NCBI RefSeq assembly: GCF_032399705.1
Contig: NZ_CP135922.1
Coordinates: 62,001 to 126,000, forward strand
Length of the DNA stretch: 64,000 nucleotides
Source: Paenibacillus sp. BIC5C1
GTDB lineage: Bacteria > Bacillota > Bacilli > Paenibacillales > Paenibacillaceae
Direction: 5' to 3'
Part shown: positions 1-64,000 of the stretch, piece by piece
Position numbering within the stretch: the first letter of the stretch is position 1
Layout: each line of letters starts with the position of its first letter
The notes under the pieces: model-generated
What the model was told of the DNA's origin: nothing
Database searches by the model: none
Seen by the model: the letters and a program-made list of their open reading frames with translations, nothing else
Translations under genes and position numbers: made by a program

Positions 1-1
1 G

Positions 2-1414
2 GTGAATAACGTGCTGGATGCAGCGGAAGAGCATCAGTTATGGGTTCCCGGGGATCGGATTGTCGTCGCAGTATCGGGCGGACCGGACTCGGTGGCTTTT
101 TTGCATATCATGCATGAGATCAGTACTAGGCATGTTCCGCTGGAATTGATTTGCGCCCATGTACATCATGGCTTTCGGATTGAATCTGATCATGAAGCCG
201 AGATGATGAGGGCACTTGCTCATCAACTGGGCATTGCATTCGAATGGGTGAAGGCCGATGTACCTTCTTATATGAAGCTTACCGGTCAAGGCTCTCAGGA
301 AGCTGCACGCAACAAACGATATGAGTTTTTGCATGAAGTGGCTGCCAAACACAATGCGGCGAGCATTGCACTGGCCCATCATGCCGACGATCAAGCAGAG
401 ACGGTTATGCTCCATTTGCTGCGTGGGAGTGGTCTTTCCGGACTCGCAGGAATGAAGTTTAAAAGGCGAGAAAAAAATGTGGAACTTATTCGTCCATGCC
501 TTCGTATAAACAAGACAGACCTTGTAGAAGCTTGTAATACCCAGGGTTTTCTGTATTTTAATGATGAAAGCAATTCCCTGCGTAAATATCGGCGTAATGC
601 CATTCGCTTGGATGTGCTTCCTTTTTTGGGGCAATATAATGGACAGTTAACGCCGTCTTTGAATCGACTTGCCGAAATTGTAGGTGATGAAGACGATTTC
701 ATGGAACAAGGTGCATATGACGCATACAGGTGTCTAGTGCAGGCGAACGGCGGAAGGCAAACCTTTGAGGTGCCTTCCTTTTTGAAGTTACATGTCGCTT
801 TACAACGAAGGTTGATTAAACTAATATTGAATTATCTGCCTTTGGACAGTGATTTTGTCGACTTTACCCGTATTGAGACCATTCGCCGCAAGGTTATTCA
901 ACCTGACGCGACGACCTGGAGCCTGGATATAGGACAGACACTCGCCTGCACCCGGGAGTATGATCTGATCTCTTTCGGCATACGGACTGACGTACAGGAT
1001 CAATCTTACGAATATCGTCTTGCTCAATGGAGCGGAACTTATGAGCTTTCTCTCGCGGAAATCGACCGGAATGTTCGGATCGTTCCGATGAGTCCCGAGG
1101 ATTATCATGTACCGGAATCGGCGGACCATGCCGCATTTGATGCGGATCAACTGCTTATGCCGCTGGTTGTGCGTTCACGGTTACCTGGAGATACCATGAA
1201 AGTGATGGGATTAAACGGAAGCAAAAAGGTGAAAAATATTTTCATCGATGAGAAAATTCCCCCTTCTGTCCGTTCACGGGTTCCCGTGGTATGTGATGGA
1301 GCAGGCAATATCATCTGGTTACCGGGTGTTCGCCGGTCTAGTGTAGCTCCTGTCAGGGAGGATACTTCCGCAATCCTGTACATGACTGTAGGCGATTCAG
1401 CGATTCAGGGGTAG
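2..1414 (+). CDS. tilS: tRNA(Ile)-lysidine synthetase TilS
   Basis: TilS converts C34 of tRNA-Ile(CAU) to lysidine using ATP and lysine, so that the tRNA reads AUA; it acts in the cytoplasm. The protein of about 470 residues has the PP-loop ATPase motif SGGPDS at residues 25-30, followed by the N-type ATPase domain. The C-terminal TilS domain is recognisable by SRLPGD and the KKVKNIFIDEKIP stretch near residues 397-425. The reading frame is open at the window edge, so the GTG at position 2 may not be the true start: no ribosome site is visible and a few residues may lie upstream. Its position directly before hpt and ftsH is the standard Bacillota arrangement. Family assignment is certain; the 5' end is not. 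Confidence 0.95.
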   Translation: MNNVLDAAEEHQLWVPGDRIVVAVSGGPDSVAFLHIMHEISTRHVPLELICAHVHHGFRIESDHEAEMMRALAHQLGIAFEWVKADVPSYMKLTGQGSQEAARNKRYEFLHEVAAKHNAASIALAHHADDQAETVMLHLLRGSGLSGLAGMKFKRREKNVELIRPCLRINKTDLVEACNTQGFLYFNDESNSLRKYRRNAIRLDVLPFLGQYNGQLTPSLNRLAEIVGDEDDFMEQGAYDAYRCLVQANGGRQTFEVPSFLKLHVALQRRLIKLILNYLPLDSDFVDFTRIETIRRKVIQPDATTWSLDIGQTLACTREYDLISFGIRTDVQDQSYEYRLAQWSGTYELSLAEIDRNVRIVPMSPEDYHVPESADHAAFDADQLLMPLVVRSRLPGDTMKVMGLNGSKKVKNIFIDEKIPPSVRSRVPVVCDGAGNIIWLPGVRRSSVAPVREDTSAILYMTVGDSAIQG

Positions 1415-1467
1415 TGGTTATGGTTCAGGTAAGGCTTTCATATGTATAACTTAGGAGGTTCGCACAG

Positions 1468-2007
1468 TTGCAGAACGACATTCAGGAAGTATTGATCAGT
1501 GAAGAAGAGATTCAGAGTAAAATCAAGGAATTAGGCGCAACAATAAGTGCCGAATATGCAAATCGCAATCCTTTGGTCATTTGTGTGCTCAAGGGTGCGT
1601 TTATATTTATGGCTGATTTGGTTAAGAACATTACGGTACCTGTTGAGATGGATTTCATGGCAGTATCGAGTTATGGTGCTTCCACCAAATCATCTGGCGT
1701 TGTCAAAATCATTAAGGATCTGGATGAATCCGTTGAGGGACGCGAGGTTCTGATTGTAGAGGACATTATTGATAGTGGACTCACGCTCAGTTATCTGATC
1801 GAACTCTTGCAGAACCGCGGTGCTGAATCGGTCCGCGTAGTTACGCTATTTGACAAGCCTTCAGGTCGCAAAGTCGAACTTGAAGCTCATTACACCGGAT
1901 TTGACATTCCAGACGCATTCATCGTTGGCTATGGCCTGGATTATGCCGAGAAGTACCGGAACCTCCCTTACATCGGGATTCTGAAACCGGAAGTTTACAG
2001 CAACTAA
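1468..2007 (+). CDS. hpt: hypoxanthine-guanine phosphoribosyltransferase
   Basis: Purine salvage enzyme that transfers phosphoribose from PRPP to hypoxanthine or guanine, giving IMP or GMP. The 179-residue length is normal. The PRPP-binding signature EDIIDSGLT is at residues 98-106, and the [14 protein letters not shown] stretch typical of bacterial HPRTs lies near the C-terminus. Start is TTG at 1468, chosen because a good ribosome site (AGGAGG, about 1453-1458) sits 9-10 nt upstream. It lies between tilS and ftsH, as in Bacillus, where these genes are co-transcribed and functionally linked. Confidence 0.96.
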
Positions 2008-2049
2008 TGCTTAAGCTAGTTCCAAGCCCATATCTGTTGGTGGCTTCTG

Positions 2050-2079
2050 TTGAGAAGCTACGTTGGGCTATGTTAAAAT
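2050..2079 (+). promoter_or_regulatory. candidate sigma-A promoter of ftsH
   Basis: TTGAGA (2050-2055), an 18-bp spacer and TAAAAT (2074-2079) lie 30 bp before the ftsH start. A small imperfect hairpin (about 2039-2061) overlaps the -35. Found by reading only. Confidence 0.5.
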
Positions 2080-2108
2080 AATTACAGTGTCTCGAGAGGA
2101 GGTAGGGG

Positions 2109-4154
2109 ATGAATCGGTTCATCCGGAATTCTGCTTTTTATTTGATTCTTTTTTTAGTTGTGGTGGGGATAGTCCAGTTCGTCAGCAATGGCGGCGAAGC
2201 CACCGATAATCCTAGATATGATCAGTTGCGCGCTGCGATCAAGGCCAACAACGTCTCTGAATTGACGGTTCAATTCAACGGTCAGACGTACCTCGTGACC
2301 GGTCAATACAGGGAGACGCCTGACGGAGCCAAATCAGAAAATTTCTCAACGTATATTCCTCCTACGGATGAGGCAATTAGTGAGCTTGTAACTGCAAGCG
2401 AAACGAACAAATTCCAATATCATCAGGAACCTATGAAAGGTGACAGCATCTGGTTGACGTTGCTGACTTCCTTCATTCCTTTGATCATTATGTTCCTGCT
2501 GTTCTTCTTCCTGTTTAATCAGGCACAAGGCGGCGGCGGTAAAGTAATGAACTTTGGTAAAAGCCGTGCTCGTCTCTATAACGAAGAGAAAAAACGGGTT
2601 ACATTTGAAGATGTTGCGGGTGCTGACGAAGAGAAGCAGGAGCTTGTTGAAGTCGTGGACTTCCTCAAGGACCCTCGTAAATTCGCAGCAGTAGGTGCAC
2701 GAATTCCGAAAGGCGTATTGCTTGTAGGTCCTCCGGGTACAGGTAAAACCTTGCTCGCTCGTGCTGTTGCTGGTGAAGCGGGTGTACCATTCTTCAGTAT
2801 TTCCGGTTCTGACTTCGTTGAAATGTTTGTCGGTGTCGGTGCATCTCGTGTACGTGACTTGTTTGAAAATGCGAAGAAAAACGCCCCATGTATCATCTTT
2901 ATCGATGAGATCGATGCTGTAGGACGTCAGCGTGGTGCTGGCCTTGGTGGTGGTCACGATGAACGTGAACAAACACTCAACCAGTTGCTCGTTGAAATGG
3001 ACGGATTCGGAGCCAATGAAGGTATTATCATTGTTGCTGCAACGAACCGTGCTGATATTTTGGACCCTGCCTTGCTGCGTCCAGGACGTTTTGACCGTCA
3101 AATTACGGTTGACCGCCCTGACGTGAGAGGTCGTGAAGCAGTTCTGAAAGTACACTCACGCAACAAACCACTCACCAAAGATGTGAAGCTGGACATTATT
3201 GCGAAGCGTACTACCGGATTCTCCGGTGCAGATTTGGAAAATCTCTTGAATGAAGCGGCATTGCTTGCGGCACGTCGTAATCGCAGAGATATTTCTATGA
3301 AAGAAGTTGACGAGGCGATTGACCGTGTCATCGTTGGTACGGAGAAGAAAAGCCGTGTTATCAGTGACCGTGAAAAACGTATTGTCGCTTATCACGAAGC
3401 AGGTCATACCATTGTAGGTTACTTCCTGGAACATGCCGATATGGTACATAAAGTTACCATTATTCCGCGCGGACGTGCGGGTGGATATGTAATCATGTTA
3501 CCAAAAGAAGATCGTATGCTTGTTACCAAGCAAGAATTGCTGGACAAAATTACAGGACTCCTTGGAGGCCGTGTATCCGAAGAACTGTTTATCGGTGAAA
3601 TCGGTACGGGCGCATATAGTGACTTCCAACAAGCAACGGGTATCGTCCGTAGCATGGTTATGGAGTACGGTATGAGTGAGAAGCTGGGACCTATGCAGTT
3701 TGGTAGTTCACAGGGACAGGTATTCCTGGGTCGTGATATCGGTCACGAACAGAATTACTCGGATTCCATTGCATACGAGATTGATCAGGAAATGCAACGC
3801 TTTATTAACGAATGCTATGAGAAGTGTAAAGACTTGCTCGTTAAGCATTCCAAAGAAGTGCATCTGATCGCTCAAACGTTGTTGGAAGTGGAGACTTTGG
3901 AAATGGATCAGATCAAGCAATTGATCGAGACCGGTTCTCTGACTCCAAAAGATGAAAACAGCAACGATGGCGAAGGTACGCCTAGCGAAGGCGGAGAGGC
4001 AATCATCGACAACATCGGTGATGTACGCGTCCGTATCCAAGGCAAAGATGAAACGCCTGAGCCACCAGCCGGAGATATTCCTAACGAAGCTCCGAACCTG
4101 GACAAAGGAAACAGCAATGACCCAGATGATGGTGGAACGAAGCCAACGTCTTAA
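2109..4154 (+). CDS. ftsH: ATP-dependent zinc metalloprotease FtsH
   Basis: Membrane-anchored AAA+ protease that degrades damaged membrane proteins and short-lived regulators. In spore formers it is needed for normal sporulation. Order of domains: TM1 at about residues 7-25, an extracytoplasmic segment, TM2 at about 113-137, then the AAA domain with Walker A GPPGTGKT at 207-214 and Walker B IIFIDEID, and the M41 peptidase with zinc motif HEAGH at 429-433. The last 80 residues or so are acidic and low in complexity, longer than in Escherichia coli and typical of Paenibacillus. Start ATG 2109 follows a GAGAGGAGG ribosome site. A terminator follows, so the gene ends the tilS-hpt-ftsH unit. Confidence 0.98.
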
Positions 4155-4190
4155 TTTATAACACAATCTGTCTATAGTGGCAGATGACAA

Positions 4191-4217
4191 GGAGAGCCCT
4201 CGGGCTCTCTTTTTTTA
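4191..4217 (+). terminator. rho-independent terminator after ftsH
   Basis: Stem GAGAGCCC/GGGCTCTC with a 2-nt loop in the perfect pairing (4 nt or more once the inner pairs open), followed by eight T. It separates ftsH from the nad block. Confidence 0.9.
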
Positions 4218-4318
4218 TGTATTCCTTCAAATTGTATAGATAATGATAACCGGGAGCTTTAGGGCGAACTACGTAGGAAATGGGCGGTTATGCCCTTGTT
4301 CTGGGGCGTTTTCATTTA

Positions 4319-4347
4319 TTGACAGAGTCGTGAACGTTGTGTACATT
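4319..4347 (+). promoter_or_regulatory. sigma-A promoter of nadABC
   Basis: Perfect -35 TTGACA (4319-4324), 17-bp spacer, -10 TACATT (4342-4347). It lies about 100 bp before the chosen nadA start and overlaps the upstream ATG at 4337, which argues against that ATG being used. Confidence 0.7.
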
Positions 4348-4450
4348 AGGTGTTAAACCGCTTGTGATTCGTTTCTCAAGCGAAAATAACGACTTGGATT
4401 TGCCATATAAAACAGCGTATAAGGCTGTCCCGATAAGGAGAGGATCACAG

Positions 4451-5389
4451 GTGGAAGCTCTGGCTTTAGAGCGCAAGGCTGAGATGAACCGGGAGCTGCG
4501 CGAGCGGCTGATGGAGTTGAAGAAGGAACGTAATGCTATTATTCTTGCCCATTATTATCAACGTGACGAGGTACAAGAGGTCGCTGATTTCCGGGGAGAT
4601 TCGTTTTTGCTGGCTCAGAAGGCGGCACAAACCGATGCGGATGTTATCGTTTTCTGCGGGGTTCATTTTATGGGTGAAAGCGCTAAAATTCTTGCCCCTA
4701 ACAAAACGGTTATCATCCCTGACGAACGTGCAGGCTGCCCAATGGCAGACATGGTGAACGTTGAAGGCTTACGTAAGTTGAAAGCACAGCACCCGAATGC
4801 CAAAGTTGTAACGTACATCAATTCCTCAGCTGAGATCAAGGCAGAGACCGACATCTGTTGTACATCGGCCAATGCTGTCAGAGTCATTCAATCTGTTGAT
4901 TCCGATGAAATCATCTGGGTACCGGATAAAAATCTGGGACATTATGTGCAACAACATACAGACAAGAAAATGATTATCTGGGAAGGTTACTGCAATACCC
5001 ATGATATGCTGACGGTCAAAGACGTGGTTGAGATGAGAGCGAAGCATCCAAATGCAGAGTTTGTTGTTCACCCGGAATGTCGTCCTGAGGTCGTAGAGAT
5101 GGGTGATTTCGTAGGTAGCACAACCGCCATTCTGGAATATTGTAAAAATTCATCCGCTAAGGAATTTATCGTAGGCACTGAGGATGGTACAGGATACCAA
5201 CTGCGTCTCGATAGCCCGGACAAACAATTCCACTTTGCTACGAAGTTCCTTGTATGTCCGAATATGAAGGTCAACAACTTGAAAAAGCTGGTTAAATGTC
5301 TGGAAACGATGAAGCCGCAGATTTACGTGCCATCGGCTGTTGCTGACAAAGCCAGAGAATCACTAGAGCGCATGTTACTGGTGAAGTAG
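4451..5389 (+). CDS. nadA: quinolinate synthase NadA
   Basis: [4Fe-4S] enzyme that condenses iminoaspartate (from NadB) with dihydroxyacetone phosphate to give quinolinate in de novo NAD synthesis. I chose GTG 4451 (312 residues) because AAGGAGAGG sits 8 nt upstream. The frame stays open to an ATG at 4337, but that codon lies inside the promoter and the extra 38 residues do not look like NadA. Visible NadA features: AHYYQRDEVQ, FCGVHFMGES with the first cluster cysteine, a CCTSAN cysteine pair, HPECRPEV, and the C-terminal CPNMKVNNL cysteine. The length fits the short NadA class. It is followed by nadB and nadC, probably as one transcript. Confidence 0.95.
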   Translation: MEALALERKAEMNRELRERLMELKKERNAIILAHYYQRDEVQEVADFRGDSFLLAQKAAQTDADVIVFCGVHFMGESAKILAPNKTVIIPDERAGCPMADMVNVEGLRKLKAQHPNAKVVTYINSSAEIKAETDICCTSANAVRVIQSVDSDEIIWVPDKNLGHYVQQHTDKKMIIWEGYCNTHDMLTVKDVVEMRAKHPNAEFVVHPECRPEVVEMGDFVGSTTAILEYCKNSSAKEFIVGTEDGTGYQLRLDSPDKQFHFATKFLVCPNMKVNNLKKLVKCLETMKPQIYVPSAVADKARESLERMLLVK

Positions 5390-5425
5390 CATGCGCTACT
5401 CTTGCTCCAAGACAGGTGAAATAAC

Positions 5426-7045
5426 ATGATACCGCAATATTTAGTGGATTTTGATCTGTCCGCGCTGCCGATGGTGGAGACGGATGTGCTGGTTATTGGT
5501 TCAGGCATTGCTGGTTTGTTTACTGCGATCAAGGCGAGTGAACAACGCAGTGTGTTGATGATCACGAAGAAGTCGTTACTGGAAAGTAACACCCGGTATG
5601 CGCAGGGGGGAATCGCTGCGGTTATTGCTGAAGATGATTCACCTGCCTACCATTTGCAGGATACACTTGTTGCAGGAGCGGGATTATGCCGCTCCGAAGC
5701 AGTCGAAGCATTGGTGAACGAGGGCCCTGACGGAGTGAAAGAACTGATTCGCTTGGGTACTTTGTTTGATCTGGAGAACGGCGAGTTGGCGTTGACGCAG
5801 GAAGGTGCGCACAGCCACCGCCGTATTTTGCATGCCAATGGGGATGCAACGGGATATGAGATTGTGCGTGCACTGGCTGCACAGGCGAATGAACATCCGG
5901 GGATTGAAGTGTGGGATGAGCATTTTGTCATTGATCTAATTACAGAGCAGGGAGAATGTGTAGGTGCGCTGGTTCAGAAGGCTGATGGTTCGCAAGTATT
6001 TGTGAAAGCAGAGGCAACCGTACTATGCTCTGGCGGGGCTGGACAGTTGTATCGATATACGACTAATCCGGAAGTGGCTACAGCAGACGGCGTGGCGATG
6101 GCCTATCGTGCCGGAGCAGTTGTCCGGGACATGGAGTTTATTCAATTCCACCCGACCTCACTTTGTTATCCAGGAGCACCACGTTTCCTGGTGTCCGAGG
6201 CTGTACGTGGCGAAGGAGCTTATTTGCGCAATGTGAAAGGCGAGCGCTTCATGGAACGGTATCATGCACAGCTTGAACTGGCACCACGTGATATCGTTGC
6301 GCGGGCCATTGTCAGTGAGATGGAATCGACAAACAGTACCTTTGTATATTTGGATATCACTCATGAACCGTCGGAGATGATTAAACATCGGTTTCCTACC
6401 ATCTATGAGACCTGTATGCGATACGGACTGGATATGACTACAGACTGGATTCCGGTCGCTCCTGCTGCACATTACATGATGGGCGGAGTGAAGACGGATC
6501 TTAGCGGGGAGAGCAGCATTGGCAGATTATTTGCCTGCGGTGAGGTATCTTCTACCGGAGTGCATGGTGCCAATCGTCTGGCAAGCAACTCTCTCTCTGA
6601 AGCAATCGTATTTGGCCGGAGAATCGTGGATCGTATTCAAGCCCTTCCTCCACTAGCTCCGCTACAGACAAGAATTCCCACATCAACAAGCATTCGCAGG
6701 AGCATAAAAGAAGAGCAGAAGCCGGTGTCCGAAAGACGCTTGCGTCTGCAAAAAATGATGGTACGTCAAGTGGGGCTGCGCCGGAATGGGGCTAACCTGC
6801 AAGGAGCAATAGAGAAGCTGCAACAAGAACTGCAATTTTTTGATCAGAAGTTTACTCACAAAGAAGAGATGGAATATGCCAACCTTTTGACCTGTGCCTG
6901 GTTGGTTACCACTGGAGCATTACACCGCGAGGAAAGTCGGGGAGCCCACTACCGTGAGGATTTCCCGCAGCGTGACGATGCCGTATGGCAGAAGCATAGC
7001 CTGCAGCAGCGAGAACAAGCGATTGTGGAGGAATTGATGTCATGA
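5426..7045 (+). CDS. nadB: L-aspartate oxidase NadB
   Basis: FAD enzyme that oxidises L-aspartate to iminoaspartate, the substrate handed to NadA. At 539 residues it is full length. The N-terminal dinucleotide fold has VIGSGIAGLF at about residues 24-33. The family segments NTRYAQGG, HSHRRILHANGDATG, QFHPTSL and GGVKTDLSG follow, then a C-terminal helical domain. GTHGANR-like text appears here as STGVHGANRLASNSLSEA, the usual FAD-binding and active-site stretch. It overlaps nadC by 4 nt (ATGA), a sign of translational coupling. Confidence 0.97.
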   Translation: MIPQYLVDFDLSALPMVETDVLVIGSGIAGLFTAIKASEQRSVLMITKKSLLESNTRYAQGGIAAVIAEDDSPAYHLQDTLVAGAGLCRSEAVEALVNEGPDGVKELIRLGTLFDLENGELALTQEGAHSHRRILHANGDATGYEIVRALAAQANEHPGIEVWDEHFVIDLITEQGECVGALVQKADGSQVFVKAEATVLCSGGAGQLYRYTTNPEVATADGVAMAYRAGAVVRDMEFIQFHPTSLCYPGAPRFLVSEAVRGEGAYLRNVKGERFMERYHAQLELAPRDIVARAIVSEMESTNSTFVYLDITHEPSEMIKHRFPTIYETCMRYGLDMTTDWIPVAPAAHYMMGGVKTDLSGESSIGRLFACGEVSSTGVHGANRLASNSLSEAIVFGRRIVDRIQALPPLAPLQTRIPTSTSIRRSIKEEQKPVSERRLRLQKMMVRQVGLRRNGANLQGAIEKLQQELQFFDQKFTHKEEMEYANLLTCAWLVTTGALHREESRGAHYREDFPQRDDAVWQKHSLQQREQAIVEELMS

Positions 7046-7908
7046 TACTGAACGGATATAATGAAGGACTCATCGAATCAATCAAAAACTGGCTTCGTGA
7101 GGATGTTGGCGCAGGCGATGTCACAACAAGTGTGACAATTCCTGCTGGCAGTCAGTCCAAGGCCGTTATACATGCCAAAGACAATGGAATCATTGCAGGG
7201 ATTACGGTCGCAGAACTCGTGTTTCAGGTAGTGGATCCTGGCCTTGTGTTCACACCGATGGTAAAAGACGGTGATGCAGTTACGCACGGTACGATTCTGG
7301 CTGAGGTAGAAGGGAGCACACATAGCTTGCTGACAGGAGAGCGTCTGGCTCTTAACCTGCTTCAGCGTATGTCTGGTATCGCTACCCGCACACGTACCTA
7401 TGTTGATGCGTTGGAAGGCCTCCCTACACGACTGGTCGATACTCGTAAAACGACACCGGGACACCGCTTGCTTGAAAAATATGCAGTGCGGGTTGGTGGC
7501 GGAGCAAATCACCGGTTTGGCCTCTATGATGCCGTTATGATTAAGGATAACCACATCAAGGGCGCAGGGGGGATCACTGAAGCGGTACAGCGTGCGCGGG
7601 CCGTCATTCCGCATACCATGACCATTGAAGTTGAGACCGAAAACCTAGAACAGGTCAGAGAAGCCTTGCAGGCTGGGGCAGATATCATTATGCTGGATAA
7701 CATGCAACCAGATCTTATGCGTGAGGCCGTCGTTCTTATTCGTGAGCAGGCTCCGCATGTGAAGGTTGAGGCATCGGGCAACGTCTCGCTAAATACTATT
7801 CGTGGTATTGCAGAGAGCGGAGTGGATGTAATTTCAGTTGGAAGGTTAACCTATTCTTTTGAGAGCCTGGATATCAGCCTAGATTTAAACGAAAAGAAAG
7901 AGGGGTGA
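7042..7908 (+). CDS. nadC: nicotinate-nucleotide pyrophosphorylase NadC
   Basis: Converts quinolinate and PRPP to nicotinate mononucleotide and CO2, the third step from this operon. The protein has 288 residues, the normal length. Features: an N-terminal domain beginning with the segment LREDVGAGDVTT, then RLALNLLQRMSGIAT, the DTRKTTPG motif, GGGANHRFGLYDAVMIKDNH, and EVETENLEQ with DIIMLDNM toward the C-terminus. Start ATG overlaps the nadB stop. With nadA and nadB it supplies the complete aspartate-to-NaMN route. Confidence 0.97.
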   Translation: MILNGYNEGLIESIKNWLREDVGAGDVTTSVTIPAGSQSKAVIHAKDNGIIAGITVAELVFQVVDPGLVFTPMVKDGDAVTHGTILAEVEGSTHSLLTGERLALNLLQRMSGIATRTRTYVDALEGLPTRLVDTRKTTPGHRLLEKYAVRVGGGANHRFGLYDAVMIKDNHIKGAGGITEAVQRARAVIPHTMTIEVETENLEQVREALQAGADIIMLDNMQPDLMREAVVLIREQAPHVKVEASGNVSLNTIRGIAESGVDVISVGRLTYSFESLDISLDLNEKKEG

Positions 7909-7914
7909 ACCTCT

Positions 7915-8685
7915 TTGATTCTTGTGGTAGACGTGGGCAACAGTAATATCGTACTCGGCGTGTATCAAGGCCGGGAGTTGCTCCACCATTTTCGCCTGAG
8001 TACATCCCGGCAGTCGACAGTGGATGAATACGGCGTATTGATTTATAATTTATTTCATATGTCGGGTATTTCAACACGCGACATTGAAGGTGTGATCATC
8101 TCATCCGTGGTTCCACCGCTGGTAAATGTGATTGAAGCCATGTGTGAGAAATACGTAGGCAAAAAACCTTTACTCGTTGGGCCTGGTATCCGAACCGGCC
8201 TGAACCTGCGGTATGAGAATCCTCGTGAAGTTGGCGCGGATCGCATTGTTAATGCAGTAGCAGCCGTTGAGAAGTATGGCGGCCCTCTCGTTGTGGTCGA
8301 TTTCGGTACAGCGACCACATTTGACTGTATTGACGAGAAAGGAAATTATCTGGGCGGGGCTATCGTACCCGGCATCCATATTGCAACCGAAGCACTCTAT
8401 GAACGAGCGTCCAAGCTACCTCGTATTGAATTGGAGAAGCCCAAGAAAGTCATTGGTCGCAACACCATTCATGCGATGCAGGCCGGCATTATTTATGGTT
8501 ATGCAGGACAGGTGGACGGTATTGTGGAGCGTATTCGTGAGGAAATGGGAGCCAAGCCTAGAGTTATTGCAACCGGAGGCCTTGCCAAGCTGATTGCAGA
8601 AGAAACACGCAGCATCGATGAAGTGGATCCGCTGCTTACGCTTGAAGGGCTGCGTATCGTTTATGAGCGGAACCGGGAAAGGTAA
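7915..8685 (+). CDS. coaX: type III pantothenate kinase CoaX
   Basis: First step of coenzyme A synthesis: phosphorylation of pantothenate by the K+-dependent type III enzyme. The protein has 256 residues. It starts with the ASKHA phosphate motif [12 protein letters not shown] at residues 5-16, with [11 protein letters not shown] and [10 protein letters not shown] in the middle, and [11 protein letters not shown] near the C-terminus. Start TTG 7915 follows AGAGGGGTG and lies only 6 nt after nadC, so it may be read from the nad promoter as well. In Bacillus coaX follows ftsH directly; here nadABC is inserted between them. Confidence 0.96.
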
Positions 8686-8780
8686 GAACAGAGACGGCAA
8701 ACAGCGGGCTGAGATTACAGTCTTATATGTTATGCCGTTTTTTCTATAACTGGCGATTACGCCAAAGGAGGCTGAATGAC

Positions 8781-9671
8781 TTGGAAAACAACAACAAACA
8801 AGACCGGTTAATTCGCGGTACAGCAATGAACGGACGGGTTAGGGCCTTTGCTGTTCAAACGACGGAACTGGTTGAGGAACTGCGCAGAAGACATGATACG
8901 TTTCCCACGGCTACAGCAGCTATGGGGCGTACGGTTACAGCAGCATCCATTATGGGTGCTATGCTTAAGGGAGAAGAGAAGCTGACTATTCAAGTCAAAG
9001 GCGATGGTCCCATTGGACAGATTGTTGCCGATGCTAATGCGAAGGGTGAAGTTCGTGGTTATGTAAGCAATCCGCATGTACATCTGCCGAGCAATAGTAT
9101 GGGCAAACTGGACGTTGCTGGCGCAGTCGGAACAGAGGGATTCGTGAACGTAACCAAGGATCTGGGGCTGAAAGAGCCTTATCGCGGCAGTGTGCCGATT
9201 ATTTCGGGAGAACTTGGCGAAGACTTTACGTACTATTTTGCCAAATCGGAGCAGACACCTTCTGCTGTAGGCGTTGGTGTACTCGTGGACACCGACAATT
9301 CGGTTATTGTAGCCGGTGGATTCATTGTACAGTTGCTTCCGGGTTTGACGGATGATGAAATTACTGTGATTGAAAATGCCATTGGCACAATGCCGCCAGT
9401 GACGTCACTGCTGGCAGAGGGGCTTGAACTGGAAGCACTGCTTCGTCGCGTACTGCCTGATGTACAGGTCATGGACGAAATGGATATCCATTTCCACTGT
9501 GAGTGTTCACGTGAGCGGGTAGAGAAAACATTGATCAGTCTGGGTCAATCCGAATTGGAACAATTGATTGAGGAAGAAGGCCAGGCTGAAGTGGTTTGCC
9601 AATTTTGCAATGAGGCTTACGATTTTAACAAGGGACAACTTGAGACCATCCTAGAGCAAGCCAAGAACTGA
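8781..9671 (+). CDS. hslO: redox-regulated chaperone Hsp33
   Basis: Holding chaperone activated by oxidative unfolding. The four zinc cysteines are C240 and C242 (CEC) and C273 and C276 (CQFC), giving the family pattern CxC-X30-CxxC. Under oxidation they form disulfides and release zinc. I chose TTG 8781 (296 residues) because AAAGGAGG lies 9 nt upstream. The frame extends to an earlier ATG at 8727, which would add 18 residues not typical of the family. The N-terminal core reads DRLIRGTAMNGRVRAFAV, as expected. Located between coaX and the isomerase gene, as in Bacillus. Confidence 0.96.
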   Translation: MENNNKQDRLIRGTAMNGRVRAFAVQTTELVEELRRRHDTFPTATAAMGRTVTAASIMGAMLKGEEKLTIQVKGDGPIGQIVADANAKGEVRGYVSNPHVHLPSNSMGKLDVAGAVGTEGFVNVTKDLGLKEPYRGSVPIISGELGEDFTYYFAKSEQTPSAVGVGVLVDTDNSVIVAGGFIVQLLPGLTDDEITVIENAIGTMPPVTSLLAEGLELEALLRRVLPDVQVMDEMDIHFHCECSRERVEKTLISLGQSELEQLIEEEGQAEVVCQFCNEAYDFNKGQLETILEQAKN

Positions 9672-9695
9672 TTTTATGCGGGGACGGGACGCGGA

Positions 9696-10646
9696 ATGAC
9701 AAGACAGGAAAAAGGGTTATGGACGGCTGTAATTGTCTTGACGCTTGGAATGCTGGTGATGGGTTCGGTTTTGGTTGTGCAAGGCTTAAGAAATGGACGA
9801 GAAGGAGCAGATCCACCTCAGGATACCAATCAGGAAGAGGGAAGTGCGGTAGCAACGATCAATGGGGAGGTCATAACCAACAAGGAATGGACCGAAGCAT
9901 TGAAACGGCGCTATGGCAGTGAATTGCTGCTCCAGATGCTCAATCGCAAAGCCGTATATGCGGAAGCGCTCGATCGTAATCTGACGGTGACTCCCAAAGA
10001 AATTGCGAAGGAACTTGCCGCAGCCATGGATGGATATGATTCGGAGAAGGCTTATTTTGACGAAATGCAGTCTCAACTGGGTTTATCCAGGCAGGACCTT
10101 GAGTTGGAGGCGGGATACCGACTTCTGCTTGAGAAAATCGCGACGGGCGGTATTCAGATTAAGGATGCAGATATTGAGCATTACTGGAACGAACACCGTG
10201 AAGACTATGTTTCCCCAGAGAAATATGATCTGTCTATCATTGTATTGAAGGAAGAGGAACAGGCTGAATCAGTCCTGGATGCGCTCGACAAGGGAGCAGA
10301 CTTTGAAGAAACCGCACGGAATGAATCGACAGACAGTTACTCCCGTGATGCGGGTGGTCGTCTGGGATGGATCGAGCAGAACGATCCGTTTCAGTCCGAA
10401 GCAATTCTCAAACTTGCAGCTCAACTGGACGTTGGCGATATTGCAGGGCCGGTAAAAGTCGAAGAAGGTTACGCCATCGTTAAAATGAATGACAAACAAG
10501 AGCGTCAGGTACAACCAGCAGAAGAGGTTCGCGAAGAAATTCGGATGCAGCTTGCTCTAAGCCTGGCTGATCCCTTGCCTCAGGTGGAGGAGAGGTTACG
10601 CAACAAGTATGAAGCTGTCATCATCGCTGAAATTCCGGCATCCTGA
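9696..10646 (+). CDS. membrane-anchored PpiC-type peptidyl-prolyl isomerase (PrsA/YacD-like)
   Basis: Predicted extracytoplasmic folding factor. The N-terminus (residues 9-30) is a single hydrophobic helix without a lipobox cysteine, so the protein is probably a signal-anchored membrane protein rather than a lipoprotein like PrsA. A SurA-like N-domain follows (about 50-160), then a parvulin domain (about 175-275) with SRDAGGRLGWIEQNDPF and VKVEEGYAIVKM. The total length is 316 residues. Its position between hslO and cysK is that of Bacillus yacD. The ribosome site is weak (GGGACG). Clients are not deducible from sequence. Confidence 0.88.
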   Translation: MTRQEKGLWTAVIVLTLGMLVMGSVLVVQGLRNGREGADPPQDTNQEEGSAVATINGEVITNKEWTEALKRRYGSELLLQMLNRKAVYAEALDRNLTVTPKEIAKELAAAMDGYDSEKAYFDEMQSQLGLSRQDLELEAGYRLLLEKIATGGIQIKDADIEHYWNEHREDYVSPEKYDLSIIVLKEEEQAESVLDALDKGADFEETARNESTDSYSRDAGGRLGWIEQNDPFQSEAILKLAAQLDVGDIAGPVKVEEGYAIVKMNDKQERQVQPAEEVREEIRMQLALSLADPLPQVEERLRNKYEAVIIAEIPAS

Positions 10647-10681
10647 TTATCCTGCAAACGAATGTTCTGCTGCATCTTGAT

Positions 10682-10729
10682 AAAAATACTCTGTCTACGG
10701 CCTTAGGGCCCAGGGCGGAGTATTTTTTT
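10682..10729 (+). terminator. terminator after the hslO-isomerase unit
   Basis: AATACTC/GAGTATT outer stem with inner GGCC/GGCC-type pairing, followed by seven T. Confidence 0.8.
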
Positions 10730-10740
10730 GAGTCCTCATA

Positions 10741-10769
10741 TTGACAATAGGGTGTAACGTTGATAAGAT
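10741..10769 (+). promoter_or_regulatory. sigma-A promoter of cysK with long leader
   Basis: Perfect TTGACA (10741-10746), 17-bp spacer, TAAGAT (10764-10769). It is followed by about 210 nt of untranslated leader (10776-10987). I see no T-box, S-box or terminator in that leader; a CymR site is possible but I could not define one. Confidence 0.7.
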
Positions 10770-10987
10770 AAAAATAATCAAAAACCTACTCATTTACTCG
10801 GAATAAAACCATTTATATGAACAAAGAAATCTTCGGAAAACCCAGGTTCTGTCCGGTTTATTGCAGATGGAATAGACTCAGAAGGATTTCCGTGGTTCTC
10901 TTTTATAACATCTAGAGGCTGCTCGGCCACACATGTATATGGCAACAGGACTTAAGTAGTATTCAACCCACTAAGGAGGGCATTCAT

Positions 10988-11926
10988 ATGGCTAAAGTAG
11001 TTAATAACGTAACAGAACTCATCGGAGGTACTCCGCTTGTTCGTCTGAACCGTATTGTACCTGAAGGCAGTGCTGAAGTGTTCGTGAAACTGGAATACCA
11101 GAATCCAGGTTCAAGCGTCAAAGACCGTATCGCGATTAGCATCGTGGAAGAAGCGGAAAAAGAAGGCAAGCTGAAACCGGGTGATACCATCATCGAAGCA
11201 ACAAGTGGTAACACAGGAATTGGACTGGCTATGGTGGCTGCAGCCAAAGGCTACAAGTCTGTTATTGTTATGCCGGAAACGATGAGCATGGAACGTCGTA
11301 ACCTGCTTCGCGCCTACGGAGCTGAGCTTGTGCTTACACCGGGAGCCGAAGGTATGAATGGTGCAGTTAAAAAAGCTGAGGAATTGCTTAAGGAAAATCC
11401 ATCTTATTTCATGGCTGAGCAATTTAAAAATAAAGCCAACGTGAAGATCCACCGTGAAACGACTGGTCCTGAGATTGTTGAAGCTATTCAATCTGTAGGC
11501 GGTACGTTGGATGCTTTCGTTGCAGGAATCGGTACAGGCGGAACGATTACAGGTACAGGTGAAGTGTTGAAGGAATCCTTCCCTGGGATTAAAATTGTTG
11601 CCGTTGAACCAGCAGCTTCCCCAATCTTGGCAGGTGGCAAACCGGGCCCTCACAAAATTCAGGGGATCGGTGCTAACTTTATTCCTGAGATTCTGGATCA
11701 GGAAATCTATGACGAGATCATTCACATCGAAAATGACGATGCGTTTGAGACGGCTCGTCAAGTAGCGAAGGAAGAAGGTATTCTGTCCGGTATTTCTTCC
11801 GGTGCAGCTATCCGCGCAGGTCTGCAAGTGGCCAAACAGTTGGGTGCAGGCAAACGTGTTGTCGTTATCGTGCCAAGTAACGGCGAACGTTACCTCAGTA
11901 CGCCACTTTACAACTTCGAAGCTTAA
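10988..11926 (+). CDS. cysK: cysteine synthase A (O-acetylserine sulfhydrylase)
   Basis: PLP enzyme that makes cysteine from O-acetylserine and sulfide. It has 312 residues. The PLP lysine is K45 in GSSVKDR. The substrate loop TSGNTG and the phosphate-binding loop [12 protein letters not shown] are intact, as is SSGAA near residue 265. Start ATG 10988 follows TAAGGAGGG at 10972-10980. It is transcribed from its own promoter and ends at a strong terminator, so it is monocistronic although the folate operon follows closely. In Bacillus CysK also binds the regulator CymR; that role cannot be judged here. Confidence 0.97.
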
Positions 11927-11946
11927 GTTTTAACAAGTGATGAAAC

Positions 11947-11986
11947 AAATCCTCCTTGCCCGCATGCCGGGTGTGGAGGATTTTTT
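11947..11986 (+). terminator. terminator after cysK
   Basis: AAATCCTCC/GGAGGATTT stem with inner CCCG/CGGG pairs and a run of T. It lies within the upstream extension of the pabB frame, which shows that pabB starts further downstream. Confidence 0.9.
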
Positions 11987-12068
11987 GCTGAATGCTTTTA
12001 AAAGCAGCGGCGCTTTAGTATACTATCAGACAATAGAACAAGCGACAGATGGAGGGCGGCAAACCGCA

Positions 12069-13640
12069 ATGACACACCTGATGACAACATACGCCGACTG
12101 GACAGAGTGGGCCGGAAAAGGTTGGACCATGATGCCGTATATGATCAAGTCGGATAAAGGACCGTATCATGGCGGTTTACCGTTAACGTGGGAGGCAGCC
12201 TGGCAGCAGGCGTCACCCTATGCAATAGTATTGGAGAATGGTAAAGGCGGAAGATATACCTTTCTGGGATTAAATCCGGTATCCGTTATTTCCGGCAAGG
12301 GCAATGAAGCTGTTATTCAAGATCTCATTCAAGGCGGTACCCGGACAGACTGTGGTAAACCGCTGGAAGTATTAAAAAGATGGGCTGCGCCGTACAGCGC
12401 ACCAAAGGTGAGCGGGGCTCCAGACTTTGGCGGTGGATGTGCAGGTTATCTAAGCTATGACGTAGCGAGATCTTTGGAAAAGCTGCCAACCTTGGCTGAA
12501 GACAACCCGGCTCTCCCGGATTATTGGTGGATGCGGTTTGAAGAAATATGGGCGTATGACCATGACCAGCAGGCGCTGTTCTGTATGGTTCATCTGGCTG
12601 TACAGCCAGATCAGGATGAAGCTCAGCTCCGTAGGCTGTATGCAGAAGCAGAAGAGCGAGCAGCAGCCATGCAGCAACGATGGCTGCATATTCTAGGGTT
12701 TGCCCAGGCGGAGGAGCAGCAACAGGCATTGGAGCATCGTCATAGCCACATTCATCTCACTGCGCAATCAACCGATTCGGATCAGGAAACGGAAGGATGG
12801 CACACCTCCTTTCCTCAAGAGGACTTTGAGCAGGCAGTACGCACAGTGCAAGAATATATCCGTCAAGGGGATGTGTTTCAAGTGAACCTGTCCCTGCGGC
12901 AGGAAAAACGTCTGAAGTCCAGTGCAGAACATATCTATGAATGGCTTCGTCTCGTGAATCCCTCTCCTTACATGGGGATGCTGCGTAGTCCTGATTTCCA
13001 ATTGGTGAGCGGATCACCTGAGTTGCTCGTCAAAGTGGATCATGGCAAGGTTAACGCTCGTCCGATCGCAGGAACACGGAGAAGAGGACGAGATGAAGCC
13101 GAAGATGAGATGATGGCTGCTGAGCTGATGAACAGTGAGAAGGAACGGGCAGAGCATATTATGCTGGTCGATCTGGAACGGAATGATATCGGGCGGATTG
13201 CAGCTTATGGATCAGTGCATGTGCCTGAACTGATGACGATCGAGAAGTATTCGCATGTCATGCATCTGGTGTCTCAAGTCGAGGGAACGCTGGCAGACGG
13301 ACTATCGGCATTTGATGTGATTGCAGCGACGTTTCCAGGTGGAACGATTACAGGTGCACCCAAAGTTCGTACCATGGAAATCATTGAAGAACTGGAGCCT
13401 GTGCGTCGTGGACCGTATACAGGTTCGATTGGGTGGATGGACTACAGTGGCAATATGGAATTGAACATCGTCATCCGTACACTTTCCATTAAAGATGGAG
13501 TGGGGTATGTACAGGCAGGAGCAGGCATCGTTATCGACTCCGACCCATATCGGGAATACAAGGAGTGCCGTAACAAGGCAAGAGCCATGATGAGAGCTGT
13601 GAATTACAGCGAGGAAGCTGAAGCCGTTAAACTAAACTAA
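12069..13640 (+). CDS. pabB: aminodeoxychorismate synthase component I
   Basis: With PabA it converts chorismate and glutamine to 4-amino-4-deoxychorismate on the way to p-aminobenzoate. The frame is open from 11937, but that part carries the cysK terminator. ATG 12069, 12 nt after GGAGGG, gives 523 residues. The N-terminal half holds the anthranilate-synthase-like N-domain ([10 protein letters not shown]). The chorismate-binding domain has [26 protein letters not shown], the GGTITGAPK signature and a GSIGW stretch. The family is shared with TrpE; the pabA-pabC-fol neighbours decide the call. First gene of the folate operon. Confidence 0.93.
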
Positions 13641-13687
13641 TTAAGCAGCCGTCCTTGTGTGGACGGAAGAACAGGAGGAACAAAAAC

Positions 13688-14263
13688 ATGATACTGGTTA
13701 TCGACAATTATGATTCCTTCACATACAACCTGGTTCAATATCTGGGTGAACTGGGGGAGACGGTGGAAGTTCGCCGTAACGATGAAATTGATTTGGTAGG
13801 CATCGAGGCATTGGCACCTGATCATATTTTGATCTCACCGGGGCCTTGTACTCCAAATGAGGCCGGTGTTAGTCTGGCGGTCATTGATCACTTCAAGGGC
13901 AATATTCCGATCTTCGGCGTATGTCTGGGACATCAGGCGATCGGACAGGCTTTCGGAGGGAACGTTATTCGCGCGGACCGGATGATGCATGGCAAAACAT
14001 CGGAGATGCATCATAATGGAACGTCCGTATTTACCGGATTGCCATCTCCCTTTACGGCAACGCGGTATCACTCTTTGATCGTGGAGCGCAGCAGTCTGCC
14101 AGATTGTCTGGAGATTACGGCCGAGACAGCAGAAGGCGAAATTATGGGCTTGCGTCACAAGGAATATGCGATTGAAGGTGTTCAGTTCCATCCCGAATCC
14201 ATCATTACGGATCACGGTCATCAAATGCTGCGTAACTTCCTGTCTCAGCAGGTAAAGGTATAG
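13688..14263 (+). CDS. pabA: glutamine amidotransferase PabA (PabA/TrpG)
   Basis: Supplies ammonia from glutamine to PabB. In Bacillus the same subunit also serves TrpE (PabA/TrpG), which may apply here. Class I amidotransferase of 191 residues: nucleophile C79 in [10 protein letters not shown], and catalytic His/Glu in FHPESI near the C-terminus. The frame extends 11 codons upstream, but ATG 13688 has AGGAGGAA at 13673-13680, 7 nt away. A CCGTCC/GGACGG hairpin (about 13649-13665) lies between pabB and this gene without a T run, so it is unlikely to be a terminator. Confidence 0.95.
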
Positions 14264-14265
14264 AG

Positions 14266-15150
14266 ATGAAATATGCCGCGATAAACGGAGAATTGGTCAA
14301 TATGGCGGCAGCCGTGGTTCCGGTGACGGATCACGGCTTTTTGTACGGACTCGGATTGTTCGAGACGTTTCGGACCTATCAGGGAGTTCCTTTTCTGCTG
14401 GAACGTCATTTGCAGCGGATGGCTTCAGGGTGTCGTGAACTGGGCATTCCTTTCACAGCAACAGCAGCGGAGGTAACGGACTGGCTCAAAAACCTGCTGC
14501 TCGCTAATGAACTTCAGGATGCCTATGTACGCTATACGGTATCTGCGGGCGAGGCTCCCCTCGGTCTACCTTCAGGAGATTATGTGAAACCCAATCATAT
14601 CGTATTGGCAAAAGCACTACCTGAACCCTCTCCATCGCTATACGAAAATGGAAAAATGCTTCAACGTCTGTTGACGCCCCGTAACACGCCTGAAGGAGAA
14701 GTGCGGTTCAAATCGCTGCATTACATGAACAGCATCCTGGCGAAACGGGAACTGAACGGATATGGGCAATATGTGCAAGGTGCGGAAGGGTTGCAATTAA
14801 CCCGAGATGGGCATGTAGCTGAGGGGATTGTCAGCAATGTGTTCTGGGTGAGAAAGGGCGTACTCTACACGCCAGCACTTGAGACTGGCATTTTGCCGGG
14901 AATCACCAGGGCTGTTGTATTGGAGCTTGCAGCTCAGCAAGGACTGCCTTGCCAGGAAGGTTTATTTCCTTGGGAGGGACTGCTGCAGGCAGATGAAATC
15001 TTTTTGACAGGCTCTGTTGCTGAACTCGTCCCGGTTACCACATTGCGAGATCAGGTTGGAACGGAAACAGTAATCAACAGCGGACATATAGGCCCGGTTA
15101 CAGATGCGCTTCTGGGTATGTACCGGCAGAAAGCGGGGTATACTTCATGA
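14266..15150 (+). CDS. pabC: aminodeoxychorismate lyase
   Basis: PLP enzyme that cleaves 4-amino-4-deoxychorismate to p-aminobenzoate and pyruvate. Fold-type IV aminotransferase of 294 residues, with GLGLFETFRTYQG near the N-terminus, PLP lysine K149 in RFKSLHYMN, and the C-terminal DEIFLTGSVAELVPV. D-amino-acid and branched-chain aminotransferases share this fold; the place between pabA and folP makes lyase the better call. Start ATG is 2 nt after the pabA stop, and the end overlaps folP by 4 nt. Confidence 0.93.
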   Translation: MKYAAINGELVNMAAAVVPVTDHGFLYGLGLFETFRTYQGVPFLLERHLQRMASGCRELGIPFTATAAEVTDWLKNLLLANELQDAYVRYTVSAGEAPLGLPSGDYVKPNHIVLAKALPEPSPSLYENGKMLQRLLTPRNTPEGEVRFKSLHYMNSILAKRELNGYGQYVQGAEGLQLTRDGHVAEGIVSNVFWVRKGVLYTPALETGILPGITRAVVLELAAQQGLPCQEGLFPWEGLLQADEIFLTGSVAELVPVTTLRDQVGTETVINSGHIGPVTDALLGMYRQKAGYTS

Positions 15151-16010
15151 CACTTACGCCAGTCATTTATGAACGGAATTATGCGTGGGGACCAGCAGAG
15201 CTAAAATTGGGCACACGTACACTTATTATGGGCATTCTGAATGTCACACCGGACTCCTTCTCGGATGGGGGACGTTATACCAGTGTGGAGCGAGCGGTGG
15301 CTCACGCCATTCAGATGATGCAAGACGGCGCAGATCTCATTGATATTGGCGGGGAATCTACACGTCCCGGTTCAGATATCGTTGGCGCTGATGAAGAGCT
15401 CAGCCGGATCATTCCGGTCATTGAAGCACTACGGCAGCAGGCTCCACATATTCCGATATCGGTGGACACTTATAAAGCGGATGTCGCTCGCCAGGCCATT
15501 GAGGCTGGAGCGCACATCATCAATGATGTGTGGGGTGCGAAGGCTGATCCGGAGATGGCACGTACTGCGGCAGAACTGGGATGTCCCCTGATCCTGATGC
15601 ATAATCGGCAAGAACGAGACTATACCAACTATTTGGTTGATGTAGTCAGTGATCTTCAGGAGAGTATACAGATTGCGCTTGAGGCCGGAGTTCATCCCGA
15701 TCAGATTATTCTGGACCCGGGTATTGGCTTTGTGAAGAATCTGAACGAAAACCTTGTGCTCATGTCATCGCTCGGGTTGCTCAATGAGATGGGGTATCCC
15801 GTTCTGCTTGCCACCTCGCGTAAAAGGTTTATTCAGAACACCTTACAGGTGCGGGCGGATGATGCGCTGGAGGGTACAGCCGCTACGGTTGCTTTTGGCA
15901 TAGCCCAAGGATGCCAGATGGTCCGGGTTCATGATGTGAAGCCGATTCGGCGCACGGTGGACATGTGTGATGCCATGCTGTATGTATCTCCAGGCTTGCG
16001 GAGGAAATGA
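15147..16010 (+). CDS. folP: dihydropteroate synthase
   Basis: Joins p-aminobenzoate to 6-hydroxymethyl-dihydropterin diphosphate; target of sulfonamides. TIM barrel of 287 residues. Signatures: MGILNVTPDSFSDGG (residues 27-41), DIGGESTRPGS, the pABA/pterin site around DPGIGFVKN, and ATSRKRF. Start ATG overlaps the pabC stop (ATGA), so translation is coupled. Confidence 0.97.
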   Translation: MTLTPVIYERNYAWGPAELKLGTRTLIMGILNVTPDSFSDGGRYTSVERAVAHAIQMMQDGADLIDIGGESTRPGSDIVGADEELSRIIPVIEALRQQAPHIPISVDTYKADVARQAIEAGAHIINDVWGAKADPEMARTAAELGCPLILMHNRQERDYTNYLVDVVSDLQESIQIALEAGVHPDQIILDPGIGFVKNLNENLVLMSSLGLLNEMGYPVLLATSRKRFIQNTLQVRADDALEGTAATVAFGIAQGCQMVRVHDVKPIRRTVDMCDAMLYVSPGLRRK

Positions 16011-16112
16011 TCCTGACGGGGCCTGTGACCCGTACAGTAGAAGCGTAGCGTTTTGTAATAGGTACAAACATCGAACCATGAATTCATTATATATAGAGGG
16101 CAGGCGGATCTT

Positions 16113-16475
16113 ATGGATAGAATGGTAATGCATCGAATGGAGTATTACGGATATCACGGCGTATTTGCCGAGGAACGGAAGCTGGGGGCGCGTTATTATA
16201 TTGATCTGGAGATCGATATGGATCTGGGCGAGGCTGGGCGTAACGATGATTTGACCAAAACCATCAATTATGCGGAAATCCATGAGTTGGTCAAACAGAT
16301 CGTTGAAAATAAATCATTCCAGTTAATTGAAGCTTTGGGCGAACATATTGCATCTTCTTTACTGGACACTTATACTATTATCAATGCATTGACAGTCAAA
16401 GTGACGAAGCCGCATCCGCCTTTTGATATTCATTTTGGGGGCGTAACTGTAGAGCTTCGCCGCACAAGAAAGTGA
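16113..16475 (+). CDS. folB: dihydroneopterin aldolase
   Basis: Cleaves dihydroneopterin to 6-hydroxymethyl-dihydropterin and glycolaldehyde. The 120-residue protein has the N-terminal YGYHGVFAEERKLGA stretch and the C-terminal KPHPPFDIHFGGV, both standard for FolB; the catalytic lysine is in VTKPHPP. ATG 16113 is used, but in-frame ATGs at 16122 and 16128 are possible because the ribosome site is weak. A 102-nt gap after folP holds no clear signal. Confidence 0.94.
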   Translation: MDRMVMHRMEYYGYHGVFAEERKLGARYYIDLEIDMDLGEAGRNDDLTKTINYAEIHELVKQIVENKSFQLIEALGEHIASSLLDTYTIINALTVKVTKPHPPFDIHFGGVTVELRRTRK

Positions 16476-16484
16476 GAACCGATC

Positions 16485-17033
16485 ATGATTGCACATTCGA
16501 CCTCTGAATCTTCAGAGGCTTATATTGCTTTAGGGGCTAATTTGGGTGACCGGGAACAGACGCTGCTAGAGGCGTTAACGTTGCTGGATGCACATCCTCA
16601 TATATCCGTCCTGCGCTGTTCTGCGCTGTATGAGACGGAGCCGGTTGGTTATGTGGACCAGCCAGCGTTTCTGAATATGGCAACTGCAGTACAGACTACA
16701 CTTCTGCCGGAGCAGCTGCTCACGGAACTGCTGGATATTGAAACACGGCTTGGACGGGTTCGTGATATCCGTTGGGGTCCTCGTACAGTCGATTTGGATC
16801 TGCTTTGGATGGATGGAGAGACAAGTGATACCGAACGGCTGCAACTGCCGCATCCACGGATGGGTGAACGGGCGTTTGTATTGGTGCCACTGACTGACAT
16901 CGTAACCGAAGATGAGCATTCAGGTTTGTATGCCTTTGTACAATCATCGTTGTCTGTACTGGATGGAAAGGATGGAATACAGCTTTGGAAAACGTGCAAT
17001 TGGCCAATCGAATCCGGGCTTTCCGGAAGCTGA
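16485..17033 (+). CDS. folK: 2-amino-4-hydroxy-6-hydroxymethyldihydropteridine diphosphokinase
   Basis: Pyrophosphorylates hydroxymethyl-dihydropterin with ATP, providing the second substrate of FolP. It has 182 residues. YIALGANLGDR is at residues 12-22, YETEPVGYVDQPAFLN in the pterin/ATP loop, and RWGPRTVDLDLL plus LPHPRMGERAFVL at the catalytic core. The last 49 nt overlap the start of the downstream XRE gene in another frame. Confidence 0.96.
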   Translation: MIAHSTSESSEAYIALGANLGDREQTLLEALTLLDAHPHISVLRCSALYETEPVGYVDQPAFLNMATAVQTTLLPEQLLTELLDIETRLGRVRDIRWGPRTVDLDLLWMDGETSDTERLQLPHPRMGERAFVLVPLTDIVTEDEHSGLYAFVQSSLSVLDGKDGIQLWKTCNWPIESGLSGS

Positions 17034-17188
17034 AAGGTTTAACACAACAGGAACTCGCTGCTGAGACGGGCATATCGCTGGCCGTTCTGGGTATGATTGA
17101 ACGAGGCAATCGTAAAGTAGCTGAACGGGAGCTGAATCTAATCGCCGGGGTACTGTCGATCAGCATTGAAGAGTTACAGGGGAACTAA
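16985..17188 (+). CDS. small XRE-family regulator (YazB-like)
   Basis: A 67-residue protein that is almost only a helix-turn-helix: RAFRKLKGLTQQELAAETGIS followed by the recognition helix and ERGNRKVAERELNLIAGVL. Start is TTG 16985, which lies 49 nt inside folK and is the only start that keeps the whole domain. Bacillus has a protein of the same size (YazB) in the same place between folK and dusB. Targets are unknown; regulation of the folate operon is a guess from position only. Confidence 0.85.
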   Translation: MENVQLANRIRAFRKLKGLTQQELAAETGISLAVLGMIERGNRKVAERELNLIAGVLSISIEELQGN

Positions 17189-17318
17189 GACCGCCTGATA
17201 CTAACAAAAAAAAATCGTCATTATTCGTTAATTTTATAAAGAAAGAAATATTAAAGAATTAAACACAACCAGGATTCATACAAGAGTCTCGGAGTTAAAA
17301 AGGAGTGGGCCGACTACC

Positions 17319-18338
17319 ATGCTTAAAATTGGTGACATCGAAATGAAAAACCAGGTCGTACTTGCGCCGATGGCTGGCGTATGTAATCCGGCTTTTCGTC
17401 TGATTGCAAAAGAATTTGGAACAGGCCTCGTATGTGCGGAGATGGTGAGTGGCAAAGCCATCGTGCATGGCAACAAGCGTACACGTGAGATGTTGTTTGT
17501 AGATGAACGTGAGAAACCGCTGAGCCTGCAAATATGGGGGGGAGATCGTCAAGCCCTCGTAGAAGCAGCCAAAATTGTGGACAAAGAAACCAATGCTGAC
17601 ATCATCGACATCAACATGGGATGCCCTGTGCCCAAAGTGACAAGCTGTGATGCAGGTGCACGCTGGCTGCTTGATCCGAACAAAATTTATGAGATGGTAT
17701 CCGCTGTAGTAGACGCGGTCGATAAGCCCGTGACAGTCAAGATGCGGATCGGCTGGGATAACGAGCATATCTATGTGGTTGAGAATGCACTTGCGGTTGA
17801 ACGCGCTGGTGGACAAGCGGTAAGTGTGCACGGCCGTACACGTGAGCAGCTCTACACAGGTACTGCGGACTGGTCACACATCAAAAATGTAAAAGAGGCT
17901 GTCTCCATCCCGGTGATCGGGAACGGAGATGTATCTTCACCGGAAGATGCCCGTCGCATGTTGGATGAAACGGGATGTGACGGAGTGATGATCGGTCGTG
18001 CCGCCCTGGGTAACCCATGGATGTTGTATCGTACCATTCAGTACTTGAGTTCCGGCGAACTGCTTCCTGACCCGAATGGGGAAGAGAAGATTCGGGTTGC
18101 CATTTTGCATATGGACCGTCTGATTGCACTGAAGGGTGAGGCTGTTGCTGTTCGTGAGATGCGTAAACACCTGGCTTGGTATCTGAAAGGTCTCAAAGGA
18201 TCTGCCCGCATCAAGGACGTTATTATGGAAGAAACCAAACGTGATGAGATGGTGCACATTCTGGAGAACTTTGTAGGTCAGCTGCATATCGAAGGCAATC
18301 TGGAGTCAGAACCGGCAGTAGCCGAAAATGCATCCTGA
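17319..18338 (+). CDS. dusB: tRNA-dihydrouridine synthase B
   Basis: FMN and NADPH enzyme that reduces uridines in tRNA. TIM barrel of 339 residues with LAPMAGVCNPAFR at the FMN site, the conserved NMGCPVPKV with C102, VKMRIGW, VHGRTREQ, and NGDVSSPEDARR. ATG 17319 follows AAAAAGGAGTG at about 17297-17307. The 130-nt AT-rich gap upstream may hold its own promoter, although in Bacillus this gene is part of the same cluster. Confidence 0.95.
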   Translation: MLKIGDIEMKNQVVLAPMAGVCNPAFRLIAKEFGTGLVCAEMVSGKAIVHGNKRTREMLFVDEREKPLSLQIWGGDRQALVEAAKIVDKETNADIIDINMGCPVPKVTSCDAGARWLLDPNKIYEMVSAVVDAVDKPVTVKMRIGWDNEHIYVVENALAVERAGGQAVSVHGRTREQLYTGTADWSHIKNVKEAVSIPVIGNGDVSSPEDARRMLDETGCDGVMIGRAALGNPWMLYRTIQYLSSGELLPDPNGEEKIRVAILHMDRLIALKGEAVAVREMRKHLAWYLKGLKGSARIKDVIMEETKRDEMVHILENFVGQLHIEGNLESEPAVAENAS

Positions 18339-18344
18339 TCTGCT

Positions 18345-18363
18345 GCTGTAAAACGTTTACAGC
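18345..18363. repeat. inverted repeat upstream of the greA promoter
   Basis: GCTGTAAA-ACG-TTTACAGC, perfect 8-bp arms with a 3-nt centre. It ends 16 bp before the greA -35 and has no T run. It may be an operator or the weak end of the dusB transcript. Confidence 0.5.
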
Positions 18364-18379
18364 TATAGGGGGCGTAACA

Positions 18380-18408
18380 TTGACTTTTCGAGACCGTTAC
18401 CCTATAAT
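18380..18408 (+). promoter_or_regulatory. sigma-A promoter of greA
   Basis: TTGACT (18380-18385), 17-bp spacer, perfect TATAAT (18403-18408). The leader before greA is about 170 nt. Confidence 0.8.
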
Positions 18409-18582
18409 TTCACAGTATAAATTCGCCATGTGCGTCATAAGGCTAGTGCATCAGGAGGAATGTTCTGTTTCTCCGGAGAACTTCATATAGTTTTGAAGAT
18501 GTATGCGGGCGGAGCTCTGTAAACAGCACTGGTTCCGTTGCCGTGCAATCAAATTATTCCCATGACAGGAGAATCGGTTGAG

Positions 18583-19059
18583 ATGAGCGATAAGGAAGTT
18601 ATCCTTACACCAGAGGGACTTAAGAAGCTTGAAGAAGAACTGGAAATGCTGAAATCGGTGAAGCGCCGCGAAGTGGCTGAGCGGATTAAGGTAGCCATCG
18701 GGTATGGAGATATTAGTGAAAACTCCGAATACGAAGACGCGAAGAACGAACAGGCTTTCATTGAAGGCCGCGTGATTACGTTGGAGAAATTGCTCCGGAA
18801 CGCTCGGATTATTAACAGCGACGAGATTGATACCGAAGCTGTAAGCGTGGGTGCAACAGTTACTGTAGAAGATCTGGAATTCGGTGATATCACGGAATAT
18901 ACAATTGTAGGTACTGCGGAGTCCAATCCGCTGCAAAACAAAATATCGAATGAAAGCCCTGTTGGCAAAGCCATTCTGGGCAAGAAAAAAGGTACGGTTG
19001 TTGATGTAAGTGTGCCTGCTGGCGTAATTCAATATAAAATTGTAGACATCAAAAAGTAA
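18583..19059 (+). CDS. greA: transcription elongation factor GreA
   Basis: Rescues backtracked RNA polymerase by stimulating cleavage of the nascent RNA. The chosen ATG 18583 gives 158 residues, the usual GreA length. The frame is open back to 18538, but the upstream residues do not belong to the family, and AGGAG at about 18567-18571 suits 18583. N-terminal coiled coil (about residues 5-75) carries [16 protein letters not shown] with the tip acidic residues D and E. The C-terminal FKBP-like domain ends in [12 protein letters not shown]. It has its own promoter and terminator. Confidence 0.96.
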
Positions 19060-19090
19060 TATAAGCAATGAAGCAGTCGGGTACGGAGAC

Positions 19091-19116
19091 AAAAGCTTCC
19101 TTAGGGAAGCTTTTTT
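19091..19116 (+). terminator. terminator after greA
   Basis: AAAGCTTCC/GGAAGCTTT stem with a TTAG loop and six T. Confidence 0.92.
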
Positions 19117-19177
19117 CAACATTTGAGGCAGAATACCTCTGAAGATGCCTGCAATGTAAATAAGGAGATGAATATAG

Positions 19178-20692
<1,515 letters not shown>

Positions 20693-20721
20693 ATAAGGAA
20701 CGTTTAACTCGTTCATAATAG

Positions 20722-20770
20722 AAGAGGAACCTGCCGTTCAGTATGATGCTGGTGGCAAGTTCCTCTTTAG
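20722..20770 (+). terminator. stem-loop after lysS
   Basis: AAGAGGAAC...GTTCCTCTT with inner TGCC/GGCA pairing; only a short T tract follows, so termination strength is uncertain. Confidence 0.6.
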
Positions 20771-20879
20771 GTTTACATAGGCATCGAAGTGACAGATTCG
20801 TCGAAACAACGTGGTTGCCATGAATATGACAGATCTTCTTCGCCTACCTGTATGTATTATGTTAAAAGAGGTGCCCTTC

Positions 20880-22217
20880 ATGAAGTTTAGGCTTCACATT
20901 GCTAAATTCCTATCACCCCCACTGATTCTGGTTGGTGGTTTTATGCTTATTATCACGATCGGGACGATTCTGCTCATGCTACCTATCTCGAATCAAAGCG
21001 GTGAGCATTTGGCGTTCATTGACGCGCTGTTTACGTCTACCTCTGCTGCATGTGTGACCGGGCTGGTTGTTGTAGATGTAGGGACGACCTTCAACCTGTT
21101 TGGTCAAATCGTGATTATGGTGCTTATGCAGCTAGGTGGACTTGGCTTCATGACCATCGCAACGTTGTTTGCACTAGTATTGGGTAAGAGAATCTCGCTT
21201 AAGGACAGGCTGCTGCTGAAAGAGGCTATCAACGCTGACAGTATGGAAGGCATTGTACGCATTATTCGCAAGGTGCTAATTTTTTCGTTTACCATTGAAG
21301 GGGTGGCTGCTGTTATATTGGCACTACGGTGGGCAACGGAAATGCCTTTTTGGCAGGCGGTATACTATGGTGCGTTTCACTCGGTTTCATTATTTAATAA
21401 TGGTGGTTTCGATCTGTTCGGCAACAGTTTTCAGTATTATACAGGGGACTGGTTGTTTAACCTGACAGCTTCGGTGCTGGTTGTATCGGGTGGACTCGGC
21501 TTTGTGGTGCTGAATGATTTGTTTGAGTTCCGCAAGCGTCGTCGCTTATCGTTGCAATCCAAACTGGTGTTGTCCGTATCAGGTGCACTGATTGGTATCG
21601 GTGCAATTGTACTGTTTGTATTTGAGTTCACCAATGGGCACACACTGGCGTCTCTCAGTTGGAGCGAAAAGATTTACGCTTCGTTCTTCCAATCGGTCTC
21701 TACACGTTCGTCGGGTACGAGCACCATTGATATCACCCAGATGAGGCAGGCTACCCAGTTCTTCTTCATACTGTTGATGTTTATTGGGGCATCTCCGGGG
21801 TCAACCGGGGGTGGGATCAAGACGACAACGTTCCTGATCATGATTGGAGCGGTATATGCCATGATTCGTGGCAATAAAGATATTGTATTTTTCCGTCAGC
21901 GTGTTCCGAAAGAGTTGCTGATGAGAGCATTGACGATTATTATGGTTTCCTTGATCATATTCATGGTTGTAGTAATGCTGCTACTTACGACAGAGGATGC
22001 ACCGTTCCTTTCACTGATGTTTGAAGCGGCCTCGGCGATTGGGACCGTGGGTCTGTCGGTGGGAGTAACGCATGAATTAACGGTATGGGGAAAAGTGATT
22101 ATCGCCTTCACGATGTTTATCGGACGTATTGGACCACTCACCATTGCATATGCGCTTCGTCCGCGCAAAGAGAAGAAGTTGTATCGCCATCCGGAGGGCC
22201 GGATTATTATTGGATAA
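20880..22217 (+). CDS. ktrB: Ktr/Trk-type potassium transporter, membrane subunit (KtrB-like)
   Basis: K+ uptake channel subunit that works with a cytosolic RCK protein (KtrA/C), not found in this window. ATG 20880 after AAGAGGTG gives 445 residues, like Bacillus KtrB; the frame is open to 20811. Four repeated membrane-pore-membrane units are visible, with selectivity-loop glycines in SAACVTGLVVVD, HSVSLFNNGGFD, GASPGSTGGGIKTTT and ASAIGTVGLSVG. No partner gene is adjacent. It converges on the TetR gene, with a bidirectional terminator between them. Confidence 0.92.
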   Translation: MKFRLHIAKFLSPPLILVGGFMLIITIGTILLMLPISNQSGEHLAFIDALFTSTSAACVTGLVVVDVGTTFNLFGQIVIMVLMQLGGLGFMTIATLFALVLGKRISLKDRLLLKEAINADSMEGIVRIIRKVLIFSFTIEGVAAVILALRWATEMPFWQAVYYGAFHSVSLFNNGGFDLFGNSFQYYTGDWLFNLTASVLVVSGGLGFVVLNDLFEFRKRRRLSLQSKLVLSVSGALIGIGAIVLFVFEFTNGHTLASLSWSEKIYASFFQSVSTRSSGTSTIDITQMRQATQFFFILLMFIGASPGSTGGGIKTTTFLIMIGAVYAMIRGNKDIVFFRQRVPKELLMRALTIIMVSLIIFMVVVMLLLTTEDAPFLSLMFEAASAIGTVGLSVGVTHELTVWGKVIIAFTMFIGRIGPLTIAYALRPRKEKKLYRHPEGRIIIG

Positions 22218-22221
22218 AATG

Positions 22222-22296
22222 AAAAACCGTCACGCATCTAGGACTAACCCTGTTATGGAATAGGTTAGTCACAACTAATGCCTGACGGTTTTTTTG
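22222..22296. terminator. bidirectional terminator between ktrB and the TetR gene
   Basis: AAAAACCGTCA and TGACGGTTTTTTT outer arms, with an inner GACTAACC/GGTTAGTC stem. A T run is present on both strands. Confidence 0.8.
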
Positions 22297-22367
22297 TTTC
22301 ATAGAAGCACTCACTTGTTTCCTCTGGTACGAAGGATAGGGTTGTCTTTTAATTTTGTGACCGAATG

Positions 22368-22967
22368 TTATTCTGCATCCCGGCATAACGTTGCAAGATG
22401 CATGGTAAGGATATCCTCCATAATCTTGGTGTTCATCTGGTCAGGACGAAGAATCGCATGAATTCCCAAACCGTCGACCAGTGCGTATAGCCGTTCAATT
22501 TCCATCTCCTTATCGAGGTCTGTTCGGGAGAGATTGAGCTCCATGAGGTAGGTGATAACCGTAGCCATTGCATGTCTGAGCTCATCATAGACTTTGTCTG
22601 CATGCTCTTTGAGAACAGGATCAGTCTTGGACTTGGCTGTAAAAGCGTACCACACCTCCATTTCGGCCATTTTTTCATCCGTGCTTGGCAAAAGTTCTAA
22701 CAACAGAAGTTTCATATTCTCCAAAGGGGAAGCATCAAAGGACATCTGTCTGATTCGATTCGATACCCGTTCGGATACCAGATTCATTGCATATAGGAGT
22801 AGTTCCGATTGGGTTGAAAAATAATGGCGCATAGACCCGGCAGATATTCCAGCTTCTACCGCGATATTTCGAACGGAAGCCTGTTCCATGCCATCTCTTC
22901 GGATGACACGCCAAGCCGCTTCGGCTACGAGCAGACGTTGTTTCTCGTGATCAACTATTTTAGGCAT
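22368..22967 (-). CDS. TetR-family transcriptional regulator
   Basis: A 199-residue regulator with an N-terminal helix-turn-helix (about residues 10-55: RNIAVEAGISAGSMRHYFSTQSELL). The C-terminal part is an all-helical ligand/dimer domain of the type found in BetI-like members, ending in LHAIL-style helices and a short tail. Start ATG at 22967. It is divergent from the membrane protein gene at 23055, and the 53-bp dyad at 22990-23042 lies between the two start codons, 23 bp from its own start. Autoregulation and control of the neighbour are inferred from that geometry. The ligand is unknown. Confidence 0.9.
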   Translation of the reverse strand: MPKIVDHEKQRLLVAEAAWRVIRRDGMEQASVRNIAVEAGISAGSMRHYFSTQSELLLYAMNLVSERVSNRIRQMSFDASPLENMKLLLLELLPSTDEKMAEMEVWYAFTAKSKTDPVLKEHADKVYDELRHAMATVITYLMELNLSRTDLDKEMEIERLYALVDGLGIHAILRPDQMNTKIMEDILTMHLATLCRDAE

Positions 22968-22989
22968 AAAAGGATTATATCATTGTTGA

Positions 22990-23042
22990 TTATTATAATA
23001 CAAACGTGTTAAATTGTATTTAATACGTTTGTATTATAATAA
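22990..23042. promoter_or_regulatory. 53-bp near-perfect dyad, likely TetR operator
   Basis: An 18-bp arm (22990-23007) is exactly complementary to 23025-23042. Inside it TTAAAT (23009-23014) pairs with ATTTAA (23018-23023). Only one position (23008/23024) mismatches, so 25 of 26 pairs are complementary. Each arm contains a TATAAT. The dyad fills most of the gap between the divergent genes, and its right edge overlaps the first two bases of the downstream ribosome site AAGGAG. Confidence 0.8.
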
Positions 23043-23054
23043 GGAGTGGATTAA

Positions 23055-23603
23055 TTGATTGCCTATTTTATTATTGGATGTGAGATTGCCTTCTGGGTAT
23101 TTGTCGCTGCAGGTCTGAGTGTGCGTTATCTGTTGGGGATGAAACGGATAGGGATCGCGCTGTTAATGGCAACACCCATTGTGGATGTTCTTCTTATGGT
23201 AGCGACGGTGATGGATCTTCAAAGGGGTGCTACAGCAAGTATGGTTCATGGCATAGCAGCTATATATATAGGTGTGAGTATTGCCTACGGTCATCAGATG
23301 ATCGCTTGGGCTGATCGCTACTTCCTGTATTGGTTCAAGGGTGGAGATAATCCTCGGAGCAGAAAGGTGTACGGTAGTGAGCATGCTAGTCGTGAGAGAG
23401 TGGGATGGCTTAGACATCTATTGGCTTGGGGCATAGGTAGTCTGTTCTTGCTCGCGATGATCTGGTGGATTGGGGATTCGGAGCGTACTGCGGCATTTTC
23501 TAATCTAATAAGAGTATGGGGAATCATACTGGGGATCGATTTTATAATCAGCTTTAGTTATAGCTTATGGCCGCGGAAGATGCCTGTGGAGAAAATGAAG
23601 TAA
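23055..23603 (+). CDS. integral membrane protein, divergent partner of the TetR gene
   Basis: A 182-residue protein with about five hydrophobic helices (roughly residues 4-26, 33-51, 62-80, 122-140, 150-170). Start TTG 23055 follows AAGGAG at 23041-23046. Charged loops include DNPRSRKVYGSEHASRERVG. It resembles small uncharacterised Bacillus membrane proteins (YmcC type), but I cannot assign a transport or enzyme function. Control by the adjacent TetR protein is likely from the shared palindrome. Confidence 0.8.
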   Translation: MIAYFIIGCEIAFWVFVAAGLSVRYLLGMKRIGIALLMATPIVDVLLMVATVMDLQRGATASMVHGIAAIYIGVSIAYGHQMIAWADRYFLYWFKGGDNPRSRKVYGSEHASRERVGWLRHLLAWGIGSLFLLAMIWWIGDSERTAAFSNLIRVWGIILGIDFIISFSYSLWPRKMPVEKMK

Positions 23604-23768
23604 CATATCACTGGATAGGGGAAGGAACATGTGGATTGTCGTGGGGAAAAGGTGATCTGCATGTTCTGGAAAGAGAGTGTTTAATGACGATTGATGGGAC
23701 CATAAATAAGCCTGGCTTTAGGTGAATAGCTAAGCAAACGACAAAATATAATTTATTGAAAATAAAGC

Positions 23769-23797
23769 TTGCATTCCAAAACTGTACATGGTATATT
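23769..23797 (+). promoter_or_regulatory. rrn promoter P1
   Basis: TTGCAT (23769-23774), 17-bp spacer, TATATT (23792-23797), 110 bp upstream of P2. Confidence 0.6.
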
Positions 23798-23878
23798 CTA
23801 ATTCCGGCCAAGAAAACACGAGAAACACGGTGCGGCAAGCGAACGAAATAAGCTTCGAAAGAAACTTAAAAAAAGAGC

Positions 23879-23907
23879 TTGCAAAGTTGGTTCGGATGTG
23901 ATAAGAT
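23879..23907 (+). promoter_or_regulatory. rrn promoter P2
   Basis: TTGCAA (23879-23884), 17-bp spacer, TAAGAT (23902-23907), about 200 bp upstream of mature 16S. Confidence 0.65.
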
Positions 23908-24107
23908 ATAAAAGTTGCTGAGGTGAACAACACACGGCAATGGAACAAGTTTGATCTTTGAAAACTGAACAACGAGTGAGTAACGATCTTGCTTGCAAGA
24001 TCGACGCTGAGAAATCGGTACAAGTCTTCGGGCTGTATGATTTGGAAGCATAAATGAGATTTTTAATCTCGTCAGTTTCAAAATGAGCTTATCGCTCTTT
24101 TCAATAC

Positions 24108-28829
<4,722 letters not shown>

Positions 28830-28910
28830 ATATGCAGGTTATGAATCGCAAATTTCGTTTCGGATCTAGTTTTCAGAGAATAATCTCTGAAATGTAAGCT
28901 AAGCTATGCG

Positions 28911-29027
28911 TTTGGTGGCGATGGCGGAGGGGTTCCACACGTACCCATCCCGAACACGACCGTTAAGCCCTCTAGCGCCGATGGTACTTGGACCGCAGGG
29001 TCCTGGGAGAGTAGGACGCCGCCAAGC
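28911..29027 (+). rRNA. rrf: 5S ribosomal RNA
   Basis: 117-nt 5S rRNA whose ends pair (TTTGGTGGCG with CGCCGCCAAGC). The central segment CCCATCCCGAACACGACCG is the 5S signature. It completes a 16S-23S-5S operon. Confidence 0.96.
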
Positions 29028-29031
29028 AAAG

Positions 29032-29065
29032 AACCACTGCCGATGTTATTCGGTGGTGGTTTTTA
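29032..29065 (+). terminator. rRNA operon terminator
   Basis: ACCAC-GCCGA...TCGG-GGTGGT stem followed by five T. Confidence 0.88.
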
Positions 29066-29137
29066 TTTGTTTATAAGCAAAAATTAGAAACAACTGTTAG
29101 TTGAGAGACAGTGAACTAAATTACTTAACATAGAGTA

Positions 29138-29167
29138 ACGCCACTCATATCGAGTGGTATTTTTTAT
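29138..29167 (+). terminator. second stem-loop with T tract after 5S
   Basis: CCACTC/GAGTGG with loop ATAT C, then TATTTTTT. A backup terminator for the rRNA transcript. Confidence 0.7.
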
Positions 29168-29246
29168 ATATAGAATGAACCTGTCCGTATGACAAATACA
29201 GTTGTATGCATCAGGCAATACACCTAATATAACCAGGGAGTTTCCC

Positions 29247-29276
29247 TTGACAGTCTAAATAACGCTTTGCTAAGAT
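29247..29276 (+). promoter_or_regulatory. sigma-A promoter of guaB
   Basis: Perfect TTGACA (29247-29252), 18-bp spacer, TAAGAT (29271-29276). Confidence 0.75.
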
Positions 29277-29357
29277 GGCAATAATAAATTTTTCAGAAAA
29301 CGTATTTTCGGCATAAAATACAGCCTGAGATCTTCGGGTTTTGGACCGTAAAGCTGA

Positions 29358-30839
<1,482 letters not shown>

Positions 30840-30861
30840 TCTGAATTGTGTTAATCATTTC

Positions 30862-30902
30862 CAGGACAGGCTTGGCGATTTTCGCCGGGCCTGTCTTTTT
30901 TT
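30862..30902 (+). terminator. terminator after guaB
   Basis: GACAGGC-GGCG/CGCC-GCCTGTC stem and seven T. Confidence 0.92.
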
Positions 30903-31272
30903 GCGGATACCCCTGTGATAGAATAGAACAAGCGGTGATGATCCTTTAATGGATTAGGGCGTTGCGGCGGTTTTTTGACGTGAGTCTATGAAACTGCTTC
31001 TGACAATGATTTTTGAGTGGTAGAAAAAGGTTGAAGGTTGCCCAGCGAAAAAAGAAGCGCGGACGTCCTTTTACATAAGCATTTCATTTAATGCTAACTA
31101 AGTGACAATCGATTCGAACTTTAGGAGCAATGACATTGCTCTTTCGATACAGCGCATATACAACACACATCTCACACATCATCTTCACCTGTTAGGGACT
31201 AAGAAAATATTGCAGCTCAAGCTGTACTGAAGCACACAATAGAAAGCTTCGGACCGAAGGGAGTATTCATCA
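30903..31272 (+). other. dacA upstream region
   Basis: A 370-nt stretch without a gene. It has an extended -10 candidate (TGATAGAAT, 30916-30924) lacking a clear -35. It also has a perfect inverted repeat GAGCAAT-GAC-ATTGCTC at 31125-31141 followed by TTT, which might be a weak terminator or an operator. The rest holds nothing I recognise. Confidence 0.5.
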
Positions 31273-32661
31273 TTGAAAGCCAAACAAATGAATAAGAAAA
31301 AACGTCAAATGCTCAAAAAAAGCGTAGCCTCGGTTATGCTGATTAATATGCTCTGCATGTCTGCGGTAATGCCTGTTATGGCTGCTGCAAACGATTCAGG
31401 GCAGATCTTGACCGCGGCGGCAACAACAACGAAGACTGAAAAAGCCGTGGACATTCCTTCGGCAGACTCCCTGGGACTCGATGTTAAATCAGCCGTACTG
31501 ATGGAGGCTTCAACGGGTCAAATTCTACTCAATGTTAATGCGGATAAAGCTATGCCGCCTGCTAGTATGACTAAAATGATGACAGAGTACATTGTGGCTG
31601 AACAGGTTAAGCAAGGAAAGTTTAGTTGGGATGATATTGTAACTGTAGGTGAAAATGCAGCCAAGAGTACAGGTTCCCGCATTTTCCTTGCAAAAGGTGA
31701 CCAACATACAGTTAAGGAGCTGTACATTGCTATGGCTGTAGGTTCAGCCAACGATGCTACGGTTGCTCTGGCTGAATATGTTGCAGGCTCCGAGCAAGCT
31801 TTTGTGAAAATGATGAATGATGAAGCGAAGCGTATGGGAATGAAAGATAGCTACTTCATCAACTCCACAGGACTGGATCGTGCAGATATGCCTGCGGATT
31901 TCCGCCCTACCGAGGATAAGGAAATCGTCATGTCGGCACGGGATGCAGCCATTTTGTGCAGATATATCATCATGGATCACCCGGACTACAAAGATTTCAC
32001 GACAATTCAATCCTATAAATTCCGCCCCAATGACAAAGATCCAATTATTAACTATAACTGGATGCTGGAAGCGAATAAAAATATAACCAACTTCAAAAGC
32101 TATGCCTATGAGGGTCTGGACGGGATGAAAACGGGCCATACCACGAACGCAGGGAATAACTTTACCGGTACGGCTGAGCGTAATGGCATGCGTCTGATCA
32201 GTGTGGTTATGGGTACCGATTCGGAGCCAGCGCGTTTCAGAGAAACGAAGAAAGTATTGGACTTCGGATTCAACAATTTTGAAGTGAAACAGGCGGTTGC
32301 TGCCAAAACTAAAGTCACAGGCTGGGAAGCTGTACCTTTGAAAAAAGGGAAGGAAACAACAGTACCTGTTGTGACAGATAATGCAGTAAGTTTCGTTGTA
32401 CCTAAAGGTACTCAAAACCTGGACGTGACATTTAAGGCGAATGTTACTGAAGCTGATAAGCTGGTTGCTCCAATTAAGGCCGGAACCAAGGTTGGTACGG
32501 TTACTTATACGTACAAAGCAGAGGGAATTGAGCCACAAGAGAAGACAGTGAATCTCATCACCGCAGAAGAAGCGGAAAAAGGTGGTTGGTTCCGTCTCTT
32601 CTTCCGTGCAGTGAAAGATTTCTTCGTTGATCTGTTTGATGGCATCAAAAACCTGTTCTAA
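31273..32661 (+). CDS. dacA: D-alanyl-D-alanine carboxypeptidase (PBP5/DacA type)
   Basis: Removes the terminal D-Ala from peptidoglycan pentapeptides, limiting cross-linking. It has 462 residues. A signal peptide ends near VMAAAND. The SxxK motif is S98-M-T-K101, the SxN equivalent is in the AVGSAND stretch, and KTG is at 286-288. A C-terminal beta domain is followed by an amphipathic membrane anchor (WFRLFFRAVKDFFVDLF). Start TTG 31273 follows AAGGGAG; an ATG six codons later (31288) is an alternative. It precedes pdxS/pdxT, as in Bacillus. Confidence 0.95.
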   Translation: MKAKQMNKKKRQMLKKSVASVMLINMLCMSAVMPVMAAANDSGQILTAAATTTKTEKAVDIPSADSLGLDVKSAVLMEASTGQILLNVNADKAMPPASMTKMMTEYIVAEQVKQGKFSWDDIVTVGENAAKSTGSRIFLAKGDQHTVKELYIAMAVGSANDATVALAEYVAGSEQAFVKMMNDEAKRMGMKDSYFINSTGLDRADMPADFRPTEDKEIVMSARDAAILCRYIIMDHPDYKDFTTIQSYKFRPNDKDPIINYNWMLEANKNITNFKSYAYEGLDGMKTGHTTNAGNNFTGTAERNGMRLISVVMGTDSEPARFRETKKVLDFGFNNFEVKQAVAAKTKVTGWEAVPLKKGKETTVPVVTDNAVSFVVPKGTQNLDVTFKANVTEADKLVAPIKAGTKVGTVTYTYKAEGIEPQEKTVNLITAEEAEKGGWFRLFFRAVKDFFVDLFDGIKNLF

Positions 32662-32753
32662 TAGATAAGGTGAAAGAAGACGGGTTAATATGACATTTTC
32701 AATATAATGTCGTCAGACTATTGACAAAATACAAGTATTTCCGACCGGATGGA

Positions 32754-32782
32754 TTGTATATTTACAATTTTTCCGGTAAAAT
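32754..32782 (+). promoter_or_regulatory. weak candidate promoter of the pdxS remnant-pdxT unit
   Basis: TTGTAT (32754-32759), 17-bp spacer, TAAAAT (32777-32782), 120 bp upstream of the pdxS remnant. The -35 matches consensus poorly. A TTGACA at 32721 has no -10 at proper spacing. Confidence 0.3.
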
Positions 32783-32902
32783 ATCAAGTTAGAATTCTAC
32801 GTATAAATCAGTTAAAAAGTCTATTGTTCTTCTAACTGACACTGCATATTCCACATCCTGTTTATGGACAAGAACGATACATCCATTACGGTATATTGGG
32901 GT

Positions 32903-33072
32903 ATGGAAACGGGAATAGCACGCGTTAAAAGAGGTGCCAAAGCGCGGATCGGACATGATGTGGCGCCAAGGACTTGGGTGAATCGTTGCGCCTGATTGGC
33001 GAAGGTGCTTCCATGATCGGTACCAATTCCAAACTTGCACCTTCCGAGCCCATGCAGGATCGCGGCTGGTAA
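32903..33072 (+). pseudogene. pdxS: pdxS remnant with multiple internal deletions
   Basis: PdxS is the synthase half of PLP synthase and is normally about 294 residues. Here only four fragments remain, in the right order: the N-terminus METGIARVKRG (32903-32935), AKARIGH (32936-32956, about residues 79-86 of the family), CGAKDLGESLRLIGEGASMI (32959-33018, about 127-147), and the C-terminus KLAPSEPMQDRGW ending at TAA 33072. Everything between is missing, and the second junction shifts the frame, so reading from the ATG stops early at 32993-32995. The TIM-barrel active-site lysines cannot be assembled from what is left. The usual ribosome site is also absent. The gene cannot encode a working PdxS. 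The alignment is from memory of the family and needs a search, but the shared ends and order leave little doubt. Confidence 0.85.
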
Positions 33073-33090
33073 GAGAAAGGTGGATTTTAA

Positions 33091-33681
33091 ATGAAGATCG
33101 GCGTTTTAGCACTTCAAGGGGCAGTCACCGAGCATATTCGTAGTATTGAACGGGCTGGCGCAGAAGGATTGGCGATTAAACAGGTTCAGCAACTTGAGGA
33201 GCTGGATGGGTTGATTCTTCCTGGTGGTGAGAGTACCACAATTGGCAAACTGATGCGCAAATATGGTTTCATGGAAGCCATTCGGGCATTCGCTGCAGAG
33301 GGGAAACCGGTATTCGGCACCTGTGCTGGTTTGATTGTTATGGCCAAACATATTGCAGGACAAGAGGAAGCTCATCTGGAGCTAATGGATATGACCGTCT
33401 CTAGAAATGCATTTGGACGGCAGAGGGAAAGCTTTGAAACGGATCTCCCAGTAAAAGGCATTGAGGAGACGGTAAGGGCTGTGTTCATCCGGGCACCTCT
33501 AATTGAGCGTGTAGGGGAAGAGGTAGAAGTTCTCTCCACATACAAGGATGAGATTGTTACTGCCCGCCAGGGACATCTGCTGGCTTGCTCCTACCACCCT
33601 GAGCTGACAGATGATTATCGACTGCATACTTACTTTGTGGACATGGCTAGGTCGTATAAACAGCCTGTACAGAACCAATAG
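33091..33681 (+). CDS. pdxT: pyridoxal 5'-phosphate synthase glutaminase subunit
   Basis: Class I glutaminase that feeds ammonia to PdxS for PLP synthesis. It has 196 residues and is intact. The nucleophile is C78 in FGTCAGL, the oxyanion segment LPGGESTTIGK is at about 45-55, and the catalytic His/Glu pair is in CSYHPELTDD. ATG 33091 follows AAAGGTGG. PdxT is active only in complex with PdxS, and the pdxS just upstream is a remnant, so either an intact pdxS exists elsewhere or this gene is losing its function. Confidence 0.96.
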   Translation: MKIGVLALQGAVTEHIRSIERAGAEGLAIKQVQQLEELDGLILPGGESTTIGKLMRKYGFMEAIRAFAAEGKPVFGTCAGLIVMAKHIAGQEEAHLELMDMTVSRNAFGRQRESFETDLPVKGIEETVRAVFIRAPLIERVGEEVEVLSTYKDEIVTARQGHLLACSYHPELTDDYRLHTYFVDMARSYKQPVQNQ

Positions 33682-33702
33682 TGATTGATATACAACCTAT
33701 GA

Positions 33703-33848
33703 CTGCCGGTGAACCGGATCAGTCCTCCAGAGGCTCACAAGGCTTGCTGGCAAGGTGCTGTCTGGTTAGATGCCTGATGTTGCCCGTATCTGCTTTCAAA
33801 GCGGGAATCGCAGCATAGGGCAGCACCGGAGGCCATAGGTTATTTTTT
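33703..33848 (+). ncRNA. candidate structured RNA ahead of serS
   Basis: Several stems can be drawn: CCGG-TGAA-CCGG (about 33706-33717); CCTCC (33724-33728) with GGAGG (33828-33832); GGTGCTG (33754-33760) with CAGCACC (33821-33827); and inside this CCCG (33783-33786) with CGGG (33802-33805). A T-rich stretch, TTATTTTTT, follows at 33840-33848. Bacillus serS has a T-box leader, but I find no T-box core (GGTGGNACCGCG) here. It could be an unusual attenuator, a pdxT terminator, or a separate RNA. No family assigned. Confidence 0.45.
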
Positions 33849-33944
33849 ACCATTAAGAAATGATGAAGTTATAAGGCTGCAAAGTTTTGGCAGGAGTTAA
33901 GAGGAAGATTTCTACTTTGTGGTGTTATTTAGGAGGGGTATTTA

Positions 33945-35228
33945 GTGCTTGATGTGAAAATATTGCGGAATGAGTATGCACGTGTTGAAGAAGCATTGAC
34001 GAAACGTGGCAAGTCGCTGGATCTAATCGCCGGGTTCACGGATATGGATGCCAAGCGTCGCGAGTTGCTGCAAGAGAGTGAAAACCTGAAAAGTCGCCGG
34101 AATACGGTATCTGGAGAAGTGGCCAAGCTTAAAAAGAGTGGTGAAAATGCCGACGAGTTGATCCTTGAGATGCGTGAAGTCTCCGATCGAATCAAAGCAA
34201 TGGATGAAGAAGTGCGTGAGTTGGAAGTGAAGATCAACGATCTGACTATGGCGATTCCGAACATCCCTAACGAGAGTGTACCTGTTGGTGCGTCCGAAGA
34301 TGATAATGTGGAGATTCGTCGTTGGGAAGAGCCGAAGTCCTTTTCATTTACACCAAAAGCACACTGGGAAATCGCACAGGATCTCGACATTCTTGATTTT
34401 GAAGCGGCTGCCAAAGTAACAGGCTCCCGTTTTACCTTTTATAAAGGATTGGGTGCACGTTTGGAACGTGCTTTGATCAACTTTATGATGGATCTACACA
34501 GCGATCAGCATGGGTATGAAGAGATTCTGCCTCCATACATCGTTAACCGTGACAGCTTGTTTGGAACTGGCCAACTGCCGAAATTCGAGGAAGACCTGTT
34601 TAAGCTGAAAGATACCGAGTATTATTTGATCCCTACCGCTGAAGTTCCGGTAACGAACTATCATCGCGAAGAGATTTTGAATGCAGACCAACTGCCTAAA
34701 CACTTTGTGGCGTACAGCTCATGTTTCCGATCTGAAGCAGGTTCTGCTGGACGGGATACACGCGGCTTGATTCGTCAGCATCAGTTCAATAAAGTTGAGT
34801 TGTTGAAACTGTCTTCTCCTGAGACCTCTTATGAGGAATTGGAGAACATGACACTAAATGCGGAACGTGTGCTTCAATTATTGGGGCTGCCTTACCGTGT
34901 TCTGACGTTGTGTACAGCAGATATGGGCTTCACATCTGCCAAAACATATGACATTGAGGTTTGGTTGCCGGAAAGCAATACGTATCGCGAAATCTCGTCT
35001 TGCTCCAACTGTGAAGACTTCCAAGCACGTCGAGCTAATATCCGTTTCCGTAGAGAGCCAAAAGCGAAACCGGAATTTGTCCATACATTAAATGGTTCAG
35101 GACTGGCAGTGGGGCGTACAGTAGCTGCTATTCTGGAGAACTATCAACAAGAAGATGGAACAGTGGTTATTCCTGAAGCACTTCGTCCTTACATGGGTGG
35201 AGTCAGCGTGATTGCCCGTCGATCCTAA
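33945..35228 (+). CDS. serS: seryl-tRNA synthetase
   Basis: Charges tRNA-Ser. It has 427 residues. The N-terminal long coiled-coil arm (about residues 25-105) binds the long variable arm of tRNA-Ser. The class II core follows: motif 2 around [21 protein letters not shown] and motif 3 [18 protein letters not shown]. Start GTG 33945 has AGGAGGGG at 33931-33938. A tRNA-Ser gene lies 4 kb downstream. Confidence 0.97.
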
Positions 35229-35252
35229 GATTTTCAACTAAATGATTGAAAT

Positions 35253-35317
35253 AAAAAACCGTCTCCTGACAAATGGGAATTTAGAACGTTCCATTTTCAC
35301 AGGGCGACGGTTTTTTG
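35253..35317. terminator. bidirectional terminator between serS and the SLH protein gene
   Basis: AAAAAACCGTC and GACGGTTTTTT outer arms with an inner AAATGGGA...TTCCATTT stem; T runs on both strands serve both convergent genes. Confidence 0.88.
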
Positions 35318-35379
35318 TAGTTTATTTTTTATGAAGACGATACGTTAGCCATGATTTCCCCTAAGCGAAAGCGTAAATA

Positions 35380-37068
35380 TTAGTTCATATATTCAATGGA
35401 GCGAAGCGTACGCACCAAGATCATAAGTGCTTCGTCTGTGGATGCTGCTTTTTTCGGCTCGAAGGAAGTCCCGAATGTATCTTGAAGCAAATCGAGCGAT
35501 GTCAAAGCCTGGACTTGGGCTGTGGCCCAAGGAGAGATAGAATCTTGGTCCAGATAGGATATCACAGCTGAGCTATTAGCGACAGAATCTCCTCCTGCAT
35601 ACTGAATTGCCCGATAGACCATGCTTGCGAGCTCTTCCCGGGTGACCTGACGATCGGCACGGAATGTTCCATCCGCATAGCCTTTGACAATTCCAAGGTG
35701 TGCAGCGGTTGCCGCATACGATTGTTCCTCAGTCACATCCCGGAAAGAGGTATTCTTAGATACGATTCCGTTTGCTCCTAAGGCGGAAACTAATAATTGG
35801 GCGACCTGTCCGCGTGTGATCGGTTCACCCGTCTTCAATTGATTCAAAGCAAGTAGTTGTTTGTTCTGCATGTATTGGATGCTGTTTATCGACGAATCAT
35901 CGTCTGAAGTATCTATCTGTTCGTCTGAAGCAATAACATAAGTGCTGTATTGCATGTCCCGTATTCTTACCTCCCATTGTCCTTTATCTTGGACGAAATA
36001 GGCTGGCACGTAGGAATATGTCCGCGTTTCTTCATTGAACCCGAGAACGGTTGCTGTCTGTGGGTCAAGATCTGTAGTACCAAGGTGGATGACCCGAGTC
36101 ACATGTTTTAATTCTTCTTGATCCAGCTTGAGCGTTTGGTCACCAGCCACCCATTGTACATTGAAACGTAAAGGCTGTACCAACAATTTTAGGCCGGCTG
36201 GTAATGATTGTTTTAGGTTAGACAATTCATCGTTGGACAGGATATCAATGTTAATCTGGAGATCAAGCTTTTCGGTTGGCACATGCAGTAGAGATGATGC
36301 ACGTTGAATATTTAATTTATTCAAAGCTAACGCCATTTTGGACTGATTGCTGTACAGAGTGAATGAAGAAACTTTTTCCTGTGAGCGCAGAAAAGAAAGA
36401 ACTTCCTTCGGTAGTGTCAATTGAATGTGCGGAACACTTGGCAATATAGTTACAGACAAATCATTCAGATGATCAAGAGTAGATAACTTACGTACGACAC
36501 TCGAATCTACGGATACGGAAACAGTGCCATTATCCAATTTCCCATGTATCCATTGGTTTAGGCTATTGGCTGCAGAACCCATAGATGCGGAAGAATCAAT
36601 AATTGAGTTGCCAACTGTGGCTGAGTTGGAGGTTTGTGATGACGAGCTGCTGCTCTCAGGCCTGTTTCCTCCAGACTCAGGCTCACCGCCACCAGACTCA
36701 GGCTCACCGCCACCAGACTCGGGCTCACCACCGCCAGATTCAGGCTCACCGCCGCCAGACTCAGGCTCACCGCCACCAGACTCAGGCTCACCGCCACCAG
36801 ACTCAGGCTCACCGCCACCAGATTCAGGCTCGCTGCTCCCCTCATCATCTCCATCAGGATCGGCTGATGCTTTTTCCATTCCGAAGAAATGCTGAAAATA
36901 GCTAATCGAATCTCCCTTGTATATGTCGTCAGCTTTGTAATCAATGGCGTTACCCGCCAATACATGTGTCATTAGCCCGGCAGCCAATACGGTCGTCTTA
37001 ACGGCACGTTTTCTAGCGTTTCCGGCTTTAAGCATTTGCTGATGAACATTCTTTCTTTTCTTTTTCAT
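35380..37068 (-). CDS. secreted SLH-domain protein with EPESGGG repeats
   Basis: A 562-residue exported protein. The N-terminus is strongly basic and followed by a hydrophobic segment (about residues 22-40), likely a signal peptide or anchor. At about 75-135 there are eight EPESGG(G) repeats encoded by 21-bp units, then a serine-rich linker. The middle region (about 150-400) is unfamiliar. The C-terminus carries S-layer homology modules (TRGQVAQLLVSALG, then FRDVTEEQSYAATAAHLGIVKGYADGTFRADRQVTREELASM-type text), which attach proteins to the cell wall. About two SLH modules are clear. AAGGAGTG precedes the ATG. It follows the ATP-grasp gene by 26 nt, probably in one operon. Confidence 0.85.
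   Translation of the reverse strand: MKKKRKNVHQQMLKAGNARKRAVKTTVLAAGLMTHVLAGNAIDYKADDIYKGDSISYFQHFFGMEKASADPDGDDEGSSEPESGGGEPESGGGEPESGGGEPESGGGEPESGGGEPESGGGEPESGGGEPESGGNRPESSSSSSQTSNSATVGNSIIDSSASMGSAANSLNQWIHGKLDNGTVSVSVDSSVVRKLSTLDHLNDLSVTILPSVPHIQLTLPKEVLSFLRSQEKVSSFTLYSNQSKMALALNKLNIQRASSLLHVPTEKLDLQINIDILSNDELSNLKQSLPAGLKLLVQPLRFNVQWVAGDQTLKLDQEELKHVTRVIHLGTTDLDPQTATVLGFNEETRTYSYVPAYFVQDKGQWEVRIRDMQYSTYVIASDEQIDTSDDDSSINSIQYMQNKQLLALNQLKTGEPITRGQVAQLLVSALGANGIVSKNTSFRDVTEEQSYAATAAHLGIVKGYADGTFRADRQVTREELASMVYRAIQYAGGDSVANSSAVISYLDQDSISPWATAQVQALTSLDLLQDTFGTSFEPKKAASTDEALMILVRTLRSIEYMN
36671..36838 (-). repeat. eight 21-bp tandem coding repeats
   Basis: Eight contiguous copies of a 21-bp unit beginning CCAGA(C/T)TC(A/G)GGCTC on the plus strand, each encoding EPESGGG on the minus strand. 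Units differ by a few silent changes. The copy number may be variable between strains. Confidence 0.93.
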
Positions 37069-37094
37069 CTCTTCACTCCTTATTAAAAGTAGAA

Positions 37095-39125
37095 CTAACG
37101 CAAAGAAAGAGCAAAAGGAATCATATGTTGCGCGACTTCAAACTCCCTGTGCGTAGAACCGATTTTGTTCATATTGACTTCGAAAATCCAAATCTCACCC
37201 GACGAATCAATGCCTACATCAATGCCCAACTCGCAGATTCGCTCCTTCACATGGTCAGCAATATGATTAGCCGTCATTGTCGCCATCTGTTCTAGTCTCG
37301 TCAGCATGACTTCTTCCTTTTGAGGAAACTCATGCCGAGACAGCCAGTCCCATGTCGTAAATGCACGGAGTGAACCAGCGTGGTTAACTACCTTATGCTC
37401 GCTTTGGGTAGAGAGAAAAGGAAATGCGGAAATGAAAGACCATTTCCCGCTTCCGTTCCGGACCAGATGCAGTCTTATATGAAAGGGGAGTCCGTTCCGG
37501 GTTTCGCTTCGAATAAATTTTTGAATAATAAAGCCCCTTTTGGTCGCAAGCATGGAGATCAGTTGCCCGAACTCCTCATCGTTCATCATGTGAACATGCT
37601 CGTGAGCCTTTACGGCGAAGCCTTCCTGTTCACGCTGAACAACGATGATTCCGTTGCCGAACGAGCCTATAGAGGGCTTGATGATGGAAGTCCCGTAAGT
37701 ATCGATGAAGGCCAAAATCTCTTGAACGCTCTCTACTGCAGCATACGGGATTATATGGGAGACAAGCTTTGCATTGTCTTCAAGCATTTCATAACTTTTT
37801 TTCTTGCTAAAGGAACCTCCGTTTCGTTCATCGGTGAAGGGCACATGTCTTAAAGCCTCATAAACGTAACTGTAATTCGCATTACCACGTGCTTTCAATC
37901 GGTCATAGACCACATCAGGGAATGGACAATACCGTGCCTCCCACTCTCCGTCCTCCAGGACATATCCTTTGATATAGCGCAATTCTGCATGAACATCGTG
38001 TGGAGCAAAATAATAAAACACTGCATCACTCCATTTTGCTGAATATGCGCAGGCGGTAGCGAGTTGCTTATCACAGGGGTCGTTGGTCAGCATGGCAATA
38101 ACGGGATGGGGCGCTATTTGCCCGGCTTTGGCTACATATTGTGCGTATTCAATCGCTCGTGCTGCCCGTGCCTGCTCATGAAACCGCGTTTGGGGGCTTA
38201 TATTGGCCTCCAGGAACAGGATTTGGCCTGTGGGAGTCACAATAAAATCCATACCAAGCTCATCAATAAGAAAGGAATATGAACGGTTAATTGTCTCTGC
38301 CATACGAATAGCCAGCCGCTCCAGTTCAATCCTGAGCTGGTCGGCCTGAACTGGGAATAAACGATAGAGCATATCAGCCGCGTCCTCCATGCCACCACCT
38401 TTACTTATATTGCTGATGATGGAATCGGTAATACCAGTGCGGGCATACATTTTGGTCAGAGCCCATCGTCCCGTTCCATCGCGCTGAATATGTATTCGAA
38501 AATCAACAACTTCTCCCATCTCGGTAAGGCATGGAAGGTAGGGCTGAATAATAGAGGAGTTTTGAGCGAGCCCTTCCTGCAAAAGTTCCTGTAATCCAGA
38601 ATAATCAAGCCAGATCGCTTCATTTTGCTGACGCCATACATAGCGATCATCTATCTTTTTGACTGTGAAAATGGAATTTCCTCGGCGCCCTTGATCAGGT
38701 TTAACTAAAACTTCATCGTGAACATCCAAAAAAGCAAGAAATTGATTGAGATCCTGCAAGCGCTCCGTCGGAATAAGGTGATCTTTGAAGAGGGGGTCCA
38801 GCTTCTTCTGAATGTCGTATTTTCCGTGAATTAGATATGTTGTAAAGGGAACCCTGCGACGCAGCCAATTCTCACATTCCGGCCTGTTATTAACAGGCTC
38901 AGGTGCTTCATTAAGTACCACGTCAGGGAGAGGCACCTTCCTCTGTACCCATGCGTTTCCCTCAGGGAAGGTACCGTGGAGTAATTCCTGTTCCATATCG
39001 ATGCTGCCGGCATCAAAGAAGAAAACATTTGCGCCTTGTTTCATTCCCTCTGAGATCAATTCACTGATTCGCTCCTCAGGCAATGTGTTCAAAGGGTCAT
39101 TTTTACGATACACACCTATAAACAA
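37095..39125 (-). CDS. YheC/YheD-like protein with two tandem ATP-grasp domains
   Basis: A 676-residue cytoplasmic protein made of two similar halves. Half one (about 1-350) starts MFIGVYRKNDP and contains VLVKPDQGRRGNSIF, VDFRIHIQRDGTGRW and DFIVTPTGQILFLEANISP. Half two (about 360-676) starts at VIAMLTNDPCD and contains SIIKPSIGSFGNGI, HIRLHLVRNGSGKW and IDVGIDSSGEIWIFEVNMNK. These match the nucleotide-binding and metal-site segments of the YheC/YheD family, linked to the spore coat in Bacillus, where members usually have one such unit. The start is TTG with GAGGTGG upstream. The substrate is unknown. It probably forms an operon with the SLH gene. Confidence 0.85.
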   Translation of the reverse strand: MFIGVYRKNDPLNTLPEERISELISEGMKQGANVFFFDAGSIDMEQELLHGTFPEGNAWVQRKVPLPDVVLNEAPEPVNNRPECENWLRRRVPFTTYLIHGKYDIQKKLDPLFKDHLIPTERLQDLNQFLAFLDVHDEVLVKPDQGRRGNSIFTVKKIDDRYVWRQQNEAIWLDYSGLQELLQEGLAQNSSIIQPYLPCLTEMGEVVDFRIHIQRDGTGRWALTKMYARTGITDSIISNISKGGGMEDAADMLYRLFPVQADQLRIELERLAIRMAETINRSYSFLIDELGMDFIVTPTGQILFLEANISPQTRFHEQARAARAIEYAQYVAKAGQIAPHPVIAMLTNDPCDKQLATACAYSAKWSDAVFYYFAPHDVHAELRYIKGYVLEDGEWEARYCPFPDVVYDRLKARGNANYSYVYEALRHVPFTDERNGGSFSKKKSYEMLEDNAKLVSHIIPYAAVESVQEILAFIDTYGTSIIKPSIGSFGNGIIVVQREQEGFAVKAHEHVHMMNDEEFGQLISMLATKRGFIIQKFIRSETRNGLPFHIRLHLVRNGSGKWSFISAFPFLSTQSEHKVVNHAGSLRAFTTWDWLSRHEFPQKEEVMLTRLEQMATMTANHIADHVKERICELGIDVGIDSSGEIWIFEVNMNKIGSTHREFEVAQHMIPFALSLR

Positions 39126-39283
39126 GCAACCACCTCGTAATGAAAAGTCTAAAATTCAATTATACAGAGCAGGGCTGAACGGATTCTGAACAACCATTCA
39201 ATCGTTAGGTAGCGCTGGTTATCTTTACTTAGTAGGTGAAAATCCCCTTTTTGATGTATCAAATAATAAATCATATAAAAAGG

Positions 39284-39313
39284 TTGCTTTCTGCCATACA
39301 ATTATGGTATGAT
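39284..39313 (+). promoter_or_regulatory. promoter of tRNA-Ser
   Basis: TTGCTT (39284-39289), 18-bp spacer, TATGAT (39308-39313), 36 bp before the tRNA. Confidence 0.55.
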
Positions 39314-39348
39314 CTATTTCGTGGCAAGTTTATAAAAGTTAATGTCCT

Positions 39349-39437
39349 GGAGAGGTACCGAAGCGGTCATAACGGGGCGGTCTTGAAAACCGTTAGGGGG
39401 CAACTCCACGTGGGTTCGAATCCCACCCTCTCCGCCA
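39349..39437 (+). tRNA. trnS: tRNA-Ser (anticodon UGA)
   Basis: An 89-nt class II tRNA with encoded CCA. Acceptor stem GGAGAGG/CCTCTCC, discriminator G, anticodon TGA at 39384-39386 within loop CTTGAAA, a long variable arm, and the T-arm GTGGGTTCGAATCCCAC. It reads UCA and other UCN codons. Confidence 0.97.
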
Positions 39438-39452
39438 TACTACAATTATGAT

Positions 39453-39486
39453 AAGGGTCCGAGCGATAAGCTCGGGTCCTTTTTTG
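39453..39486 (+). terminator. terminator after tRNA-Ser
   Basis: GG-CCGAGC/GCTCGG-CC stem with GATAA loop and six T. Confidence 0.92.
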
Positions 39487-39578
39487 CATTTATTTATCAT
39501 TTAGTGCAGCCGCATACACGCTGTATCTTCCAGAGCATTTTTGCGCTAGAAAATCAGTTGGTTTCAATATCTGTGTGA

Positions 39579-39609
39579 TGAATAAAAACATCCGAATCGC
39601 CGCACTTTA
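39579..39609 (+). promoter_or_regulatory. candidate forespore (sigma-G/F-like) promoter
   Basis: TGAATA (39579-39584), 18-bp spacer, CACTTTA (39603-39609). The -35 fits the forespore pattern TGMATR; the -10 matches CATWMTA at five of seven positions. It lies 21 bp before a cluster ending with sspP. Confidence 0.4.
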
Positions 39610-39630
39610 TATAAGAGTGGAGGTGGTAAG

Positions 39631-39972
39631 ATGAACCGCGAATTAAACATAGATCAGACGGAGCTTGTAGGTGCTTGGCAGGAAAGATTGCCTGAGGTCC
39701 TAAATGTCGGAGATCGGGCTCAGGTTATGGCTGACGAGGCTGATCAACAGGCTATTCGAATTCACATCGCAACAGCGGGACACCAGATGTACTCGTTTGA
39801 TTTCAAGTGTGCCTATGTGGATTCTCGTGAAGTCAGTGTACAGCTAATTGATGTGGAGCGCGATGGAAGAACGACGGATGAGCGTACAGAGCCCATTCAG
39901 GAATTGGCTCAGGATTACACGCGTCATATTCATGAGTGTGCCCAGTCGTTGCAACCCAAAACTAGACATTAG
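39631..39972 (+). CDS. hypothetical protein, first gene of the sspP cluster
   Basis: A 113-residue soluble protein, acidic overall, with no signal peptide, membrane helix or motif I recognise. GGAGGTGG at about 39618-39625 supports the ATG. It lies 25 nt before a 58-residue gene and then sspP, and downstream of a forespore-like promoter, so a role in spores is plausible from position only. Confidence 0.75.
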   Translation: MNRELNIDQTELVGAWQERLPEVLNVGDRAQVMADEADQQAIRIHIATAGHQMYSFDFKCAYVDSREVSVQLIDVERDGRTTDERTEPIQELAQDYTRHIHECAQSLQPKTRH

Positions 39973-39997
39973 GCAGACGTCAAAGGAGTGGTAATAC

Positions 39998-40174
39998 GTG
40001 AGTAAAGCGAAAGCTGGAACAGATAAAAACCTGCAAAATGTAGTCGCAGATCTGGATCAGACACCTGTAAATAGTCACCATGCCCAGCAAATTCAACAGG
40101 ACTCAAATGACCGTCGGAATCAGGATTCCATGAATCATGATAAAACGGAAGATATGGACCCGTCCCATTCCTAA
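39998..40174 (+). CDS. small hydrophilic protein (58 aa), possible spore protein
   Basis: GTG 39998 preceded by AAAGGAGTGG (39982-39991). The product starts MSKAKAGTDKNLQNVV and is rich in Q, D, N and H, with no cysteine and no hydrophobic core. It ends 23 nt before sspP. Composition and neighbours are like small acid-soluble spore proteins, but I do not recognise the family. Confidence 0.7.
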   Translation: MSKAKAGTDKNLQNVVADLDQTPVNSHHAQQIQQDSNDRRNQDSMNHDKTEDMDPSHS

Positions 40175-40197
40175 TCCAAAGAAGAGGAGGGAACTAC

Positions 40198-40350
40198 ATG
40201 AGTAAACCCAAAACAACACCTGTACCTGAAGCTCAGGCTGCTGAGCAGCACCGAAAACCGGAAAAGCATTCTTCCATGCAGGAACCGTTGTCCGGCTCCA
40301 AAAAAGTGAAAAACCAGAACCATGTGGATCATCATAATCCTCAAGGCTAA
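40198..40350 (+). CDS. sspP: small acid-soluble spore protein P
   Basis: A 50-residue protein whose C-terminal half reads QEPLSGSKKVKNQNH, the signature of SspP, a minor spore-core protein made only in the forespore. ATG 40198 follows GAGGAGGGA. It too begins MSK, like the gene before it. A stem-loop terminator follows, closing the cluster. Confidence 0.9.
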   Translation: MSKPKTTPVPEAQAAEQHRKPEKHSSMQEPLSGSKKVKNQNHVDHHNPQG

Positions 40351-40410
40351 GATTAAAGGAACAATCATTCCTCTTCTTTAGCACATATTAATGAATAACG
40401 ATAACCTATA

Positions 40411-40436
40411 ACTCCGGTTAACAAACCGGGGTTTTT
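40411..40436 (+). terminator. terminator after sspP
   Basis: CCGGTT/AACCGG stem with an ACAA-type loop, then GTTTTT. Confidence 0.8.
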
Positions 40437-40618
40437 GCGCGTTCATACATGATTTAGAGAAGCACACCATTGATATCTAAAGCTTACATAGGTCTTTGTA
40501 GCCAATTTACAGAGTAAAGATCACAAATTTCCCAAATCGTGTTTCCGTTTCAGAATAAATGGTATATCATTGATATTGAATTATTTTTTTTGGGGTTATC
40601 ACGAGAGGAGAGAAACAA

Positions 40619-41713
40619 ATGACTAAACGTATGGGGGCGCTTCTTCTTACGTTGCTGTTAACCGTATCCATGGCACTGACAGCATGTAGCAGCAAGCAAG
40701 AGCCAAAAGAGGCATTGAAGACGGCGGCAGCCAATGCTTCCAAATTGACTTCGTATGAGATGAGTTCTAACTTCACTATTAATGAATTGAGCTATAAAGC
40801 TGCAGACGAGTCACAACAGGATCCAACGATGTCTCAGTTTATGAGCATGCTGAAGGATGCTCAGTTGAATGTAACTGGCGTATACCAAAGTGAGCCGATG
40901 CAGACCGAAATGACGGTAGGGATTGAGCTTAAAGGCGATATGGGGATGACTTTTACCATTCCAATGGTTATGACCGCTGAGAAGTTATATGTTAAGGTAC
41001 CAAGTATTCCGTTCTTCCCGATTCCGGAAACGGTTGTTGGTAAATTCCTGGAGCTGGATCTGAAAGAACTGGCTGAGCAAGAAGGAACGGAATGGAATCC
41101 AAATGCTATGGATGCAGCCAAAACACAAAAGCTGAGCAATGAAGTTATGGATGCGGTCCTGAGCGAGTACGATCAGGATAAATTCTTTAAAAACCTGGAT
41201 GTGAAGGATGCACAGCTTCCAGAAGGTTTGGATGCCAAACAAGTTGTCCAATTTTCTGTCAACAATGACAATGTGAAGGAAGCCGTTACTGTCCTGGTAA
41301 CCAAAGCATTGCCTAAAGTTTTGGATATTATCTCTAAAGAAGAGTATCGTGACATGTTGCAAATGAGTCAGGAAGATATCAACAAAGCTAAAGAGGATCT
41401 AAAAATTACTGAAGCAGATCAAGCTGAAATGGCTAAAGATCTGGACCAGTTGAAAGACACACTGACTATTAACCAGTTCCACATTGATTTTGCTTTGGAC
41501 AAAAAAGATTTCCCGGTATATCAAAAATTGGTTGCTGATCTGTTGATTAAACAACCTGATACCAAGGATGAAGTTAAACTTGCTTTCACTGGTTCGAACA
41601 CATACACCAAAATTAACGAGAAGCCAGCATTTAAAATTAATATTCCTACTGGCGAAGACGTCATTACAATGGAACAGTTTGAAGAACTAATGAACGCATC
41701 TTACGGATACTAA
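40619..41713 (+). CDS. lipoprotein of unknown function
   Basis: A 364-residue predicted lipoprotein: basic N-terminus, hydrophobic segment, and the lipobox LTAC with C23 as the lipidated residue. The mature part is charged and has two similar-looking halves, each with a strand-rich pattern (VTGVYQSEPMQTEMTVGIELKG; IDFALDKKDFPVYQKL). It resembles the LppX/DUF6612-type lipoproteins common in Paenibacillus, but I cannot confirm this. ATG 40619 follows GAGAGGAGAG. It is monocistronic and ends at a very strong stem-loop. Confidence 0.85.
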   Translation: MTKRMGALLLTLLLTVSMALTACSSKQEPKEALKTAAANASKLTSYEMSSNFTINELSYKAADESQQDPTMSQFMSMLKDAQLNVTGVYQSEPMQTEMTVGIELKGDMGMTFTIPMVMTAEKLYVKVPSIPFFPIPETVVGKFLELDLKELAEQEGTEWNPNAMDAAKTQKLSNEVMDAVLSEYDQDKFFKNLDVKDAQLPEGLDAKQVVQFSVNNDNVKEAVTVLVTKALPKVLDIISKEEYRDMLQMSQEDINKAKEDLKITEADQAEMAKDLDQLKDTLTINQFHIDFALDKKDFPVYQKLVADLLIKQPDTKDEVKLAFTGSNTYTKINEKPAFKINIPTGEDVITMEQFEELMNASYGY

Positions 41714-41736
41714 GTTCTCAGATTATGATTTAAAGC

Positions 41737-41773
41737 AAAGAGCCGCTCGACCTTAGGGTCGAGCGGCTCTTTG
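41737..41773. terminator. bidirectional terminator, perfect 16-bp stem
   Basis: AAAGAGCCGCTCGACC pairs fully with GGTCGAGCGGCTCTTT around a TTAG loop. It sits between two convergent genes. Confidence 0.88.
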
Positions 41774-41797
41774 TATGTTGTTCCAAGTTCTGTTCAA

Positions 41798-42367
41798 TTA
41801 CTGTAAAGATTCACCCATGTCCTCGGCGAGCACAGCGTAGATCTGATGGTCCTGATACTCTCCGTTAATCTTGAGATATTTACGAGCAATGCCTTCAGCC
41901 TGGAAGCCATTTTTCTCCAGAACACGTTTTGAACCCGTATTGGATAATAGAATAGCTGCTTGAACACGATTTAACTTCAGAGCACGGAAGGCGTAGGATA
42001 CAGCGAGTTTCACGGCCGCGGTCATTCGTCCTCCGCCTTGGTAATCTGGATGGATGAAGTATCCCATGTCTGCATAATTGGCAACGCCCTGAACGACATT
42101 GTTCAAGCTAACCTGACCGATCAGAATACCATCGTCGATTGTAAAAATTCCGAATTGATACCCCGTTCCTTCCTCAGCCGCCTGCATTCTATCCTGAATG
42201 CGTCTGGTTTGCGCATGCAGCGTATAGAACTCATCATCCCGGATAGGCTCTACGGCTTGGTAGGGAAGACGTGTGATTTGAATAAGAGCAAGATATGCCT
42301 CCGTATCTTGTGGAGTAAGTAGACGGAGACTTATCCCTTTTGGTGTGTCGTATAGTGTAAGCGGCAT
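41798..42367 (-). CDS. GNAT N-acetyltransferase (RimJ/RimL type)
   Basis: Acetyl-CoA dependent acetyltransferase of the ribosomal-protein-alanine type. ATG 42367 (189 residues) is preferred over a GTG three codons earlier because AAAGGAAG sits 10 nt upstream. Features: LRLLTPQD at the N-terminus, YFIHPDYQGGGRMTAAVKL with the acetyl-CoA loop, LNRVQAAILLSNTGSKRVLEKNGFQAEG, and a C-terminal YLKINGEYQDH. It lies 34 nt downstream of tadA, so they are probably co-transcribed. Substrate unknown. Confidence 0.88.
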   Translation of the reverse strand: MPLTLYDTPKGISLRLLTPQDTEAYLALIQITRLPYQAVEPIRDDEFYTLHAQTRRIQDRMQAAEEGTGYQFGIFTIDDGILIGQVSLNNVVQGVANYADMGYFIHPDYQGGGRMTAAVKLAVSYAFRALKLNRVQAAILLSNTGSKRVLEKNGFQAEGIARKYLKINGEYQDHQIYAVLAEDMGESLQ

Positions 42368-42401
42368 GGAATGCACTTCCTTTCTAGATAGATATAAAAT
42401 T

Positions 42402-42902
42402 CTATTTTTTGCGTAAACGCCGGAAAAATTGAGTCAGCATGGTGGAGCAATCTGGTTGCAGAATGTCAGCAACCACTTCGGTTCGATGATTAAAACGAGG
42501 TTCCTGCAGCAGATTCATCAGCGTTCCTGCACATCCGGCTTTGGGATCAGCGGTACCATATATAACTCGAGGCACTCTGGACTGCACAATGGCACCTGCA
42601 CACATCGGGCAGGGCTCCAGTGTAACGTACAGACTACAATCCAGCAGTCGCCATGCGCCGATGGCTTCACTAGCCTGCCGGATGGCTACCATCTCCGCAT
42701 GTGCTGTAGAATCGAGTGTCGTCTCACGCAGGTTATATCCACGACCAATAATACGGTTATGTTGAACAATTACAGCCCCGATGGGTACTTCCCCGAGTGC
42801 TTCTGCCTTGTACGCTTCAGCAATGGCTTCACGCATCCAGTGCTCGTGCTGAGCCTCCTCCGAGAGATGCGAAAGATCGGGTTGGAGAACGTCATCCTTC
42901 AT
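42402..42902 (-). CDS. tadA: tRNA adenosine(34) deaminase TadA
   Basis: Deaminates A34 of tRNA-Arg(ACG) to inosine. ATG 42902 gives 166 residues; the frame is open to 43004, but the longer form runs into the DnaA-box cluster and adds untypical residues. GGAAGGAG lies 12 nt upstream. Zinc deaminase motifs: STAHAEMVAI (His/Glu) and LEPCPMCAGAI (two Cys). In Bacillus tadA is followed by the SRP RNA and dnaX; neither is seen here. Confidence 0.95.
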   Translation of the reverse strand: MKDDVLQPDLSHLSEEAQHEHWMREAIAEAYKAEALGEVPIGAVIVQHNRIIGRGYNLRETTLDSTAHAEMVAIRQASEAIGAWRLLDCSLYVTLEPCPMCAGAIVQSRVPRVIYGTADPKAGCAGTLMNLLQEPRFNHRTEVVADILQPDCSTMLTQFFRRLRKK

Positions 42903-42967
42903 TAAAATGTAAAACTCCTTCCAAAGAGTAATTTGTGCGGCGAACAAACATTCGTTTGTTAACATGT

Positions 42968-43049
42968 TGTGTATAAGTCTGTGGATAACTGACGAGTTGC
43001 TCACATAGTTATGAACATACTATCCACATGCCTGTGGATTTGTGTATAA
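42968..43049. other. cluster of five DnaA-box-like 9-mers
   Basis: TGTGTATAA (42968-42976), TGTGGATAA (42980-42988, exact complement of the TTATCCACA consensus), CTATCCACA (43020-43028), TGTGGATTT (43033-43041) and TGTGTATAA (43041-43049). Four match the consensus at 8 or 9 of 9 positions. The third and fourth also form a perfect 7-bp inverted repeat, ATCCACA/TGTGGAT. No origin genes are adjacent. Confidence 0.65.
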
Positions 43050-43150
43050 TTTTTAGTGGTTATTCCCATTGTAGGCATGGAATAGACAAAATACAATTGA
43101 TTTCGCCATTTTCAGCCAAGCGGTAACTTTTGGACAAGGGTCAATTATCC

Positions 43151-43179
43151 TTTTCAAATAGACATACAACAGTTATGAT
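43151..43179 (+). promoter_or_regulatory. candidate promoter of the sensor kinase
   Basis: TTTTCA (43151-43156), 17-bp spacer, TATGAT (43174-43179). Confidence 0.4.
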
Positions 43180-43237
43180 GGATATAGGTTTTGCCATATA
43201 TCGCCAGAGGGTACAAGCCGAGAGGTGAACGAAAAAG

Positions 43238-45577
43238 TTGTCTATTAAAACGAAATTATCCATGATTATGTCGTGCTCAGTGCTCGTCATTTTGATTTTA
43301 AATATAGCACTGAGTTATTATACTACAGAAGAGAATCTAAGGCAGGACAGCGAAACCAAGATGGTGCTTACGGCCAAACAGATTGCAATCGCTGTCGAAC
43401 AGAGTCAGTCCAGTTCGGAATATGTAAAACGACAAATTGGGAACAATTTATGGCTGGCCTCAGTAATGGCAGCAGAAGAACTGGACCCGAATATTAATAA
43501 TATCACAAATGAAGACCTGGTTCGCATGAGCGAAAAAGTCGGTGTCTCCCACATTTCATTGATGGAGCAAACGGCTGATGATATTGTGGTTACCCGGTCT
43601 TCCGATCCAAAGGAGATTGGATTATCTACCAAATCCATGACTTACTGGTATCAGGCATTTAAACAGCTGTTCGAAAACCATCAGGTTACGATTTCACAGG
43701 GACAGAAATTAGACCATTTTTGGTCGGATGGATTCGAATACTCTACATCCAATCCGTCGGATGTTGATATCTGGGGTTACTATCATGATGGGAAAAGGAA
43801 TTACATAATCAATCCCTTCTATAATAATGCCGCTGTTGACGACTATGTGAAGATCTCTGGTCCAGACGAGATTTTGAATAAGATTCGTGAAGTGAATCCT
43901 TCTATTCTGGAGATTACAGGCATCAATCCATTGACCTTCGGTAGCTCGAGCATGAGCAATGACGGAAGGGATACAAACCACAATAAGTTGAATAACAGGC
44001 CAATTCGTTTCGGTACCTATCAATATGGTGCGGCAGAAGAGGATCACAAGGCGGTAGTACGGGCAATTCGTACTGGGCAGAATGTATCCTTTGTTAGTGA
44101 AACTCATGAACAGAAGGTGCTCAAAAGTTTTATTCCGATATTCACCCCCAATGAATCATCTTATGTGATTAGTATTGTTATGGACTATAAGCAAATATCC
44201 TCCATGGTATCGGAACAATTGGTTAGCCATGCCTCGATTTCACTTGTGTTACTGGAGATTGTGATCTTTGGCAGCTATTTGCTCGCAGGATACATTACGC
44301 GTCCTATTCAATCTATTCTGGGCAAAGTGAATGATGTAGCTGACGGTCACTTTGATTTCCGTTTGAAAGTGAGAAGGAAAGACGAATTGGGCCAATTAGC
44401 GAATCGCATTAATGCCATGATTCGTAATTTGGGCCATTATACGAATCGTCTGAAACAGATGTATGAAGAAAATCGTGCGGTAAAAGAACATTTGGAATCG
44501 ATCATTAACCAAACGGCAGATGCGATTCATATTACGGATCTGGATGGAAATGTTTTGCGGGTAAACCGTGCCTTTGAGCAGTTGTACGGCTGGCGCAGTC
44601 GTGAGGTAGAAGGCCGTAAGTTAAAAATTATCCCTCCTGGCACTGAAGAGGAGATGGAAGAGCAGCATGCCCAGTTGATTGAGGGTATGTCAATTACGTC
44701 CAATGAAACGACATGGATGAAGAAGGATGGTAGCCGTGTCGAAGTCAGCGTGAGTACAGCACCAGTCCGCGATGAAGCAGGCGAGATCACAGCACTGATC
44801 AGCGTTTCAAGAGATATTACCAGCCGTAACCGTATGGAGGAACTGCTTAGACGTTCCGAGAAACTGACGACCGTTGGTCAGCTGGCAGCGGGGGTTGCGC
44901 ACGAGATACGTAATCCGCTTACGACCCTACGTGGGTTTCTCCAGCTCCAACAAGAGACGAACAAGCTTAATCATCGTCACTTGGACTTGATGCTGTCCGA
45001 GTTGGATCGAATCAATCTTATTGTGGGTGAGTTTCTGATCCTGGCCAAACCACAGGCAGTTCATTTTCAGGAACGGGATATTCGCTTCATTCTGGGAGAT
45101 GTTATATCATTACTGGATAGCCAGGCGCATCTGCATGGTGTGGAGTTTGTATTAAATGCTTCATCCGATTCAGTTATGGTACATTGTGAAGAGAACCAGT
45201 TGAAGCAGGTCTTCATTAACTTGCTGAAGAACGGCATGGAGGCCATGCCAGACGGAGGTAATATTCGAATTAAACTTAATCAGGACATAGAGAATAGTCG
45301 GGTTCGGATTGAAATTAAGGATGAAGGCACTGGAATTCCAGAAGAACTGATGCCTAAGCTGGGGGAACCATTCTTTACAAGCAAGGAATCGGGAACAGGG
45401 CTTGGCCTGATGGTCAGCCAGCGCATTATTCAATCACATAAGGGCATGATGGATATCAAAAGCGTCATGAACAAGGGAACGACCGTCATTATCGAGCTGC
45501 CTGCTTCCCAACAGCAACCGGAGAGTATAGAGGAAGAGCATGAGACGGACAATGAACCTACAGACGAAGAGAAATAG
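43238..45577 (+). CDS. sensor histidine kinase (Cache-HAMP-PAS-HisKA-HATPase)
   Basis: A 779-residue membrane kinase. TM1 is at about residues 8-28; a large extracytoplasmic sensor region (about 30-325, Cache-like) follows; then TM2 at about 328-348, HAMP at 350-400, and a PAS domain at about 415-540 (HITDLDGNVLRVNRAFEQLYGW). HisKA has phospho-acceptor H555 in VAHEIRNPLTTLRGFLQL, and HATPase has NLLKNGMEAMP, DEGTGIPEEL and GTGLGLMVSQRIIQSHKG. The kinase core looks like the sporulation phosphorelay kinases (KinA-E). No response regulator is adjacent, which also fits a phosphorelay kinase. TTG 43238 follows GAGAGGTGA. Confidence 0.92.
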   Translation: MSIKTKLSMIMSCSVLVILILNIALSYYTTEENLRQDSETKMVLTAKQIAIAVEQSQSSSEYVKRQIGNNLWLASVMAAEELDPNINNITNEDLVRMSEKVGVSHISLMEQTADDIVVTRSSDPKEIGLSTKSMTYWYQAFKQLFENHQVTISQGQKLDHFWSDGFEYSTSNPSDVDIWGYYHDGKRNYIINPFYNNAAVDDYVKISGPDEILNKIREVNPSILEITGINPLTFGSSSMSNDGRDTNHNKLNNRPIRFGTYQYGAAEEDHKAVVRAIRTGQNVSFVSETHEQKVLKSFIPIFTPNESSYVISIVMDYKQISSMVSEQLVSHASISLVLLEIVIFGSYLLAGYITRPIQSILGKVNDVADGHFDFRLKVRRKDELGQLANRINAMIRNLGHYTNRLKQMYEENRAVKEHLESIINQTADAIHITDLDGNVLRVNRAFEQLYGWRSREVEGRKLKIIPPGTEEEMEEQHAQLIEGMSITSNETTWMKKDGSRVEVSVSTAPVRDEAGEITALISVSRDITSRNRMEELLRRSEKLTTVGQLAAGVAHEIRNPLTTLRGFLQLQQETNKLNHRHLDLMLSELDRINLIVGEFLILAKPQAVHFQERDIRFILGDVISLLDSQAHLHGVEFVLNASSDSVMVHCEENQLKQVFINLLKNGMEAMPDGGNIRIKLNQDIENSRVRIEIKDEGTGIPEELMPKLGEPFFTSKESGTGLGLMVSQRIIQSHKGMMDIKSVMNKGTTVIIELPASQQQPESIEEEHETDNEPTDEEK

Positions 45578-45595
45578 ACGAGGTGAGATTACCTT

Positions 45596-46297
45596 TTGCG
45601 TATTAATAAATTTATCAGTGAAACAGGTTTTTGTTCCCGTCGGGAAGCCGACAGATTGGTGGAAAGTGGGAAAGTAACAATTAATGGAGTCAAGGCAGAG
45701 CTGGGCAGTCAAGCTGAAGATGGCGATGATGTAAGAATTAATGGTCAACCTATTAAGGAAAAACGGAAACACGTATATATTGCGCTTAATAAACCTGTCG
45801 GAATAACCAGTACAACCGAACAGCATATTCAAGGGAATATCGTTGATTTTGTAGGGCACACAGAGCGAATTTTCCCAATTGGTCGCTTGGATAAGGATTC
45901 GGAAGGTTTGATTTTGATGACCAATGACGGTGATATCGTCAATCGAATTCTAAGGGCAGAAGGACGTCATGAGAAAGAATATATTGTCACCGTGGATCGT
46001 GCGGTAACGCCGAGTTTCTTAAGAGGCATGAGCACAGGAGTCAAGATCCTTGGCGAAATGACGCTGCCTTGTACGGTAACTCGTATATCAGAGCGGGTGT
46101 TCCGCATTATTCTGACGGAGGGGAAAAACCGTCAAATTCGCCGGATGTGCAGCGCATTTGGCTATGAGGTTCGGAAGTTGAAGCGAATTCGTATTATGAA
46201 CATTCATCTCGGTGAGCAGGCCACAGGGACCTGGAGAGAGCTGACACTGGCAGAAAAGTCTGAATTGAGCAGTTTGCTGGATTATAATATGGAATAA
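45596..46297 (+). CDS. pseudouridine synthase (RluB/RluE/RluF-like)
   Basis: Isomerises a uridine in rRNA to pseudouridine. It has 233 residues: an S4 RNA-binding domain (about 1-60: RINKFISETGFCSRREADRLVESG), then the RsuA-type catalytic domain with PIGRLDKDSEGLILMTNDG containing the catalytic Asp, and GKNRQIRRMCSAFGYEV. Start TTG 45596 follows GAGGTGAG. The exact target, 23S U2604/2605 or another, cannot be read from sequence. Confidence 0.93.
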   Translation: MRINKFISETGFCSRREADRLVESGKVTINGVKAELGSQAEDGDDVRINGQPIKEKRKHVYIALNKPVGITSTTEQHIQGNIVDFVGHTERIFPIGRLDKDSEGLILMTNDGDIVNRILRAEGRHEKEYIVTVDRAVTPSFLRGMSTGVKILGEMTLPCTVTRISERVFRIILTEGKNRQIRRMCSAFGYEVRKLKRIRIMNIHLGEQATGTWRELTLAEKSELSSLLDYNME

Positions 46298-46311
46298 ATG
46301 ATAATATCCAA

Positions 46312-46346
46312 GGCGCTGTTTTCCCTCAGGGGAAGCAGCGCTTTTT
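46312..46346 (+). terminator. terminator after the pseudouridine synthase gene
   Basis: GGCGCTG-TT-CCC/GGG-AAGCAGCGC stem, then TTTTT. Confidence 0.85.
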
Positions 46347-46361
46347 CATATCAGTGGATAG

Positions 46362-46397
46362 AAAAAAGCCACTCTCCTGTAATGAAGGAGAGTGACT
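46362..46397 (-). terminator. terminator after motB
   Basis: On the minus strand, CACTCTCCT/AGGAGAGTG around an 8-nt loop followed by a six-T run. Confidence 0.88.
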
Positions 46398-46429
46398 TAA
46401 GCATTAGTTTGATACAACGGAACAACTCT

Positions 46430-47245
46430 TTAGTTATCTTTTCCGACTGCTTTCACGGCTGTGTTGTTACTCTGATATTTCCGGATAATTGAAACTTCTA
46501 CCCGACGGTTTTGAGCTCGTCCAGCATCTGTTTGGTTGCTAGCGACTGGGTGATACTCTCCATAACCGCTAGGTGTGAACTTCGAAGGGTCCAGCGCCTC
46601 ATTCAATAACAGAATTTTGAGGAAATTCAGTGCTCGATCGGCACTCAAATCCCAGTTATCCTTATATTGGCTGTTCGAAATGGGAACATTATCAGTATGG
46701 CCAGACACAACGACTTCATATTCCGGGAACTCCTGCAGCATGCTCGAGATGGCTTTGGCCAGCGAGCGTGACTCTGGTTTAACATCAGCCCGGCCTGAGG
46801 AGAACAGGGCGTTATCACTAATCGTGATTTTGAGCTCCGACTGATTCAGTTTCGTATTCAGCTGATCGGAAAGCCCGTTTTTCTGAATATATTGATCAAG
46901 CCGTTTCTTGAGTTTCTCCAGATCTTCCTGTTCTTTCTGAGCCATCTGCGCATCTGTAATCTGAGCCGGTGTCTTCTTGATATCTTCGGGCTGCTGTTTG
47001 CTCTTACCCAAATCTATAGTAGATTCTGTAGGGTTCATGGAGGTATGATCCAGTACACCCGAACCACCATTTAATGCGCTGCTCAGTGCGGAAGCCATCT
47101 GTTCAAACTTCGTTGCATCTATAGAGCTCATAGAGAATAATGTGATAAACAGAGCGAGCAGCAACGTCATCAAGTCGGAGTAGGGAAGCAACCAGCTCTC
47201 GTCTATGTGCTCTTCATGCGGTTCGTGTTTTTTAGCCTTTTTCAC
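46430..47245 (-). CDS. motB: flagellar motor stator protein MotB
   Basis: Stator subunit anchored to peptidoglycan. It has 271 residues. A short cytoplasmic N-terminus leads to one TM helix (about 20-42) with the proton-binding D24 in LLPYSDLMTLL. A linker precedes the C-terminal OmpA-like domain (about 130-255; SGHTDNVPI, LSADRALNF, GYGEYHP). D24 and the tail favour a proton-type MotB, although MotS-type sodium stators are similar. The start overlaps the motA end by 14 nt. Confidence 0.95.
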   Translation of the reverse strand: MKKAKKHEPHEEHIDESWLLPYSDLMTLLLALFITLFSMSSIDATKFEQMASALSSALNGGSGVLDHTSMNPTESTIDLGKSKQQPEDIKKTPAQITDAQMAQKEQEDLEKLKKRLDQYIQKNGLSDQLNTKLNQSELKITISDNALFSSGRADVKPESRSLAKAISSMLQEFPEYEVVVSGHTDNVPISNSQYKDNWDLSADRALNFLKILLLNEALDPSKFTPSGYGEYHPVASNQTDAGRAQNRRVEVSIIRKYQSNNTAVKAVGKDN

Positions 47246-48032
47246 CTGATGAGCCCTCCTTCTCTTCCAACTGTCTACGTTCGGAAGGTGTCAGGAATAC
47301 AGATAATTTTTGGTTAATGGCAATGGTGGATACACCGGATTGTATGGATAACAAGCCTTCAACCATCATCAGCTTGATTTCCATCTCTTTTTTGGACATC
47401 CGCTTCAGTTTATTGGACATTGGATGCCACAACACGTAACCACTAAAGATACCGAGAAGTGTTGCGATAAACGCCGCTGCAATCGCATGCGAGAGCTTTT
47501 CCATATCACTGAGATCGGCAAGCGCTGCGATGAGACCTACAACGGCCCCGAGTACCCCGAGCGTTGGTGCATACATCCCCGCTTGGGCGAAGATCAATGC
47601 ACCTCCACGATGGCGCTCTTCTGTAGCATGAATATCTTCCATGAGTACATCACTTACAAATTCCTGATCATTGCCGTCAATAATCATACGCATACCGCCG
47701 CGCAGGAACTGATCATCAATATCTTCGACTTTCGATTCAAGTGCGAGCAAACCTTCACGACGGGTAGTGGAAGCCCAGTCCATAAATGTGCCGATTAGAG
47801 AAACACGGTCAATCAGTTGTTGCTTTTTGAACAGTACCCCGAAAAGCTTGGGGATTTTTTTAACTTCAGACATGGGAAACGCCATGAAAATAGTTGCTGC
47901 CGTACCAACAAAAATAATAACGTAGGCTGCCGGGTTGTTAACCAGGTTGATTAGGGGCGCACCCTTCAGGAACATACCCAATACAAGTGAAACCAGCCCT
48001 AAAACTAGTCCGATAATCGTTGAAATTTCCAT
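47232..48032 (-). CDS. motA: flagellar motor stator protein MotA
   Basis: Proton channel partner of MotB and the part that contacts the rotor. ATG 48032 gives 266 residues, close to Bacillus MotA; GAGGTG lies 5 nt upstream, and an earlier in-frame extension is too close to that site. Four TM helices: about 3-22, 33-51, 147-168 and 180-202. Conserved text GMYAPTLGVLGAVVGLI and the cytoplasmic loop with charged residues (STTRREGLLALE) are typical. No sigma-D promoter could be defined upstream. Confidence 0.95.
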   Translation of the reverse strand: MEISTIIGLVLGLVSLVLGMFLKGAPLINLVNNPAAYVIIFVGTAATIFMAFPMSEVKKIPKLFGVLFKKQQLIDRVSLIGTFMDWASTTRREGLLALESKVEDIDDQFLRGGMRMIIDGNDQEFVSDVLMEDIHATEERHRGGALIFAQAGMYAPTLGVLGAVVGLIAALADLSDMEKLSHAIAAAFIATLLGIFSGYVLWHPMSNKLKRMSKKEMEIKLMMVEGLLSIQSGVSTIAINQKLSVFLTPSERRQLEEKEGSSGEKG

Positions 48033-48266
48033 CATACACCTCATCCATGAGATAAAATTGAATCCTTTCAAGCGGCTTTATTCGGGCTTCCGGACGAACG
48101 TTACACCGCAATCCGTTTAATGTTAGGCATCCTTTAGGGTTGCAGAAACAGTTAAAACGGTCATGTATAGTATTTATCGACCAGATGGCCTTTTTTTTTA
48201 AGGGTTATTTTCAGGTATAATAAGAACAAATCTGCTCCTTAGGGGCTAAATAGGAGTGAAAAGCCA

Positions 48267-48560
48267 ATGGGCGTAAAGCATGGACGGGATTATGAAGGAA
48301 TATTGACAGATTTGACAGAGGCTATAGGACGAATACCGGACCGCTATGTTTTCTTTGAGATGGATGAGGAAGAATGGTCACGCCTTGGTGTAACAGAGCA
48401 ACTCGAAGTGGATGAGGCGCTCGCGGAAGATCTGTTCTACGCGCTAGGTGAGGAGTCGGTCATTCCGGTAGGAAGTGGAGTGGTCATTCATGACAAGGAT
48501 CAGCACCGAATTCATATCTTAATTGGGGAAGAAGAGCTGACTTTTGTACCTCTCATTTAG
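48267..48560 (+). CDS. hypothetical protein (97 aa)
   Basis: An acidic, soluble 97-residue protein with no recognised domain. It reads GRIPDRYVFFEMDEEEWSRLG in the first half and has a GSGVVIHDKDQHRIHI strand pair near the end. A TATAAT at 48216-48221 might be its -10, but no good -35 is seen. TAGGAGTGAAAAGCC supplies a ribosome site before ATG 48267. Confidence 0.75.
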   Translation: MGVKHGRDYEGILTDLTEAIGRIPDRYVFFEMDEEEWSRLGVTEQLEVDEALAEDLFYALGEESVIPVGSGVVIHDKDQHRIHILIGEEELTFVPLI

Positions 48561-48813
48561 TATGCTCCCATAAGATATTTGGTACGGAAACCTGAGTTGG
48601 AGAATCTCCCTAAAGCCTTATGGTTAGTGGATCTAGCGCCATTTGTACTATTGGAATTTGAGGCTTGTCCGTGGTAAGATGATAGTCATGAAACGGGCGA
48701 ACCGCAGGGCGGTGGACCTATGCGTTTGGATTGCTATGGGTAGCACCAAAGGTTTCGGTGGCAGCATGGACAGTTGTCTGTGATGAGCCATCATATGGGG
48801 AGGAAGATAACGT

Positions 48814-49110
48814 ATGGTTTTTACGCAAGAGGAAGTCGAAGCTCATCTGGGAAGGCTGGAAGGCTGGGAACTGGAAGAGGGACGATGGATTGTCCGCAAG
48901 TTCGTATTTTCCAACTACATGAAAGGGATTGCATTTGTGGATGAGGTCGCAGCGATTTCGGAAGCATTCAATCATCATCCTTTCATTACGATTGACTATA
49001 CAACGGTCACACTGCGTCTCACGTCGTGGGATGAAGGTGGCATCACATCTGTAGATATTAAAGAAGCACAACAATATAATGAGGCTTTTGAAAAAATGAG
49101 GTCGGAATAA
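48814..49110 (+). CDS. 4a-hydroxytetrahydrobiopterin (pterin-4a-carbinolamine) dehydratase
   Basis: A 98-residue PCD/DCoH-family enzyme that recycles hydroxylated pterin cofactors. The family motif is visible as AFNHHPFITIDYTTVTLRLTSW (His-His-Pro...Tyr). ATG 48814 follows GGGAGGAAG. No pterin-dependent hydroxylase is adjacent. It lies 30 nt before rbsK. Confidence 0.92.
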   Translation: MVFTQEEVEAHLGRLEGWELEEGRWIVRKFVFSNYMKGIAFVDEVAAISEAFNHHPFITIDYTTVTLRLTSWDEGGITSVDIKEAQQYNEAFEKMRSE

Positions 49111-49140
49111 CCTGGATCGGTTATTATCGCACTACCGGAA

Positions 49141-50142
49141 ATGAGTGAAACATACATGTCAGACGATAATCAGAACAAACCTCTTATTGCTGTCGTAGGC
49201 AGCCTTAATATGGATCTGGTGGTGAAGACGGACATCATTCCTGAGGAAGGCGAGACGGTGAGCGGGGAGGAACTGCATTATTTGGCCGGGGGCAAAGGCG
49301 CTAATCAGGCGGTTGCTGCTGCACGACTGGGCGGACAGACAACGATGGTTGGTGCGGTAGGTTCGGATGGTTTTGGTGAACGCCTACTGCACAGTCTAAC
49401 GGAAAGCGGGGCGGATGCCTCGCAAGTTCGCATTCTCGATGATACTGTTACTGGTACGGCCTCCATCTGGCTCTCCAAAGGAGATAACCGGATTATTGTT
49501 ATTCCTGGAGCGAATGGGCAGGTTGTGCCTGCGATGCTGGAAGAGGCGGATACGGTAAAAAGCCTGACTGCAGCCGCAGCGGTGCTGCTGCAGCTGGAGA
49601 TCCCGCTGCCTGCGGTCACCCGCGCCGCCCAACTGGCGGCTGAAGGCAGCGCATTGGTGGTGCTCAACCCGGCACCTGCTGTGCCGGGTCTGCCCCAGGA
49701 GCTGCTGCGGTGCGTCGACGTCATTACGCCGAACCGCAGCGAGCTCGCCGTGCTCACCGGCCGGGATGATCTCCGGCCGGAAGACGTGGATGCGGCGGTC
49801 GCAGAGCTCGCCGCATCCCTCGGGGCCGCTGTCGTCACGACGCTCGGCCCCGAGGGGGCTGTGTACGCGGCAGCGCCTAACGGCCGCGTACAGGCAGGGC
49901 GAGCCGGCGCGTGCCGTGCGCCCGGCTACGCCGTAAGCGCCGTCGACACGACCGGCGCTGGCGATTGCTTCAACGGCGCGCTGGCAGTAGCCCTCGCGCG
50001 CGGAGAGACGCTGGACGCGGCGGTAAGCTTCGCCATGGGCGCAGCCGCGTTGTCCGTGACGAAGCTCGGCGCCCAGTCCGGGATGCCGTCCGCACGTGAA
50101 GTGCAGGCTTTTCTTGCCGAGCAGAAGGCAAAGGCCCAGTAG
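49141..50142 (+). CDS. rbsK: ribokinase
   Basis: PfkB-family kinase that phosphorylates D-ribose at O5. It has 333 residues. N-terminal GSLNMDLV and GGKGANQAVAAARLGG form the sugar-binding part, and the C-terminal DTTGAGDCFNGALA has the catalytic Asp and anion hole. No rbs transport genes are adjacent. ATG 49141 lacks a clear ribosome site; ATG 49156 is an alternative. Base composition changes sharply inside the gene: 49141-49200 is 24/60 G+C, whereas 49741-49860 is 89/120. The protein still reads as one intact ribokinase. Confidence 0.9.
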   Translation: MSETYMSDDNQNKPLIAVVGSLNMDLVVKTDIIPEEGETVSGEELHYLAGGKGANQAVAAARLGGQTTMVGAVGSDGFGERLLHSLTESGADASQVRILDDTVTGTASIWLSKGDNRIIVIPGANGQVVPAMLEEADTVKSLTAAAAVLLQLEIPLPAVTRAAQLAAEGSALVVLNPAPAVPGLPQELLRCVDVITPNRSELAVLTGRDDLRPEDVDAAVAELAASLGAAVVTTLGPEGAVYAAAPNGRVQAGRAGACRAPGYAVSAVDTTGAGDCFNGALAVALARGETLDAAVSFAMGAAALSVTKLGAQSGMPSAREVQAFLAEQKAKAQ

Positions 50143-50469
50143 TCTATGCATGCTTTAGCTGAATCAGAGGCGGTAGGTGGGATGAGCCACTGCAACAGAG
50201 GAGCATTAGCGTGGTATACGTTTTCATCCAAGCATCCCATCCCTGAAATGAGCAAGAGGCTCTTACTTCCCAGTACGGGAGAGTAAGAGCCTCTTCTCTG
50301 TATGACCATTGATAAATCCAGCAACCCTGAAAGACGAATAAGGGTTGCCTACGTGTGCGTCAAGCGTCAGCGTGGTTTATAGCATGCTTAAAGAGCAGGA
50401 GGTGACTAAAGCCACCACACTCTCTATACCTGCAACTCTCCACAATCTGAACGCCTGGGGCGTCTTGGA
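50143..50469. other. rbsK-cytochrome intergenic region
   Basis: 327 bases without a supported gene. The only feature I see is the long stem-loop at 50254-50295. Confidence 0.6.
50254..50295. terminator. stem-loop between convergent rbsK and cytochrome genes
   Basis: AAGAGGCTCTTACT pairs with AGTAAGAGCCTCTT, extended by CCC/GGG. There is no strong T run on either strand, so termination is probable rather than certain. Confidence 0.6.
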
Positions 50470-50829
50470 TTACTTCTTCTCCGCCAGCCACATCGCAATA
50501 TTCGCGATTTCTTCATCCTTCAGCTTGTCTTTGAACGAAGGCATGCCGCCGCTTTTACCTTTGACGATGGTCGTATAAATCTTCTCCACATCGTCCTGGC
50601 TGCCAATCTTCTGCAGACTAGGGCCCATGCCCCCTTGAAGCTGATCACCGTGGCAGGTAATACAGTTTGCTTTGACCAGTGCCTCGGCCTGTCCTGCATC
50701 CATTGTAACTTGCGGCATCGTCGGTTTCGCTTCTTCAGCAACTTCCTCTTTCCCTGGAAGCGTAAACATTAGTACAATAGCTAAAGCGCACGCTGCAAAA
50801 AATACCCCGCTCATGATCCATTTGTGCAT
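50470..50829 (-). CDS. membrane-anchored c-type cytochrome (CccA/c550-like)
   Basis: A 119-residue monoheme cytochrome for electron transfer outside the membrane. An N-terminal TM helix (about residues 5-24) is followed by a linker and the heme domain with C56-I-T-C59-H60 and axial M96 in GGMPSF. No lipobox cysteine precedes the domain, so it is anchored by the helix. ATG 50829 has GGAGGGG upstream. It stands alone; no oxidase genes are nearby. Confidence 0.92.
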   Translation of the reverse strand: MHKWIMSGVFFAACALAIVLMFTLPGKEEVAEEAKPTMPQVTMDAGQAEALVKANCITCHGDQLQGGMGPSLQKIGSQDDVEKIYTTIVKGKSGGMPSFKDKLKDEEIANIAMWLAEKK

Positions 50830-50979
50830 CCCTTATGTCCCCTCCAGAATGAAAGATCATCTAACTTGAAACTATCCATATCATTATAACGGAACCTGTA
50901 GTGACATCATAGCATTTTGTGGTAATTTTTTGAACTAATCACATAACAGGGGACTTTTTAGGGTGATTTTAAGCCTTAT

Positions 50980-51474
50980 TTACCCGCGAGGACCCTCATA
51001 GACCATGCAGTAAAAAGGTTGCAAACCACTCGGCGTCTGTCGTTCATATGTATCCTGCGTAACAAATCCGGCTTTAAGATAGACGCGAATGGCCCGGTCA
51101 TTCCAGGTCAGAACTTCCAGATCAATTTCGTTTGCAGGGTTCCGGCGAATGGCTTCCTGCACAATGGCCGATACAAAAGCCTTCCCTTGTCCATGACCAC
51201 AGCGTTCAGGGTGCATACCCAGACCAATGCGGGTGACACCTTCAAGCGGGAAATATTGAGCGAAACCGCAAATCTGCTGATCCTCTCCCAGCACTACCGC
51301 ATATTGTTCCTTCCGCAGCTGGGGATCGCCGAATTCTACTTCAAGTGCTTTCATCTGCTCCCAGGGCAGCCAGCTATAAATATTATAAGGGGGGTCATAC
51401 TGCCAATCGCAGATGAGCTCCGCATGTTCTTCTTGCATGGGCACAACGTGAAACGTCACAGGGGCTTCATCCAT
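50980..51474 (-). CDS. GNAT-family acetyltransferase
   Basis: ATG 51474 gives 164 residues and has GAGAGGAGC 10 nt upstream; the frame is open 10 codons further. Acetyl-CoA loop: IGLGMHPERCGHGQGKAFV. The C-terminus has LEVLTWNDRAIRVYLKAGF, as in GNATs. Substrate unknown. The N-terminal half (WQYDPPYNIYSWLPW) resembles members annotated as acting on small molecules or proteins. Confidence 0.87.
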   Translation of the reverse strand: MDEAPVTFHVVPMQEEHAELICDWQYDPPYNIYSWLPWEQMKALEVEFGDPQLRKEQYAVVLGEDQQICGFAQYFPLEGVTRIGLGMHPERCGHGQGKAFVSAIVQEAIRRNPANEIDLEVLTWNDRAIRVYLKAGFVTQDTYERQTPSGLQPFYCMVYEGPRG

Positions 51475-51867
51475 ACAACTGTACGCTCCTCTCATTGTGA
51501 ACAAGCTATAATGATTCTGATTTGTCCATATACATATGTCATTCCGTATCTAAGCTTGTTTCCACTCTACAAAAGAGGTGTTCATTTGGCAAGCCCCCGT
51601 TTTAGAAAAAAAAGTGAAACAAAAGTTCCGGTAATTTCGTTTATATTATAGTGGGATGGGTAAAAACATTATAAGAGCACGGACGAAGCAACAAAAAATA
51701 GCTCAAAAAAAGTTAAAGTTAGATTTGATAGCTGTCTCGAATACGTTAAAGGAAACGAAGCACAAAAAAACCGCCGGACACATTCCTGCGGAGAATGTAC
51801 CAGACGGTTCTATTATGCTTCGTTACAGTAGTGTTATTGTTACAGCATGACGTTGCTCAGCTTGTCC
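51475..51867. other. intergenic region with nlpC terminator
   Basis: 393 bases. The leftmost part must hold the promoter of the acetyltransferase on the minus strand. Apart from the minus-strand terminator at 51764-51809 nothing was recognised. Confidence 0.5.
51764..51809 (-). terminator. terminator after the NlpC/P60 gene
   Basis: On the minus strand, ACCGTC-GG-ACATTC pairs with GAATGT-CC-GGCGGT around TCCGCAG, then seven T. Confidence 0.8.
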
Positions 51868-52338
51868 CTAGTCGATGGCCAATGTCTCATATGCGTCCGT
51901 GCTCATAATGCGTTTAGCGCCAACATAGCGGTTAGCCCAGTAGCTTTCGCTTAATGCGCTAATTGTAACTCCTTTGGAAGAAGAAGAGTGTGCAAACTTT
52001 CCATCCCCTACAAAGATACCAACGTGTGAAACCCCTTTGCCCGTTGTATTGAAGAATACCAGATCACCTGGTCTCATTTCCATACGGGATACTGAATCAC
52101 CCATGTCGAATTGCGAACTCGATTGGCGAGCCAAATCAATACCCAGCTTGTCGAATACATAACTTGTAAACCCAGAGCAGTCAAAGCCGTTAAGCGTTGT
52201 TCCTCCGCTTTTGTATGTAGTTCCCATTGCCGAATCAATGACTTGGTCCATTTTTGAATCTGCGAATGCGCTGCCTGCTCCAAGCGATAATGCGAATGTG
52301 ATGCTGAGTACAGCTGCGGTTAATTTCTTTTTAAACAA
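51868..52338 (-). CDS. secreted NlpC/P60 peptidoglycan hydrolase
   Basis: Cell-wall endopeptidase of 156 residues. A signal peptide (about residues 1-26) is followed by a single NlpC/P60 domain: catalytic C54 in GFDCSGF, H105 in SHVGIF, and H117 as the third polar residue. No SH3 or LysM module is present. TTG 52338 is chosen because GGAAGGGG sits 8 nt upstream. A ydaO-type c-di-AMP riboswitch lies just upstream, so expression should fall when c-di-AMP is high; this link is known for this enzyme class. Confidence 0.92.
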   Translation of the reverse strand: MFKKKLTAAVLSITFALSLGAGSAFADSKMDQVIDSAMGTTYKSGGTTLNGFDCSGFTSYVFDKLGIDLARQSSSQFDMGDSVSRMEMRPGDLVFFNTTGKGVSHVGIFVGDGKFAHSSSSKGVTISALSESYWANRYVGAKRIMSTDAYETLAID

Positions 52339-52344
52339 GAGATA

Positions 52345-52506
52345 TACCCCTTCCAATGCCTGCGAGGTTAGCTTAAGGATTCGGTTGAAGGTCCCCTATG
52401 ATCCCTCTGTTGCAAGATCAATTCACCCATAACTGGTTCCCCCGCTTCCCAGGTGCTAGGAATTTGGCTGCTAGTTATGCACCTGCGAAATCAAGAAATG
52501 ACGATT
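52345..52506 (-). promoter_or_regulatory. ydaO-yuaA (c-di-AMP) riboswitch
   Basis: Read on the minus strand, the leader contains the conserved blocks of this class in order: GGTGC near the start, GGGGGAACC, GGGTGAAT, and CCGAATCC...AGCTAACCTCG with GCAGGC closing. The 3' end runs into the ribosome site of the NlpC/P60 gene, and no intrinsic terminator is visible in it, so control may act on translation. Boundaries are approximate. Confidence 0.85.
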
Positions 52507-52622
52507 AAATTTTAAGTAGTTACAAATATGAAGGTAAAGATTACAAAGTTGTTACTAAAAACTCACTGCGATTATTGTAACAGAGGTATACCACTTTGGC
52601 AACGTTTAACAGCAAAATTAGC

Positions 52623-52672
52623 AAAAAAAACCTCGACCTTTGACGGGGAAAGGTCGAGGTTTGCTTTTTTAA
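52623..52672. terminator. bidirectional terminator after the membrane protein/M1 peptidase operon
   Basis: AAACCTCGACCTTT pairs with AAAGGTCGAGGTTT around a short loop; the minus strand ends in eight T, and the plus strand in GC plus six T. Confidence 0.88.
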
Positions 52673-52729
52673 AGGCGTTTAATGAAAACAACTTTACATA
52701 GAGATGGTAACAATTTTTAACTATGCACG

Positions 52730-53581
52730 TTAATCTTTGACCGAGTTGGACTGCCATAACCGGAAATGTGCGCATATTTTCCATAGGCTCAGCAAGCACC
52801 GGGCAAGTGGATACGTCTGTTGTAGTATAAGACCGGTTAAGCCCGTTAGTAACCATGAAGCTGAAGTAAAGGCACCAAAGACCAGGAGATGAAGGCCACC
52901 CAGCAGGACAGCAATGCCGATTAGAGTGATGACCTGGCGTAGTGCAATCCATAGAGCTTGAAACGTACCACGTGCTCCGCCTTCCCCATCAGGTGCTGAG
53001 ATACCAAACTGCATGTAGAGCAGGATATGATGGATAACCCACCCGTATACAATCCAACCAGCAACATAGGGAATACCAGGCAGGAGCAGATGGAGGGAAT
53101 GAAAACCTTCCATAAGGATGGAATAAAGTTTTGGTGCGAGCCAATAAGCCGGTAGCAGCAGCAATAGGGTGCGAATGGTGTGGAGCAACAGCATTGGTTT
53201 CCACAAATTTTTGATGCCGCGAATGAATGGAATGCGCTCTTCCGAATGATTATAATGCTGGAGCGAATAGAGCAGCCCTGCCTGAATGAGAGGGCTAATT
53301 AGCATCCGTAGCAGCAGCATAGCCCCTAAAATCCATAAATAGCGATGGACCTCTGGATTCATAGTCAGGCCGAGTTGGCTCTCCATTTTGAATAAAATCG
53401 TACTGAGTTCCCCTGTATCAGGGTCGGGATAACGCAGGAGCAGCGGGACCACAGCTGACTGAACCATTCGATAAAGAAAGTATCCCCATACTAATTGATA
53501 GAGAAATAAGAGTGCTGCAATAAACATATGTTGACGGACGAGAAACCAGCCTTCACGTATTTTCGCTTTCACTGTATCCAC
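52730..53581 (-). CDS. polytopic membrane protein of unknown function
   Basis: A 283-residue protein with about six hydrophobic helices (near 20-40, 85-105, 130-150, 165-190, 215-240, 245-265) and a basic C-terminal tail. No motif I recognise. ATG 53581 is 1 nt after the stop codon of the M1 peptidase gene, so the two are translated together. Confidence 0.8.
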   Translation of the reverse strand: MDTVKAKIREGWFLVRQHMFIAALLFLYQLVWGYFLYRMVQSAVVPLLLRYPDPDTGELSTILFKMESQLGLTMNPEVHRYLWILGAMLLLRMLISPLIQAGLLYSLQHYNHSEERIPFIRGIKNLWKPMLLLHTIRTLLLLLPAYWLAPKLYSILMEGFHSLHLLLPGIPYVAGWIVYGWVIHHILLYMQFGISAPDGEGGARGTFQALWIALRQVITLIGIAVLLGGLHLLVFGAFTSASWLLTGLTGLILQQTYPLARCLLSLWKICAHFRLWQSNSVKD

Positions 53582-53582
53582 C

Positions 53583-55574
53583 TCACCATGACAGACTTCC
53601 GAATATGGCTTCTATAAGTTTGGTTGCGCTCATGCTCCAGCGGGATTTGGTTGGCTCATCCAGTCCGGCTCTCAGGAAATTGTTTATATGATGGTTCTCC
53701 AGCACAATTGTGTATAGCGGGTCAGTCATAGCCCAGGAAACAGGGGAAGTGTAGGTCAGTTTGTAGGTAATGCGCTCCTCGCTGCCATCCCATTCTTTCG
53801 TCATGGTTTTCCCGTCTTCGAACATAATTCGAACAGGCACCTTTTTATATTCACTGCCTTTTTTCTGGACTGTAATGGACGACTCGTACAACGTTTGACC
53901 GTCTTTTAGGATAGGATTGATTGCGATCTTCTCCACTGCAAAGTCAGCCATTCCGTCTCCGTATACATACTGATTAAAATAATCAGTCCAGGATGTACGG
54001 GTTACTTGCTCCACGACCTTTTGAAAATCAGACGAAGTAGGGTGCTTGAAGCGGTATTTCTTTACATAGGTCGAGAGGATACGCTCCATCGTTTTGGCAC
54101 CAACCTGTTGTTCTATCCCGAGTAATACAAGCTTGCCTCGTGTGTATACGTTCGCTGCATATTGATTCTGGGAATCAAACTTCCAGGAGTCCTGTGTCAG
54201 TGAAGCTGGAGAAGTAATGAGACCTGATTGTACAGGCAGATTCGGGATAAGTCCGTATTCCTGTTCCATCACTTTGTCTTCTGCATAGGAGGTGAATCCT
54301 TCATCCAGCCAAGCCTCTTCAAATTCATTACTCGCGACCATGCCGTAAAAATACTGATGCCCGATCTCGTGCACAACCGTACGTTCCAGATCGTAACCAG
54401 GTGCAGAATCATCCGCACCGAAGGCAGTGACCAAAGTAGGGTATTCCATTCCTCCTGCGCCATTCCCCGATTTGGGCGGGACAACGATGGACAGTGTGGA
54501 ATACGGATAGGGGCCAAACCACTTGCTATAATTAGATAGCGCTGCTTTGGCGGCGTAGAAATAACGTTCCTTCAGATCCTGATGAGCAGGGTCGAGATAC
54601 AGCTTGATTCGAACGCCTGGCACATTGGGAGCGGAGAAGGGCTCTTCCGCATAAACAAAATCAGGAGAGGCTGACCAGGCAAAGTCATGCACATCATCGG
54701 CATAGAACTGATATATTTTTTCTCCGTTCTTCACAACAGCTTGCTGGGTCGGGAAACCAGTAGCAGCTACTTTGTATGTTTCCGGTACCCGAATACGCAC
54801 ACTATAGATACCGAAATCAGCATAAAACTCTGAATTTCCATGATACTGATGCAGATTCCAGCCTTCGGTCGTCTGACCTCGTGTGCCTACTGGCTCATAT
54901 ACACTAAGTTTAGGGAACCATTGGCCTGCCATTACAAAATTATCTGCCGTTCCCATGCGGGCAAAAATTTTCGGTAGCTTGACCTCAAATCGGGTGTGAA
55001 GCGTTATGCTTTCACCGCCTTTAACGGGTTTGGGCAGCCGTACCTTAATGAGGGTAGTATCTTTCATGTTTCCGTCATCCGGTTGCACATATTGCATCCG
55101 ATGCAAGAGAGAAAGCCCGTCCTCTGTTTTCATTTCTGTAATATGCATGGAACCATAACCGTTCGTGGGCATGACATCACCACGAAGTTTCCCCCCGGAT
55201 TCTTTCATAAAAGTGGTGTCAGCAGAAGAGAAGGCATTGGGATACATGTGAAAATAAAGCTCGCTGACAGTTTTCTTACCTGGATGTGTCCAGGTTATCG
55301 TCTGAGTCCCCTGAAGTACATTTCCGTCTACCAGCTTCACATCCATGTGATATTCCACTACGCGGTTGCTGAACACTTCAGCGGTAGGTGTTTGTATACT
55401 TTCCGGAGATGTTTGGGTTTTGACGGGTGCCGTAGGCTTGCCCGATTCTGGGGCGAGCGCAGGCAAGTCAGAATGAATGGAGCGTGTGGAACCCAGACCA
55501 AGCCATATCCCCCCGGCAACTACACACAGGGTTATAATTGCGGTGAGCCAGCTCTTGGCGCGTCGTGGAATCAT
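53583..55574 (-). CDS. membrane-anchored M1-family metallopeptidase
   Basis: Aminopeptidase-N-like zinc peptidase, extracytoplasmic. ATG 55574 (663 residues) follows GGGAGG; the frame is open nine codons further. A signal-anchor helix is at about residues 8-28. The peptidase core has H402-E-x-x-H406 and the third ligand E425 in EAWLDEGF, the pattern HExxH-X18-E of M1. The exopeptidase GAMEN loop appears as GAGGMEYP, with one glycine more than the usual spacing. The C-terminal part is beta-rich. It is coupled to the downstream membrane protein. Confidence 0.9.
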   Translation of the reverse strand: MIPRRAKSWLTAIITLCVVAGGIWLGLGSTRSIHSDLPALAPESGKPTAPVKTQTSPESIQTPTAEVFSNRVVEYHMDVKLVDGNVLQGTQTITWTHPGKKTVSELYFHMYPNAFSSADTTFMKESGGKLRGDVMPTNGYGSMHITEMKTEDGLSLLHRMQYVQPDDGNMKDTTLIKVRLPKPVKGGESITLHTRFEVKLPKIFARMGTADNFVMAGQWFPKLSVYEPVGTRGQTTEGWNLHQYHGNSEFYADFGIYSVRIRVPETYKVAATGFPTQQAVVKNGEKIYQFYADDVHDFAWSASPDFVYAEEPFSAPNVPGVRIKLYLDPAHQDLKERYFYAAKAALSNYSKWFGPYPYSTLSIVVPPKSGNGAGGMEYPTLVTAFGADDSAPGYDLERTVVHEIGHQYFYGMVASNEFEEAWLDEGFTSYAEDKVMEQEYGLIPNLPVQSGLITSPASLTQDSWKFDSQNQYAANVYTRGKLVLLGIEQQVGAKTMERILSTYVKKYRFKHPTSSDFQKVVEQVTRTSWTDYFNQYVYGDGMADFAVEKIAINPILKDGQTLYESSITVQKKGSEYKKVPVRIMFEDGKTMTKEWDGSEERITYKLTYTSPVSWAMTDPLYTIVLENHHINNFLRAGLDEPTKSRWSMSATKLIEAIFGSLSW

Positions 55575-55676
55575 CGTTAAATACCTCCCGTTGACAAGCA
55601 TCTACAGCATGTATATGTTTGCATTGGGGCGATTATTAGTTAAAATATTTGTATCAACCCTTGGAGGCTATAAAAC

Positions 55677-56180
55677 ATGGACCAAAACGAGCAAAACGGC
55701 AAAAAACAGATTGCCTTGAATATCGTTAGTGCAAAGAGCAAACACAAAGGCTTCGGTGCAGGTTCCATAGATCTGAACAACCTGTCTCCAGTTATTATTG
55801 ATAACGGAGAAGCTAAGATCGATATTGGTGCGATGCATGCAAAGAGTAAAGTGGAGCGCAACATCAAGTTCTCAACCAACCGTGAGGACGTACCCAATGG
55901 ACGCCAGGTATGGCTGGTATGGGTAGCTGTGGACCGTAACGAACAGGGGCAGTTCTATGGTGGTGCAACTGCGTGTGAGATGTGGATTGATACAGAGGCG
56001 CGTCGTGGATGGAAACTGCTGGCCGATCATGTGAACCGCATGGATTATGCTATGAAGCGGCGGTTCATGCTGGATGATCTTGGACCTGAGGATCGCGCAG
56101 CACTCAAGACGCTGTTGATTACGCACAACGAAGAATGGTGGAACGCTTCTCCGGATGAGTTGAAAGAGGCGCTCGCTTAA
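55677..56180 (+). CDS. ywhD: YwhD-family protein
   Basis: A 167-residue protein of the YwhD family, whose function is unknown. It reads LNIVSAKSKHKGFGAGSIDL near the start and HAKSKVERNIKF, then VWLVWVAVDRNEQG. In Bacillus ywhD sits next to pbpG (ywhE), speE and speB, the same set as here. ATG 55677 follows GGAGG. It converges on pbpG with a shared terminator. Confidence 0.92.
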   Translation: MDQNEQNGKKQIALNIVSAKSKHKGFGAGSIDLNNLSPVIIDNGEAKIDIGAMHAKSKVERNIKFSTNREDVPNGRQVWLVWVAVDRNEQGQFYGGATACEMWIDTEARRGWKLLADHVNRMDYAMKRRFMLDDLGPEDRAALKTLLITHNEEWWNASPDELKEALA

Positions 56181-56213
56181 TTAATGAATGTTCTAAGCTG
56201 TTCAAAAAAAGAA

Positions 56214-56260
56214 GAAGCAAAAGCCCCGTGACCGAGATAATCGGTTCGGGGCTTTTGCTT
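56214..56260. terminator. bidirectional terminator between ywhD and pbpG
   Basis: AGCAAAAGCCCCG-ACCGA / TCGGT-CGGGGCTTTTGCT, a long stem with a GATAA loop. Confidence 0.85.
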
Positions 56261-56326
56261 GTATGCTAAAATTGAATTTTGCGGATGCTGACGCAATTAC
56301 GTCATTACGTATTTACGTCACTTTGG

Positions 56327-58405
56327 TTATTCAACCCACCAGCGTTTGAAATCCTTCCACCATGAATGTTTCTCTTCCTGTATGCCCTGCTGGTTTTGCA
56401 CTTCGCGACTGTCTTTATCATTCTCTGAACCCGGATCGTCCGAAGCGCTGCGACAGACCTCGGTCGGTTCCGTGCCATCAATAAAAACTTCCAGCCGTTT
56501 CTCGGCACAGCCATTGCCAGCCAGTTTGCCGGATTCGGGATCGATATATACGCTGACAACGTTATCCGGTACGGTGAAAATCTTCGGCGGAACACTGGCG
56601 AGTGCCTGTTCCGTGAATTGGGCAAACATGGGTGCCGCACGACGCCCGTCGGATGTGGAAATAGCTTTGCCTTGATCGTAACCGACCCAGACAGCTGTTG
56701 AGAGCTCTGGAGTGAAGCCGACTAGCCAAGCATCCGTATTGGTTGTACCCGTTTTGCCGGCGACAGGTCGCTTAATGGTTGCAGATACTCGATTGCCCGT
56801 TCCACCATTTTCGAACACACTTTCCATCAGCCGTGTTAATACATAAGCGGCAGCGGGTTCAACGACCCTCTCGGCCTTGGTCTGAGGTGATTCATAGAGT
56901 ACTCGTCCTGCGGCATCCGTCACTTGCAGAATGGCTACAGGAGGAGTTCTTTGGCCACCTGCGGCGATAGCGGAGAATGCTGAAGCCATCTCCAGTGGAC
57001 TAACCGGTGAGGTGCCGAGTGCAAGGGAAGGTACCGGGCTCATATTGCTCGTAATCCCTAGGTTTTTGGCCATTTTCACCACTTGTTCAGGTCCAATCTG
57101 CATAATCGTATTTACCGCGTAGATGTTGTCCGAAGCGGCGATAGCCTGTCTCAGATCAATCTCACCTAAATACTTATCCCCGAAGTTGCCGGGTTTATAG
57201 GTCTTGCGATCATTGTCATAATGAAACAGGGTCGGCTCGCTTTTAAACATGGAAGCACTGGTGAGCTGTTTCGATTCCAGGGCAGCCAGATACATAATTG
57301 GTTTAAAAGCCGATCCCGGCTGGCGTGTAGTCGCCAGTACATGGTTAATCTGATTGGTGCGGTAGTTTTTGCCGCCAACCATCGCTTTGATGTATCCGGT
57401 ACGCGGATCGATCGATACCAGAGCGGTTTCGAGCTCGCTTTTGGCGTCCATACCTTTGGCTACGGCGTCTTCCGCCGCTTTTTGCACACGCAAATCCAGC
57501 GTGGTGTAGATATTCAATCCTCCATGATCCAGCATCGCTTCGCTGATCCCCAGCTCTTTGATGGCCAAATTACGGATATAATCGCGGAAATAAGGTGCAC
57601 TTTCCACGGTTTTGCGTTCACTTTCGGGTTTAAACGAGAGCATTTCCTCATAAGCCTTGTCTGCTTCCGCTTGCGTGATTTTGCCGATGTCAGCCATGGC
57701 ATTCAATACAACCTTCTGCCGGTCCTTGGCGTTCTTCATATGATTATATGGAGAATAGTAGGTCGGCCCCTTTGGAATCCCTGCAAGCATGGCACTTTCG
57801 GCGAGCGTCAGCTGTTTGGCCGATTTGCCAAAATACATCCGTGAGGCTGCTTCGATCCCGTAGGCGCCGTGACCGTAATAAATTTCGTTCAGGTACATCT
57901 GCAGAATTTCATCCTTGCTGTATTTCATCTCCAATTGTGCCGTGTACATGGCTTCCTTGGCTTTGCGGGTCCATGTCTTTTCATGGGATAAATACAAGTT
58001 GCGCGCGAGTTGTTGCGTCAGTGTACTTGCGCCCTGGGACATCTGCATATGTTCCAGGTTGACGAGTACGGCCCGTCCCATCCCTCGGATGTCGAAGCCG
58101 ACATGATCATAGAACTTGCGGTCCTCTACAGCAAGTGTAGCGTTAACCAAATCAGGTGAGATATCTCCCAACTGTACCGGTACCGAGTCTTTGCCGCCTG
58201 CCGAGAAAGTGGCAATGACTTCGCCCTGGCTGTCCAGCAGCCTGGAATTGCGATCGGAGTCGGCCAGTGGCAGGCTGGTGGCGTATAGATAGACCAATGC
58301 TGCTGCCATGGCGATTAGGCCTAGAATAGCGAGCAGAGAAAGGCTTTTGATGACTTTCCATATGCGGAACCCGCGTTTGCGGGTCTTTTGGTTTGATTGG
58401 GTCAT
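56327..58405 (-). CDS. pbpG: class A penicillin-binding protein (PbpG/YwhE-like)
   Basis: Bifunctional peptidoglycan glycosyltransferase and transpeptidase. ATG 58405 (692 residues) has AAAGGAG upstream; the frame is open 19 codons further. TM helix at about residues 18-40; glycosyltransferase domain (about 70-245) with EDRKFYDHVGFD and GASTLTQQLARN; transpeptidase domain (about 310-600) with SxxK in QPGSAFKPI, an SDN, and KTGTTN. A short C-terminal extension contains EVCRSASDDPGSEND and a tryptophan-rich end. PbpG acts in spore wall synthesis in Bacillus. It is divergent from speE. Confidence 0.93.
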   Translation of the reverse strand: MTQSNQKTRKRGFRIWKVIKSLSLLAILGLIAMAAALVYLYATSLPLADSDRNSRLLDSQGEVIATFSAGGKDSVPVQLGDISPDLVNATLAVEDRKFYDHVGFDIRGMGRAVLVNLEHMQMSQGASTLTQQLARNLYLSHEKTWTRKAKEAMYTAQLEMKYSKDEILQMYLNEIYYGHGAYGIEAASRMYFGKSAKQLTLAESAMLAGIPKGPTYYSPYNHMKNAKDRQKVVLNAMADIGKITQAEADKAYEEMLSFKPESERKTVESAPYFRDYIRNLAIKELGISEAMLDHGGLNIYTTLDLRVQKAAEDAVAKGMDAKSELETALVSIDPRTGYIKAMVGGKNYRTNQINHVLATTRQPGSAFKPIMYLAALESKQLTSASMFKSEPTLFHYDNDRKTYKPGNFGDKYLGEIDLRQAIAASDNIYAVNTIMQIGPEQVVKMAKNLGITSNMSPVPSLALGTSPVSPLEMASAFSAIAAGGQRTPPVAILQVTDAAGRVLYESPQTKAERVVEPAAAYVLTRLMESVFENGGTGNRVSATIKRPVAGKTGTTNTDAWLVGFTPELSTAVWVGYDQGKAISTSDGRRAAPMFAQFTEQALASVPPKIFTVPDNVVSVYIDPESGKLAGNGCAEKRLEVFIDGTEPTEVCRSASDDPGSENDKDSREVQNQQGIQEEKHSWWKDFKRWWVE

Positions 58406-58513
58406 GGAACGGGCTCCTTTCTTTTCTTTCCAGTATGGGAATTCAGTGACATGGATATTCAATCCGCCCGTTCAACGGGTTAAAATATAGCTTTTTTGCA
58501 GGAAAAAACCGTT

Positions 58514-58542
58514 TTGCAGTATAAACGTCAATCGCGTATAAT
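58514..58542 (+). promoter_or_regulatory. candidate promoter of speEB
   Basis: TTGCAG (58514-58519), 17-bp spacer, perfect TATAAT (58537-58542). A second TATAAT (58674-58679) has no good -35. Confidence 0.4.
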
Positions 58543-58699
58543 GCAAAAGGGTAATGAAAAGTAACAGTTCGGCACAACATACAATAGGTAAGGAAGGTCG
58601 AACAGTACCCATTGTCAGTGATTGGATTCTTTGATTAGTCAGACGCTATGTACGCTCTGGTCAATTTAATCTATATAATGAAGTGAACCGCGGACCTTT

Positions 58700-58790
58700 C
58701 CCGCAGCCAGCAACCATAACGCTGTATGGCGCCGAACGCTGGACGTGCTTGAGCGAACCGGCAGCGCACCCGCGCGTTGTCAGGTATGGC
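58700..58790 (+). ncRNA. candidate structured leader of speEB
   Basis: CCAGC/GCTGG encloses a CCATA/TATGG hairpin with a 6-nt loop (about 58707-58742). A GC-rich segment with further pairing follows up to 58780. Not a riboswitch class I recognise. Whether it is transcribed depends on the upstream promoter. Confidence 0.35.
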
Positions 58791-58824
58791 TGATCATTAA
58801 CTTTACGGAAAGAAGGTAGAGATC

Positions 58825-59652
58825 ATGGAATTGTGGTTTACGGAGAAACAGACCCCCGCATTCGGAATCACCGCGAAGATTAAACAGACCTATGTAAGCG
58901 AAAAGACGGATTTTCAAGATCTGGCTATGGTAGAGACCGAAGAATTCGGAAATATGTTGCTGCTTGACGGCATGGTGATGACGACGGTGAAAGACGAGTT
59001 CGTTTATCACGAAATGGCGGCTCACCCTGCGCTGAATACACATCCGAACCCGAAAAAGGTGCTGGTTGTCGGTGGCGGTGACGGCGGAGTTATCCGTGAA
59101 GTCATTAAGCATGCTGCTGTAGAAAAAGCGGTTCTCGTCGAAATCGATGGGAAAGTGATTGAATATTCCAAAAAGTATCTGCCTGAAATCGCCGGTAAGT
59201 TGGACGAGCCTAACGTTGAAGTGCTGGTGAACGATGGCTACATGCATATTATAGAGCATAAAAATGAATACGATGTAATCATCGTTGACTCCACAGAGCC
59301 TGTAGGTCCGGCTGCTCCACTGTTTGAACGCGGTTTCTACCAAGGTATCTATGAAGCGCTGAGAGAAGACGGGATCTTCGTTGCTCAAACGGACAACCCG
59401 TGGTTCAAAGCGGATCTGATTCAAAAGGTAAATAAAGACGTTAAAGAAATCTTCCCGATCGTACATGTGTACGGTTGTAATATCCCTACGTACCCAAGCG
59501 GTCTGTGGACTTTTACAATGGGTAGCAAAAAACATAATCCGCTTGAGGTGGATGAGACGCAGATTCCAGAGATGGATACGAAATATTACTCTCCACGTCT
59601 GCACAAAGCGGCGTTTGTTCTTCCTAAATTCGTGGAAGACCTTACGAAATAA
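58825..59652 (+). CDS. speE: spermidine synthase
   Basis: Transfers an aminopropyl group from decarboxylated SAM to putrescine. It has 275 residues. [12 protein letters not shown] starts the N-terminal sheet, [13 protein letters not shown] is the nucleotide loop (residues about 79-91), and [10 protein letters not shown] contains the catalytic Asp. ATG 58825 follows AAGAAGGTAGAG. It precedes speB by 14 nt; together they make putrescine and then spermidine from agmatine. Confidence 0.97.
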
Positions 59653-59666
59653 GGAGGAATTATTAG

Positions 59667-60536
59667 ATGAAATTGGATCAAGCTTATTCAGGTAACGTGT
59701 TTATTTGCAGTTCGGAGGACTATGAGAACTCAAAAGCGGTCATTTATGGTATGCCGATGGATTACACCGTCAGCTTTCGTCCAGGGTCCCGTTTTGGTCC
59801 TTCCCATATTCGTCAGGCTTCGGTTGGACTTGAAGAGTACAGCCCTTACCTGGATAAAAGCATTGTGGATATGACTTACTTTGACGCTGGGGATCTGCTT
59901 TTGCCTTTCGGTAACGCAGGGCGCAGTCTCGAAGTCATTGGAGAATACATCGGTGGCCTGCTGGCTGACGACAAATTCCCAATTGGTCTCGGCGGGGAAC
60001 ACCTCGTCACTTGGCCTGTCATTCAGCAAATGTACAAAAAATATCCGGACCTTATCCTGATTCATATTGATGCACATGCGGACCTTCGTGAAAACTATGA
60101 AGGCGAGCCATTGTCTCACTCCACGCCAGTGCGTAAAGCAGCTGAACTGATGGGTGGCAAAAATATTTATCAGTTCGGAATTCGTTCCGGTTCCCGTGAA
60201 GAGTTCCAATTCGGACGGGAGAACATCAACTTCTATCCGTTTGAAGTGGCAGCTCCGATGAAGGAAGCTCTTCCGAAAATGGGTAACCGTCCAGTGTACG
60301 TTACAATCGATATCGATGTGCTTGATCCGTCTGCGGCTCCGGGTACAGGAACAGCAGAAGCGGGCGGTATTACGTCCAAGGAACTGCTTGAAGCCATTCA
60401 CATGATCGCAGGATCAGATGTAAATGTGGTCGGTTGTGACCTGGTGGAAGTGGCACCGATTTACGATCCAACGGAACAGACACAGATTGTGGCTGCCAAG
60501 ATGATCCGTGAAATGCTGCTTGGATTTGTGAAGTAA
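59667..60536 (+). CDS. speB: agmatinase
   Basis: Manganese ureohydrolase that splits agmatine to putrescine and urea. It has 289 residues. Metal-binding motifs: GGEHLVTW, HIDAHADLR and DIDVLDPSAAPGTGTAEAGG. AAGGAGG (59652-59658) lies at the end of speE, so they are an operon. A strong terminator follows. Confidence 0.97.
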   Translation: MKLDQAYSGNVFICSSEDYENSKAVIYGMPMDYTVSFRPGSRFGPSHIRQASVGLEEYSPYLDKSIVDMTYFDAGDLLLPFGNAGRSLEVIGEYIGGLLADDKFPIGLGGEHLVTWPVIQQMYKKYPDLILIHIDAHADLRENYEGEPLSHSTPVRKAAELMGGKNIYQFGIRSGSREEFQFGRENINFYPFEVAAPMKEALPKMGNRPVYVTIDIDVLDPSAAPGTGTAEAGGITSKELLEAIHMIAGSDVNVVGCDLVEVAPIYDPTEQTQIVAAKMIREMLLGFVK

Positions 60537-60550
60537 TCGCAAAACAACAG

Positions 60551-60604
60551 CGTCCTCTGTCTGCGTCAGGTTGGAGCCTGCGTAGGAGAGGGCGTTTTTT
60601 TTTG
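60551..60604 (+). terminator. terminator after speB
   Basis: GCG-CCTCT...GCG-CAGG pairs with CCTGCG...AGAGGGCG, then nine T. Confidence 0.88.
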
Positions 60605-60659
60605 TGATTGCCTCCTGATCTCATTCGTGAAGTATAGGGTGATTGGGTTCGAACGTATA

Positions 60660-60820
60660 CTAAAAAAGAGCCTTCACCGCGCCAACGGTAAAGACTCTTG
60701 GGACCGCGAAAGACTGTGGATTGCCACGGCGTGCAAGAATTAAATATTGCTATTCAAGCGAAACCCACCGTCAGGCTTCCGACCTTATGAGGTGGGTTTT
60801 GGCTTACAATTCAAGCCCAT
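60660..60820 (-). ncRNA. candidate small RNA with its own promoter and terminator
   Basis: On the minus strand an extended -10 (TGC-TATAAT, plus coordinates 60828-60836) is followed by about 160 nt. The transcript can form GGCTT/AAGCC, a long hairpin AAACCCACC/GGTGGGTTT (60761-60800), GTGG-CAAT-CCAC, and a final stem AAGAG-CTT-ACCG / CGGT-AAG-CTCTT followed by TTTTTT. No open frame is supported. 6S RNA is one possibility by size, but I cannot show its closing stem. Confidence 0.6.
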
Positions 60821-60956
60821 AACATTGATTATAGCACGTACGTTCCCGTGCCTCTACCATTTGATTCCGCCCCCGCGTTAAGCGAAAACACGTATTTGGG
60901 ATGAATCTATTTTAATATTTATGTATAATATGGAAATAGAGGAAGGGGTTTTTGTT

Positions 60957-61205
60957 ATGCATGCAATCCGGGCTCAATTGAGTATGTATCCCAAATGGTT
61001 CATAGCGGTACTTATGATATTTACCATCAATCTTATATTAACAATGACTTTGTTCATCAATTTAACGTTAATACTCGCTAATCTCTCCATGTTATATGCT
61101 GCTTTTAGCATCAAGACCCTTAAATACAATAAAATTCATTTTGTCCTGTGTCTTATTTTAAGTATCACTTTTGTGATTATTGCATTTAAGACATATCCCA
61201 TTTAA
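60957..61205 (+). CDS. small membrane protein (82 aa)
   Basis: ATG 60957 follows AGAGGAAGGGG; the frame is open 12 codons further. Three hydrophobic helices (about residues 13-33, 35-53, 60-78) with short charged turns and no recognised motif. The coding region is clearly richer in A+T than its neighbours, which may suggest transfer. A terminator follows. Confidence 0.65.
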   Translation: MHAIRAQLSMYPKWFIAVLMIFTINLILTMTLFINLTLILANLSMLYAAFSIKTLKYNKIHFVLCLILSITFVIIAFKTYPI

Positions 61206-61235
61206 TTCAGCTCTTAGCAGAGATTAATGATGAAT

Positions 61236-61280
61236 CACTCATGCCCATGAGATAAAAAATGTGGGCATGAGTGGTTTTTT
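61236..61280 (+). terminator. terminator after the small membrane protein gene
   Basis: CACTCATGCCCA pairs with TGGGCATGAGTG, followed by six T. Confidence 0.9.
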
Positions 61281-61364
61281 AATTGCAATAATGTCACGCG
61301 AATTAAACAAATTGTTACGTTAAATCCTGCGTAATGGGGTAAAAACATAGAAGGAGGTGTCACA

Positions 61365-62552
61365 ATGACAACAAAGAGCAGAATGACATGGAAACGGATT
61401 GGCGCACTCGCACTATCGGTAACATTGGCTTGGGGACTGGGACCGGTACATACTCTACCCGGCGCTAACGCTACATCCTCCCCAACGTGTGGAAGTGGAG
61501 ATCACGGATTAACAGCTACGTTGAAAAAAGGCAGTGGTGTGGAAGACCAACGACTGCAATTTACGGATATCGATTTTCTAAACAATACAACCGGACGGGC
61601 TGGTGGTGAAGGCTTCCTCATTGGCACATCGAATTCAGGCTGCACCTGGCAGTCCATCTATACGGGGCAATGGCAGTTCACACAACTTGATTTCCCGAAT
61701 AATGTGAATGGATTTGCTTTGGCACAGGTAAAGGATTCTCCAACGACATATCTCATCCGCTCAACGGATGGTGGCGCACACTGGACACGGATGGATACTA
61801 AAGGGGTACAATTTAAACGTATTGATTTTCGCAATAAAAACGAAGGCTTTGGATACACCTATAATGGAGCTTATTTGACGAAGGATGGCGGTGAAACATG
61901 GAACCGAATCTCCACACCAGTCAATACACGCGGAGCTGTGTTCACGACAGAGAAGCAAGGTTATGCCATTGTGGTGGCTCCTGGTGCGGGTTACCGTATT
62001 ATGCAGACAAGTAACGGCGGTAAGAACTGGACGCAATCGCTGAAGGTGGCCTCAACAACTTGGAGTGGTGGAGATTTATACGCAAGTGGTAACCAGTTAT
62101 GGGCTCTTCTGTATGGCGACGCAGGGATGTCGCAGCAGTCGTATTCCCTCTACGCTAGCGGGAATGAAGGCAAGACTTGGAGACAGGTCTTTGCTCAATC
62201 GACAGCAGGTGGTGGCCCGGCTCCAGGTGCAAGCAGCACAGGGAATGGAAAAGGCCCCGCAGACCCAGGGGGTCACCCAGGGAACATGGCGTTGATCGGT
62301 AATCAGACGGCCTATCTCTCTGCAGGGTCACCTGCAGCAGGCAAAGTGGGGATTGGGCGTTCTTATGATACAGGTTCCACGTGGAAAAATATCGACCTGA
62401 AAGATTCAGGTTATAGCTCTCGCATTTCGTTTCCTTCTGCAAAAATAGGTTGGCTCGTCGTAACAAGCGACAATTCACCTGCGATTTATGAGACAACAGA
62501 TGGTGGAACAACATGGAAGCAAAAAATGTTATTGCCCGCTGAAAACGAGTAA
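61365..62552 (+). CDS. secreted BNR/Ycf48-like beta-propeller protein
   Basis: A 395-residue exported protein. A signal peptide (about residues 10-36, ending near GANATS) is followed by repeated Asp-box motifs: STDGGAHW, TKDGGETW, TSNGGKNW, SGNEGKTW and TTDGGTTW, spaced 40-60 residues apart, as in BNR/sialidase-type or photosystem-assembly (Ycf48-like) propellers. A Gly/Pro-rich loop (GGGPAPGASS) interrupts the fifth blade. It lacks obvious sialidase catalytic residues. Its function is unknown. AAGGAGGTG precedes the ATG. It ends at a strong bidirectional terminator. Confidence 0.85.
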   Translation: MTTKSRMTWKRIGALALSVTLAWGLGPVHTLPGANATSSPTCGSGDHGLTATLKKGSGVEDQRLQFTDIDFLNNTTGRAGGEGFLIGTSNSGCTWQSIYTGQWQFTQLDFPNNVNGFALAQVKDSPTTYLIRSTDGGAHWTRMDTKGVQFKRIDFRNKNEGFGYTYNGAYLTKDGGETWNRISTPVNTRGAVFTTEKQGYAIVVAPGAGYRIMQTSNGGKNWTQSLKVASTTWSGGDLYASGNQLWALLYGDAGMSQQSYSLYASGNEGKTWRQVFAQSTAGGGPAPGASSTGNGKGPADPGGHPGNMALIGNQTAYLSAGSPAAGKVGIGRSYDTGSTWKNIDLKDSGYSSRISFPSAKIGWLVVTSDNSPAIYETTDGGTTWKQKMLLPAENE

Positions 62553-62640
62553 ATGGCGTCATGCCATGGAATAATTTTAAGGCGATTTCAATCTAAAATG
62601 GTATAAATCTTAACTTGTTTGGCCTGATGAGGCCAGCGAA

Positions 62641-62689
62641 AAAAAACAAGCCTTTTCCGGACAAATGAAGCCGGAAGGGGCTTGTTTTG
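62641..62689. terminator. terminator after the BNR protein gene
   Basis: AACAAGCC-TTCCGG / CCGGAA-GGCTTGTT, with A and T runs at the two sides. Confidence 0.88.
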
Positions 62690-62731
62690 GCTTAAATAAA
62701 AACGGTTGAATCCTGTTCAGAAACAAGTTAT

Positions 62732-62745
62732 TGTAAGCGATAACA
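62732..62745 (+). promoter_or_regulatory. consensus cre (CcpA) site
   Basis: TGTAAGCGATAACA matches the Bacillus cre pattern TGWAANCGNTNWCA at every position. It lies 24 bp before the start codon of the arabinofuranosidase gene, in position to block transcription. Confidence 0.75.
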
Positions 62746-62768
62746 ATATTATTTGGGAGGTTGAAATT

Positions 62769-64000
62769 ATGGTTGATGTTATTTTAAAGGCTGATTCGGA
62801 ACAAGGATTAATAAATCGCAATATATATGGTCATTTCTCAGAGCATCTGGGACGCTGTATCTATGAAGGCATATGGGTGGGGGAGGACTCCCCTATTCCC
62901 AATACGGAAGGTATCCGAAATGATGTGCTTAATGCACTGCAAAAACTCCATATTCCCGTACTTCGCTGGCCTGGTGGTTGTTTTGCCGACGAATATCACT
63001 GGAAAGATGGCGTAGGTCCAAAAAGTGAGCGCGCCCGGATGATCAATACTCACTGGGGCGGGGTAGAAGAGAATAATCATTTTGGTACGCATGAATTCCT
63101 GAGACTATGTGAGCTACTTGATACGCAGCCATATATCAGTGGCAATCTGGGGAGCGGTACAGTGCAGGAGATGCAGGAATGGGTGGAGTACATCACGTTT
63201 GATGGAGAATCACCGATGGCGAACTGGCGAAAGAGCAACGGTCGTGAAGAGCCGTGGAAGCTGAAATACTTTGGTGTGGGGAACGAGAACTGGGGATGCG
63301 GCGGTAATATGCGTCCGGAATATTACGCAGATGAATACCGTCGTTATGCTACATATGTACGCAATTATTCTGGAAATGAAATTTATAAAATTGCATGTGG
63401 CCCCAATGACAACAACTATCACTGGATGGAGGTGTTAATGCGGGAGGCTGGTCGTTTTATGGATGGAATCAGCCTGCATTATTACACCATTCCAACTGGT
63501 GAGTGGGCAGATAAAGGTCAGGCTACAGGTTTTGGAGAAGCTGAATGGTTCACCACATTGAAAAAGACGCTATATATGGAAGAGTTACTTGTGAAGCACT
63601 CCGAGATTATGGACAAATACGATCCTGAGGGCAAAGTTGGTATTATCGTGGATGAGTGGGGAACGTGGTATAACGTTGAGCCAGGTACTAATCCAGGGTT
63701 CCTGTATCAGCAAAATACGATGCGTGATGCTGTACTTGCAGGGATCAATCTGAATATTTTTAACCAACATAATAAAAGAGTGCATATGGCCAATCTGGCT
63801 CAGATCGTGAATGTGCTCCAGGCGTTGGTTTTGACAGAAGGAGAGAAGATGCTGCTTACCCCTACATATCATGTGTTCGATATGTATCAGGTGCACATGG
63901 ACGCGCAGCGGTTGGAACTGAATTACGAGAGCCCTGGATACACTTTCGGAGAAGAGACCATTCCTCAACTGAGTTTGTCGGCTTCTCGCAGCAATGATGG
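62769..64000 (+). CDS. abfA: GH51 alpha-L-arabinofuranosidase (3' end beyond the window)
   Basis: Intracellular glycosidase that releases arabinose from arabino-oligosaccharides. ATG 62769 follows GGGAGG; the frame is open through 64000 (410 codons) without a stop. GH51 motifs: [27 protein letters not shown], acid/base E173 in [13 protein letters not shown], and nucleophile E296 in VDEWGTW. About 90 residues of the C-terminal beta domain are missing. Glucose repression through CcpA is likely from the cre site. No arabinose transport genes are inside the window. Confidence 0.95.

Follow-up and report, generated by a model that had tools for sequence, protein, structure and literature searches.

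Recurrent erosion of pdxS beside a retained pdxT in Paenibacillus and the probable role of an acquired pdxR-pdxS locus

In the genus Paenibacillus, the pdxS gene that lies between dacA and pdxT has been eroded independently at least six times, and pdxT has been kept at its old site. It is very probable that an acquired pdxR-pdxS locus made the resident pdxS redundant, and that the resident pdxS was then eroded and pdxT retained. The locus from which the analysis starts lies in a stretch of 64,000 nucleotides (the window), C1:62001-126000 of a 7.08-Mb single-contig Paenibacillus genome. The genus set comprises 75 genomes, the window's included, and a genome is termed split when its pdxT has no adjoining full pdxS and one full pdxS lies elsewhere. 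By this definition 33 of the 75 genomes are split, 31 hold the original pdxST only, and 11 hold the original together with a second full pdxS.

The resident locus in the window

The locus (Table 1) shares its gene order and its upstream block with the canonical dacA-pdxS-pdxT-serS arrangement of Bacillus and Paenibacillus, which we take to be the gene order of B. subtilis, but differs from it in the fragmentation of pdxS, a state found in 33 of the 75 genus genomes. When aligned with the pdxS of G066, a close relative in which the gene is intact, the remnant accounts for 170 of the 882 nt of the gene in collinear pieces, so that 81% is gone. All four pieces were recovered by blastn against the intact pdxS of G020 at 84-98% identity, and the E-values of 3e-6 to 3e-18 argue that they are not chance matches. 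The remnant contains stops, and its frame is shifted by the 118-nt deletion. A sequence-only reading of the window had described a skeleton of pdxS in which both ends and two inner fragments stand in the right order, with about 80% of the coding region lost through at least three deletions, one of them with a frameshift. The alignment bears this description out, and the comparisons with G066 and G020 agree that the fragments are PdxS. The same reading held the neighbouring pdxT to be intact, and this is confirmed: the protein is full length and scores 269.5 bits against TIGR03800, for which the curated cut-off is 105.55. The GTCAG and SYHPE motifs, which we take to be the catalytic motifs of PdxT, can be read from its sequence. 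An Rfam scan of 30800-35400 gave no match at E<=0.1. Further downstream, on the minus strand at 35380-37068, there is an ORF of 562 aa that carries a 21-nt tandem repeat (36671-36831, 7.7 copies) with units of the GGGEPES type.

Table 1. Features of the dacA-serS region, in window coordinates
Feature	Position	Strand	Description and basis
dacA-type D-Ala-D-Ala carboxypeptidase gene	31273..32661	+	Upstream neighbour; ORF list; Pfam PF00768, E 3.7e-71
Conserved promoter-like block	32754..32792	+	TTGTAT 32754-32759, 17-nt spacer, TAAAAT 32777-32782; core GGTAAAATATCAAGTTAG 32775-32792
pdxS remnant, whole	32903..33072	+	ATG at 32903; TAA ends at 33072
pdxS remnant, piece 1	32903..32935	+	pdxS nt 1-33; alignment to intact G066, blastn to G020
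pdxS remnant, piece 2	32936..32956	+	pdxS nt 235-255; preceded by 201-nt deletion; alignment to G066, blastn to G020
pdxS remnant, piece 3	32957..33026	+	pdxS nt 374-443; preceded by 118-nt deletion, frameshift; alignment, blastn
pdxS remnant, piece 4	33027..33072	+	pdxS nt 837-882, with stop codon; preceded by 393-nt deletion; alignment, blastn
pdxS-pdxT gap	33073..33090	+	Holds pdxT ribosome-binding site (as read); sequence; alignable across 33 split genomes
pdxT, intact glutaminase subunit	33091..33681	+	The genome's only pdxT above the family cut-off
serS	33945..35228	+	Downstream neighbour; ORF list and Pfam scan

All 33 split genomes, and 20 of the 42 others, have an exact copy of the core of the upstream block. 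Over 17 amylolyticus-type genomes and G037, the 40 columns that precede the core are conserved at 0.94-0.99, the columns immediately beyond them at 0.89-0.91 and more remote ones at 0.73-0.86; in this profile G005 is omitted, the value of 1.00 for the core reflects its choice as the anchor, and ungapped anchoring depresses the outer values. The distance from TAAAAT to the start of pdxT is about 1026 nt where pdxS is intact, and elsewhere takes values such as 431, 359, 314, 258, 225, 210, 178, 130 and 123 nt, with a minimum of 100 nt; it is the deletions in pdxS that bring pdxT from about 1026 to 100 nt from the conserved block. On the right side, even in the smallest remnants the final 22-24 nt of pdxS survive, together with the gap that holds the pdxT ribosome-binding site. 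The conservation suggests that the upstream block, presumably the old promoter of pdxS, now serves as the promoter of pdxT. A scan with the sigma-70 consensus did not call the block on the plus strand, TTGTAT matching the consensus at 3 of 6 positions; the three promoter-like sites that the scan returned all lie on the opposite strand and are not in excess of shuffled sequences (mean 2.4). Both ends of pdxS would survive because the promoter-like block, in its presumed role, bounds the erosion on the left and the pdxT ribosome-binding site bounds it on the right. Of the earlier claim that decay had kept the ends in an unusual manner, the survival of the ends stands, but the unusualness gives way to this simple explanation. 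A near-palindrome, CCGGATGGATTGTATATTTACAATTTTTCCGG, extends across the promoter-like block (window 32745-32776). It could be an operator or the remnant of a dacA terminator, and it is absent in G010 and G011, though pdxT is retained there.

Distribution and repeated erosion in the genus

A full pdxS is present in all 75 genomes, in each of the 33 split genomes at a place away from pdxT, and pdxT is flanked by dacA and serS in all 75. At E<=1e-150, 36 of the 75 genomes have a PdxR, and in every one of the 36 its gene adjoins the second pdxS. The original pdxS is lost in 31 of these and kept in five (G020, G037, G042, G065 and G066). Among the 39 genomes without PdxR, 37 keep the original, six of them together with another kind of second pdxS; the other two, G010 and G011, are split and have a different MocR-type gene upstream, in tandem. 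Three split clades have two-copy genomes as their sisters, namely G037, G020/G042 and G065. In 6 of the 11 two-copy genomes the second pdxS is of other kinds, the genome is not sister to a split clade and the resident is kept, and a second copy thus need not bring loss. G008 and G046 hold a deep-branching second pdxS beside other neighbour genes, presumably a gene for a MOSC-domain protein in both and a YggS-like gene in G008. The frames of pdxT and pdxR in G005, and those of pdxR and adjacent genes in G055, appear broken, perhaps through sequencing errors.

The association of another pdxS with loss of the original is in part a truism, and the independent pairs are too few for significance. 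When presence of a second copy is compared with loss, 3.5 of 7 pairs go the same way, 0 go the opposite way and 3.5 show no difference (median p 0.125); for the PdxR-linked copy, 2.4 of 3 pairs go the same way. A pdxS match was obtained in 339 of 344 genomes of the family, and 13 hand-picked genomes outside the genus were inspected for the split.

On the tree of dacA and serS the split state needs six changes, one of them possibly a regain in G066. This genome holds both pdxS genes intact though it is nested among remnant-bearing genomes. It is possible that its resident locus regained an intact pdxS by recombination; a tract restoring pdxS could not be demonstrated by sliding identity. The remnants in the genus, which keep about 22-288 nt, are of six types, either mutually incompatible or placed on separate branches. 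The window type, with junctions 33|235 and 443|837, is shared by G056, G073, G000, G058, G015 and G016, and by G057 with the first junction 1 nt off. The G021 type keeps about 461-566 and 789-882 and is without the 1-33 and 235-443 of the window type. In the illinoisensis type (4 genomes) the remnant runs from about 737 to the end, in the amylolyticus type (18 genomes) from 790 or later to the end, and in G010 and G011 it consists of pdxS nt 832-882. In G032, from a distant species of the genus, nt 1-166 and 811-882 survive, with four stops across the family match; its sister G065 still holds both pdxS copies. A seventh erosion, at an early stage, is seen in G302 of another genus, where the start codon reads CTG, the frame contains a stop and 69 and 201 nt have been deleted, lengths that agree with three of four references. 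The blastn recheck covered 12 of the 33 remnants. Junctions from MAFFT pairwise alignments differ from those of the main alignment for G021, G032, G022, G070 and in part G056; blastn supports the main alignment. Matches of 2-8 nt in the remnant alignment are probably spurious, and the smallest remnants are for this reason given as about 22-24 nt.

The order of the deletions can be followed within the window's clade. The 201-nt deletion is common to the window remnant, G056, G073, G058, G015 and G016 (in G057 to within 1 nt). G056 is an intermediate: of the deletions it carries just those of 201 and 393 nt, neither of which disturbs the frame, and its remnant is open over 95 codons. In G000, G058, G015 and G016 there is an additional deletion of 118 nt flanked by the 5-nt repeat TATGT; G073 lacks 117 nt instead, the loss lying between two 13-nt stretches that are almost identical, GCCAAGG[T/A]CTTGG, as they stand in G056. 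Short repeats would explain two of the four junctions of this clade, and the other two are without a clear repeat. The supposition made from the sequence, that deletion and not point decay dominated, gains support from the intermediate G056 and from the remnants of only about 22-24 nt, and comparison of the locus in relatives adds that the erosion in the 33 genomes stands at several stages.

The distant pdxS and its origin

The one full pdxS of the window's genome occupies C1:4019446-4020063 of the minus strand, at a distance of about 3.9 Mb in contig coordinates, and its product scores 513.3 bits against TIGR00343 (cut-off 438.45). The second pdxS that had been offered as one way out of the apparent lack of a subunit is thus present. 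No pdxT adjoins it. The genome has no clear pdxT other than that of the window, a second SNO match (C1:161062-161361) reaching 23.2 bits, which is below the cut-off, and PdxJ gave no match in the window genome (0/1). A strong terminator-like hairpin of 16 pairs lies 3' of the distant pdxS. On its other side the gene is divergent from that of a PdxR-type regulator of 496 aa, which combines a GntR DNA-binding domain (PF00392) with an aminotransferase-like domain (PF00155) and scores 433.9 against NF052282 (curated cut-off 320). The divergent arrangement of pdxR and the second pdxS is found in 36 of 36 loci, and between the two genes lies a block, AAGTGGTACAAT...ATTGGATCTTTTTA, mostly conserved in at least 80% of the 36 loci, a putative site which we take to resemble the PdxR site of C. 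glutamicum. The distant pdxS is probably under PdxR control. According to passages of PMC5320631, PdxR binds between pdxR and pdxST and activates the pdxST operon. The PdxR-controlled pdxST loci of B. clausii, L. monocytogenes, C. glutamicum and S. pneumoniae are alike in the MocR-type PdxR gene divergent from pdxS and in the conserved blocks between; the present locus differs from them in being without pdxT, which is supplied by the old dacA-serS site, and in that PdxR control is putative.

Purifying selection acts on both separated genes, pdxT and the second pdxS, in each of three tested split clades, the dN/dS sample comprising 29 of the 33 split genomes and 19 of the 42 others. The mean pairwise dN/dS of pdxT is 0.047, 0.041 and 0.036 in the three split clades versus 0.034, 0.034 and 0.052 in three intact groups. 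The values for the second pdxS in the split clades are 0.008-0.019, and those of intact residents are 0.003-0.009. The window's clade, at 0.019, lies above the range of the intact residents, and PdxS is perhaps held slightly less strictly there.

The 36 PdxR-linked pdxS genes form one clade (SH-aLRT 97; 86 when the tree was widened to 150 genes). Its sister in the 150-gene tree (support 95) is the pdxS of G358 and G377, which belong to another genus and whose only full pdxS sits in a complete pdxR-pdxS-pdxT locus. The AU test rejects a tree in which the residents of the core group form one clade with its second copies (p 0.0006, lnL difference 62), a group that was picked after the tree was seen. 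The trees suggest that the pdxR-pdxS locus was acquired horizontally, from outside the lineage, and that the newcomer probably descended from a pdxR-pdxST operon. Since tblastn over 900 nt from the pdxS end found no pdxT relic at E<=0.1 behind any of the 36 PdxR-linked copies, it is the gene tree, and not a relic, that points to the loss of pdxT from the newcomer; the weakest leads, in G072, G012, G073 and G057, had E-values of 0.13 to 0.44. One clade for the PdxR-linked copies of 11 taichungensis/pabuli-type genomes is not clearly rejected (p 0.073), so that the locus may have passed from the amylolyticus-type clade into G042. G247 has a layout like that of G358 and G377, but its pdxS sits on a long branch in another part of the tree, outside the PdxR-linked clade, and the identity of its PdxR is 65%. 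In G358, G377 and G247 the gap between dacA and serS has no pdxS or pdxT match; a relic that resembles the upstream block is still present in it, AGTAAAATTAAAAGTTAG in G358 and G377.

The reverse arrangement is found in G062 and G063. There a second pdxS of the other type is intact, its pdxT is reduced to codons 1-40 and 156-187 (a relic at about 4380-4600 after orientation), and the resident pair is intact. The gene upstream of this second pdxS is presumably glutamate-1-semialdehyde aminotransferase-like. Most simply read, a gene supplied by one site is lost from the other.

Proposed history, other readings and significance

In the proposed history, a lineage with the ancestral dacA / pdxS-pdxT / serS order would have gained a divergent pdxR-pdxS pair without pdxT. 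The resident pdxS, now redundant, would have been eroded by successive internal deletions, some of them at short direct repeats. The resident pdxT would stay essential because the newcomer brings no pdxT, and the erosion would halt on the left at the pdxT promoter and on the right at the start of the pdxT ribosome-binding site. The distant PdxS and the resident PdxT would then act jointly as a PLP synthase made from two distant loci, the lyase subunit from the acquired locus and the glutaminase subunit from the old site.

Horizontal gain would not be needed if the resident pdxS had been moved or duplicated within the lineage and its old copy had decayed. In keeping with this, the second PdxS of the window genome is about 96-97% identical to the intact residents of close relatives, and the left neighbours of the second locus are common to some taichungensis- and illinoisensis-type genomes; the rejection of a single clade by the AU test and the grouping of the second copies with pdxR-pdxST loci of another genus make it unlikely. 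It is unlikely, too, that the remnant is retained as a short translated leader which couples translation to pdxT. Among the six deletions whose length is clear, five have lengths divisible by three (201, 393 and 117 in the window clade, 69 and 201 in G302, but not 118), for which the chance is about 0.018, and the remnants of G056, G057 and G073 are open in frame up to the pdxS stop. The count is, however, post hoc with n=6, and start-codon deletions and unclear lengths (G032, the G057 variant) are uncounted in it; the window remnant is frameshifted with stops, and the pdxS start is gone in 25 of the 33 split genomes.

The other two explanations had been raised from the sequence itself. An assembly collapse that hides a full pdxS at the window site is exceedingly improbable, as separate deposits of relatives show identical junctions, among them G058, which is called the same species, and different remnants are found in others. 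A strain that no longer makes B6 and uses external vitamers, pdxT being a leftover, would also have a split at the locus, and the split is real; the presence of a full pdxS and a clear pdxT, and the purifying selection on both in the three split clades (dN/dS 0.008-0.019 for the second pdxS and 0.036-0.047 for pdxT), make such a loss very unlikely and reliance on external B6 unnecessary as an explanation.

In displacement by a paralog or xenolog, a second copy renders the resident redundant and the resident decays. The proposed displacement by an acquired pdxR-pdxS locus resembles this general course, and operon splitting, in the decay of a redundant resident after a second copy, but differs in being recurrent at one site, in affecting one subunit only, in its graded series and visible stops, and in the mirror image in G062 and G063. 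Our impression from limited searches is that this combination is unreported. No account of a split of pdxS from pdxT was found among the titles and abstract openings listed, which is weak evidence of absence, and the word Paenibacillus is absent from the main texts of PMC5320631 and PMC9997740. Passages of the latter report that, among genomes without a predicted pathway, 32 have only a PdxT homologue and 8 only PdxS, and cite the rescue of a B. subtilis pdxT mutant by extra pdxS.

The genus offers a natural time series in which an operon loses its first gene and keeps its second, in at least six lineages and with two-copy, intermediate and end stages extant. The series points to the sequences under selective protection, namely the upstream block and the ribosome-binding site. 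In strains that make the subunits of a large complex from separate genes, the value of operon co-expression for stoichiometry becomes directly testable. There is about an even chance that a horizontally spreading pdxR-pdxS locus, having lost its pdxT, relies on the pdxT of its host and tends, wherever it settles, to drive the erosion of the resident pdxS. The resident site would then retain what the newcomer does not bring, and the outcome would be a chimeric PLP synthase with subunits that differ in ancestry, location and control, a PdxR-regulated lyase and a glutaminase expressed separately.
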